Of a DNA stretch of 36,729 nt, positions 1 through 36,729 are shown piece after piece. Position 1 is the first letter of the stretch. Each line of letters opens with the position of its first letter. This DNA is from a virus, in the IMG/VR virus record IMGVR_UViG_3300032315_001069, positions 1-36,729 of that record; one strand, given 5' to 3'. Under the pieces are notes generated by a model. The model saw only the letters and a list, made by a program, of their open reading frames with translations, had not been told where the DNA came from and searched no databases. Position numbers and translations under genes: made by a program.

Positions 1-14
1 AGTGCCCGAACCAG
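1..14. other. Left cohesive end (cos) copy, inferred
   Basis: The first 14 bases are identical to 36707-36720 at the other end. There the copy is followed directly by an Illumina adapter start. A 5' overhang filled in during library end repair would leave exactly one copy at each physical end. The position, between an HNH endonuclease gene and the terminase genes, is where cos lies in lambda-type and HNH-dependent cos phages. The overhang length and polarity are inferred, not shown. Confidence 0.6.
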
Positions 15-31
15 ACCGATAAATTTCTGCG

Positions 32-61
32 AGCTATAAGCTGACAACAATGCTTATAGCT
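32..61. repeat. Perfect 10-bp inverted repeat upstream of terS
   Basis: AGCTATAAGC at 32-41 is the exact reverse complement of GCTTATAGCT at 52-61, separated by ten bases. A G-T pair (31/62) could extend the stem in RNA. It ends directly before the ATG at 63 and lies about 18 bases inside the inferred cohesive end. It could be a binding site for the terminase small subunit or a translational hairpin hiding the start. Confidence 0.55.
41..46 (+). promoter_or_regulatory. CTGACA start-associated element, 22 nt before terS ATG
   Basis: CTGACA begins exactly 22 nt before ATG 63. It belongs to a recurring TTGACA/CTGACA element found 19-23 nt before many starts in this genome. Confidence 0.4.
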
Positions 62-62
62 T

Positions 63-632
63 ATGAGCCAAACAGAGATCGCCAAGGCACTTGGCATCAC
101 TCAGCCAGCGGTGGCGCAGCGCGTGAAGCGCGGGATGCCTACCGACAGCATTGAAGCGGCAAAGCAATGGAGCGACAGCCACATCGGCCAGCGGCGCGGA
201 AAGCGTCCGAGTCAGGTGCTTGTGCCTGTCGGCATTGTGCCGACCAGTGAACTTTCCGACGAACTTGTTGTAACTGACCAGTTGCGGCAGATCGCCGTTG
301 CCGCGTTCCGAAACGCCCAGACGGTGCAAGACCTGTCGGCGGCATCGCGCACAGTCAAAGACACCGAAGAGGCCCACGAGATCCGCAAGCGCGATTTAGT
401 CCGCTCCGAGCAGGAGGCGCAAAACCTCATGCACAGGGATCAAGTGCAAACCGTCATTGCCGAAGAAGTCGGCAAGCTCCGCGCCCTGCTTGAAGCTATG
501 CCGGGAGCCATCGCAATGGCCGCAAACCCGCACGACCCAGAACTGGCCCGCGATGCCGTGGCCGACTATCTGGAGCAAGTCTTCTCGACGTTAAGCAATA
601 CAGGCGATGCGCTGCGCGTGGATTCCAGATAG
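63..632 (+). CDS. Terminase small subunit (probable)
   Basis: A 189-residue protein with an N-terminal helix-turn-helix (IAKALGITQPAVAQRVKRG, residues about 6-24), then a charged, helix-rich middle and C-terminus. This is the layout of Nu1-type small terminase subunits, which bind the packaging site and hand it to the large subunit. An in-frame stop at 57-59 means ATG 63 is the first possible ATG start; no Shine-Dalgarno is visible, but CTGACA lies 22 nt upstream. The 3' end overlaps the large subunit gene by 26 nt. Assignment rests mainly on the HTH and on the position just before the large subunit. Confidence 0.75.
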   Translation: MSQTEIAKALGITQPAVAQRVKRGMPTDSIEAAKQWSDSHIGQRRGKRPSQVLVPVGIVPTSELSDELVVTDQLRQIAVAAFRNAQTVQDLSAASRTVKDTEEAHEIRKRDLVRSEQEAQNLMHRDQVQTVIAEEVGKLRALLEAMPGAIAMAANPHDPELARDAVADYLEQVFSTLSNTGDALRVDSR

Positions 633-2379
633 CCGCGAGAAGGCGCTGGCAATGTGGCGCGCCCAATGGGTGCCGCATCCGCGCCAAAGCGTTACCGAGT
701 GGGCCGAGACCAGCCTGTCTTTCTCGTCCCGCTTCACATCGTCGCCGGGGCCGTTCCGCGTCCGCAGTTATCCGTATATGCGCGAGTGGCTCGACTGCTT
801 CCACCCGGCCAGCGGCGTCCGCTCGATGGCGCTGCTCTGCGGGGCACAAGTGGCAAAAAGCACAGCCATTCAAGTTGGCATGGCCTACCGCCTCGTCCGC
901 GCCCCGGCTCCCGCGCTGTGGGTGCTTGATACTCAGACCAACGCCCAGAGCTTCAGCGAGTCGCGCTGGCAAGTGATGATTGATGACAACGAGGTTTTGC
1001 GCGCTCAACTTCCGCGCAACAAAGACAAGTTCAAGAACCTCGACCAAGCATTTGCGCGGATGCATCTCTGGTTCATCGGCAGCAACAGCCCGGGCAACCT
1101 CGCGGGCCGCTCCATCTCGCTTCTCTGCTTGGACGAGGTGGACAAATACAAAACCAAGACCAAGCAGGAAGCCGCTGCCGTGCAGCTTGCCGTCCAGCGT
1201 GTCGCGTCCTTCCCGATGCACCTCATCGTGATGACCAGCACCCCCACGACTCAGGAAGGCTCGATCTGGAAGGCGTGGCTGGAAGGCGACCAGCGCCGCT
1301 TCTGGTTGCCGTGCCCGCATTGCGACGACATGACCCTGCTTTCGTGGCCCATGATGAAATGGGACGATGACGCCCGCATTGATCAAAACCAATGGGATCT
1401 CAAGCGCGTCCGCGAAACCGCCCGCCTTGAGTGCCCGCATTGCAACGGCCACATCACCGACGCGCTCAAGACTAAGATGCTGCGGGGAGGGGAATGGCGC
1501 GCGGAGAACGCCAACGCATTGCCGGGGCATCGCAGCTACCATTTGTCCGCGCTGTATTCGGTGCGCCGCAGCTTTGGGGCGCTGGCCGTCAAATTCCTGC
1601 AAGACAAGTCCTCGCTCATGGGACTGCAAGATTTTGTGAACAGCATCCTCGCCGAGCCGTGGGAAGATGCCATGACCGACGAATCCCGCCCGCTGACCGT
1701 GGGCGAATACAACCTCCGCGCCGAGCCCGAAGAAGGCACCGCCCGCATCATGGCCGTGGACGTGCAGCAAGATTGCTTCTATTTCGTCTGCCGCTCGTTC
1801 GCCAAAGACGGCAGCAGCAAACTCGTGGACGAAGGCCGACTCACCACCTGGGCCGACTTGGAATTTAAGGTGCAGGAACTTGGCCTCGACCAGCAACGCA
1901 ACATCGGCGGCACGATGGCAAAGCTCGTCGTGGTGGACTCAGGCTTCCGCACGGACGAGGTGCTCGATGTCTGCCTCCGCAATCGCTACATCCCAGCCAA
2001 GGGCGAAGACCGCGCCGATGGTTACGGCGTGAAGTTTGGCAAGACGCTCCGCAAAGCCATCTCCGTCTTGAAGCCGTATCGGCGCGGATATTTCCTCATG
2101 CTGTTCTCGTCACCCGCCGCGCAAGACGTTCTGGAGTGGCTACGCGGCGGCAAAGGCCCGGCGTGGACGGTGGCCGCTGACGCCTCGGAAGAATACAAAG
2201 CGCACCTTGACGCGCACCGCAAGGTGGTCAAACGCAGCCCGCTCACGGGGCGAGAGAACTACATCTGGAAACAGATCGGGCGCCGTCCTGACCATATGCT
2301 CGATTGTGAACTGATGATTCTGGCGCTGGCCGAATACGGCAACATCATCAAGCCCAAGCTGGACGAGCCCACAGAGTAA
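607..2379 (+). CDS. Terminase large subunit, lambda GpA family
   Basis: A 590-residue packaging motor, close to the length of lambda gpA. The ATPase part has a Walker A-like CGAQVAKST at about 78-86 and a Walker B LLCLDE with D176 and E177. Two CPHC zinc-ribbon pairs lie at roughly residues 237-281. The C-terminal nuclease shows VDVQQD with D385 and a late DHMLDCE with D562 and D566. GpA-family motors usually cut at cos sites and package unit-length genomes, consistent with the matching contig ends. The ATG at 607 overlaps terS; ATG 652 is an alternative start, 15 codons in. Confidence 0.95.
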   Translation: MRCAWIPDSREKALAMWRAQWVPHPRQSVTEWAETSLSFSSRFTSSPGPFRVRSYPYMREWLDCFHPASGVRSMALLCGAQVAKSTAIQVGMAYRLVRAPAPALWVLDTQTNAQSFSESRWQVMIDDNEVLRAQLPRNKDKFKNLDQAFARMHLWFIGSNSPGNLAGRSISLLCLDEVDKYKTKTKQEAAAVQLAVQRVASFPMHLIVMTSTPTTQEGSIWKAWLEGDQRRFWLPCPHCDDMTLLSWPMMKWDDDARIDQNQWDLKRVRETARLECPHCNGHITDALKTKMLRGGEWRAENANALPGHRSYHLSALYSVRRSFGALAVKFLQDKSSLMGLQDFVNSILAEPWEDAMTDESRPLTVGEYNLRAEPEEGTARIMAVDVQQDCFYFVCRSFAKDGSSKLVDEGRLTTWADLEFKVQELGLDQQRNIGGTMAKLVVVDSGFRTDEVLDVCLRNRYIPAKGEDRADGYGVKFGKTLRKAISVLKPYRRGYFLMLFSSPAAQDVLEWLRGGKGPAWTVAADASEEYKAHLDAHRKVVKRSPLTGRENYIWKQIGRRPDHMLDCELMILALAEYGNIIKPKLDEPTE

Positions 2380-2476
2380 AACCCCCAAAATCAAGGGGTT
2401 AGCAGGGGGCAAAAATATTTTTAAAAAAACTGATCTTTTTTCTTGCATACGCAAGCCTCTGGCGTATCTTGGGGGC
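2380..2476. promoter_or_regulatory. AT-rich promoter region for the accessory block
   Basis: A 97-base gap. AACCCC/GGGGTT forms a small hairpin right after the terminase stop. Long A and T tracts follow (about 2411-2442), including the self-complementary AAAAATATTTTT. TTGCAT (2443-2448), 16 bases, then TATCTT (2465-2470) fit a sigma-70-type promoter. Overlapping inverted repeats CTTGC/GCAAG and ATACGC/GCGTAT cover the same bases and look operator-like. Predicted transcription would start almost at the ATG (2477). Confidence 0.5.
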
Positions 2477-2659
2477 ATGAACGAGCTTTTAAAAGTGGCA
2501 GCACTCAGCAAAAAAATTCTTAACTCAGCAAACACGATGCAAAAAGCAAATGCGCTGATTGCAAAATGGAGCGACAAAGACCTTGGCTCGGGTCCGCAAA
2601 GACTGATTACAGCTGCGGATCTTGAAGCCCGCAATCAAGTGTATGGATGGGGGAAATAA
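2477..2659 (+). CDS. Small hypothetical protein, first gene of accessory block
   Basis: A 60-residue, mostly helical, basic protein with no recognised domain. The run GGGGG four to five bases upstream of ATG 2477 could act as a ribosome site. The promoter would begin transcripts at or near the start codon. It opens a run of eight small genes inserted between terminase and portal, where lambda has only gpW. The block looks AT-richer than its flanks and resembles a moron insertion. Confidence 0.6.
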   Translation: MNELLKVAALSKKILNSANTMQKANALIAKWSDKDLGSGPQRLITAADLEARNQVYGWGK

Positions 2660-2663
2660 AAAT

Positions 2664-2855
2664 ATGGAAACCACACATTATGTCCTGCTTGCTATTATGT
2701 GCTCTCAGACTGTGGCCTGCATTTTAATGGTATGCCGATGCATCGTTGCCGAAACAAAAATTAGACAGGCGGCAAAGCTGCTTGGAAAATTGGTTCCGCA
2801 AGTTTCTGCTCAACTAGAACAGCTATGGGTGTTGGACAAGTGTAAAAACAACTGA
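2664..2855 (+). CDS. Small membrane protein
   Basis: A 63-residue protein. Residues about 5-27 (starting YVLLAIMCSQTVACILMVC) form one hydrophobic segment containing several cysteines, followed by a basic amphipathic helix. This suggests a single-pass inner-membrane protein with a cytoplasmic tail. ATG 2664 lies four bases after the previous stop. No family recognised; its place in a moron-like block would fit an accessory or superinfection role, but that is speculation. Confidence 0.55.
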   Translation: METTHYVLLAIMCSQTVACILMVCRCIVAETKIRQAAKLLGKLVPQVSAQLEQLWVLDKCKNN

Positions 2856-2869
2856 AGAAAATACAATTT

Positions 2870-3094
2870 ATGAGCGATACACCGGAAACCTACGAAGCCG
2901 TTGAGCGTTGGCAGCAGGGCAAGATCAACGTGTTTGATGCCTTGGCCGAACTGGAAGATCAGCGCGACCAATGGCGCGAGTGCGCGGAATGGCTTGCTGA
3001 TTCAGTTCGTTTTTGGATCGGTGCGGAAAAAGAATTTGTCGATACAGGCAGTGCGCTTGCCGAGTTTGATCGGCTAAAAGGAGAAACGAAATGA
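2870..3094 (+). CDS. S-x-TPET family small protein (copy 1)
   Basis: A 74-residue protein beginning MSDTPET and containing DQRDQWRECAEWLADSVR. It ends in a region like ALAEFDRLKGET. The same modules recur in the next two genes and in part at 31004, so this is one member of a duplicated family in this genome. Function unknown. The charged heptad pattern in the middle suggests a coiled coil. A good Shine-Dalgarno (AAAGGAGAAACG) at its 3' end serves the next gene, which overlaps by four bases. Confidence 0.65.
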   Translation: MSDTPETYEAVERWQQGKINVFDALAELEDQRDQWRECAEWLADSVRFWIGAEKEFVDTGSALAEFDRLKGETK

Positions 3095-3471
3095 CAGACA
3101 AAATCACACAAATCAACGACGAGATGTCGTGTGAAAAAACCACCAAAGACTGCACCGATTTCCGAAAAGAATTAAGTGAGTTAATAAACAAGCACAGTCT
3201 GGAAAGCGGTTCTCACACGCCAGACTTCGTGCTGTCCAACTTTCTTGTGGACGTTCTCATTTGTTTTGACGCGGCGACAATAAGTAGAAACTCGCGGCAC
3301 GATTTTCCAGCAAGACTTTGCGTGCTGGAACGCGAGCGCGACCAATGGCGCGAGTGTGCGGTGAGGTTGGCTGATGCGCTTTGGGCAGAGGTGTCGGGCC
3401 AGTTGCACGTTAATAGCCCAACCCACCGCGCACTCTCCGAGTTTGAGAAACTGAATGGAGAAACGAGATGA
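3091..3471 (+). CDS. S-x-TPET-related small protein (copy 2)
   Basis: A 126-residue protein. Its C-terminal part (LERERDQWRECAVRLADAL, then ALSEFEKLNGET) is clearly paralogous to the end of the 2870 gene. The N-terminal half differs and holds SHTPDFVLSNFLVDVLICF, which may be a separate small domain. It overlaps its neighbours by four bases on both sides (ATGA) and has AGGAG upstream, indicating translational coupling in one operon. Function unknown. Confidence 0.65.
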   Translation: MTDKITQINDEMSCEKTTKDCTDFRKELSELINKHSLESGSHTPDFVLSNFLVDVLICFDAATISRNSRHDFPARLCVLERERDQWRECAVRLADALWAEVSGQLHVNSPTHRALSEFEKLNGETR

Positions 3472-3971
3472 GCGACACAACAGAACCAAAAACACACCAA
3501 CGACTAACACAGACAAGCCGCGATGAAGTCCTACGCATATTGCAAAAATGTCACGCTGGCGACATAGACGACTTTCTTGCGGAAGTTTGCCAGAAGAAAA
3601 AAACGGATGAACCCAGCACAACTATGAGCAACACGCCAGAAACAGACGGGCATTTGCGCCGCAACACTGGCAACGGCAGTGAGTGGGTAAGAGCAGATTT
3701 TGCTCGCAAGCTGGAGCGCGAACGCGACCAAGCACAGCGCGACCTTCAACAGCTTCTCGAAAGCATAAAAGTTACGGAAGTTTCCATTCAGATGGTTGAT
3801 GGCATCGCTCGACCAATTCCATGGGCAGGTGACGGCGAGGCGTGGCGCGGGTGCGCGGAGAGACTGGCCGCAAGCGTTCGACAGCTTATGACCTCACAGT
3901 CTCAGAGAAACCAGCTACTTGCTGAGTTAGCTCTTGTGGAGTTTGAGGAGTTAGAAAAGACACGCAAATGA
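3468..3971 (+). CDS. S-x-TPET family protein (copy 3) with an internal canonical start
   Basis: A 167-residue reading frame that looks composite. The first 52 residues (MSDTTEPKTHQ onward) form a short helical module. At codon 53 (ATG 3624) the canonical family start appears: MSNTPETDG, then WVRADFARKLERERDQ. An internal start there would give a 115-residue protein of typical form. The longer product may be a fusion of two small genes, or both forms may be made. It shares ERERDQ and the RGCAERLAASVR segment with copies 1 and 2. Function unknown. Confidence 0.6.
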   Translation: MSDTTEPKTHQRLTQTSRDEVLRILQKCHAGDIDDFLAEVCQKKKTDEPSTTMSNTPETDGHLRRNTGNGSEWVRADFARKLERERDQAQRDLQQLLESIKVTEVSIQMVDGIARPIPWAGDGEAWRGCAERLAASVRQLMTSQSQRNQLLAELALVEFEELEKTRK

Positions 3972-4168
3972 ATAACACTTGCCCAAGATGCGGATTAGTA
4001 ATGGTCGAAAAGCCGCCAGAGCAAATCTATTGCAGCTATCCTCCGCAGTGGGACTCCGTCATGTGGTGCGGATGCGGCTACACCGAAGATCGCGGCAGAG
4101 TCTATGGCATGACATACGAACAGTTTCTTCACAACGCATGGAAAGAAGCCAATCGTGGAAAACTATGA
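3968..4168 (+). CDS. Small zinc-binding hypothetical protein
   Basis: A 66-residue protein with CPRCG at residues 5-9, a further cysteine around 22, and CGCG at about 34-37. This looks like a compact zinc ribbon. The rest is aromatic-rich and polar. It overlaps both neighbours by four bases. No family or function recognised; a nucleic-acid or protein contact role is plausible for such ribbons. Confidence 0.6.
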   Translation: MNNTCPRCGLVMVEKPPEQIYCSYPPQWDSVMWCGCGYTEDRGRVYGMTYEQFLHNAWKEANRGKL

Positions 4169-4455
4169 TCGAGACGCCACAACACGCAATGATCACACGC
4201 GAAGAGGCTCAAAAGCGTCAGCGCGAAGCCAAACATCACACGGTTGTTTGCGAAGGCGAATACGCAGCGCACTACGTCCACGACCAGGCAACTGGAATCA
4301 CTACCCTCGTCCGCGAGGCGAAACGCGGATTTGGTCGGTATATTGCCAATCTCAAAGAAGTTTGCGGTGGCGACTTACACCCATTGACCGCAACCGCACG
4401 ACAACGCGCCGAGGCGTTTCTGAAAACAATCGGGAAGCGTGATGAAGTCAGATGA
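4165..4455 (+). CDS. Hypothetical protein
   Basis: A 96-residue protein starting at ATG 4165, inside the ATGA overlap with the previous stop. The N-terminus is highly charged (REEAQKRQREAKHH), followed by a possible small beta domain (YAAHYVHDQATGITTLV) and a helical C-terminus. Not recognised. It ends within the ATGA overlap of the next small zinc protein, so it is probably translated with it. Confidence 0.55.
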   Translation: MIETPQHAMITREEAQKRQREAKHHTVVCEGEYAAHYVHDQATGITTLVREAKRGFGRYIANLKEVCGGDLHPLTATARQRAEAFLKTIGKRDEVR

Positions 4456-4619
4456 AATGCCCCAAGTGCGGAACGTCGATTCCTTACGCCGTGGACACCC
4501 GCAAGATCGGCAGCAAGGGCGGCAAGGTGAAGTCGCCGCTCAAAGCCCGCACTAGCGAGCAAGCCCGCGCCGCTGTGATGGCCCGGTGGGCCAAGCGCAA
4601 GGCCAAGCCCACCGATTGA
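4452..4619 (+). CDS. 55-residue CxxC protein
   Basis: A short gene: MKCPKCGTSI at the N-terminus gives a CxxC pair at residues 3 and 6, followed by a strongly basic tail rich in Lys, Arg and Ala (GGKVKSPLKARTSEQARAAV). One CxxC is only half a zinc site, so it may dimerise around a metal or use other ligands. The start overlaps the previous stop. The stop codon TGA (4617-4619) is part of the TTGACA element that precedes the next gene. Likely nucleic-acid binding; no family named. Confidence 0.6.
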   Translation: MKCPKCGTSIPYAVDTRKIGSKGGKVKSPLKARTSEQARAAVMARWAKRKAKPTD

Positions 4620-4621
4620 CA
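4616..4621 (+). promoter_or_regulatory. TTGACA start-associated element, 22 nt before ATG 4638
   Basis: TTGACA includes the stop codon of the upstream gene and begins 22 nt before ATG 4638. Confidence 0.45.
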
Positions 4622-4637
4622 CCGCCGCGCGTGAGCA

Positions 4638-4958
4638 ATGTCTCCGCGCTCCTTTGTTTTCAGTGTTTGGGTCGCCAACAACAAAGACGCGCTGAAAACA
4701 GTCGCGGCGCTTGAGACGATCGCCGCCAATAATTTCACCGTGGCGAAAGAGGGTGGGCGCGTTCTCGTCAGCGCCTCGATGGGCGGCAAGTCCTACTCCT
4801 ACAGCCTCCCGCCCGACCAGACAGCCGGCACTGTGGCCGAGCTGGCTTTCTACGCTTGGAACCAGATCCGCAGCCTGTCGGACGCCGACCTCGAGCTCTG
4901 GCTGACAAGGAAGACCAGCAAGACCGCCATCATGGCTTTCAACTACCCGCTTTCATGA
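4638..4958 (+). CDS. Possible head-tail joining (gpW-position) protein
   Basis: A 106-residue protein with mixed alpha/beta character: helix ALKTVAALETIAANN, a strand pair around RVLVSASMGGKSYSYSL, then helix TVAELAFYAWNQIRSL. It sits between terminase and portal and overlaps the portal start by four bases (ATGA). In lambda this slot holds gpW, the head-completion protein, but I see no clear gpW sequence match. Role inferred only from place. TTGACA is 22 nt upstream of its ATG. Confidence 0.6.
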   Translation: MSPRSFVFSVWVANNKDALKTVAALETIAANNFTVAKEGGRVLVSASMGGKSYSYSLPPDQTAGTVAELAFYAWNQIRSLSDADLELWLTRKTSKTAIMAFNYPLS

Positions 4959-6448
4959 AATTAGCCGACCGCTGGAAACTTGTGACCAAAGCCTTCAGCC
5001 CGAAGGCGCAAAGCTACGATGCCGCGCGGCCTTCGATTCAGCGTCGATTCCCTTACAACGCCACAGCGACCGACAGTCACATCGACGTATCCGGCGCCGA
5101 CCGCGAGCGGCTGATGAAACTCTCGCGCTGGGTGTATAACAATATGCCCTTTGTCCGTGGGCTGATTTGCGAGAAGGCCCGCTACGCCACAGGCACAGGC
5201 ATCCGCCCGCAGGCGCGCTCTGGCAACGAAGCATGGGACAATGCCGCCGAAACTTTCTTTGAGCAATGGTCGCGCGTGGCCGACATCCAAGGCCGATACA
5301 CATGGCGCGAGATGCAGCGCATCGCCTCGGTCGCTATCGACCGCGACGGCGAAGTGTTCTTCCGCGCCACCGCGCAATCGACTGGGTATCCCGCGTTGCA
5401 ACTCATCCTTGCCCACCGCATCGGCGATGCCCGCTCCTCGATCTACGAGCCGAGCAACCCGACCGCCCGCGAAGGCGCGCAGAACATCATCGACGGCGTG
5501 GTGGTCAATCCGCAGCTACGCCCGATCTTCTACCGCCATCTGGTCGGCGACGGCGTTGACCCGGCGCAGCGCTTTGAGGACATCCCCGCGCAGCAACTTA
5601 TCCACGTTGGCGAGGCCAGCCAAGGCGACGAATTGCGCTACGTCACGCCGCTCGCCCCGTCCATTAACCACCTCCGCGATGTGTCGGACGCCATCAGCTT
5701 TGAGAAGATGGCGCTCAAAATTTCCTCCTACATCGCCCTCGCCATCAAGTCCTCCAACCCGCAAGGCGCGGATTTCTTTGGCGAGGCGACCCACTCCGTC
5801 AACAGCCAAGACAACAGCGAAGTCACCGTCGAATCCCTCGGCAACGCAGGCGGCGCCATCCCGCGCCTCGGCATGGGCGAAGACCTGATCTCTTGGACAT
5901 CGAACCGCCCCACGCAAAACTTCCGCGAGTTCTGCGACCTTCTCCTCCGCGAAGTCTGCCTCAACATCGGCGTGCCGTGGGAATTTGCCGCACGTCCTGC
6001 CGATGCGGGTGGTGCGGCCCTGCGCGCCGTGCTCGTCCGCGCCCAACGCACCTTTGAGCAGCGCCAAGCCCTGCTCATCGACCGCCTCTGTTCCCGCGTC
6101 TGGGCCCACGTCATCACGCTCGGAATGCAGCGCGGCCTCCTTCCGCAGAACGAAAATTGGTGGCGCGTCGAATGGCAGCGCCCGGCGGCAGCGTCTGTGG
6201 ACTACGGACGGGAAGCGCAAGCCAACCTGAACGATGTCCGCGCGGGCCTCCGCACCTACTCCGAGGACTACAGCGAGCGCGGCCTTGAGTGGAAAGACCA
6301 GCTTCGCCAGCGCGCCGTCGAGGCGAAGTATCTGGCCGAATTGTCCGCAGAGTTTGGCATCGGTGCCGACAGCATTGCCACTTTCAACCCCAACCCTGCA
6401 CCGCCGACAAACAACGGCAGCGCATTGACACCGCAGCAAGCGCAATGA
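4955..6448 (+). CDS. Portal protein, lambda gpB family
   Basis: A 497-residue protein forming the dodecameric ring at the capsid vertex through which DNA passes. Features typical of lambda-type portals are FVRGLICEKARYATGTGIRP at about 67-86, an alpha/beta middle with IDGVVVNPQLRPIFYRHL, and the late motif GVPWEFAARPADAGGAALRA before the long C-terminal helices. Length fits the family (lambda gpB 533). ATG 4955 overlaps the previous stop. The stop overlaps the protease start, so head genes are translationally coupled. Confidence 0.93.
   Translation: MKLADRWKLVTKAFSPKAQSYDAARPSIQRRFPYNATATDSHIDVSGADRERLMKLSRWVYNNMPFVRGLICEKARYATGTGIRPQARSGNEAWDNAAETFFEQWSRVADIQGRYTWREMQRIASVAIDRDGEVFFRATAQSTGYPALQLILAHRIGDARSSIYEPSNPTAREGAQNIIDGVVVNPQLRPIFYRHLVGDGVDPAQRFEDIPAQQLIHVGEASQGDELRYVTPLAPSINHLRDVSDAISFEKMALKISSYIALAIKSSNPQGADFFGEATHSVNSQDNSEVTVESLGNAGGAIPRLGMGEDLISWTSNRPTQNFREFCDLLLREVCLNIGVPWEFAARPADAGGAALRAVLVRAQRTFEQRQALLIDRLCSRVWAHVITLGMQRGLLPQNENWWRVEWQRPAAASVDYGREAQANLNDVRAGLRTYSEDYSERGLEWKDQLRQRAVEAKYLAELSAEFGIGADSIATFNPNPAPPTNNGSALTPQQAQ
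6425..6430 (+). promoter_or_regulatory. TTGACA start-associated element, 20 nt before protease ATG
   Basis: TTGACA lies within the last codons of the portal gene and begins 20 nt before ATG 6445. It supports that start over in-frame codons further upstream. Confidence 0.45.
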
Positions 6449-7557
6449 ACGCGCCCGCTTGGTATGCAATTTCAGCGCCCCGCAACAGCGAAGCCGAAGA
6501 TGGCCGCGTCGAGGTTCACATTTACGACGAGATCGGCGGCTACGGCGTCACGGCGAAAGACTTCATCTCGGAGCTTAAAAAATACAAAGGCCAGCACATC
6601 GACCTCCGCATCAACTCCGTTGGAGGAAGCGTCATCGAGGGAGATGCAATTTTTAACGCGCTCCGACGCCATCGCGGTGGCTTAACCGTTCACGTTGATG
6701 GACTTGCGGCAAGCATGGCGTCCATCATCGCTATGGCTGGCGACAAAATTGTCATGGCCGACAACGGCTTTTTGATGATCCACAACCCTTGGTCGATGAG
6801 CGTTGGCGATGCCGACGATCTCCGCAAAGAAGCCGACACGCTCGACAAAATCAAAGAGTCGATGGTTCGCACCTACGCGCGCCGGGCAAACATTTCCCGC
6901 GATGCCGTCAGTCAGATGATGGACGAGGAAAAGTGGATGGATGCCCGCGAAGCTCTCGACCTCGGATTCATTGATGAAATTGACGAGGACGCAATGGCAG
7001 CCGCCGCCTCTATCACCCGCAGCGAAGCGCAAGCCCGCTTTGACAAGCTCAAAAACTCTATGTCCCGCAAATCCGCGAAAAACATCAAAGCTGAAGAAGT
7101 CGCCCCCGAAGTCGAGGAAGCGGTTGTCAGCGTGACCGACGCGCCCGTTGAGGTCGAATCGGTTGACACTTCCTCGGAAGATACAATGAACGCCGAACTT
7201 CAAGCGAAGGTTGACGCCCTCCAGGCCGACCTCGCCGCCAAAGTCGAAGCCGACACCGTCCGCGCGCAAGCCGACGAAGTGACGGCCAAGGAACTTGAAA
7301 CCCTCAAAGCCGAAGTCGAGCGCCTGACCGCCGAGTCGGCCAGCAAGGACGAGGAGATCACCGCGCTGCTCGCGGCCTCCAAAAGTGCTGGCGAGCAAGC
7401 TGCAGCAATCGTCGCTTCTGTTGGTCTTGAGCCCGTGGCTGTCGTCTCTGCCGAGCCGGAACTGACGCCCGCTCAAATCTTTGAATCACTCAGCGGCTCG
7501 GAAGCCGTCGAGTATTACCGCGCCAACAAGCGCGCCATCATCGCTTCCATTTACTAA
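6445..7557 (+). CDS. Prohead protease (ClpP/S49-like) with C-terminal scaffold domain
   Basis: A 370-residue protein. Residues 1-190 have the ClpP-like fold: INSVGGSVIEGDAIFNAL at 56-73, the nucleophile in GLAASMAS (S90) and the His in MIHNPW (H113). After a linker, residues from about 248 form a Glu/Ala/Lys-rich coiled coil ending in FESLSGSEAVEYYRANK, the expected scaffold. This matches lambda gpC, whose C-terminal part is also made separately as scaffold Nu3. ATG 6445 is chosen because it overlaps the portal stop and has TTGACA 20 nt upstream. Confidence 0.9.
   Translation: MNAPAWYAISAPRNSEAEDGRVEVHIYDEIGGYGVTAKDFISELKKYKGQHIDLRINSVGGSVIEGDAIFNALRRHRGGLTVHVDGLAASMASIIAMAGDKIVMADNGFLMIHNPWSMSVGDADDLRKEADTLDKIKESMVRTYARRANISRDAVSQMMDEEKWMDAREALDLGFIDEIDEDAMAAAASITRSEAQARFDKLKNSMSRKSAKNIKAEEVAPEVEEAVVSVTDAPVEVESVDTSSEDTMNAELQAKVDALQADLAAKVEADTVRAQADEVTAKELETLKAEVERLTAESASKDEEITALLAASKSAGEQAAAIVASVGLEPVAVVSAEPELTPAQIFESLSGSEAVEYYRANKRAIIASIY
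7163..7168 (+). promoter_or_regulatory. TTGACA element 23 nt before an internal in-frame ATG
   Basis: TTGACA inside the protease gene, 23 nt before in-frame ATG 7186. Its spacing matches the element at true gene starts and points to internal initiation of the scaffold. Confidence 0.5.
7186..7557 (+). CDS. Scaffolding protein, internal in-frame start (Nu3-like)
   Basis: Predicted 123-residue scaffold sharing the 3' end and frame of the protease gene, starting at codon 248 (MNAELQAKVDALQADLAAK). The sequence is almost wholly a charged coiled coil, with a C-terminal FESLSGSEAVEYYRANKRAI that would contact the capsid protein. Lambda makes Nu3 the same way within gene C. The evidence for initiation here is the TTGACA element 23 nt upstream plus the sharp change from protease fold to coiled coil. 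Internal initiation itself is inferred. Confidence 0.6.
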   Translation: MNAELQAKVDALQADLAAKVEADTVRAQADEVTAKELETLKAEVERLTAESASKDEEITALLAASKSAGEQAAAIVASVGLEPVAVVSAEPELTPAQIFESLSGSEAVEYYRANKRAIIASIY

Positions 7558-7563
7558 TTTCAT

Positions 7564-8460
7564 ATGGCTACAATTAATAGCTCGTTAAACGACCGTCTCA
7601 TCGCCCAAGCGGCGCTTGAGAGTTTCACCTCGGATCTCGAACCGCTCTCGATTTTCACAACCTCGTATTCCAACGAAGTTGTGCGTCGTGGCGCGTCCGT
7701 CGAGGTTCCGCTCATCGCAAACCTCACCGCGACCACCTTCGCTGACTCATACGAGGCAGACGGCGGCACGATGAACAAGGTCACGATCAACGTGGACACC
7801 CACCGCATCGTCACCGTTTCGCTGTCCGACACCGAGTATTCCAAATCCTCGGCTGCGGAGATCACGAAGTTCGCCACCCAGCAGGGCAAAGCCCTCGCGC
7901 AGTCGGTGCTGACTTCCTTCTACAACCTCTTCGTGACCACGGCTGGCAGCGCCGCGCAGTTCAGCGCCACGCTCACCAACCTCTCGGCCTTCACGATCAC
8001 CAACGCCCGCGCCCTCCGCAAAGCGTTGAGCGACGAGAAAGCCCCGTTGACCGACCGCGCCCTCATCCTCAACACCACCCTCTACGACAGCCTCCTGTCC
8101 CAGAGCGGTCTGTTGGATGCCAGCGCCTTCGGTTCCCGTGACGTGATCTCGGAAGGCCGCGTGCCCCGCATCTTGGGCATGAACGCCTACGAGTCGCTCA
8201 TCTTGCCGACCAACAGCATCAGCCTGGCTGCCATGGCCGTTCACCCGAACGCCGCCGCCATCGCCGTCCGCGCTCTTGAGCCGCAGGCGCCCAGCGAGTA
8301 TCTCGCCGCGACCGTGGTCAACGATCCGCAGAGCGGCCTGACGCTCGGCTATCGCCGCCACTACAATCCGTCCAGTGGCAAGCACTACGTTTCGTTCGAG
8401 TGCGTCTTCGGATGCAGCCGCGCGATCACGGGTGCAGCGAAATTGGCTCTCGGAGCGTAG
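7564..8460 (+). CDS. Major capsid protein (probable HK97 fold)
   Basis: A 298-residue protein directly after the protease-scaffold gene, the usual place for the coat protein. It starts six bases after the protease stop and is followed by a strong terminator, as highly expressed coat genes often are. Sequence features fit an HK97-like coat: an N-terminal helix, a beta-rich body (VEVPLIANLTATTFADSYEA), a long helix ITKFATQQGKALAQSVLTSF, and the late GLTLGYRRHYNPSSGKHYVS. No delta domain precedes it, consistent with a separate scaffold. Confidence 0.82.
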   Translation: MATINSSLNDRLIAQAALESFTSDLEPLSIFTTSYSNEVVRRGASVEVPLIANLTATTFADSYEADGGTMNKVTINVDTHRIVTVSLSDTEYSKSSAAEITKFATQQGKALAQSVLTSFYNLFVTTAGSAAQFSATLTNLSAFTITNARALRKALSDEKAPLTDRALILNTTLYDSLLSQSGLLDASAFGSRDVISEGRVPRILGMNAYESLILPTNSISLAAMAVHPNAAAIAVRALEPQAPSEYLAATVVNDPQSGLTLGYRRHYNPSSGKHYVSFECVFGCSRAITGAAKLALGA

Positions 8461-8489
8461 TTCGTCTCCATCTCATACGCAAAACGGAG

Positions 8490-8519
8490 CCCCCGGCCAA
8501 CGCCGGGGGTTTTCGTTTG
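8490..8519 (+). terminator. Rho-independent terminator after the capsid gene
   Basis: CCCCCGGC (8490-8497), CAAC loop, GCCGGGGG (8502-8509), then TTTTCGTTTGT. An eight-pair GC stem with a T-rich tail, 29 nt after the capsid stop. Confidence 0.9.
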
Positions 8520-8524
8520 TCCGG

Positions 8525-8530
8525 TTGACA
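8525..8530 (+). promoter_or_regulatory. TTGACA element, 23 nt before ATG 8548
   Basis: It follows the terminator's T tract within a few bases and begins 23 nt before the glycosyltransferase start. Confidence 0.45.
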
Positions 8531-8547
8531 GCGGCGCACCCGCCGAG

Positions 8548-10338
8548 ATGGAGAAACAAAGCCCGCGCGAGCAGATCGCGCTTTGCGTCATTGTCGGCAA
8601 CGAACCCAAACGGCTTGACCGTTGCTTGACTCAATTTGCCCCTGCCGTCAGCGAGATGATCGTCGTTCACGCGCCCGGAGGCGAGGCAAAGAGCATCATG
8701 GTCGCCGAAGTGTGCAAGAAGCATGGCGCGACCTACGATGTCTGGAACAACCCGCAAGAGTTTGAAAGCTGGCCGCACGTTTCGGACTTCGGAGCCGCGC
8801 GCCAGAAGTCTTTCGACCTCGCCACCAAACCGTGGGCGCTCTGGGTGGATTCCGACGATACGCCAGGGCCGAACTTCGCGCCCGCCCTGCATGAACTATT
8901 GGAAAAGCACGGCGAGAACTTCGACGCCTTTGCCCTTTATCACAACGTGGCCGGGCGCGGCATAGCCCACAACATCCGCGAGCGCCTTGTGCGGCGCGAC
9001 AAGGGCAAGTGGGTCAATCGCATCCACGAGAATTTCCAACTCGACGCCGATGCCCGCATTGCCCGCTGCGACGAGCCGACCGTGGTGCATTTGCCTGACG
9101 ATGAACCCAAACAGGGCGGCAATCGCAATCTGACGATTCTGGAAAGCATACCCGAAGTCGAGCGCACCGTCTCCGAGATTTACCATCTGCATGGCGAATA
9201 CATGGGGCAGGGCCGCAAGCCAGAAGCGATGGAGTTAGCCAAGCAGGCGCTGGCCCATCCCGACCTTAAAAGCACCGAACGCTACGAATTGTGCCTTAAC
9301 ATCTGCGAACTGGCGCGGCCCGAAATCCTTGAAACGAACAGCGCCGAATACAAAGCCATGATGACGGCGCTCCATAGCGCCTACAAAACCCAGCCCAACC
9401 GCCGCGAAGCCTTGGCCCTGCTCGGCGCCATGCACCTCGACCTCGGCGACATGGTGAGCGCCGAAGCCTATATCCGCAGCATGATGGCCCTGCCGCGCCC
9501 CGTGGATAAGCCGTGGACGCACCGCGACGGACTTTATGGATGGGCAGGGGAAGCCTTGTGGACGCAATGGCTTCGCATGGCCGGGCAGCAAGACAAAGCC
9601 GACGAGATTGAACGCGCCCGCATCAAAGGCCACAAATACAGCATCAGCGTTTGCCACCCGACCCGCGCCCGCGCCCATCAAGCGGCCATGACGCGCAAAC
9701 GCTGGCTCGATGCCGCCGCCAACCCGGAGCGCATTGAATACATCTTTGGCTTTAGCGCCGATGACGAGGAATCGGTCGGCCTGCTCTCGCGCTTCCGCCA
9801 CGCGCTTTCGCCCGCCGGCAATCTTGAGCGTCCGGGCGGCACCGCCGTCCAGAACTACAACGCCGCGACCAACGCCGCCACCGGGCAGATCATCATCACC
9901 GCCCAGGATGATGTCTTCCCCGGGCTCCATTGGGATCTTGCCATCGAGCAAGCCCTGCGCTCCAAGGTGGACGCACGCCAGCCCGCCGTCCTGCAAATCA
10001 AAGACGGCTACCGCAACGACGATCTCATGGTCACGTTTTGCGTCACGCGCCCCACGTTCAAGCGTCTCGGCTACGGCGCGCAAAACATCCTCGCCCCGGA
10101 CTATCCCGGCATCTTCAGTGACACCGAGTTTTCCCTGCGCGCTGGCAAAAGCGGGCTCCTCGTGCCGTCCGAGATCGTCTTCAAGCACGAGCATCCCTTT
10201 TGGAATCCCGCCGTGCCGTCCGACGATACCTACGAGATGGAGAACTCGGACGAAGCCTACAAGCTCGGCGAGCAAATCTTCCGCCGCCGCAACCCGGATC
10301 TTGCGCCAAAGCCCGCTGACACCGCCCCCACCGCATGA
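8548..10338 (+). CDS. Two-domain glycosyltransferase in the head module
   Basis: A 596-residue protein with three parts. Residues about 8-200 resemble a family 2 glycosyltransferase: ALCVIVGNEPKRLDRCL at the start and the metal/sugar-nucleotide motif LWVDSDD with D101-D104. Residues about 210-350 are helical, TPR-like repeats. Residues about 365-570 form a second GT-A-like domain with ISVCHPTRARAHQAAM, then ATGQIIITAQDD (D454, D455) and FPGLHWD. It lies between capsid and connector genes, so capsid or tail glycosylation is the simplest guess; cell-surface modification is an alternative. No membrane segment is visible. Confidence 0.8.
   Translation: MEKQSPREQIALCVIVGNEPKRLDRCLTQFAPAVSEMIVVHAPGGEAKSIMVAEVCKKHGATYDVWNNPQEFESWPHVSDFGAARQKSFDLATKPWALWVDSDDTPGPNFAPALHELLEKHGENFDAFALYHNVAGRGIAHNIRERLVRRDKGKWVNRIHENFQLDADARIARCDEPTVVHLPDDEPKQGGNRNLTILESIPEVERTVSEIYHLHGEYMGQGRKPEAMELAKQALAHPDLKSTERYELCLNICELARPEILETNSAEYKAMMTALHSAYKTQPNRREALALLGAMHLDLGDMVSAEAYIRSMMALPRPVDKPWTHRDGLYGWAGEALWTQWLRMAGQQDKADEIERARIKGHKYSISVCHPTRARAHQAAMTRKRWLDAAANPERIEYIFGFSADDEESVGLLSRFRHALSPAGNLERPGGTAVQNYNAATNAATGQIIITAQDDVFPGLHWDLAIEQALRSKVDARQPAVLQIKDGYRNDDLMVTFCVTRPTFKRLGYGAQNILAPDYPGIFSDTEFSLRAGKSGLLVPSEIVFKHEHPFWNPAVPSDDTYEMENSDEAYKLGEQIFRRRNPDLAPKPADTAPTA
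10316..10321 (+). promoter_or_regulatory. CTGACA element, 19 nt before ATG 10335
   Basis: It lies in the last codons of the glycosyltransferase gene. A weaker variant of the TTGACA element at the same spacing. Confidence 0.3.
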
Positions 10339-10640
10339 GTCAGTTCGCGCAAGCCTACACCGCCGCCAGCACCGAGGCCGTCGGCACGATCCGCGACCAG
10401 ATCGAATACCGCGAGCGCACCTATCTCGCCGTGGTGGGCGAGGAAACCTATGGCAACTCCTTGGGCGAAGGCGGCTTTGAAGCGGCGAGGGGGCTCACGG
10501 CCACCGTGCTCAAAGCGGGCGCGCCAACCTTCCGCCTCGGCGGCATCGTGAAATTCCAAGACCGCCGCTACCGCATTACCGGAATAGACACCGATTTAGC
10601 AACGATTGACCTCACCCTGCAAAGCCCCGACAGCAAATGA
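10335..10640 (+). CDS. Head-tail joining protein (gpFII-like position)
   Basis: A 101-residue, beta-rich protein with FRLGGIVKFQDRRYRITGI and TIDLTLQSPDSK. Small beta-barrel proteins of this size and place, such as lambda gpFII (117 residues), connect the filled head to the tail. It overlaps the glycosyltransferase stop and the next start by four bases. Functional call is by position, size and beta character only. Confidence 0.6.
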   Translation: MSQFAQAYTAASTEAVGTIRDQIEYRERTYLAVVGEETYGNSLGEGGFEAARGLTATVLKAGAPTFRLGGIVKFQDRRYRITGIDTDLATIDLTLQSPDSK

Positions 10641-11125
10641 GCGCCCCCGCTTACAGCCTTGAAGAATCCTTAGAGCGCGCCGTGGATACGGTTCTCAGCG
10701 CCGACGCCAACCTCGCCGGGTGCCGCATCACTTCTGCCGACGAGTCCGACGAGGACAGCCTGCCCATGATCGCCATCCGAGCCGAGAAGCTCGACGAGGT
10801 TGTCCTCGGGATGCAGACCTGGAACACCCGCATTTCCATCACCCTGACCACAGCCGCCGACGAGACGCCCGACGAAGAGCGCAACGAGCGCCGTTTGCCC
10901 GACAGCGCCGACGATGACGAAGGCGCGGCCGGCTTCAAAGAGCTTTGGCACGACCTCTGGGGCATCGTGGACGGCCCGACCTTTGTCGCCGACCTCAACG
11001 CCACCGAACTAGTCAAAGTCTGGGGCATCGAGTTTGACCCTGTATCCTATGAAAACGAAACGCGCAGCTTCCGCCGCACCCTCAACCTCCGAGCCTGGTG
11101 CAACGAAGCCTACCCCGCAGCCTGA
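10637..11125 (+). CDS. Tail terminator or minor tail protein (gpU-like position)
   Basis: A 162-residue protein with alternating helices and strands: SLEESLERAVDTVL, SLPMIAIRAEKLDEVV, WNTRISITLTTAAD, then an acidic Asp/Glu-rich loop (about 73-95) and ELWHDLWGIV. In long-tailed phages the gene here usually encodes the tail terminator ring. No direct family match seen. Start ATG overlaps the previous stop. Confidence 0.55.
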   Translation: MSAPAYSLEESLERAVDTVLSADANLAGCRITSADESDEDSLPMIAIRAEKLDEVVLGMQTWNTRISITLTTAADETPDEERNERRLPDSADDDEGAAGFKELWHDLWGIVDGPTFVADLNATELVKVWGIEFDPVSYENETRSFRRTLNLRAWCNEAYPAA

Positions 11126-11267
11126 GCCGATTGACGGCGTGATCCACCTGGTTGGTTGGCCCGCGTGCCTCGCCGACAAGACGGCCGCCGCCCGTGTGAC
11201 CGATGCAGTTTTTGAGGGCTACGAGCAGAAAGCCGGGCAACGGACGGGCATCTACCGCGTCCGTTAG
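11049..11267 (+). CDS. Small protein overlapping the end of the 10637 gene
   Basis: A 72-residue protein starting at ATG 11049, 77 nt inside the upstream gene in another frame. The Pro/Ser/Thr-rich N-terminus (AAPSTSEPGATKPTPQ) sits in the overlap. The ordered part IDGVIHLVGWPACLADKTAA begins after it, so a shorter form from GTG 11140 is possible. The C-terminal part has normal coding character in the otherwise empty gap up to 11267. Function unknown. Confidence 0.5.
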   Translation: MKTKRAASAAPSTSEPGATKPTPQPEPIDGVIHLVGWPACLADKTAAARVTDAVFEGYEQKAGQRTGIYRVR

Positions 11268-11268
11268 G

Positions 11269-11274
11269 TTGACA
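11269..11274 (+). promoter_or_regulatory. TTGACA element, 22 nt before ATG 11291
   Basis: Spacing selects ATG 11291 (22 nt) over ATG 11282 (13 nt) as the start of the next gene. Confidence 0.45.
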
Positions 11275-11290
11275 ACGCGCCATGTTCATC

Positions 11291-11638
11291 ATGGCAGCGA
11301 CAATCGTTGGACTCACGAACATCACTTTTGGCGGCTCGGCGGAAACCGTCGCCGTTTTCACCTCTTTCTCGCAGACCTCGGACTCGGACAAAACCGTTGT
11401 CGTTGACGAGGACGGCGATCATGTGGCCGTTGCCTACCACGGCAAAAAGTCTGTCGCCTCGATGAGCGGCTTTCTGAAATCGACCGTTCCGACCATCGGC
11501 GCGTCGATCACCTTGGCCAACGCCACCGCCGGCCTCGCAGGCGTCACGGGCACATTCTTCGTTGATTCGGTTGCCATCAACCGCGCCCCGAACGATTTCC
11601 AGCAAGTCACCATCGGCGCCAGCAACCACGGCTTCTAA
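11291..11638 (+). CDS. Putative tail tube protein
   Basis: A 115-residue, almost all-beta protein beginning MAATIVGLTNITFGGSAE. Small beta-sandwich proteins here, between terminator and chaperone genes, usually form the tail tube; lambda gpV is larger because of an extra Ig domain. DKTVVVDEDGDHVAVAYHG and the C-terminal PNDFQQVTIGASNHGF fit strands of such a fold. ATG 11282 would add three residues, but TTGACA spacing favours 11291. Assignment is inferred from fold character and place. Confidence 0.55.
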   Translation: MAATIVGLTNITFGGSAETVAVFTSFSQTSDSDKTVVVDEDGDHVAVAYHGKKSVASMSGFLKSTVPTIGASITLANATAGLAGVTGTFFVDSVAINRAPNDFQQVTIGASNHGF

Positions 11639-11672
11639 GCCGCGCCGATAGGCGCAACCAGAGATCCAGATT

Positions 11673-12074
11673 ATGCAAGCAGCCTATTACGCTACAACCG
11701 ACACCAAGGTCGCCTCGTGCCTCTGCACGGTCGGCGTCCAACTTCGTCAGCAAGACCCCATCAGCCGCGTGGTGCAAAAAGGCCGCGAGGTTGTCCACTA
11801 CTGGTTCGACTGCGACGGCGCGGCCGGCGTTCCCACGGGCAAGATCGTCGAGGCCATCCTCGAGAGCCAGGAAGCCTGTGAGGCCTTGCGCGACCAACTG
11901 CCCGACCTCCCCGGCGCCCGCGCCGCGCTCTACAACCGCGAGATCCTCCTCGATGTGATTTTCAAAAAGACCCGCCGCCTCGTCATGGTCAACCTCCCGC
12001 AAGGCGGCGTCATGCTGGCCGATGAAAAACTTTCCGCCGAAACCAAGCGCCAAGTGGCGCAGTTGGTCATGTAG
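11673..12074 (+). CDS. Hypothetical tail-region protein
   Basis: A 133-residue protein: QLRQQDPISRVVQKGREVVHYWFDC, then helices (VEAILESQEACEALRDQLPD) and a C-terminal LVMVNLPQGGVMLADEKLS. Not recognised. It lies between the putative tail tube gene and a strong terminator. It is the one late gene with a gap over 30 bases (11639-11672) that lacks a TTGACA element. Confidence 0.55.
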   Translation: MQAAYYATTDTKVASCLCTVGVQLRQQDPISRVVQKGREVVHYWFDCDGAAGVPTGKIVEAILESQEACEALRDQLPDLPGARAALYNREILLDVIFKKTRRLVMVNLPQGGVMLADEKLSAETKRQVAQLVM

Positions 12075-12110
12075 CTTTGGGTAGTTTGTTTCGTTAGCTG
12101 TTCCATGTGG

Positions 12111-12144
12111 CAGGGCGGGGCTTCGGTCCCGCCCTGTTTCTTTT
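12111..12144 (+). terminator. Strong rho-independent terminator with UUCG loop
   Basis: CAGGGCGGG (12111-12119) pairs with CCCGCCCTG (12128-12136). A G-T and a C-G pair close the extra-stable UUCG tetraloop, giving an eleven-pair stem. TTTCTTTT follows. It lies 36 nt after the stop of the 11673 gene, inside the late region. Confidence 0.92.
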
Positions 12145-12148
12145 GACA
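12143..12148 (+). promoter_or_regulatory. TTGACA element, 22 nt before ATG 12165
   Basis: Overlaps the T tract of the terminator and begins 22 nt before the chaperone start. Confidence 0.45.
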
Positions 12149-12164
12149 GCGCCGCGGGGTCGAT

Positions 12165-12557
12165 ATGGATATCGACCCCGAGAAGAGAGAAGGGTTGCTG
12201 GAAGCCGCCGCGCTTTCGGGCAACGAAACCGTCAACGGCCTTAACCTACGCCCCGTCACCTCGGCCACCTGGAGCCTGCTGGCCCGCCTCGGTAATTCGT
12301 TCGTCACGGGCCAAAAAGACGATGACTACGCCTGGAGCGTCTACTCGTTTGTCTATCTGCACAGCAAACCGCTGGCCGACATCCGCCGCAAAGTTGCCAC
12401 CCTGGACGATCTGCGCGGCGACATTTACGAGTGGATGGACACCCGGCCGGTGGAAGACGTGTTCAAATTCGTGCCCTACATCACCCGCCAGATCGAGCAA
12501 GTCGCCGCCACCATCACGGCCATCGCGCCATCGGGAGACGCAAGCCCAAAAGCCTAA
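12165..12557 (+). CDS. Tail assembly chaperone, short form (gpG-like)
   Basis: A 130-residue helical protein ending at TAA 12555-12557. Chaperones of this kind coat the tape measure protein during tail assembly. It lies shortly before the tape measure gene. A -1 frameshift site CCCAAAA near its end leads into an open frame without its own obvious start, the conserved G/GT arrangement of long-tailed phages. Sequence identity to lambda gpG is not evident; the call rests on the frameshift organisation and position. Confidence 0.8.
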   Translation: MDIDPEKREGLLEAAALSGNETVNGLNLRPVTSATWSLLARLGNSFVTGQKDDDYAWSVYSFVYLHSKPLADIRRKVATLDDLRGDIYEWMDTRPVEDVFKFVPYITRQIEQVAATITAIAPSGDASPKA

Positions 12558-12778
12558 CGGCTCGCCCGGCGTGGCAGATTTGCCTCGCGGCGCGGGTCGC
12601 CAAATACGGCATCGGGATTGAGCAGGCCATGTGGGAACTCCCACTGGCCGTGCTTAACCAACTGCTGGTCTGGGACGATTTGCAGCTCGGCATCAAGCCG
12701 CGCTGGCTCACCTCGGCCAATTCCGTCGAGCGCGACATCAACCAGCTTTTGGCCGATGCGCTGACAGCCGCTGGTTAA
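12165..12778 (+). CDS. Tail assembly chaperone, -1 frameshift fusion (gpGT-like)
   Basis: Slippage by one base at CCCAAAA (12545-12551) moves ribosomes from the short frame into an extension beginning SLTARPAWQICLAARVAKYG and ending at the stop 12776-12778. The fusion would have about 204 residues. The extension has no plausible start of its own in the right place. In lambda the T extension recruits the tail tube protein and a small fraction of ribosomes shift. The shift here is inferred, but frame direction, heptamer and gene order all agree. Confidence 0.78.
12545..12551 (+). promoter_or_regulatory. -1 ribosomal frameshift heptamer CCCAAAA
   Basis: Read as C CCA AAA in the zero frame, matching the X XXY YYZ rule. 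It lies two codons before the zero-frame stop, and the -1 frame is open to 12778. Confidence 0.75.
12761..12766 (+). promoter_or_regulatory. CTGACA element, 20 nt before ATG 12781
   Basis: Within the end of the frameshift extension; weaker variant at the usual spacing. Confidence 0.3.
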
Positions 12779-12780
12779 GT

Positions 12781-13533
12781 ATGCCCGCCAAAGTCACGGC
12801 CGACCAGCGCGCCATGCAACGCTTTTCCCAAGCGGTGCAACAACTCGGCAAAATGAGCGGCCGTCACTTCGAGGCCGTCATCCGTCACGAGCTTGGGTCC
12901 ATACTCACCTCGGCCGTCCGAAACACCAAGAAAGCCACAGCCAAAAGCATCCGCGAAAACGCGCGCAAGCGCCCGGGCATGGTTTTGGACAACGACGACT
13001 ATCGCGGCCCGCAATCTTACAGCGGCAAACAATACACGGCGGCCCAGCAATCGAACCTTACCAAACGCGCGGCCGAGCGCAGGTCTCGCTCACCCTTGAT
13101 CTACTATTTGCCGGGCAGCAAGCAGCCCAAACGCTACCCCGATTGGGTTTGGCGGCAGATCCAAGAGAAGCGCGCGCGCCAACTCAACCAGCGCCTCGGC
13201 GCCCGCGGCCTGGCTGCAAAAATGTGGCTGCACATTTCCGACCAGTTGCGCCTCAACGTGCAAGCGCCGGGCTATGTCCGCGCGGCCAAGCACCACAAGC
13301 GCGGTGATTTGAGCGGCATGGTGCAAACCGTCGAATCCGGCAAAGGCGCCGCATACGGAATCGGCTTCGTCAATGGCCTGACCAAGACCAACCCGCACGC
13401 CCGCGCCGGATTGGCTTTTCGCAAAGCCCTCAACGCCCGCGCCAACTATTTTCAAAAGTCCGTGCAACTTGCCGCCAAAGGCGTCATCGCCAGTGTCTTC
13501 GACCGCTATCCCAACCTCGGCCGGTATTCTTGA
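12781..13533 (+). CDS. Minor tail or tail-completion protein
   Basis: A 250-residue, very basic protein (many Arg, Lys and Ala) lying between chaperone and tape measure. The N-terminal half has long helices (MQRFSQAVQQLGKMSGRHFE); the middle has LIYYLPGSKQPKRYPDWVW; the C-terminus repeats helices around GLAFRKALNARANYFQK. Some tail-completion proteins are similarly basic and about this size, but I see no definite family match. It ends in TTGACA (stop 13531-13533) before the tape measure. Confidence 0.5.
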   Translation: MPAKVTADQRAMQRFSQAVQQLGKMSGRHFEAVIRHELGSILTSAVRNTKKATAKSIRENARKRPGMVLDNDDYRGPQSYSGKQYTAAQQSNLTKRAAERRSRSPLIYYLPGSKQPKRYPDWVWRQIQEKRARQLNQRLGARGLAAKMWLHISDQLRLNVQAPGYVRAAKHHKRGDLSGMVQTVESGKGAAYGIGFVNGLTKTNPHARAGLAFRKALNARANYFQKSVQLAAKGVIASVFDRYPNLGRYS

Positions 13534-13535
13534 CA
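13530..13535 (+). promoter_or_regulatory. TTGACA element, 19 nt before GTG 13549
   Basis: Contains the upstream stop codon TGA and begins 19 nt before the GTG start of the tape measure gene. Confidence 0.4.
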
Positions 13536-13548
13536 CCCTCTTTTAGCC

Positions 13549-15294
13549 GTGGATTCCTCCATTCGGTTCAACGTCTCGGCTGATACCGCGCAATTCCAGA
13601 GCGGAATGCGCCAGGTCGATGCTGCCGCCAAATCCACCGCAGCAGGCATCAAACAAGCTTTCTCTGGGATCGGCGGTCTGCTCGCTGGCGGCGCCGTCGT
13701 GGGGGGGATGACCGGACTTCTTAAAAAAATGGATGACATCTCCGACGGCGCGCGGCGCATCGGGATCAGCGCCGAGGAATTTCAGAAAGTAGGCAACGCC
13801 GCCGAATTGGTGGGCACCAGCGTGGAAGTCGTCAACAAAGCCATGATCCGCGCGGGAGTGGCGGCCAACAAGGCCGCCCGCGAAGGCGGCGACATGGCCG
13901 AAGCCTTTGCCCGGGCCAGCCTCGATCCTGCAAAATTTGCCGCCGCAGGACTGGAAGAGCGCATCAAAATGGTGGCCGAGGCACAGCGCGCGGCCAATGG
14001 CGATGCCAGGCAAATGTCCGAGCTGTTCGAGGCCATCGGAGTCAAAGCGGCAGGCATTGATTTTTCAGCCTTGGCCGAAGAAATGGGCAACGTCAACGCG
14101 GCGTCCAGCGACACCGTTGAGGCTTTGGCCCGGGCCAACGACGAATTGGATAAAGCCAAACAAAGCGCCACCATCTTTGGCGCAACTTTGCTCAAGGGTT
14201 TTTCAGATTTGTCGGAGCGGTTGGGCAGCATTCTTGCTCAAGGCGACGGCCTCTACAAACTGATCAATGCCATTGCCCATCTTACCAGGGGCAATTTCAT
14301 GCCATTGGCTGAAGTCATGGCCACCTCGCGCACTATTAAGGAGATGGAAGAGATCGAGCTCCGTGCCCAGGCCATTGCCCAACTCACCCGCGAAGGCTTG
14401 CTCGGCGGCAACGAAGCCGAAGCCGCCCGCCTCATCGCCGAGCGCATGGAGGAAATCCAAAACAAGCTCAAGGGCAACAAGAACATCACCGCAGGGATCA
14501 ACGACGATCTGGACACCGCCAACAACCTGGAGAAAGAAAAAACCTCCCAGCTTGAGCGACAGCAGCGCCTCCTTGAGCAACAAGAAGCCAAGCGCAAAGA
14601 GTCCATCAAAGACGCGCAGTTCGAAGTCGAGCTAATCGAGGCCAAACTCCGTGGCGACAAAGCCCGCGTCGCCGCCCTCGAAGAGCAGCGCGACTTCGAG
14701 CGCGCCTTGGATCAGACCGGCAACTTCGAAACCGCCGCCAACCTGGCAGCCGCCAAAGCCGCCGAACGCGCGGCCCAAGGCGCCGAATCTTCTGCCGCAT
14801 CGGGCGGAGGTGGCCGCATGGCCCCGCCCGCACCGAAAACCGCCAAAGACTACGAAACCGAAATGCGCGCCGCCGCCGCCGCCGCTCGCCACAACGCCCT
14901 GGCCAGCAGCTTGCAAGAACGCGGCTTTTACCAAGCCGCCGGGCAGGCGATGGAGCGCGCCGACAGGGCCGCGCAAGACGTGCGCAATAGGGCCGACATT
15001 TCCAAATTCCTCAGGGACCAATACGGCGCCGGCACGATGGGCGAAGCTTACGAAAAGTATCGCCGCCAGACCGGCATGGACCGCGACAGCCGCGAAGAAT
15101 TTGAAAAGCGCACCAGAGAAAAGGCGCTCACCGACAGCGAGCGGCGGGCAAAAGACGAAGAACGCCGCAGCGGCGAGCAGTCCGCGATCCGAGGCGGCGG
15201 AGCCCAAGACCCAATGGCAGGAGTCACCGCAACGCTGGACACCATCGTCCGCCTTATGACCGAGCGCCTGCCGATCCGCGTTCTTGCGGCTTAA
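13549..15294 (+). CDS. Tape measure protein
   Basis: A 581-residue protein that sets tail length. The N-terminus (IRFNVSADTAQFQSGMRQVD) is the usual tape measure start, with VDAAAKSTAAG and a Gly-rich hydrophobic stretch GIGGLLAGGAVVGGMTGLL at about 39-57. Long alanine-rich helices follow, with a charged coiled coil at about 320-400 (LERQQRLLEQQEAKRKE). At roughly 0.15 nm per residue the tail would be near 87 nm; this is a general rule, not measured here. Starts at GTG. Confidence 0.85.
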   Translation: MDSSIRFNVSADTAQFQSGMRQVDAAAKSTAAGIKQAFSGIGGLLAGGAVVGGMTGLLKKMDDISDGARRIGISAEEFQKVGNAAELVGTSVEVVNKAMIRAGVAANKAAREGGDMAEAFARASLDPAKFAAAGLEERIKMVAEAQRAANGDARQMSELFEAIGVKAAGIDFSALAEEMGNVNAASSDTVEALARANDELDKAKQSATIFGATLLKGFSDLSERLGSILAQGDGLYKLINAIAHLTRGNFMPLAEVMATSRTIKEMEEIELRAQAIAQLTREGLLGGNEAEAARLIAERMEEIQNKLKGNKNITAGINDDLDTANNLEKEKTSQLERQQRLLEQQEAKRKESIKDAQFEVELIEAKLRGDKARVAALEEQRDFERALDQTGNFETAANLAAAKAAERAAQGAESSAASGGGGRMAPPAPKTAKDYETEMRAAAAAARHNALASSLQERGFYQAAGQAMERADRAAQDVRNRADISKFLRDQYGAGTMGEAYEKYRRQTGMDRDSREEFEKRTREKALTDSERRAKDEERRSGEQSAIRGGGAQDPMAGVTATLDTIVRLMTERLPIRVLAA

Positions 15295-15295
15295 T

Positions 15296-16141
15296 ATGGC
15301 TTCCGTTCGCCGTCTCGGATATTGGCCGTGGTGTACATGGCAAAACATAGATGATTTCATAAGGGCAAATGTTCCCGGCGCGACGATGCAGGAAAAGCGC
15401 GACAATTACGCGCCATTCCGCCTTTACTATGAAAACCTGACCGACGCGACGGGGCTTGAGCAAAACTTAGACGGCAGGGCGGGCGAGGGCGTTACGCCCC
15501 TGCAAGCATTGGCCCTTTATTGGAGGGTTCGGCGCTGGCGTGTGTCCTTTACTTGGAGGGTGGCGGTGCAGGGTGAGGCGCTGCCTCGTGTTATTCCCGT
15601 CGAACAATTTTTCTACCGAAATGTAATCAGCGAAAGGAGCCTTATTTGTGATAACAGCGACCCATTCAATCACACGCTAAGTCCCAATCCAACCACTTTG
15701 AATGTAATAGCGTTTGATTCTTTGCTGTTCCCTGCGGAGCTCACATTTCAAATACCATCCACAGGTATCCAGACAAAATCAAGCAACTCTCCTCACAGTG
15801 TTTTAGAAATAAACAGCGACAATCGGCAGATGTTCTATGTGTTCACCAACATAGATTTGCGAAGCCTGTCAGAAGACTTGGTGGAGCACGGTTACTTATC
15901 TTATCAGCCTTCAGAACATAGCGTGTTTTCTGGCGGCAGGATAAATTTTCTTGGATATAGCGTTGCCTTCGGCTTTTACACAAACGACTTCAGCCTGGCT
16001 TACCAGCAGCCTTTGAAATCGTTGGTTGGCGTTGAAAACTTTATCGCGGAAGCCGTTGAGTATTGGCCCTATGACCCCGGCGACGGCGGAGGCCCGATCT
16101 ACAACATCAACACTGGCGCGCAGATTCGCCCCATGCCTTGA
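15296..16141 (+). CDS. Tail tip-region protein, unrecognised
   Basis: A 281-residue protein starting at ATG 15296, one base after the tape measure stop (TAATATG). The N-terminus is Trp-rich (RRLGYWPWCTWQNIDDFIR). From about 15600 to 16060 the DNA is visibly AT-richer than its surroundings, covering residues about 100-255, which look beta-rich. This suggests that part was acquired or is fast-evolving. In gene order it would be a distal tail or tip component. No family seen. Confidence 0.55.
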   Translation: MASVRRLGYWPWCTWQNIDDFIRANVPGATMQEKRDNYAPFRLYYENLTDATGLEQNLDGRAGEGVTPLQALALYWRVRRWRVSFTWRVAVQGEALPRVIPVEQFFYRNVISERSLICDNSDPFNHTLSPNPTTLNVIAFDSLLFPAELTFQIPSTGIQTKSSNSPHSVLEINSDNRQMFYVFTNIDLRSLSEDLVEHGYLSYQPSEHSVFSGGRINFLGYSVAFGFYTNDFSLAYQQPLKSLVGVENFIAEAVEYWPYDPGDGGGPIYNINTGAQIRPMP

Positions 16142-16143
16142 CA
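16138..16143 (+). promoter_or_regulatory. TTGACA element, 21 nt before ATG 16159
   Basis: Contains the previous stop codon and begins 21 nt before the next start. Confidence 0.45.
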
Positions 16144-16158
16144 GGCGCTTAGAAGCAA

Positions 16159-16860
16159 ATGCCAGTCACGATACGCAGATCATCCGCCCACACGGGATTG
16201 GTGCTTTTGTCTTCTTCGGTCGAAGTGTCCGAAGACGGGCTGGTCACAATCCCCGCGCGGTTTTTGGCCCCCGCCAGCGGCCTTGCAGCGAACGATTTTC
16301 TTTTGGATGGCGCATGGCCCTCGGCCATTCCGCTGCCAGAAGGGATGCCCACAATTCAAGGTGGCCCGTTTTTGGCTTCGCGCACCATCAGCAGCAGCAC
16401 GGGGCTGACTTTTATTGAAGCCCGTTACGTTTCGGCGCTCAACCCCGTGCGCGTTTTGGAGTCGTTCGCCACTGAAAAACAAAACTTCAACGGATACTTC
16501 TTCCGCAGCAGCACGTTTGGCGGAACGCAACAGCAGTCGCTCAGTTTCGACTATTTCACCACAGCGGTCACGCATCGCTATGCGCTCATCGAGCCAAACG
16601 CTTTTGATAGCAAGCCAGCAGGGATCATTGGCGACCGTTTTAACGTGACGAGCAGCGGATCTTTCGGGCTTGTCGAAGCGCAGATCCGAGAGGAGGAAAC
16701 CGTTGACCGCTCGCGGGAAAAAGTCGGCCTTGTTTCGCGCATCACGATCACGGCCCGCCGTGTTTTGGTGCAAGATTCTTCGGCTGCTTTCACTCCGAAG
16801 CCTTGGAGCGGCAACGTCTTCACCTCGCCGTTCGGGCTGCGCGGGGGCTTTTTGACCTAA
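16159..16860 (+). CDS. Tail structural protein, unrecognised
   Basis: A 233-residue, beta-rich protein: SSVEVSEDGLVTIPARFLAP, then AFDSKPAGIIGDRFNVTSSG and a C-terminal basic strand region (VSRITITARRVLVQD). It lies between two unassigned tip-region genes. Nothing identifies a specific function; a baseplate or tip ring component is plausible by place. Confidence 0.5.
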   Translation: MPVTIRRSSAHTGLVLLSSSVEVSEDGLVTIPARFLAPASGLAANDFLLDGAWPSAIPLPEGMPTIQGGPFLASRTISSSTGLTFIEARYVSALNPVRVLESFATEKQNFNGYFFRSSTFGGTQQQSLSFDYFTTAVTHRYALIEPNAFDSKPAGIIGDRFNVTSSGSFGLVEAQIREEETVDRSREKVGLVSRITITARRVLVQDSSAAFTPKPWSGNVFTSPFGLRGGFLT

Positions 16861-16863
16861 AAA

Positions 16864-17127
16864 ATGAGCCTTCCGGGATACATGACGAGTTTCGCCGAGC
16901 AGGCGCGGAAATCCTCCGAGAATCCCGGAAGCCCGCCCAACGCCATTTCGGGAACGCAGATTGACGGAAACTTTCGCGCCTGTCTGCCAGTGCAAGGCAC
17001 GGGAACCAACCAGCCCTACAAAGTCAAAGCGGACAAAAACGGATGGATGCTGGAGGGAGGTTTTGTGTTCGATGTCTGCGAAAACGGACAAGCGGTGCAA
17101 TACCGCCTGTTCGGCCAAAGGGTCTAA
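16864..17127 (+). CDS. Small hypothetical tail-region protein
   Basis: An 87-residue protein (MSLPGYMTSFAEQARKSSEN) with a beta-rich C-terminal half, beginning three bases after the previous stop. No motif recognised. Its size and place suggest an adaptor in the tail tip. Confidence 0.5.
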   Translation: MSLPGYMTSFAEQARKSSENPGSPPNAISGTQIDGNFRACLPVQGTGTNQPYKVKADKNGWMLEGGFVFDVCENGQAVQYRLFGQRV

Positions 17128-17133
17128 GTCTCT

Positions 17134-17139
17134 TTGACA
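17134..17139 (+). promoter_or_regulatory. TTGACA element, 22 nt before ATG 17156
   Basis: Lies in a 28-base gap, six bases after the previous stop and 22 nt before the next start. Confidence 0.45.
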
Positions 17140-17155
17140 CCTTCCAGTCGGCAGG

Positions 17156-18244
17156 ATGCAGGCCCGCAAGTTCTATCTCGACACCCAATCGCGCGCTTTT
17201 GTCGCATCTCCCGACTCGACGCTGCCCGCCTCGGACGCTGCGTTTTTTGACGAGGATATCGAATCGGTCGAACTGTATTTTCTGGAGCCGACAGGCGATT
17301 TCTCGCGCCCTTACAACTACCTCGATTACTCAGCGAACACGGTAAAGCTGGCCGTTGGCGTGACCACCCCGGCGGCACTCCAAACCAGTTGGACGGCCCT
17401 TTCGACTACCGTCACGGCGACCATCACTTCGCTCGTGGCGGGCGGCAGCGGCTCCAACGAGCAGCAGCGCATCACTCTTTCGCCGCGTCCTTCCAGCGGC
17501 GGGTGGGCCATTCAGCTTCCAGCGCGCAACGTCACGGTTTCCAGCGTGTCGGCCAACGTATTTACCGCTGCCGATCACGGTCTTTACAGCGGGCAGTCGG
17601 TGACTCTGACGGCCTTCACCTTGACCGCCAGCGCCGTTGCCAACGGCTCGGCCTATTTTGTCATCCGCAACAGTAAAGACACCTTTTCCCTCGCCTCGAC
17701 CGCCTCCTCAACCACGTCGCTCACGGCAGAAACAACAAGTGGCGGCGGCACCGTTCAAGTTCCCTCCATTACTACTGGACAACTGGCTCACAACGCCTCG
17801 CCGCAGTCGGTGCAAAATGCCTTTGTTGCGGCGGGATTGGCGGAAAATGGTCAGCCGCAGCTTGTGGTCACGGGAACGGCGGGCAGTGAATACATCGTCC
17901 AATACGCCAACGGCTCGGCGAATCGTGACTACGCAAACCTTTCCGTAGTCGGGTCGACGCTGACTGCCCCGGCAGGACTAAGCGCGAACCTCAATTTCGC
18001 CACCAATGAAATAGCCGCCATTGTGGCCGCTGGAACACCCGGCGTGGTCATGGAGATCGAAGTCGCCGGGAGTGGGCGTAGGCAAACCTACCAACGCGCC
18101 TGCAATTTGAGCGCCGACATCATTGCCTCGGCCAGTCCGACACCCGTGAGCAACAACACGAGCTTCACACTTCGTTCGGCAGACACCTCTCTCTGGACAG
18201 TGACCATCGACAACGATGGTTCCCTGACAGCTACCAAGCAATAA
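17156..18244 (+). CDS. Tail fibre/adhesin-like structural protein
   Basis: A 362-residue protein with a short ordered N-terminus (MQARKFYLDTQSRAFVASPD) that probably anchors it to the tail. A long Ser/Thr/Ala/Gly-rich beta region follows, with VSSVSANVFTAADHGLYSGQ and VTLTAFTLTASAVANGSA; this hints at a beta-helix or Ig-like repeat. No signal peptide. Likely part of the tip or a short fibre that contacts the host. Confidence 0.5.
   Translation: MQARKFYLDTQSRAFVASPDSTLPASDAAFFDEDIESVELYFLEPTGDFSRPYNYLDYSANTVKLAVGVTTPAALQTSWTALSTTVTATITSLVAGGSGSNEQQRITLSPRPSSGGWAIQLPARNVTVSSVSANVFTAADHGLYSGQSVTLTAFTLTASAVANGSAYFVIRNSKDTFSLASTASSTTSLTAETTSGGGTVQVPSITTGQLAHNASPQSVQNAFVAAGLAENGQPQLVVTGTAGSEYIVQYANGSANRDYANLSVVGSTLTAPAGLSANLNFATNEIAAIVAAGTPGVVMEIEVAGSGRRQTYQRACNLSADIIASASPTPVSNNTSFTLRSADTSLWTVTIDNDGSLTATKQ
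18224..18229 (+). promoter_or_regulatory. CTGACA element, 23 nt before ATG 18247
   Basis: Inside the last codons of the upstream gene; weaker variant at the usual spacing. Confidence 0.3.
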
Positions 18245-18246
18245 CC

Positions 18247-19065
18247 ATGAAACACCTTTTCTTCGCCCTCCTTCTCGTCGCCCCTTGCGCGGCCACCAGC
18301 TACGGCCAGACGATGAAGGCGCTCTCATACAATGCGAGCAATGGCGTTATTGCTTATAGCGGCACGAACACGCTGACATTTAATAACAGCGTCGGCCTTG
18401 CACAAGGTGATTATGTTATTGATTCTTCGGGTGCCGTGCTGTGGCAAGGAGACTTGGCCATTGAGGTTGATGGCCGAATGCTTTACGGGGCCTGGAATTT
18501 TGACCAGCCAGGGGCGGTTCGCACCAACCTCGGCCTCGGCGCGACCAACACACCGGCCTTTCGCGGCTTAGTCTCAGACGGCAACATCGTCATCACTAAC
18601 CAATCGGCCACGAACAACGGGATTCTTTTCGTTTACCGCACCAACAACGAGCCGTTCCTCGGCCTCGCCAACCTCATCGCGTCAAACAACACGACGATCA
18701 GCAACGAAACGCTTTTTCGCGTAGGCACAGCAGAGGCGACTAACCGAAGCGCGCAATTCGGATTCCGCAGCACCAACACCAACGGCAGCGGTGTGGCCGT
18801 GTTCAGCGTGTTTGGTTTTAATGCCCTGATGATGGTCGGAGCGGACGCCTCGACCAACGCCGTGATCTTTAGCGGCGGAGGCACGAATAACGAGGTGATG
18901 ACCCTTATCCGCAACGGAGCCACGGAGTTTGCCCGCCCGATTCGCTTTTCGACCAACGCCTCGACCCGCCCCGCGACCAACGCCCCGGCCAACACGACCA
19001 ACGTGGCCGCGTGGGTCGAGTTTCGCATCGGCACTAATTCTTACCGCGCCCCGCTTTATCAATGA
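18247..19065 (+). CDS. Predicted secreted protein in the tail fibre cluster
   Basis: A 272-residue protein with a textbook Sec signal peptide: MKH, then FFALLLVAP, then a likely AxA-type cleavage near ATSYGQ (about residue 20). The mature part is Asn/Thr-rich and beta-repetitive (TNTPAFRGLVSDGNIVITNQ; NASTRPATNAPANTTN), like fibre shafts or cell-surface proteins. Sec export is unexpected for a virion part assembled in the cytoplasm. Either the phage exports it to the host surface or the segment was captured from a host gene. Confidence 0.6.
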   Translation: MKHLFFALLLVAPCAATSYGQTMKALSYNASNGVIAYSGTNTLTFNNSVGLAQGDYVIDSSGAVLWQGDLAIEVDGRMLYGAWNFDQPGAVRTNLGLGATNTPAFRGLVSDGNIVITNQSATNNGILFVYRTNNEPFLGLANLIASNNTTISNETLFRVGTAEATNRSAQFGFRSTNTNGSGVAVFSVFGFNALMMVGADASTNAVIFSGGGTNNEVMTLIRNGATEFARPIRFSTNASTRPATNAPANTTNVAAWVEFRIGTNSYRAPLYQ

Positions 19066-19244
19066 TCCACGAGCTTTCAGATTTCTTTACCAGACCCGCC
19101 GTTGCCGTGGCCTCCTCACTCGGTAGCGTGATCGTCTCGCTGCTACCGCATTTAGAGACGAGCATGAGGCTCGGCACACTTTTTTGTGGCCTCGCCATCG
19201 CCGTGCTGGCCTTGGGCAAAGCCTGGAGGGACAGAAACAAATGA
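19062..19244 (+). CDS. Small membrane protein, holin candidate
   Basis: A 60-residue protein with two hydrophobic stretches (about 12-28, PAVAVASSLGSVIVSLL, and 35-53, MRLGTLFCGLAIAVLALG) and a short basic C-terminus (KAWRDRNK). This is a class II holin-like layout. It overlaps the stop of the secreted protein and the start of the next gene by four bases each. A second holin candidate lies at 23207 next to the amidase, so which one forms the lethal pore cannot be decided here. Confidence 0.55.
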   Translation: MIHELSDFFTRPAVAVASSLGSVIVSLLPHLETSMRLGTLFCGLAIAVLALGKAWRDRNK

Positions 19245-19600
19245 GCGCCTGCGCGTGCGGCAACAGCTACGATCTTTGCATTCAGCAAGGCGCAACCTTT
19301 CGGCGCGTCATCACATGGAAGGCGGACGGCGCTCTCGTGAATCTGACGGGCTACACCGCCCGGATGCAGATCCGCGCCACGGCAGAGGCCGCGTCTTCGC
19401 TCATTGAGCTCACCAACGCTAACGGGCGCATTGCCTTGGGCGGCGCGGCAGGGACGATTACCCTCACCATTGCCGCCACAGACACCGCCGCCCTGACAGC
19501 GGGCCGCGCTGTTTACGACCTTGAGCTCGTCGCGCCTGACGGCACGGTCACTTGTCTGCTCGGCGGAGTGGTGACGATCCCGCGCAACATTACCCGCTAA
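19241..19600 (+). CDS. Tail-fibre-associated beta protein (BppU N-domain-like)
   Basis: A 119-residue protein with YDLCIQQGATFRRVITWK, NLTGYTARMQIRATAEAAS, then GTITLTIAATDTAALTAG and AVYDLELVAPDG. The pattern QGATF...LTGYTARMQIR...YDLEL is common in phage tail or baseplate proteins resembling the N-terminal domain of BppU, which anchors fibres. It sits immediately before the large fibre gene (one base gap), so it probably helps mount the fibre. Start ATG 19241 overlaps the previous stop. Confidence 0.65.
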   Translation: MSACACGNSYDLCIQQGATFRRVITWKADGALVNLTGYTARMQIRATAEAASSLIELTNANGRIALGGAAGTITLTIAATDTAALTAGRAVYDLELVAPDGTVTCLLGGVVTIPRNITR

Positions 19601-19601
19601 C

Positions 19602-22600
19602 ATGGCCGACGAGATCATCATTGAAACGCGCGCGCCCGAAGTCATTGAAGTCGGCGTGCCGGGGCCAGTAGGGCCAGCGGGCACGGGGCTGGAGACGCTG
19701 ACCGCCCCCGGCGACACGCTTTACCGAGGGCAAACTACGGGCGAGCGGCTGCCCATTGGCAGCGCTGGACAGGTGCTCAAAGTGGTCAATGGTTTTCCTG
19801 CTTGGGCGGCGGAGTCGGGAGCCGTCACATCGGTTAATGGCGAAACGGGCGCAGTTTCCTTGAGCGCCGCCGACGTAGGTGCCGCCGCTGCCGCGCACAC
19901 CCACGATGGCACACAGGTCGAAATCGTTGCAGATGACGCCACTGGCCCCGTTTTAGCGGCTGGATTTAGCGAAGGCAGCGGCGTCAATGGCATTTATTGG
20001 CCCACGGACACAACGGCCAACGCTTTGTTAGTTTACAAGCTGAACCGAACCTACGGAATGTTTTTTGAGGCTGGCCGCTGGCACATTTACGAACTTGCGC
20101 CACTCAGCGCAAACATTGTTGTCAGTAGCGACTTAGACGACACGGATTACCCGCATCAATCAAACTGGCCGACAGGATCTGTAACAAAGGCGAGTCTTTC
20201 AAATTTTGGCGACAATGCGGCGCAGCAATTTCGTTTTGTTGGCGATAGTATGGCTGTGGCGGATGTCACCAATGCCGTCAGCACCTCCGACAGCCGCCTT
20301 TCCGACAGCCGCCAGCCCACGCTTCACGGATCGTCCCACCACACGGGCGGGACAGATGTTTTAGCTCCAAGCGACATTGGGGCACAGTCGCTGTTTGTCA
20401 CTACAACAGACTTAATAACAGGAAGCGCCACAATCCCAACCACGAACCGCGCTTTGATTTATCAAGCGACAACGGTTTCATCGGTAACGGCAGACATTAG
20501 TTTGCCAAGTAGCGGGCATCAGTCTGGCGATGTGATTGTGGTGCGTTCGACGACTCCGTTTGCCAACGGAACAATTCTTACAATCAAATCTGGCACTGGC
20601 ACAACGCTCGACACGCTCACAGCGGCAAATCAAGCGTTTAGATATACAGCGAACGGCACTGGGCCAAATGCGTGGCAAAAAGTTCTTGTCGATACCCACA
20701 CCCACACAGGCGCACAAGTAAGTGTCGGCACCACCTCTGGCCTCCCGCTCAAAACAGGCACAGGCGGCGTAGTCGAAGCGGGTTCTTTCGGCACATCGGC
20801 AGGGACGTATTGCGAGGGGAATGATGCGCGGTTGAGTGATGCGAGGACGCCAAGCAGCACGTTGGCGCACGCCAGTTCACATTTCACAGGCGGCAGCGAC
20901 CAGCTACAGGCCCATCAAATTCACGGGCAGACGATTTACAGTGTGGAAAGTTTGGTCATCACCACATCGGCGCAGATCAATCTCACTGCCGCCCGCGCCA
21001 AGATTTACGATGTAGTGCAGTTTGCGGGCACGGCAGTTGATGTGAAGCTTCCATCTACGGGAGCTTTAGAAGGCGACACGTTTGTGTTCCGCTGGGGAAC
21101 GGGCAGCAACTCTATCAACATCATTGATTCAACATCGCCCGCAACTATCGGCACCGTTTCAAGCGGTCAGCAAAGGCGGTTCATTCGTGCGGCCACAGAT
21201 AGCTGGAGCATAATCCCCGTCGATACCCACGCCGCAAGGCACGCCGCAGCGGGAAGCGATCCTGTGTTCGACCAAGATTTGAACACAACGGACGATGTTG
21301 AATTTGCATCCGTGTTTTCAAACAATATCACTGGATACAAATGGCAAAGTGAGTCTGAAAACGCCGACATTTTATTTGACGACAACATCATCTCTCTTAA
21401 CGCAGATGGGTTTACTTTTGGTGGAACGGCAGCTTTAGCCTCCAGCGGCTCCATCACCACCAGCGGCCTCACGCAATCCACCGCCCGCATCCTCGGAAGA
21501 ACGACAGCCAGCACAGGGGCCGTCGAGGAGATCTCCATCGGCTCGGGCCTTTCGCTTTCGGCGGGGCAGCTTTCGGCAACGTCATCGGGCGGGATCTCCG
21601 CAGTCGGCGCAAGCGCCGCCGATGTGTTCAGCGTGTCGGGCGGCACTGATCTGGTTGCCGATGACGGCGGCACCATCGACTCCGCAGACCCTTTCATCAA
21701 ATGGGACGATACGGCTGGCAAACTTGTCTACGCCAACCCGCTCTCGCGGCCTACAGGCGCTTTTTATGTCGGGCTGGCTCCAACTACCACGGCGCTAGGC
21801 ACTAATGCAGTTAATGTTCAAGCAGCGCGAACGGCGGCTACTCGCGTTGCTTCTGGCTCGTCTTCCGTTTGTATCGGCAACGCAACAGCATCGGGTTCTG
21901 ATGCCATTGCTATAGGAATTAACGCAAGTGCTTCTGGGGGCCAATCTTGTGGCATTGGACGCAGTGCCAACGCAACAGGAGCAAACTGCTACGCTATAGG
22001 AGATTTTAACAATGCAACAGGTTCAGACAATTCTATCGCTGTAGGAGTTGGTTGCACCTCTAATGCTCAACGAGCCGTTTCTTTAGGCGCAACATTAACC
22101 GCAAGCGGGGCACGATCTTTGTGCGTTGGCAATCAAGCAACTGCCAGCGCATTAGAATCAATTCGCATCGGTGACGGCGGAACTACTTCGGGCATCCGCG
22201 CCGTTGGCATTGGAGACGATATAAGCGCATCCCTCCGTGCTGAATTTTTAACAGGCCCATTTGGAGCCGTCTATTGGGGTGGGCAAACCACGGATGGCAC
22301 GGCGAATGTGGAACTCAACTTGGATGCCACGGCAACGAACCGCATGGTCATTGCTGCCAACACCGCCGTCATTGCCGACATTTTTCTGATCGCCCGCCGC
22401 ACCGACAACACCAAGTTTCTATCGGCCCGCCGTTGGGTTGCCATCCGCCGAGACGGATCAAACAATACAGCACTCATTGGCGCGGTGCAGACAATCGGAA
22501 CAGACCAGAGCGAAGGTTCCCCGACTTGGACATTTACCATCGACGCCGACGATACGGCCTCCGTGGAGTCGCTGCGCGTTCGCGTGACTGGCGCTGCATC

Positions 22601-22649
22601 CGAGACAGTGAACTGGCGTGTGTGCGCGATTTACCGAGTGGTTGCCTAA
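19602..22649 (+). CDS. Large tail fibre with YadA-like head repeats
   Basis: A 1015-residue fibre, the probable receptor-binding protein. The N-terminus has collagen-like PGPVGPAGTG and the common GYP-type fibre segment around GSAGQVLKVVNGFPAW. Two related beta modules follow (about 262-370 and 445-545), each flanked by HSSH-GG-type motifs: LHGSSHHTGGTDVL, LAHASSHFTGGSDQL and HAARHAAAGSDPV. Residues about 745-885 contain YadA-head-like repeats such as AIGINASASG, AIGDFNNATGS and SLGATLTASGA. The C-terminus is a compact beta domain. Trimer formation is expected from these folds. Confidence 0.85.
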   Translation: MADEIIIETRAPEVIEVGVPGPVGPAGTGLETLTAPGDTLYRGQTTGERLPIGSAGQVLKVVNGFPAWAAESGAVTSVNGETGAVSLSAADVGAAAAAHTHDGTQVEIVADDATGPVLAAGFSEGSGVNGIYWPTDTTANALLVYKLNRTYGMFFEAGRWHIYELAPLSANIVVSSDLDDTDYPHQSNWPTGSVTKASLSNFGDNAAQQFRFVGDSMAVADVTNAVSTSDSRLSDSRQPTLHGSSHHTGGTDVLAPSDIGAQSLFVTTTDLITGSATIPTTNRALIYQATTVSSVTADISLPSSGHQSGDVIVVRSTTPFANGTILTIKSGTGTTLDTLTAANQAFRYTANGTGPNAWQKVLVDTHTHTGAQVSVGTTSGLPLKTGTGGVVEAGSFGTSAGTYCEGNDARLSDARTPSSTLAHASSHFTGGSDQLQAHQIHGQTIYSVESLVITTSAQINLTAARAKIYDVVQFAGTAVDVKLPSTGALEGDTFVFRWGTGSNSINIIDSTSPATIGTVSSGQQRRFIRAATDSWSIIPVDTHAARHAAAGSDPVFDQDLNTTDDVEFASVFSNNITGYKWQSESENADILFDDNIISLNADGFTFGGTAALASSGSITTSGLTQSTARILGRTTASTGAVEEISIGSGLSLSAGQLSATSSGGISAVGASAADVFSVSGGTDLVADDGGTIDSADPFIKWDDTAGKLVYANPLSRPTGAFYVGLAPTTTALGTNAVNVQAARTAATRVASGSSSVCIGNATASGSDAIAIGINASASGGQSCGIGRSANATGANCYAIGDFNNATGSDNSIAVGVGCTSNAQRAVSLGATLTASGARSLCVGNQATASALESIRIGDGGTTSGIRAVGIGDDISASLRAEFLTGPFGAVYWGGQTTDGTANVELNLDATATNRMVIAANTAVIADIFLIARRTDNTKFLSARRWVAIRRDGSNNTALIGAVQTIGTDQSEGSPTWTFTIDADDTASVESLRVRVTGAASETVNWRVCAIYRVVA

Positions 22650-22650
22650 T

Positions 22651-23184
22651 ATGAACTCAGAAGAAATCTACACAGTCCTCCTTGATGTGCCGCGCCAGAT
22701 AGACGGCAAAACATGGCACGGCCTGTCCTACCAGCTATCCCGCGACGAGAGCGGCAAGATCGAAGTGCGCGAGCATGGCTGGCCGACGAAGCTGACTATT
22801 TACGAAGCTGACGGCCCCGAACTAGAAGACTTGGACGAGGCCACGGTGAAAGCCGCCATCGAAGCCGCGCTGCCTGTGGATGAGGGCTATGTGATTCCGC
22901 CGCCGCCTGTGCCGTATGTGGAGACGTTCACGGCAGAGCAAGTGGTCGCCAAGTATTTCTCGGCCTACCAAATCGCCGCCTTGTCCCGACTTGAGATGGC
23001 CCTCATGCAAGCAGGCAAGCCCCTCGGTGTGAAGATGACCGCCTGCAAGCAATGGCTGGAGGGCGTGATGCTTGGCTGGGCGATGAACCCAACTCCCGCG
23101 CCTGCGGCCAGCTTTGGAAGCCCTTCGGGTGGAGTGACGTTTGAGCAGGCCAGCGCGGAGGCTGTCACCGATCTCGCCGGGTAG
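22651..23184 (+). CDS. Hypothetical protein after tail fibre
   Basis: A 177-residue protein starting one base after the fibre stop (TAATATG). The N-terminus looks like a small alpha/beta domain (TVLLDVPRQIDGKTWHGLSY); a Pro-rich hinge (VIPPPPVPYVETF) leads to a helical part (YQIAALSRLEMALMQAGKP) and a flexible Ala/Gly/Ser tail. A fibre-assembly chaperone or an additional structural protein is possible from its place; no family recognised. Confidence 0.5.
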   Translation: MNSEEIYTVLLDVPRQIDGKTWHGLSYQLSRDESGKIEVREHGWPTKLTIYEADGPELEDLDEATVKAAIEAALPVDEGYVIPPPPVPYVETFTAEQVVAKYFSAYQIAALSRLEMALMQAGKPLGVKMTACKQWLEGVMLGWAMNPTPAPAASFGSPSGGVTFEQASAEAVTDLAG

Positions 23185-23187
23185 GCT

Positions 23188-23193
23188 TTGACA
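23188..23193 (+). promoter_or_regulatory. TTGACA element, 19 nt before ATG 23207
   Basis: In the 22-base gap before the lysis cassette; begins 19 nt before the holin-like start. Confidence 0.45.
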
Positions 23194-23206
23194 CCCCGGC
23201 GAGGGC

Positions 23207-23374
23207 ATGAACTACCTCGTTGCGCGACTCAAAGAGAAGTCCACTTATTCTGGCCTCTTGGCCCTGCTTTCCGCCCTCGGTCTGGCCGTCGATCCCGAAC
23301 AGTTTTCGGCCATCGCCGCCGCCGTGATGGCCTTGGTCGGAGTCTTTGAAGTCTTTCGCCGGGAGAGCAAGTAA
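23207..23374 (+). CDS. Holin-like small membrane protein of the lysis cassette
   Basis: A 55-residue protein: a basic amphipathic start (MNYLVARLKEKSTYSG), a hydrophobic segment LLALLSALGLAV, a short polar turn DPEQ, a second segment AIAAAVMALVGVFEVF and a charged end RRESK. The two-segment layout fits small phage holins. It is followed, with a one-base overlap (TAATG), by a lipoprotein gene and then the amidase, a classic lysis order. Too short for many gene finders. Confidence 0.65.
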   Translation: MNYLVARLKEKSTYSGLLALLSALGLAVDPEQFSAIAAAVMALVGVFEVFRRESK

Positions 23375-23511
23375 TGCGCGCCGTCATGTTGGCGCTGGCC
23401 GCGCTGGCCCTCTGCGGCTGCGCGGGAACCAAGTTCAACCTCGGCTACGACTTCAACGCGAAGAAGTTTTTTGCCGAGATCGAGCAGCCGTTAAGCGGCT
23501 ACAAAAAGTGA
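23374..23511 (+). CDS. Small lipoprotein (o-spanin-like)
   Basis: A 45-residue protein with a lipoprotein signal: MRAVMLALAALALCGC, lipobox-like LCGC with the lipidated Cys at residue 16. The mature part has only about 30 residues (AGTKFNLGYDF, ending SGYKK). Tiny outer-membrane lipoproteins next to holin and endolysin are usually outer-membrane spanins (Rz1 type), which fuse the two membranes at lysis and imply a Gram-negative host. Lambda Rz1 is about 60 residues before processing and Pro-rich; this one is not Pro-rich, so the spanin call is tentative. Confidence 0.6.
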   Translation: MRAVMLALAALALCGCAGTKFNLGYDFNAKKFFAEIEQPLSGYKK

Positions 23512-24146
23512 ACCCGCTCAAATGGTTCAGTCACTTATTCGCGGCCTTGCGAAATGGCCCACCGTCGATCTCGCCGAACTCCTCCTTGCCATCAAAACCA
23601 TCCTCGATAAGCGAGCCAAAGAAGCCGAGCGCGCCACCAAAAAGCGCCCCAAGCACAAAGGCGAAAAGCCCTAAGAGCTACTCGGAGAAACTGCTCAACA
23701 CGCCCAACGTGTCGCAGGGGCGGCGGATTGCTCCAAAGGCCATCGTCCTGCATCACACGTCGGGCAGCTACGCGGGAAGCGTGGCGTGGTGCATGAACCC
23801 GGCGAGCCGCGTGAGCTATCACGCTATCGTGGCAAAGGACGGACGGCGCTCCACCTTGGCCGATCCCAACGAGAAAACTTGGCACGCGGGGGTTTCGTCA
23901 TGGCGTGGCAAGCGTGACTTGAACTCGTGGAGCATTGGCGCGGCTTTCGAGGGCGACACCTACAAGCGGCCACTTGGGGAGGACGAGATGGCGAGCATGG
24001 CCGAATATCTTGCGCCGTTAATGAGGCGGTATCGGCTGACGGTTGATGACGTTACCGACCACCGCACCGTTTCGCCGGGGCGCAAAGACGATTTGAACCC
24101 AACGGAATTTGCGCGATTCAAAGCATACCTTGGCGGGGTGCCGTAA
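23508..24146 (+). CDS. N-acetylmuramoyl-L-alanine amidase (endolysin)
   Basis: Peptidoglycan-cleaving enzyme of the amidase_2 (T7 lysozyme) type: KAIVLHHTSG holds the first zinc His, YHAIVAKDGRR the core strand, TWHAGVSSWRG the second part, and DHRTVSPGRKDDLNP the late His and Asp. From GTG 23508 it has 212 residues, including a Ser/Pro/Lys-rich leader of about 60 residues. That leader overlaps another frame with better coding character (23522-23674), so the true start may be further in, for example GTG 23709 just before the domain. No signal peptide, so a holin is needed. Confidence 0.85.
   Translation: MNPLKWFSHLFAALRNGPPSISPNSSLPSKPSSISEPKKPSAPPKSAPSTKAKSPKSYSEKLLNTPNVSQGRRIAPKAIVLHHTSGSYAGSVAWCMNPASRVSYHAIVAKDGRRSTLADPNEKTWHAGVSSWRGKRDLNSWSIGAAFEGDTYKRPLGEDEMASMAEYLAPLMRRYRLTVDDVTDHRTVSPGRKDDLNPTEFARFKAYLGGVP
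23522..23674 (+). CDS. 50-residue ORF overlapping the amidase leader
   Basis: A 50-residue frame (MVQSLIRGLAKWPTVDLAEL, then LLAIKTILDKRAKEAERA and a basic tail) lying wholly inside the 5' part of the amidase frame. Its codons prefer C/G at the third position, like neighbouring genes, whereas the amidase frame here uses many CCA, TCA and TCG codons and encodes low-complexity Ser/Pro. The protein has an amphipathic helix plus a charged end. It may be a lysis accessory or i-spanin-like piece, but lacks a clear membrane segment. Confidence 0.55.
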   Translation: MVQSLIRGLAKWPTVDLAELLLAIKTILDKRAKEAERATKKRPKHKGEKP

Positions 24147-24206
24147 AAAGCACCGTATGGTGTATCGAGTCGCGGCCCGATGCGGGTTCAATGCCCGGCC
24201 CCGCCC
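24132..24206 (+). other. tRNA-like fold overlapping the amidase stop
   Basis: GGCGGGG (24132-24138) pairs perfectly with CCCCGCC (24199-24205), 74 bases end to end, with TG at the positions of U8 and R9. Just before the 3' arm, CGGG-TTCAATG-CCCG matches a T-arm. Inside, CACC-GTAT-GGTG and ATCG...CGAT make two hairpins, but no seven-base anticodon loop is seen. It could be a decayed tRNA, an attachment-site remnant or a tRNA mimic. The 5' arm is also the last codons of the amidase gene. Confidence 0.35.
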
Positions 24207-24232
24207 ACTTTGTGTAAACTGAGCGGGGTTTT
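24199..24232 (+). terminator. Probable terminator at the end of the late operon
   Basis: CCCCGC (24199-24204), 18-base loop, GCGGGG (24223-24228), then TTTT. It lies 52 nt after the amidase stop where + and - transcription converge. Its 5' arm is shared with the tRNA-like fold, so the two structures exclude each other. Confidence 0.6.
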
Positions 24233-24268
24233 ACTAAACAAAACGGGCAAAACCTTTAATGGGGTGGA

Positions 24269-24313
24269 GGCAACGCGTCGAAGGCATCGACACATCCCGG
24301 CAACGTGTCGAAG
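24269..24313. repeat. Operator-like repeats between convergent operons
   Basis: GGCAACGCGTCGAAG (24269-24283) and GGCAACGTGTCGAAG (24299-24313) differ at one base and are exactly 30 bp apart, about three helical turns. The inverted pair TCGACAC (24287-24293) and GTGTCGA (24305-24311) lies between and within them. The rest of the gap 24147-24323 holds the tRNA-like fold and terminator only. Confidence 0.5.
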
Positions 24314-24323
24314 ATTTAGCGAT

Positions 24324-24470
24324 TCATCGCCAAGTCAGCCAAAGGAAACCGAGGTTCGCCAGGGCATACCCGCCGAACGCCACGGCCATCGGCCCGTTGC
24401 CGTCGCGGAGGAACCCTGCCGCCGTGAGGACGTAGAGCAGGGTTGAAGCGAGCAAGGGCCAGAAGGTCAC
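24324..24470 (-). CDS. 48-residue membrane protein, last gene of minus operon
   Basis: Starts at GTG 24470, overlapping the stop of the upstream metallopeptidase gene (GTGA). Two hydrophobic segments, about 3-19 (FWPLLASTLLYVLTAAGF) and 28-46 (MAVAFGGYALANLGFLWL), are joined by a short charged loop (LRDGNGP). Probably an inner-membrane hairpin protein. It may anchor or respond to the metallopeptidase made just before it. Function unknown. Confidence 0.55.
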   Translation of the reverse strand: MTFWPLLASTLLYVLTAAGFLRDGNGPMAVAFGGYALANLGFLWLTWR

Positions 24471-24811
24471 GACGCCTTGTGCTTTCCGATGGAAATCTTG
24501 CCGTCGCAAAACTGGTTTGCCACCCAAGCCGTGACCACCGAAACGATCCGCTCGTGATCGCGCACATGGGTTTCGTCCACGCAAGGCATGGTCACATGGG
24601 CAATTTCATGCGCGACAATGCCGAGCAAATTGCCCGCCACGGCATTCGGGTGGAGATAGACCGTCCTGCGTTTGTAATGCGTAATGCCCTCGCAAAGCTC
24701 TTTGGCTGGCGGGCGAGCCACAACCACCTTCCACCATTCGCCATCAACCTTGAAGCGCAGCGTGGGGCGGGGCTTCTTGCGCCTGCGTGGGGCTTTGGCG
24801 GGCTTTTTCAT
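24467..24811 (-). CDS. HExxH metallopeptidase-like protein
   Basis: A 114-residue protein. The N-terminus is very basic (KKPAKAPRRRKKPRP), suggesting nucleic-acid contact. The core has HEIAH (H68, E69, H72), the zinc site of many metallopeptidases, preceded by YLHPNAVAGNLLGIVA and followed by DETHVRDHERIV, which could supply the third ligand. The layout recalls SprT-like or ImmA-like proteases but is not clearly either. ATG 24811 overlaps the stop of the HTH gene upstream, so both are probably made together. Confidence 0.7.
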   Translation of the reverse strand: MKKPAKAPRRRKKPRPTLRFKVDGEWWKVVVARPPAKELCEGITHYKRRTVYLHPNAVAGNLLGIVAHEIAHVTMPCVDETHVRDHERIVSVVTAWVANQFCDGKISIGKHKAS

Positions 24812-25092
24812 TTGAGCTTGTAGTGCCGCAGCGCCAAAACCCTCTGGCCGCACTGAACGCGAAACATCGCCGTCTCGCATCGGCCTTGTTCGGCGGCTTT
24901 GCGGATGAGCTTCGCCATGTGGCTTTCGCTTTTTCCGAGTAGGGCGGCGATTTCGCTCATGCGGAGCCAACCCGGCGGCACCTCGTCGGTGGCGGCTTGC
25001 GTGGATAGGGCCGCGCACCACTTGGCGAGGTCGGGATCGAAGGAGGGGGGCAAATTGCCGCCCCCCTTTTTGGTTGAGAGCCGCGACTTCAT
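24808..25092 (-). CDS. HTH DNA-binding protein
   Basis: A 94-residue protein with a helix-turn-helix at about 42-66: PPGWLRMSEIAALLGKSESH then MAKLIRKA. A possible wing follows (CETAMFRVQCGQRVLALRHY). The N-terminal linker contains KKGGGNLPPS, whose DNA also forms a terminator-like hairpin on the + strand. It lies between phosphoesterase and metallopeptidase genes with ATGA overlaps on both sides. Likely a regulator; pairing with a protease recalls repressor-protease switches, but that is inference. Confidence 0.6.
   Translation of the reverse strand: MKSRLSTKKGGGNLPPSFDPDLAKWCAALSTQAATDEVPPGWLRMSEIAALLGKSESHMAKLIRKAAEQGRCETAMFRVQCGQRVLALRHYKLK
25045..25071 (+). terminator. Plus-strand terminator embedded in the minus-strand HTH gene
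   Basis: GGGGGGC (25045-25051), loop AAATTGCC, GCCCCCC (25060-25066), TTTTT (25067-25071). A seven-pair, all-GC stem plus T tract. It is oriented to stop rightward transcripts that escape the late-operon terminator and would run antisense through the minus operon. Confidence 0.75.
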
Positions 25093-25829
25093 AGCGGGAG
25101 CCTGTAATGGGGGGAAAGCGTGACGAGGTTAACCGTGCAGGCCGTGTCGCAGTATTCGCCGTAAGCAAAGCCATGCCGCCATGCCAAGGTCTGCCGCCGT
25201 CCTGCGGCATACTCCATATCGAGGCGGGCCAAGCACCCGATGTTGTAGCCAATGGCGTCGGCATGGGTGCGGGCGGGCTCCATCGCCACGCGGTGCGTGT
25301 GGCCGAACACACAATGCGCGCCGATAGTTTCCGCCGTGTCGCGGGCCGCGCTGACGTTAAACAAAGCGCCGTGCAAAAAGGCCGTGCCGCCCAGATAGCG
25401 CACCGAGTCGCGGGCCATGCCGCGATAGGGGATGATCTCGGTTTTGTATTTGGCGAGATTGTCGTGGATCTTTGCCATGACCGCGCCGGCGGCATAGGCC
25501 ACGACCTGATTGGCGCTATGGGTCAGGGCAACGGCACGGGCCTCGTGGTTGCCGTGGAAATACATGGTTGGCCGCATCTCGTGGAGGAACGACAACCCGG
25601 CAAGCAAATCGTCCATGAGAGACTCGGCGCGGTCGGGGTCATCGGGATCACGCCGAGCGCCAGCGCGGAGACAGGCGAGGTCAATGGCGTCGCCAAGGTG
25701 GATGCGTTGGTGCGGGTTGTAGCGATCGAGGAAGGTCAGGAACGCTTCGCGGGCCTTCGGGTCGATATCGGAACCGTGGGAGCAAGTCGCCGCCGCATAC
25801 TTCTTCCACTTTCGTGTGATGTTCGCCAC
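25089..25829 (-). CDS. Metallophosphoesterase, first gene of minus operon
   Basis: A 246-residue calcineurin-like phosphoesterase with the motifs in order: CSHGSDID (H18, possibly D21/D23) in place of the usual DxH, HLGDAID (D47), FHGNHE (N94, H95), a later FLHG (H153) and VFGHTH (H177, H179). The N-terminal motif is atypical, so metal binding may differ. Substrate unknown; family members cut phosphodiesters or phosphomonoesters in nucleotides, nucleic acids or proteins. Starts at GTG 25829 with TTGACA 22 nt upstream, and its stop overlaps the HTH start. Confidence 0.85.
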   Translation of the reverse strand: MANITRKWKKYAAATCSHGSDIDPKAREAFLTFLDRYNPHQRIHLGDAIDLACLRAGARRDPDDPDRAESLMDDLLAGLSFLHEMRPTMYFHGNHEARAVALTHSANQVVAYAAGAVMAKIHDNLAKYKTEIIPYRGMARDSVRYLGGTAFLHGALFNVSAARDTAETIGAHCVFGHTHRVAMEPARTHADAIGYNIGCLARLDMEYAAGRRQTLAWRHGFAYGEYCDTACTVNLVTLSPHYRLPL

Positions 25830-25845
25830 GCATGGCCGTGGCGGG

Positions 25846-25851
25846 TGTCAA
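25846..25851 (-). promoter_or_regulatory. TTGACA element (minus strand), 22 nt before GTG 25829
   Basis: Read on the minus strand, TTGACACCC begins 22 nt before the GTG start of the phosphoesterase gene. It is the only clear case of the element on that strand and falls at the same spacing. Confidence 0.45.
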
Positions 25852-25876
25852 GGCGTGGAGCTATGACGCGGGGTTA

Positions 25877-25906
25877 GGGGTCAAAAATGGGACAGGATTT
25901 GACCCC
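25877..25906. repeat. REP-like hairpin GGGGTCAAA...TTTGACCCC
   Basis: GGGGTCAAA (25877-25885) and TTTGACCCC (25898-25906) are perfect inverted arms around twelve bases. Arms of this type are common in REP or IS200/IS605-associated palindromes; here it sits alone in the divergent control region. An operator is the alternative. Confidence 0.6.
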
Positions 25907-26048
25907 GAATTTACGCCATGTTGGCAATCGTTGGCAGATCCAGAGCAAATCCTTGATACCCAAATGCATACACTCATTTGCAAGTCGAGCGTTAGACAAT
26001 TTCCTGCAAAAACTTGACTTATGGCGCGCGAGGCGTCTTGATTGCCGT

Positions 26049-26402
26049 ATGCCACTTTGCCCGCATTGCGGCCAACAAATGCCCCACAAAGAGGTTCCAG
26101 AGTGGGCCAAGGATCACGAAAAACTAGGGGAGGTGAGGGGGCGAATCGCCCGGATGCTTCGGGAGCCCGACCCGTTGGCCGGGCTTCCGGCCCAAGCAAA
26201 AAGGGCGCTGGCCTCTGTAGGGGCGGACGCGCCAGAGAAGATCGCCCGCGCTCTGCAATATCGGCTGCTCACCCGGAAAACCAAAGGCGTGGGCGACCGC
26301 ACTTACCGTCGCATTGAAAAATGGCTGGAGGGCAGGGGGCTGGTGCGAGTTTCCGAGGACGAAAATTTTTTTTGGGCCGGGTCAAAAAAACATTTGACGT
26401 AA
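26049..26402 (+). CDS. Zinc-ribbon protein, first early gene
   Basis: A 117-residue protein from ATG 26049 starting MPLCPHCGQQMPHKEVPEWA; C4 and C7 form a CxxC. The rest is helical and basic: REPDPLAGLPAQAKRALASV, then YRLLTRKTKGVGDRTYRRIE and WLEGRGLVRV, which looks like a winged-helix end. It may be a DNA-binding regulator. The frame is open upstream to 25887, but that stretch lies in the palindrome-rich control region and has poor coding character, so the later ATG is preferred. Confidence 0.6.
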   Translation: MPLCPHCGQQMPHKEVPEWAKDHEKLGEVRGRIARMLREPDPLAGLPAQAKRALASVGADAPEKIARALQYRLLTRKTKGVGDRTYRRIEKWLEGRGLVRVSEDENFFWAGSKKHLT

Positions 26403-26422
26403 GACGAGTGTGCGTGTATGAC
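26394..26422 (+). promoter_or_regulatory. Possible sigma-70-type promoter before 26428
   Basis: TTGACG (26394-26399), 17 bases, TATGAC (26417-26422). Start ATG 26428 lies six bases after the -10, implying a very short or absent leader. Confidence 0.4.
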
Positions 26423-26427
26423 GGCTC

Positions 26428-26682
26428 ATGAACAACACGCCAACCCCAATGGAAACCAACAACACGCCTAGTAATAACGCGAAAAAAGAGCGAAGCCCCG
26501 AACACGCCGTGCTTTGCATTTCGCTCCCTCGCATCATGAAAAACGCTATCGTTCGCCGCGCCCGTCAGCGCGACATGAACGTATCGACCATGCTCCGCGA
26601 TTGGCTTTTGCCTACGCTGCAAGACCGCGACGAGCAATTCGCCGCCGAATGGGAGCGCCGCATGAGCCGCATCAAATACTAA
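26428..26682 (+). CDS. Ribbon-helix-helix-like DNA-binding protein
   Basis: An 84-residue protein with a disordered Asn/Thr/Pro-rich start (MNNTPTPMETNNTPSNNAKK) and a core HAVLCISLPRIMKNAIVRRA, then RQRDMNVSTMLRDWLLP. A strand followed by two helices is the Arc/CopG ribbon-helix-helix pattern used by small dimeric repressors. ATG 26449 (METN) is an alternative start. Its early place after a promoter suggests a regulator. Confidence 0.6.
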   Translation: MNNTPTPMETNNTPSNNAKKERSPEHAVLCISLPRIMKNAIVRRARQRDMNVSTMLRDWLLPTLQDRDEQFAAEWERRMSRIKY

Positions 26683-26703
26683 ACGCCCGTCATACCCCAC
26701 TTT

Positions 26704-26943
26704 ATGCCCGTAATACACCACCAAAACAGTCAGGCCGCTGAAGTTGAGCGGGTAGCCCACACGGATCATACGGCGTTGCAAACGCCCATGATGCAATTAT
26801 CCATGACATATAGAGGATTGGCCGTTTCTTGCGAGGCGAGCGAGGAATTGATGTCTTGGATGGACGCAAAGTGCGAGGAATTAGGCGCTTGCCCATTGTC
26901 GTTTCTTTTGGGTTGCGCTGAGTTTGTCAGGGACATGGAGTAA
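26704..26943 (+). CDS. Small hypothetical protein
   Basis: A 79-residue protein; the second half (MTYRGLAVSCEASEELMSWM, then DAKCEELGACPLSFLLGCAE) appears folded and helical, while the first 28 residues look disordered. A shorter form from ATG 26788 is possible. It overlaps the next gene by one base (TAATG). No family recognised. Confidence 0.5.
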   Translation: MPVIHHQNSQAAEVERVAHTDHTALQTPMMQLSMTYRGLAVSCEASEELMSWMDAKCEELGACPLSFLLGCAEFVRDME

Positions 26944-27152
26944 TGAAGCGTATTATTGCCAAAGACGCGCAAGCACAGGTGCTGCAGCCAATGACAATTC
27001 GACTGCAGCCAAACGTAGTGAGCGAGGCCCGCGAGCGTGGTGAGCACGTTCGCGGTGGAGCGAGTGCCGTTATTCGTTCTTGGATACTCGCCGGGCGCGG
27101 ACTTGGCAAGACAGGCAAAAATTTTGCGCGTGAATGTATGACGCGCCAATAA
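26943..27152 (+). CDS. Second ribbon-helix-helix-like protein
   Basis: A 69-residue protein with the strand-helix-helix pattern PMTIRLQPNVVSEARERGEH then VRGGASAVIRSWILAGRGLG. The strand TIRLQP and the helix starting ASAVIRSWI are typical of CopG/Arc-like proteins. With the 26428 gene it makes two small candidate repressors near the early promoter. Start overlaps the previous stop by one base. Confidence 0.6.
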   Translation: MKRIIAKDAQAQVLQPMTIRLQPNVVSEARERGEHVRGGASAVIRSWILAGRGLGKTGKNFARECMTRQ

Positions 27153-27179
27153 CCAACAACCCACAAAAAACACACAAAC

Positions 27180-27389
27180 ATGGAACCACTAACCGTAATC
27201 CTCATCACCATCGGAGCCGCATCCCTTGTCGGCATGGCATGGCTTGGCGGCTATCAACTCGGACTGAGCAACGGCCAACGCACACCGCGCCGCCCAACCG
27301 TGGCCGAACTCGTCAACGAGCTAACGCCGCGCAAGCCCAAGGCCGCAAAGAACCGCCGCAAGGCCGCAAGAAAGGCGGTGCGCGCGTGA
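27180..27389 (+). CDS. Small membrane protein with basic tail
   Basis: A 69-residue protein: one transmembrane segment at about 4-26 (LTVILITIGAASLVGMAWLG) and a long basic C-terminus (TPRKPKAAKNRRKAARKAVR) that would lie in the cytoplasm and could bind DNA or phospholipid. No visible Shine-Dalgarno in the 27-base A-rich gap before it. Unknown function. Confidence 0.55.
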   Translation: MEPLTVILITIGAASLVGMAWLGGYQLGLSNGQRTPRRPTVAELVNELTPRKPKAAKNRRKAARKAVRA

Positions 27390-27544
27390 GTATCCGCCCG
27401 GCCATCATCGACCGCCAAGGCGAGCGGCCCTGCATCCCGAACTTTTACGCCGTGGCCAAGCGGATGGCTGACGGCCACGTCCCGACATTGGCAGAGCGCA
27501 TTGCCAAGGCATTGGCCCAACTCCGCAAACGTCTCGCCCAATGA
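27386..27544 (+). CDS. 52-residue hypothetical protein
   Basis: Starts at GTG 27386 within the overlap of the previous stop (GTGA) and ends within the ATGA of the next gene. Mostly one helix after a short lead (CIPNFYAVAKRMADGHV, then LAERIAKALAQLRKRL). Basic and amphipathic. No family recognised; coupling and codon character support a real gene. Confidence 0.5.
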   Translation: MSIRPAIIDRQGERPCIPNFYAVAKRMADGHVPTLAERIAKALAQLRKRLAQ

Positions 27545-27648
27545 ACACGGAACCCCCCGAACAGGCCATCGGCGCAATGCTCGTCCTCACTGCGATCGCC
27601 GTGTTGCTGGTTGTGATTTGCGAAACGCTGGCGAACTGGCTGCAATGA
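27541..27648 (+). CDS. 35-residue membrane peptide
   Basis: A very short gene (MNTEPPEQAIGA, then MLVLTAIAVLLVVICETLA and NWLQ) that is essentially one transmembrane helix. It is linked to both neighbours by ATGA overlaps, which supports expression. Too short for most gene finders. Function unknown. Confidence 0.5.
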   Translation: MNTEPPEQAIGAMLVLTAIAVLLVVICETLANWLQ

Positions 27649-27932
27649 AAAAAGGATTTCTCGGACGCATCTTGCCAAAGGGCTGGGGCCGAAAAGGCGC
27701 GCCCAAGGGCAACAACCGCGCAGCCGGGCGCAAGCAGGGGCGAGCGTTTAGCACGCGCTTTGACCGCATTGATGACGCTCCACCGCCGATGAACTTGCAG
27801 GGCGGGGAATATCTCCACGCGAATTGTGTCGTGCTTGCCGCTGCGGTATTTGCGCGGCCCTGGGCGAAAATGTGGGCGATGGACTTGCTGCCGACCGCTC
27901 GGATTCTTGATGCGAGGAGGCTTGAGAAATGA
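27645..27932 (+). CDS. Hypothetical basic protein
   Basis: A 95-residue protein from ATG 27645. The N-terminal third is rich in Lys, Arg and Gly (GRILPKGWGRKGAPKGNNRA) and likely binds nucleic acid or is disordered. The rest is hydrophobic and helical (CVVLAAAVFARPWAKMWAMD). It overlaps both neighbours by four bases. Not recognised. Confidence 0.5.
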   Translation: MKKGFLGRILPKGWGRKGAPKGNNRAAGRKQGRAFSTRFDRIDDAPPPMNLQGGEYLHANCVVLAAAVFARPWAKMWAMDLLPTARILDARRLEK

Positions 27933-28189
27933 GTCACGAGATGGAGCAGGAAGACTTTGTGCGCGCCAAAGATGCCGAGATCGGCGCGCTGCGGGAGGAG
28001 TTGCAACGCTGTCGCCTCATCATCGAGCGATTGGAGAACGAGATCAGCGAGCTTTACACGGCGGCGAAGCGCGCAACCAAGGAAAACCTTGAGCTTCGCA
28101 AGCAGTTGCAATCGTGGGCCGACGAGGCCGATGCGGAGATTCAGTTGGCAAAGCTGCGGCGTCAGGAACTGGAGGCTTGCGAGCTATGA
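27929..28189 (+). CDS. Coiled-coil protein
   Basis: An 86-residue protein that is a nearly continuous charged heptad repeat: IGALREELQRCRLIIERLEN, then EISELYTAAKRATKENLELR. Predicted parallel coiled coil. ATGA overlaps link it to both neighbours. No function can be assigned; such proteins in early regions often act as adaptors. Confidence 0.55.
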   Translation: MSHEMEQEDFVRAKDAEIGALREELQRCRLIIERLENEISELYTAAKRATKENLELRKQLQSWADEADAEIQLAKLRRQELEACEL

Positions 28190-28569
28190 ATTTGTCCACA
28201 GGACAAGCGGCGTCTCGAAGGGGAGACAACAACAACAGCGGGGGCGGTGGTGCCTTGCGCGGCACGTTTGATGCCGCCCCCGCTAATTCCCTGACCGTGG
28301 GCGCTGTGGGCTTCGGGCCGACGTGGCAAGACGATGAGCCAACGCTGCGCGAGCTTTACGATGTCGCCTGCGCGTCCATCGTGCGGCTGGAGCAAGAGGC
28401 CGAAGAGGCGCGGGCCACGCTCGCCACTTGGGAAGTTGAGCGCGGCATCTTGGTGCGGGAGTTGGAGCGTCTGCGCGAAATGGTGGCCGACGAACGCGCA
28501 CGCGACGAAGCCTGCCGCGAGTCGTGCCGGGACAAGGCAGCGGCGGATGGAGGCTGGGCCAACATATGA
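28186..28569 (+). CDS. Hypothetical protein with low-complexity start and coiled coil
   Basis: A 127-residue protein. The first 35 residues are Gly/Asn/Ser-rich (RRGDNNNSGGGGALRG). The middle and end form a charged coiled coil (IVRLEQEAEEARATLATWE, ERLREMVADERARDEACRE). Related in style to the preceding coiled-coil gene. ATG 28186 overlaps its stop, and its own stop overlaps the resolvase start. Confidence 0.5.
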   Translation: MNLSTGQAASRRGDNNNSGGGGALRGTFDAAPANSLTVGAVGFGPTWQDDEPTLRELYDVACASIVRLEQEAEEARATLATWEVERGILVRELERLREMVADERARDEACRESCRDKAAADGGWANI

Positions 28570-29129
28570 GCCGCGAGATCCATTACTGCCGCTGCGGGCA
28601 AAGCATTTTTGGCGATATGATTGATTGCGGCGATTGCGCGGAGAGCGTGGACAACGTGGTTGTTGGCGTTGATCCCGGCACGGACAAGTCGGCGTTCGCC
28701 ATTTTCGACGGGCGCGAAGTCATTAGCCACGGCATCTACGAGAACGAGCATTTTTTGAGCCACGGCCTGTGGGCTCGCCGCCATGTGTTTTGCGAGATGA
28801 TCGCCAGCTACGGCATGGCCGTTGGTGCATCAGTGTTTGAGACGTGCGTGTGGATCGGTCGCTTCGTCCAGACCGCCAGCGTGAGCGGCGGCAACGTCAC
28901 GCGAGTCTTTCGCAAGGACGTGAAGCTCCACCTTTGCAATTCGCCACGCGCTAAAGACGGCAACGTGCGTCAGGCATTGATTGACCGAGTCGGGCCGCAG
29001 GGGACGAAGAAAAACCAAGGCCCGACTTACGGCATCAAAAGCCACGAGTGGGCCGCTCTCGCGGTGGCGGTCTACGGCTGGGATCAGATTTTCGGACGGC
29101 AAACCAACAACGGAGTGCCGCCCGCATGA
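28566..29129 (+). CDS. RuvC-like Holliday junction resolvase
   Basis: A 187-residue nuclease of the RNase H-like fold. VVVGVDPGTDKSAFAIFDG carries the first catalytic Asp (D36); VFETC gives E92; the last motif is SHEWAALAVAVYGWD with H160 and D173. An N-terminal cysteine cluster (CRCGQ, CGDC; C8, C10, C21, C24) may bind zinc, which standard RuvC lacks. It would resolve recombination or replication branches before packaging. The neighbouring recombination genes agree with this role. Confidence 0.75.
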   Translation: MSREIHYCRCGQSIFGDMIDCGDCAESVDNVVVGVDPGTDKSAFAIFDGREVISHGIYENEHFLSHGLWARRHVFCEMIASYGMAVGASVFETCVWIGRFVQTASVSGGNVTRVFRKDVKLHLCNSPRAKDGNVRQALIDRVGPQGTKKNQGPTYGIKSHEWAALAVAVYGWDQIFGRQTNNGVPPA

Positions 29130-29141
29130 CCAAAACCAAGA

Positions 29142-29169
29142 CGGGCCGAGCGCGCTAACGCTCGACCCG
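29142..29169. repeat. Stem-loop in the gap before the recombination genes
   Basis: CGGGCCGAGCG and CGCTCGACCCG form an 11-base stem with one mismatch around CGCTAA. No T tract follows on the + strand, so it is probably not a terminator; a processing or regulatory hairpin is possible. Confidence 0.45.
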
Positions 29170-29186
29170 CAATTGAACACACACCA

Positions 29187-30176
29187 ATGGATACGAACCA
29201 GTTAGTAGTGTCAAACGGCACACAACACCAAGTGGCGCACCAGCGTCAAGCAACGGAAATTGCGGCGATCTGTAAGGACATCGTCACCAAGACGGCGCAA
29301 AACATACAGGGACGCAAATACGTCCGCGTCGAAGGCTGGCAGAGCATTGCCAACGCTTACGGATGCGTGGCCTCGGCCAAGGATGTCGAGCGCGTTGAGA
29401 CGGGCTTCCGCGCCATCGGCCAAGTTCGCCGCATGGACACTGGGGCCGTCATTTGCGAGGCCGAGGGCTTTGTGGGCGATGACGAGCGCACATGGTCAAA
29501 GCGCGACGAATACGCAAAGCGCGCAATGGCACAGACCCGCGCCATCAGCCGCGCCTGCCGCAGCGCCTTTGCTTTCATTGTGACTTACATGGACGCGGGG
29601 CTGGAAACCACGCCCGCCGAGGAGGTGCCGCAGGATGGCTTTGCCGCGTTGCACCCGGTCAGCTACGAGGCGCCACACCCAACCACTAACGCTTTCGCCG
29701 CATCGCGCGCGCAGAGCAAACCCGCGCCGCGCATGGCGGACGAGGATGTGATTGACGTTGAGCCCGTCCGTGTAAAGCGCGAGGTTCTGCGCGAGACAGC
29801 ACCCATCCGCAAAAAACAACCCGTGGCCGCGATGGAAGACGGCGCGGATTGGCAGACCGCGCGCTTCATCAAAGGCAATCGCCAAGACAAGACATCGAAG
29901 GCGGGCAAGAACTACACGCAGTGGGGTGCGTTTGTGGAAATCGAAGGCGCAGAGAAGGCCGAATGGCTGAACACCATTGACCGAGACTTAGGCGAAACCG
30001 TGGACGCGCTGGAAAACGGCGAAACCGTGCTGCTGCAAGTGAAGGTCGATGACTACGGGCGCAAGCTCGCGGCGATCCGCACGGCAGATGTGCCGACGAA
30101 GGCCGAGGAGAAGGCTGCGGACAAAGACATTGAGTGGGGAACCAAGCAGGACGATTCGGATTCTGTCCCTTTCTGA
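29187..30176 (+). CDS. Probable single-strand annealing/recombination protein
   Basis: A 329-residue protein. The conserved core is KYVRVEGWQSIANAYGCVAS, VRRMDTGAVICEAEGFVGDD and AMAQTRAISRACRSAFAFIV (up to about residue 131). A variable acidic linker and a second part, WQTARFIKGNRQDKTSKAGK, lead to a strongly acidic C-terminal tail (GTKQDDSDSVPF) like that of SSB proteins. It stands directly before a RecE-like exonuclease (three-base gap), the normal partner of phage annealing proteins. Exact family not identified, so the role is inferred from the pairing. Confidence 0.55.
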   Translation: MDTNQLVVSNGTQHQVAHQRQATEIAAICKDIVTKTAQNIQGRKYVRVEGWQSIANAYGCVASAKDVERVETGFRAIGQVRRMDTGAVICEAEGFVGDDERTWSKRDEYAKRAMAQTRAISRACRSAFAFIVTYMDAGLETTPAEEVPQDGFAALHPVSYEAPHPTTNAFAASRAQSKPAPRMADEDVIDVEPVRVKREVLRETAPIRKKQPVAAMEDGADWQTARFIKGNRQDKTSKAGKNYTQWGAFVEIEGAEKAEWLNTIDRDLGETVDALENGETVLLQVKVDDYGRKLAAIRTADVPTKAEEKAADKDIEWGTKQDDSDSVPF

Positions 30177-30179
30177 GCC

Positions 30180-31007
30180 ATGACCACGCCCAACCTCACA
30201 GGCATCCATTACCAAATGGACGAGAAAGAATACCGCATGGCCCCGGCCATCGCGGGCAGTGACGCAAAGCACATCCTGCCGCCTAAGACACCCGCGCACT
30301 ACGCGGCGCACATGGCGGGAGAAACCAAGCGCGAGCAGTCGCGCGCCATGCTCATGGGAACGCTGTGCCATCTGGCCGTGCTGGAACCCGCCAAGCTCGA
30401 CGCGGCTTTTATCGAGAAGCCGCAGGGCATGGACTTCCGCACCGCTCCGGGCAAAGACTTCAAGGCTAAGGCGGGCACCACGCCAATCCTCGACGCCGAC
30501 GAGGCGCGTGCCGTGCGGGGAATCCGCGACTCAATCGCCGCGCATGATGCGGCGAGCGAGCTATTGGCAGGCACGAAAAGCGAAGTGTCGCTCTTCGCCG
30601 AGCATCGCACAGGATTGTGGCTCAAAGGCCGCATCGACGCGCTGCGCGACGGCATTATTTGCGACGTGAAGACCACGAGCGCCGGGGCGGATGCGAACGC
30701 ATTTGCGCGGCAATGCTTCGCGCTGAACTACCACGTCAGCGCGGCATGGTATGTGTCGCTTTGCGCGCTCAACGGCTTGCCGACGCCGAAGTTCCACTGG
30801 ATCGCGGTGGAGACTGCCGCGCCGTATGCCGTGGCCGTCTACGAGATCGACGTTCGTGCGTTGCAGCTTGGCATGACGGTGATGCAGGACGCGCTGGCTC
30901 TCATTGCCCGCTGCGAGGACGAGGGCCATTGGCCCGGCTATGGCGACGAGGTGCAGACGCTCAACTTGCCGCCGTGGGCTTACAAGGGAAGCGAGGTGGC
31001 GGCGTGA
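30180..31007 (+). CDS. PD-(D/E)XK exonuclease, RecE-like
   Basis: A 275-residue nuclease. GTLCHLAVLEP lies in the N-terminal helix region; KSEVSLFAE is followed by LKGRIDALRDGIICDVKTTS, which contains the catalytic D153 and the D162-x-K164 pair. YHVSAAWYVSL (184-194) matches the helix with Gln/Tyr motif seen in phage alkaline and RecE exonucleases. It would chew one strand of duplex ends to load the annealing protein made just upstream. The stop overlaps the next GTG. Confidence 0.8.
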   Translation: MTTPNLTGIHYQMDEKEYRMAPAIAGSDAKHILPPKTPAHYAAHMAGETKREQSRAMLMGTLCHLAVLEPAKLDAAFIEKPQGMDFRTAPGKDFKAKAGTTPILDADEARAVRGIRDSIAAHDAASELLAGTKSEVSLFAEHRTGLWLKGRIDALRDGIICDVKTTSAGADANAFARQCFALNYHVSAAWYVSLCALNGLPTPKFHWIAVETAAPYAVAVYEIDVRALQLGMTVMQDALALIARCEDEGHWPGYGDEVQTLNLPPWAYKGSEVAA

Positions 31008-31264
31008 GCGAGACACCCGAAACAGAAACGCCCGAAACAAACGCGCAAATCTACGAGCGCAGGACGATCTGCCGAGTTGGCGGCATCCAAGAAGTCGTAG
31101 AGCTTGTGGACGCGGAAGTTGCCCGCAAGCTGGAACGCGACAGAGACAAGTGGAAGGCGGACTTCTGCGAAGTGTCGCGGCAAGGCGGTAATCTGCGGTT
31201 CGCGCTGCATAAAATTGCCGATGCGGTCAGATACGGGTTTAGGCATGGGAAGGGGGCCGCATGA
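31004..31264 (+). CDS. S-x-TPET family protein (copy 4, early arm)
   Basis: An 86-residue protein starting at GTG 31004 (GTGA overlap). It begins MSETPETETPETNAQIYERR and contains ARKLERDRDKWKAD, matching the ARKLERERD segment of the genes near 2870-3971. It lacks their ALxEFxxL end. Finding members in both arms shows this family is spread over the genome. Coiled-coil character; function unknown. Confidence 0.6.
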   Translation: MSETPETETPETNAQIYERRTICRVGGIQEVVELVDAEVARKLERDRDKWKADFCEVSRQGGNLRFALHKIADAVRYGFRHGKGAA

Positions 31265-31458
31265 GCGTCACATACGTTGAAAAGAAGGGTTGGCCCGGAA
31301 CCAAAGAAGCGCAATGGGGAGTTCCCGATTGGCTGTTGGAGCGCCTTGGGCTGCCCGAAACCACGGAGCGCGTGGTGCTGATCGCCAGCAACACAAACTG
31401 GATGAAGGTCAGCGCCAAGTTTTACCCGCTGCATCCGAAGAAAGGGGCGCGCAAATGA
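31261..31458 (+). CDS. Small hypothetical protein
   Basis: A 65-residue, mixed alpha/beta protein with PDWLLERLGLPETTERVVLI and MKVSAKFYPLHPKKG. Overlaps both neighbours by four bases. No family recognised. Confidence 0.5.
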   Translation: MSVTYVEKKGWPGTKEAQWGVPDWLLERLGLPETTERVVLIASNTNWMKVSAKFYPLHPKKGARK

Positions 31459-31727
31459 CCTGGCAACCAGAACTCTGGGGCAACTACTCGACCAACGTGG
31501 CCGAGGCCGACGAGGCCGAGAAGCGGCACCAAAAACCAACCCAAGCAGGCCGCATCCTCGCGTATTTACGCGCAGGCAACCGCATCACGGCCATTGAGGC
31601 GCTGGAGTCCTTCGGGTGCTTCCGCTTGGCCGCTCGCATCCACGAACTGCGGCGGGATGGGTGGCAGATAGAGGAGCGCACCGTTGAGACGCGGGGCGGC
31701 AAACGAGTGGCGGAGTATTCGCTATGA
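31455..31727 (+). CDS. Winged helix-turn-helix protein
   Basis: A 90-residue protein whose C-terminal two thirds form a winged HTH: QAGRILAYLRAGNRITAIEA, LESFGCFRLAARIHELRRDG, then the wing WQIEERTVETRGGKRVAEYS. The same pattern is common in small phage regulators that follow recombination genes. Start ATG 31455 overlaps the previous stop. It may regulate early genes or assist replication. Confidence 0.65.
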   Translation: MTWQPELWGNYSTNVAEADEAEKRHQKPTQAGRILAYLRAGNRITAIEALESFGCFRLAARIHELRRDGWQIEERTVETRGGKRVAEYSL

Positions 31728-31915
31728 GCGCACCGAGCAACTGGATACCCGCCGACAAGGAACTGCCGGGCAATATGCGCTGCGTTCTCGCCACGGACAT
31801 GGAGTGCCATTTCATCGCCATTTACGAGGGCGACAAATGGATCTGCGCGACCACAAGCGACGAAATCGACAGCCATGTGACGCATTGGATGGAACTGCCG
31901 GAGGTGCCGGAATGA
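31724..31915 (+). CDS. DUF551-like small protein
   Basis: A 63-residue protein with the family pattern NWIPADKELPGNMRCVLATD at the start and HVTHWMELPEVPE at the end. Family members are small phage proteins of unknown role. ATGA overlaps on both sides keep it within the early operon. Confidence 0.7.
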   Translation: MSAPSNWIPADKELPGNMRCVLATDMECHFIAIYEGDKWICATTSDEIDSHVTHWMELPEVPE

Positions 31916-32109
31916 AGCGCAATCCCTGGCTGCCGCATCCCGACAAGCTGCTGTGGAACAACAACGGCACTTACTGGATGCGCTGGGCGCCATTCGATCC
32001 GAACAAGACGGAGCGGATGGCCTTCAACCTCAAGACGCACGACGTGAACGAGGCCCGGCGCAAGCGGGACGAGATCGTGGCGAATTGGAATCGTAAGGAG
32101 GCGGCGTGA
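31912..32109 (+). CDS. Orphan integrase-type N-terminal domain
   Basis: A 65-residue protein resembling the arm-DNA-binding start of tyrosine integrases: LLWNNNGTYWMRWAPFDPNK, MAFNLKTHDVNEARRKRDEI. The core-binding and catalytic domains are absent and the next gene is unrelated, so this is either a remnant of an integrase or a free-standing DNA-binding module. The intact overlaps with both neighbours argue for a functional gene rather than recent decay. Confidence 0.55.
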   Translation: MKRNPWLPHPDKLLWNNNGTYWMRWAPFDPNKTERMAFNLKTHDVNEARRKRDEIVANWNRKEAA

Positions 32110-32348
32110 GCACTTACAAACCCGACCCGTGCTGCGACCGCCCGGCCATCGCCACGATGGATCATTTCAAGGGCTATCTGCACGAGGCGCAGCGCATGGT
32201 CAATCGTTGCTGCATACGTTGCTGGGCGCACTGGTATGGGCCGGAGGGCGGCGAGGTGCGGCGGTATTCGCGGGCTGAGTGGGATGTGTGGGTGCGGGAA
32301 GTGGAGGGCCGCTGCTCAACCTATGAGGAGGGCCGCAATGACCTTTGA
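32106..32348 (+). CDS. Cys/Trp-rich hypothetical protein
   Basis: An 80-residue protein from GTG 32106. Cysteines at about 9-10 and the group NRCCIRCWAHWYGPEGGE suggest zinc binding. The rest is charged with a Trp-rich helix (WDVWVREVEGRC). Its stop codon lies in a TTGACA hexamer at 32345 that, unlike the others, has no start 19-23 nt downstream. No family recognised. Confidence 0.5.
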   Translation: MSTYKPDPCCDRPAIATMDHFKGYLHEAQRMVNRCCIRCWAHWYGPEGGEVRRYSRAEWDVWVREVEGRCSTYEEGRNDL

Positions 32349-32409
32349 CACGCAGCCAGCAGCAACCCGTCTGAAAGCGGGAAACAGCATGAGAAACGTC
32401 AACAACCAA

Positions 32410-32482
32410 CCTTCAGATCCGTCGCCGTGGGCACTCATGCGCCTACTTTCAGCGGCGGCGGGTCTGAGGGTTTTTGTTTTTC
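32410..32482 (+). terminator. Long-stem terminator inside the early operon
   Basis: CCTTCAGATCCGTCGCCG (32410-32427) pairs over all 18 positions, counting a few G-T pairs, with CGGCGGCGGGTCTGAGGG (32453-32470). The loop is 25 bases and TTTTTGTTTTTC follows. It fills the 32349-32486 gap and ends a few bases before the HNH start, so transcription through it must be regulated or leaky, or a small RNA ends here. Confidence 0.85.
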
Positions 32483-32486
32483 AAGA

Positions 32487-33086
32487 ATGACCAACCAACG
32501 AAAGAACATTGGTAAGCGGCTGCGCTTTTCCATCTTTGCCCGCGACAACTTCACTTGCCGTTACTGCGGCAGACAATCCGACCAAGTAACGCTGCAAATC
32601 GACCACATTGTCCCTGTCTGCGAGGGCGGCGGCAACGACGAGACAAACCTCGTGACGGCTTGCATCGACTGCAACCTTGGCAAAAGCGGAACGCCGATAA
32701 GCCAATCCGCGCCAAACGAATCCGACCGACTTCGCATGGCGCAGGAGATGCGCGAGCAAATGGAGGCCGCAGAGCGTGGCCGCATACTTGTCGAGGCGAG
32801 GCAACAGCGGCGCCAGAACCTCATTGATTTCTGGTGCGAGCAAAGCGGCAACGAGCGAATCCAAAACCTAACGCTAAATATCGTGTTTTCGTATGTGGAG
32901 CGATACGGCGAGGAGATCGTTTACCCGTGGATTGAAAAGGCCGCGCTCAAATGCGCCGGCAGCGATTTTCAAATGGGCCGATATGTGAGCGGCATCCGTC
33001 GATCATTCGAGGCCGAGCTTGAGGCGCAGGCCGTTGGCCGCGAACTCGCTCAAGCGCAAAAGGGGGCGCACTACGATGAAGATTGA
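32487..33086 (+). CDS. HNH endonuclease with C-terminal extension
   Basis: A 199-residue protein. Residues 12-67 are a classic HNH site: CRYCG (C24, C27), IDHIVPVCEGG (D39, H40), DETNL (N54) and CIDCNLGKSG (C59, C62). Residues 68-199 are helical (MAQEMREQMEAAERGRILVE, then FDxR-like FQMGRYVSGIRRSFE) and may contact DNA or the replication protein encoded next. The start at 32487 comes right after the terminator. It may be a homing-type or replication-linked nicking nuclease. Confidence 0.8.
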   Translation: MTNQRKNIGKRLRFSIFARDNFTCRYCGRQSDQVTLQIDHIVPVCEGGGNDETNLVTACIDCNLGKSGTPISQSAPNESDRLRMAQEMREQMEAAERGRILVEARQQRRQNLIDFWCEQSGNERIQNLTLNIVFSYVERYGEEIVYPWIEKAALKCAGSDFQMGRYVSGIRRSFEAELEAQAVGRELAQAQKGAHYDED

Positions 33087-33972
33087 CCCCGGCTTTGTCA
33101 GCCACTGGAAGACGCAAATGCTGGTGGCGCGCTGCGGCGCAGAGGCGGCGCTTGGCTTGCTGCGGCTGTGGGGCAATGCCCAGATCAGCCGCGAGTGGAG
33201 CGGGCTGCGGCTATCGCCGCGCAAGCTGGCCTCAATGATGGGCTACAACGGCGATGCTGACGGATTGTGGCAAGCCATGACCGACAAGGACGCGGCATGG
33301 TTGGACGAGCAAGAGGACGGATCGTGGGACATTCACGGTTTTGAGGAACACCAGAAACAGGTCATCAAACTGTGGGCCAACGGCAAGAAAGGCGGAAGAC
33401 CGCCAAAAGAAGCACCCCCCACACCCCCCGAAGAAAACAAAGAAGATACTCTTGCGCGTCCTCTTACCCCATTTGGAAACCAAGTGGTTTCATTTCAAAA
33501 CCAAATGGTTTTTCAGACTCCGAGTTTGGAAGACGTGAAGCAGGCGGCTTTTATGATGGGAGCCAACCCAGAGCGAGCCGAAATATGGTTTCACGAGATG
33601 GAGGGGCGCGGCCATACCACCGATGGCTATTGGATTGGCAAGGACGGCCATGCGGTTCGTAACTGGCGCTCGGCATTAAAAGCGTGGGACGGCAAATGGG
33701 TTGCCAACGAGACAGCCAAGCACAACGGGAAGAACGGCCACAACGGCCACAACGGCCACGCCAAACCCGAATCGGTCTGGTCGCTACAGCAACGCATCGA
33801 AGCCGCGCAGAAGGAAGTGGATCGCATCTGCGCGAACCCAGCGAACAAGGAAGCCGTCCCTGACTCGTTCGACCGCAGGCTGCGGGCCGAGCCAATGGCG
33901 AAGGTGAAGGCGCTGAAGGCGAGCATTTCGGAAATGCGGCAGCGGTTGGCTGGGGTGGAGGTGGCGGCGTGA
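33076..33972 (+). CDS. Replication initiator/helicase-loader-like protein
   Basis: A 298-residue protein. The N-terminal 100 residues look like a winged-helix replication domain (GLLRLWGNAQISREWSGLRL, LASMMGYNGDADGLWQAM, WDIHGFEEHQKQV); a basic KKGGRPPKE and a disordered linker follow. The middle (EDVKQAAFMMGANPERAEIW, then DGHAVRNWRSALKAW) resembles the end of many phage replication proteins. A NGK-NGH-NGH-NGH linker and a coiled coil end the protein. Two palindromic iteron-like repeats lie inside the gene, as in lambda gene O. Confidence 0.65.
   Translation: MKIDPGFVSHWKTQMLVARCGAEAALGLLRLWGNAQISREWSGLRLSPRKLASMMGYNGDADGLWQAMTDKDAAWLDEQEDGSWDIHGFEEHQKQVIKLWANGKKGGRPPKEAPPTPPEENKEDTLARPLTPFGNQVVSFQNQMVFQTPSLEDVKQAAFMMGANPERAEIWFHEMEGRGHTTDGYWIGKDGHAVRNWRSALKAWDGKWVANETAKHNGKNGHNGHNGHAKPESVWSLQQRIEAAQKEVDRICANPANKEAVPDSFDRRLRAEPMAKVKALKASISEMRQRLAGVEVAA
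33476..33517. repeat. Two palindromic 21-bp iteron-like repeats (candidate origin)
   Basis: GAAACCAAGTGGTTTC (33476-33491) and AAAACCAAATGGTTTT (33497-33512) are perfect 16-bp palindromes whose centres are 21 bp apart, two helical turns. They lie in an A/T-rich stretch of the replication gene and encode the repeated NQVVSF/NQMVF residues. Candidate initiator-binding sites. Confidence 0.55.
33724..33759. repeat. Four tandem 9-bp repeats (NGH linker)
   Basis: AACGGCCAC occurs three times in a row (33733-33759) after the related AACGGGAAG. In frame it encodes NGK then NGH three times. It may be only a flexible linker, or a second repeat element of the origin. Confidence 0.7.
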
Positions 33973-34172
33973 GTGAATCCCTGCGCGCTTATATCCAAAG
34001 CCGTGGCCTCGACGCCCTCTTGACGATGAACTTCCTGCAAGACAACGGCGTGATCTCCGACAATGCCGTGAGCGTGGCCGAGGTCGGAAACGGCGGCGAG
34101 TGTATTGGCTGGCTGGAAAAGCGCGACCAGAGGGCTTTGCGGGCGCGGGATGAGGCGAGGAGGGCGGCGTGA
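33969..34172 (+). CDS. Small hypothetical protein
   Basis: A 67-residue protein from GTG 33969 (GTGA overlap): SLRAYIQSRGLDALLTMNFL, then GGECIGWLEKRDQRALRARD. Helical with a basic end. No recognised family; the overlap with replication and next genes suggests a co-expressed partner. Confidence 0.5.
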   Translation: MSESLRAYIQSRGLDALLTMNFLQDNGVISDNAVSVAEVGNGGECIGWLEKRDQRALRARDEARRAA

Positions 34173-34354
34173 GCGAATCCAAGCACTACTTGCCCAACGG
34201 GGCCAAAGCGATTTACCCGACGCTGGCAAAAGCCATAACGGCCCGATGCAAGGTGGCACGGCAACGCGGTGATCGGTGGCGATCTCAGCTACGCATCTAC
34301 CGTGTGGCGAAGGGCTGGTGCTTAACCAAAATGACGAAGGGACAACTACTGTGA
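34169..34354 (+). CDS. Small basic hypothetical protein
   Basis: A 61-residue, strongly basic protein from GTG 34169 (MSESKHYLPNGAKAIYPTLA, RCKVARQRGDRWRSQLRIYR). Overlaps neighbours by four bases. Likely nucleic-acid binding by charge alone; no family seen. Confidence 0.5.
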   Translation: MSESKHYLPNGAKAIYPTLAKAITARCKVARQRGDRWRSQLRIYRVAKGWCLTKMTKGQLL

Positions 34355-34800
34355 ATATCTCCAAACCCGAATGGAACGATTTGCTGACGCATTTGCCGGA
34401 TAAAGAGCGGCAAGTTGTTTTGGAGCGGTTTTTCCACGGCAAAACCGTTGAAACGGTTGGCAAAATTCTTGGTGTGAGTGCAGAGCGGGCGCGACAAATA
34501 CTCAAAAAAGCCCTGCACAGACTAAAAAAGCTGATTGAGGACAAGGCAGAGCGCCCAAGAAAACGCATCAGCTTGGCCGAAGGCTGGTTTGTGGACGTTA
34601 GCAAGGCTGGCGGGACGGCAAAATATGCGGCTTTTGCAAAGCGCATGAAGCGCCAGATTGGGGCGCAAAAACTTATCCGCGTGACACCCGACCCGACTTG
34701 GCCGGGGGCAATTACTTACTGGGGGCCAGTGAAAATCGTTATTGGGCGCAAAACAATCAAAGGCATCGCCCAAATAGAAGCCAAAGGAACGCACCTATGA
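34351..34800 (+). CDS. Sigma-factor region 4-like protein
   Basis: A 149-residue protein from GTG 34351. Residues 14-61 closely follow sigma-70 region 4: HLPDKERQVVLERFFHGKTV, then ETVGKILGVSAERARQILKK and ALHRLKKL. In sigma-70, region 4 binds the -35 hexamer TTGACA. There is no region 2, so it cannot melt a promoter by itself. The C-terminal half (TKxAAFAKRMKRQIGAQKLI-like, then TPDPTWPGAITYWG) is a separate small domain. A candidate late-gene activator or RNA polymerase appropriator. Confidence 0.65.
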   Translation: MNISKPEWNDLLTHLPDKERQVVLERFFHGKTVETVGKILGVSAERARQILKKALHRLKKLIEDKAERPRKRISLAEGWFVDVSKAGGTAKYAAFAKRMKRQIGAQKLIRVTPDPTWPGAITYWGPVKIVIGRKTIKGIAQIEAKGTHL

Positions 34801-35375
34801 TTGACACGAAACGCGCGCAAATGCTCGGAGGCGACCCCGCAGACCGCAAAGAGGCGTCCTATTGGCCGACGCACGAGGATAGACCTGAAGACATCTGGGC
34901 CGACGAATGGCTGGAGATGTGCCGGGCCTCGGAGGTGAAGGTTTGCCCGGATGCTGTGACGCACGGCAAGGCGGCTCTGACCAAGACCCTCAAGACCAGC
35001 GACAAGGACGGGCACAGGCTGGCGCAGCGGGAGGCCATTGTGCGCTTTCTTCAGCAAGCGCGGGAAGTGTCGGCGTGTCCCGATCTGCAATACTTCGTCG
35101 CTACCTGGCAGGCGGCTTTTGAGCTTGAAGACAAAGACGAGGACAAGACGCAGACCAGCATTGCCAAGCAATTCGGCGTCACGCGGGCGGCTGTGAGCAA
35201 AAGAGTCGTGGAGATACGGAAGGCGGCTAACCCGGCGACCATTGCCCGAAGCCAAAAAAGCATCGAGGCCAGAAAGACTTATGCGTTGCGCCAACTAATC
35301 GTTGGTCAGACGCGAACCAAGATAAACCTAACAACAACACAGAAGGAGACGGCAGACATATGGGCACAGAACTAA
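34797..35375 (+). CDS. HTH regulator, possible late activator
   Basis: A 192-residue protein. The C-terminal part has a clear HTH: TSIAKQFGVTRAAVSKRVVE, preceded by an acidic EDKDEDKTQ. The N-terminal half is mixed (YWPTHEDRPEDIWADEWLEM). ATG 34797 overlaps the sigma-like stop, but TTGACA at 34801 is 20 nt before in-frame ATG 34821, so the product may begin at codon 9 (MLGGDPADRK). Its place at the end of the early operon, as with lambda Q, suggests a late regulator; this is inferred. Confidence 0.6.
   Translation: MIDTKRAQMLGGDPADRKEASYWPTHEDRPEDIWADEWLEMCRASEVKVCPDAVTHGKAALTKTLKTSDKDGHRLAQREAIVRFLQQAREVSACPDLQYFVATWQAAFELEDKDEDKTQTSIAKQFGVTRAAVSKRVVEIRKAANPATIARSQKSIEARKTYALRQLIVGQTRTKINLTTTQKETADIWAQN
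34801..34806 (+). promoter_or_regulatory. TTGACA element, 20 nt before in-frame ATG 34821
   Basis: Lies within the first codons of the HTH gene. It suggests ATG 34821 as a real or alternative start. Confidence 0.35.
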
Positions 35376-35851
35376 CAACAGCAGTCAGCGTGGAGCAGTT
35401 GCGCGCATTGGCCGAACGCATACGCGAGGCCAAGGTTAGTGCAATCAAGGAAATGAAGGCGGCCATTGAGGCCATGCACGAGGAGGGCACGCTCTTGGTG
35501 CAGGCAGAGATGGAGTTGGGCGCGGCCTTTGATGGTTGGGTGGACGGGCTGGCCGATCATGGCGTTGACCCGATGCAGGCGCGCTATTGCATGAAGATCG
35601 CTAAGAAGCACAAAGAGGTGAAGAGCCTGTTTGCTGATCCGAGTGCAGCCAAGCAGATGGTGCTTCAGAACTTTGCCCCACCGTCAGCGCCTAAGGCTGA
35701 GACTGAGCGGGTGGCTGACGTGCCTGCTTACACGATCACGGTGCGGTTCAATATTGATCCGATGGATGCGGCGTTTCCAAGGGCGCGGTTCTTGGCTGAA
35801 CCTCAGGTGCGGTCGTTGATACAGGCGGTGCAGGATTTGGAACAGGGATAG
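35360..35851 (+). CDS. DUF3102-like coiled-coil/HTH protein
   Basis: A 163-residue protein that overlaps the previous gene by 16 bases. A long helix (LRALAERIREAKVSAIKEMK) leads to MELGAAFDGWVDGLADHGVD then PMQARYCMKIAKKHKEV, the pattern of DUF3102-type proteins that resemble partition or KorC-like factors. The C-terminus is beta-rich (YTITVRFNIDPMDAAFPRAR). Likely DNA-binding; exact role unknown. Confidence 0.5.
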   Translation: MGTELTTAVSVEQLRALAERIREAKVSAIKEMKAAIEAMHEEGTLLVQAEMELGAAFDGWVDGLADHGVDPMQARYCMKIAKKHKEVKSLFADPSAAKQMVLQNFAPPSAPKAETERVADVPAYTITVRFNIDPMDAAFPRARFLAEPQVRSLIQAVQDLEQG

Positions 35852-35871
35852 TTCGGCATTTGACCGCACTC

Positions 35872-35877
35872 TTGACC
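35872..35877 (+). promoter_or_regulatory. TTGACC element, 22 nt before ATG 35894
   Basis: A close variant of TTGACA at the usual spacing, in the 42-base gap before the HNH gene. A small hairpin CCTAT-CGAAA-ATAGG (35876-35890) lies between it and the start. Confidence 0.35.
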
Positions 35878-35893
35878 TATCGAAAATAGGCGC

Positions 35894-36661
35894 ATGAGGG
35901 TAACGAGACAGCGTTATGAGGCGCTTGAGCCGTGCCTTATGTGCCATTTCTCGATTGGCCTGCCTAACGCATGGGCGGCAAAACTGTTGGCAACACAGAA
36001 GACATGGCCGGGCAAGGTAAGGCGCAGGCGGGGATTGCCTGTGCCGAGTAGGGCAGAAGCGAACAGACAAACGGCTGTAAGGGCGGGCAATGCTCAACCA
36101 GAAACGTGGGGCAAGCGCAGACCAGACACAGTGCAGGCTTGGCAAGAGTGGGCGTTTAAGTCTGAGCAATATCAATGGGCGCGCAAACAATCGGTGGCCT
36201 GTTGGTCAAAGCATCAAGATGTTAAAAAACAAATTGCACTCTTAGATTATTACCGCAACCACGAAACAAGAAAGGCTGAGATGGCCGAACGAACGAGGAA
36301 GCGTTACCATCAATACAAGCATACACCTGAGTTTCGTATGAGGCACGTTATGCGAAACGTAATTGCTCGCATCGCCCGGAAAACCAAATCAAAGAAAAGC
36401 AGGAAAACCAACGAATACTTAGGCTGCACGTTTCAAGAGGCGCGCGGATGGATTGAGAGACAATTCAAGCGCGGGATGCGTTGGGACAATCACGGCGAGT
36501 GGGAGATACATCACAAGATCCCGTTGGCCGAATGGGATTTGACCGATCCTCAACAGATGGTGAGGGCAACGCATTTCACCAATCTTCAACCGCTGTGGAA
36601 GCACGAAAACAGAAGCATCGGCGCGCGATTGATTGGTCAACACCAGATGGCGCTGCTGTAA
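35894..36661 (+). CDS. HNH endonuclease of the packaging module
   Basis: A 255-residue protein. The C-terminal part holds a His-Me finger site: WEIHHKIPLAEWDL (HH pair), ATHFTNLQPLWKHEN (N and late H), with GCTFQEARGWIERQF before it. The N-terminal 120 residues carry CLMC and a basic helical region. It is the last gene before the inferred cos end and the terminase genes come first on the other end, so in the circle HNH, terS and terL are adjacent. HNH proteins in that place assist terminase cleavage at cos. Confidence 0.75.
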   Translation: MRVTRQRYEALEPCLMCHFSIGLPNAWAAKLLATQKTWPGKVRRRRGLPVPSRAEANRQTAVRAGNAQPETWGKRRPDTVQAWQEWAFKSEQYQWARKQSVACWSKHQDVKKQIALLDYYRNHETRKAEMAERTRKRYHQYKHTPEFRMRHVMRNVIARIARKTKSKKSRKTNEYLGCTFQEARGWIERQFKRGMRWDNHGEWEIHHKIPLAEWDLTDPQQMVRATHFTNLQPLWKHENRSIGARLIGQHQMALL

Positions 36662-36706
36662 GTGCCTGCCCCCCAAGGCTTCGGGGTCCCGCGCTACTGC
36701 GTCGCA

Positions 36707-36720
36707 AGTGCCCGAACCAG
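36707..36720. other. Right cohesive end (cos) copy, inferred
   Basis: Identical to bases 1-14. It lies 46 nt after the HNH stop; the gap 36662-36706 has a weak CCCC/GGGG hairpin and no gene. Confidence 0.6.
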
Positions 36721-36729
36721 AGATCGGAA
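36721..36729. other. Residual Illumina adapter (AGATCGGAA)
   Basis: These nine bases equal the start of the common Illumina adapter, and follow directly after the terminal repeat. They are not phage sequence. The first A would be the A-tail added before ligation. Confidence 0.85.

Follow-up and report, generated by a model that had tools for sequence, protein, structure and literature searches.

A four-gene operon with a motif I cysteine metallophosphoesterase recurs as a module with exchangeable parts in environmental phages

The nearest described counterparts of the locus reported here are the metallophosphoesterases (MPEs) of cluster A mycobacteriophages (A10ZJ24 gp48 and the Bxb1 gp47/L5 gp54 family). 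A10ZJ24 gp48 is a DNA-degrading counter-defence protein, and both DNA degradation and toxicity are lost in its D10G variant (PMC12287305). In the MyraDee and Ponzi loci the MPE gene is followed by a gene for a DNA-binding protein, an order that is also the core of the present operon. A further resemblance is to the immR–immA pair, in which an overlapping HExxH gene follows directly on an HTH gene. Single proteins of the operon recall SbcD/Mre11 and Ap4A hydrolase on the one hand, and the SprT-like, minigluzincin and ImmA-IrrE proteins on the other.

The window, meaning the whole 36.7-kb stretch of DNA that was analysed, is a tailed-phage record with family matches to phage structural and DNA-processing genes, including small and large terminase, head protease, capsid, tape measure, tail, amidase, exonuclease VIII, resolvase and endonuclease VII. 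Every gene with a family match outside the cassette lies on the plus strand, and the one competing long minus-strand open reading frame that was examined (33627-34646) has no match to Pfam, PHROGs or PADLOC families. Nothing significant emerged when the window was scanned for Rfam families and tRNAs. The cassette is a minus-strand operon of four genes (24324-25829) with a 4-nt overlap at each junction (ATGA, ATGA and GTGA). It is flanked by an amidase gene (ending at 24146) on one side and by a divergent plus-strand gene (starting at 25887) on the other. The original prediction, made from the letters of the window, had described the four reading frames and these overlaps, and all were found where it had placed them. 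The features are:

25089..25829, minus strand: MPE, calcineurin-like metallophosphoesterase, 246 aa, GTG start (phrog_221, E=1.8e-14; AlphaFold2 and Foldseek)
24808..25092, minus strand: wHTH, winged-helix DNA-binding protein, 94 aa (alignment, type clustering, domain-only swaps in DNA)
24467..24811, minus strand: HExxH protein, 114 aa, basic N-terminus (alignment, AlphaFold2 model)
24324..24470, minus strand: TM, two-helix membrane hairpin, 48 aa, GTG start (alignment)
25846..25851, minus strand: TTGACA signal, 16 nt upstream of the MPE start codon
25810..25957, minus strand: homologous to the attP arm/operon leader of relatives that carry the integrase (L010, 74.5% identity over 153 alignment columns; L011, 77%)
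25887..26402, plus strand: divergent 171-aa gene in the place of the integrase, outside the cassette, shared with seven relatives

A family search with the 171-aa gene (25887..26402) gave no convincing match, and neither sigma-70 promoters nor terminators around the cassette rose above chance.

By sequence the MPE falls into phrog_221 and matches the same profile as the cluster A mycobacteriophage MPEs, to which it is ~23-25% identical. In a four-sequence search the related phage MPEs of loci L188/L189 match the window-MPE HMM at about 1e-13. The AlphaFold2 model (pLDDT 84.5) is an alpha-beta sandwich with 40 PDB matches at E<=0.001, to MPE-type folds. The best solved matches are Ap4A hydrolase, SbcD and Mre11 (E about 3e-6 to 1e-4), which share the predicted fold at ~10-16% identity. 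The operon differs from SbcD/Mre11 in having no SbcC/Rad50 partner and in carrying a cysteine for the motif I aspartate. The remaining motifs are intact (GD47, GN94H95E96, H153 and GH177TH179), and motif I reads C16-x-H18, compared with D-x-Q (SDTQ) in the cluster A mycobacteriophages. It had been proposed that the string CSHGSDID replaces the DxH motif; the aspartate is indeed lost, but the histidine is kept, in C16-x-H18-G. The residues that the same proposal had singled out are all in place, N94/H95 within G93-N94-H95-E96 of the MPE and E69 within H68-E69-x-x-H72 of the HExxH protein.

When aligned with the MyraDee and Ponzi MPEs, Cys16 falls on the position of the motif I aspartate. It is present in 91 of 91 homologues, as is each of D47, N94, H95, H153, H177 and H179. 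A degenerate MPE can be ruled out, as the remaining ligands are all invariant and dN/dS is low. The canonical aspartate is absent from the window-type MPE and present both in a second MPE type (MPE2, motif SDLHCGS) and in L234, an MPE homologue within a genome of the host order (motif SDVHG). Since the cysteine also occurs in the L216-L230 group and L234 has SDVHG, the cysteine looks like a derived state that has been retained by selection. Cys16 could be a metal ligand. The requirement for the motif I aspartate in A10ZJ24 gp48 means that the cysteine form may act on another substrate or on none.

With the MPE as query, IMG/VR yielded 36 relatives, and a profile search gave 527 related stretches, of which 80 were kept; MPE relatives are encoded by 527 of 599 matching viral stretches. 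Gene families were traced by iterated HMMs across all fetched loci. Among the 116 distinct viral loci with the wHTH, the series wHTH-HExxH-TM is present in 93, nearly always behind an MPE. Across all 116, the MPE is of the window type in 97 and MPE2 in 18. MPE2 substitutes for the window-type MPE with the gene order unchanged. The HExxH gene is found in 94 loci and is accompanied by TM in all but one (L183), which ends shortly after HExxH. A GNAT acetyltransferase (PF00583) occurs in 18 of the 116 loci and never together with HExxH (0/116). In L021 and L211 the same slot holds other HExxH proteins (HESCH and HEFLH, respectively), again with the same TM family downstream. In L184-L187 the HExxH-TM pair stands without MPE-wHTH, and the reverse holds for L089 and the L034 group, which carry MPE-wHTH and lack HExxH-TM. 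As each pair occurs without the other, the operon consists of two separable pairs, an MPE-wHTH core and an exchangeable second slot that holds HExxH and TM, another HExxH family with TM, or a GNAT.

Each cassette gene is under purifying selection, with dN/dS against close relatives of 0.07-0.08 for MPE, ~0.2 for wHTH, 0.13-0.2 for HExxH and 0.11-0.18 for TM. Together with the recurrence of the order in most of the 116 loci, this argues against a chance association of the four genes. The original prediction of a four-gene unit is thus borne out, as order and overlaps are conserved across most of these loci, and the gene set that it proposed to look for elsewhere turns up in at least two unrelated phage lineages. 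It had also regarded separation of the genes in relatives as evidence against its reading; such separation does exist, at the level of the pairs (the L034 group and L089; L184-L187), so that this objection applies in part. Its remark that no named system has these four parts agrees with our searches, in which no named counterpart was found, and its view of the genes as an accessory cassette appears sensible. We do not assign the operon to any named system. A tblastn search with the MPE for a closely related phage among 50,697 sequenced phage records gave no match at 1e-5, and the HExxH protein has a single weak, unannotated match among sequenced phages. The operon is frequent in environmental phages yet nearly absent from sequenced-phage databases. 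Its carriers are phages of soil and freshwater bacteria, and it moves among unrelated phages as one unit.

In alignments of the wHTH, the N-terminus and a HYRLK-type C-terminus are conserved, whereas the DNA-binding domain is freely exchanged; clustering at 80% identity gives 34 types among 109 loci. The alleles of the cassette reassort almost freely. Pairwise identities of neighbouring genes show almost no correlation (MPE-wHTH r=0.04, MPE-HExxH 0.04, HExxH-TM 0.06 and wHTH-HExxH 0.26), which argues against tightly matched protein partners. Swaps of the DNA-binding domain alone also occur. L145 and L155 have MPE and HExxH proteins that are ~100% identical where they could be matched and wHTH proteins that are 43% identical, and their DNA identity falls from ~95% to 40-60% solely across the winged-helix core, recovering within HExxH. 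This pattern looks like an exchange of DNA-binding specificity under diversifying selection. A k-mer comparison for operators specific to wHTH types revealed no compact operator; words peculiar to a type belong for the most part to lineage-tracking DNA or form a podophage-wide repeat. Co-inheritance of wHTH and amidase (r=0.41, p=0.0005) was set aside as functional evidence because it probably reflects lineage linkage in the late region.

The HExxH protein is predicted with confidence by AlphaFold2 (pLDDT 91). Across 35 sequences H68, E69, H72 and E80 are invariant, giving the gluzincin-like spacing H68-E69-x2-H72-x7-E80, and no downstream histidine is invariant, which tends to speak against SprT; E80 would be expected to bind the metal. 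Fold matches to solved structures are non-significant (selecase, abylysin and PprI/IrrE, the first two being minigluzincins; E 0.15-0.6). With the SprT-like Pfam model the window protein scores 15.3 bits, below the curated cut-off of 25.6, and the best member reaches E=3e-5. Profile similarity to phrog_1233 is weak (1.8e-6), and Peptidase_M78 is matched by 3 of the 35 members (best E=0.014) and not by the window protein. The protein thus shares the HExxH motif and small size of the SprT-like, minigluzincin and ImmA-IrrE groups, but profile similarity to them is weak, and its extra invariant residue is Glu80, eight residues after H72, rather than a histidine. The hairpin has the consensus MTFWPLL..Y.....GF...GN....AF.GY..AN.GF. 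Its near-strict pairing with HExxH, even where the HExxH family has changed, suggests that protease and membrane hairpin work together. The MyraDee and Ponzi loci have no HExxH, TM or GNAT partners, and the DNA-binding neighbour in the mycobacteriophage loci is of another family than the wHTH (sigma-like in MyraDee).

The operon is set in at least two unrelated kinds of phage genome. In siphophages the operon is convergent with the lysis genes, and a tyrosine integrase usually lies immediately upstream, on the same strand or divergent. In podophages with a capsid about 40-45% identical to that of HTVC010P-type pelagiphages, it lies between the scaffold and capsid genes; HTVC010P itself has only a 58-aa ORF in that place, with no such cassette beside the capsid gene. 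In addition, MPE-wHTH(-x) is found just upstream of the scaffold and capsid genes in the L211/L212 and L226 groups, and between endolysin-like and integrase-like genes in L217; the genes in these three contexts, and the scaffold and portal genes of the podophages, were named by eye and position. Tyrosine integrases (PF00589) are present in 40 of 49 relative records and serine recombinases (PF00239) in none of the 49. The window has no tyrosine integrase, and it and several relatives retain the operon nonetheless, while in podophages the integrase is far from the operon. About 150 bp upstream of the window MPE are homologous to the attP arm/leader of L010/L011 (75-77%), and the integrase place is taken by the 171-aa gene, as in seven other loci. 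Retention of the operon without an integrase argues against a service to integration or excision.

Beside the integrase of many relatives is a stretch of 57 nt that corresponds to a tRNA-Ser 3' half. Exact matches to this stretch among 84,980 species genomes are confined to nine contigs, all of Verrucomicrobiota, several being named Chthoniobacter, Chthoniobacterales or Spartobacteria. Of 213 Chthoniobacterales genomes, two contain strong MPE matches, one of them beside wHTH, amidase and integrase genes. An MPE profile scan of the GTDB contig collection had found none, a negative that reflects a limit of the method given the two later matches. The tRNA-Ser attP matches and the MPE genes in genomes of this order indicate that the siphophage group is probably temperate on Chthoniobacterales (Verrucomicrobiota); for the window, this host assignment is extended from its relatives. 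To our knowledge few phages have been described from Verrucomicrobiota, the phylum that at least some carriers infect.

The integrase region shows some further variation. About 1.2 kb upstream of MPE, the integrase block has opposite orientations in L003/L022 and L010/L011, in genomes that are otherwise similar (83-84% DNA identity over 1.23 kb of the block). The window contains a tRNA-like 3' half at about 24130-24215, between amidase and cassette, which is also present in some relatives, and intact tRNA-Trp and tRNA-Met genes are found at the amidase-cassette gap in L023 (6544-6617) and L064 (8409-8480).

A start signal links the operon with late genes. On the plus strand of the window, 12 of 13 TTGACA words are followed after 13-17 nt by the start codon of an ORF (4616, 6425, 7040, 7163, 8525, 11269, 12143, 13530, 16138, 17134, 23188 and 34801; on the minus strand, 25851). 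This is ~six-fold more than the 2.1 +- 1.2 expected, with a maximum of 7 in 300 shuffles. Most sites stand at structural and holin genes, and the genes concerned comprise those for head protease, glycosyltransferase, tape measure, tail and holin-like proteins, among others; one site lies in the early part of the genome, and two fall inside the protease gene. The word precedes 58 of 59 siphophage MPE starts, and start-proximal TTGACA is enriched in pooled siphophage loci (42 seen, 16 expected) and not in podophages (2 seen, 8.8 expected). A distance of 13-17 nt from the start codon is too short for an ordinary -35 box. The window encodes a phage sigma-70 region 4 protein (34276-34800, PF04545 7e-17), which is suggested simply as a candidate reader of the signal. 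A host-wide signal was rejected, since ~65 kb of contigs from Verrucomicrobiota show no enrichment, with 3 such sites against 4.3 expected. In podophages the scaffold stop and the MPE start are at most about 20-30 nt apart, so that the operon should be co-transcribed with the head genes. The sharing of TTGACA with structural and holin genes and, in podophages, the location between scaffold and capsid suggest, with moderate confidence, that the operon is expressed late.

Two observations concern neighbouring signals. The head protease gene (6289-7557) has two in-frame internal starts linked to TTGACA, at 7060 and 7186, from which a nested scaffold protein may possibly be made from the 3' end of the gene. 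In podophage loci such as L071 and L081 the word GGTTTAGTCAAAA recurs ahead of the scaffold region and again in the gap from cassette to capsid gene; it is present in all loci of the commonest podophage wHTH type and is a candidate podophage promoter.

These results bear unequally on the possible roles of the operon. The original prediction had likened HTH plus protease to a lysogeny switch, and in an ImmR/ImmA-type switch or maintenance system the wHTH would repress, the HExxH protein would cleave it on induction, and MPE and TM would be accessory. Such a system would accord with the tyrosine integrase that adjoins the operon in most siphophage relatives, with the order HTH then overlapping HExxH common to both systems, with the gluzincin-like spacing given by E80, and with diversified DNA-binding domains that resemble immunity types. 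The idea is nevertheless weakened by the carriers without an integrase, the window among them, by the podophage position between scaffold and capsid genes and by the weak co-inheritance of HTH and HExxH alleles (r=0.26). Replacement of HExxH by GNAT in 18 loci and the marginal Peptidase_M78 matches (3/35) point the same way, as does the late-type TTGACA signal, and we regard a lysogeny switch as quite unlikely. Bxb1 uses a serine integrase, and an excision or replication module modelled on its gp47, a recombination directionality factor and replication protein, with the wHTH as the excisionase, is very unlikely. Membership of phrog_221, the annotation of some mycobacteriophage homologues as recombination directionality factors, the adjacent integrases and frequent attP sites of siphophage relatives, and a weak match of the wHTH to an excisionase family are in its favour. 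The recombinases of the relatives are, however, tyrosine enzymes, which rules out a serine-integrase partner in the 49 records, and the MPE can be replaced by the other MPE type. The related idea that the MPE is the directionality factor of the neighbouring integrase was dropped in view of the integrase-free carriers and the podophage arrangement, where the integrase is distant.

A head or packaging helper, that is, a late DNA-processing and proteolytic module in capsid assembly or DNA packaging, has more to commend it, though it too is unlikely. The late signal agrees with it, as does the place of the operon in the HTVC010P-like phages, with scaffold on one side and capsid on the other, and just upstream of these genes in two other groups; the podophage position, which would also fit head assembly or packaging, is a point against the reading preferred below. 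The siphophage operon, however, is on the opposite strand and apart from the head cluster; its content is not constant, the second pair being replaced by a GNAT or missing in some loci; no cassette adjoins the capsid gene of HTVC010P; and a membrane protein is hard to accommodate. Prophage expression of the operon for superinfection exclusion or defence would be in keeping with a portable, modular and diversifying operon that includes a small membrane protein, in temperate relatives with copies in Chthoniobacterales genomes. Against this, PADLOC models gave no match at E<=0.01 for the four cassette proteins, MPE2 or GNAT, no sigma-70 promoter exceeds chance, and a start signal common to structural and holin genes does not point to prophage expression; this role is highly doubtful.

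Tentatively, and with less than even confidence, we prefer to regard the operon as a portable accessory ('moron-like') unit that temperate phages, at least one lineage of them infecting Chthoniobacterales, express late. In such an accessory module the MPE might cleave DNA or a nucleotide, and the wHTH might be its DNA-binding or regulatory partner, with its specificity under diversifying selection. The small gluzincin-like protease and the membrane hairpin might act on a host protein, and the net effect would fall on host cells or co-infecting phages instead of serving virion building or the choice of lysogeny. Besides the podophage position, the near-free reassortment of alleles, the inactivity of the gp48 D10G variant and the negative operator comparison count against this reading. 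A more specific version, which is decidedly doubtful, is a late inter-phage or host conflict module. Here a Cys-ligand MPE nuclease would be directed by an exchangeable winged-helix chooser of DNA targets, the DNA specificities being traded like allelic cassettes around a constant effector, and a swappable membrane-protease or acetyltransferase arm would act on protein. If true, phages would have a competition system of a new kind, one based on a metal-ligand variant new to the MPE family; more generally, a correct exclusion or competition reading would imply a new type of phage conflict system. As a portable phage unit with exchangeable parts, an invariant-cysteine MPE and precise swapping of DNA-binding domains, the operon lends itself to testing.

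A last observation concerns the ends of the window (1-15 and 36700-36729). Its first 14-15 bases (AGTGCCCGAACCAG) recur at the end, with AGATCGGAA after them, apparently as read-through into an Illumina adapter. The end repeat and the adapter-like AGATCGGAA together suggest a physical genome end, perhaps a cos site.
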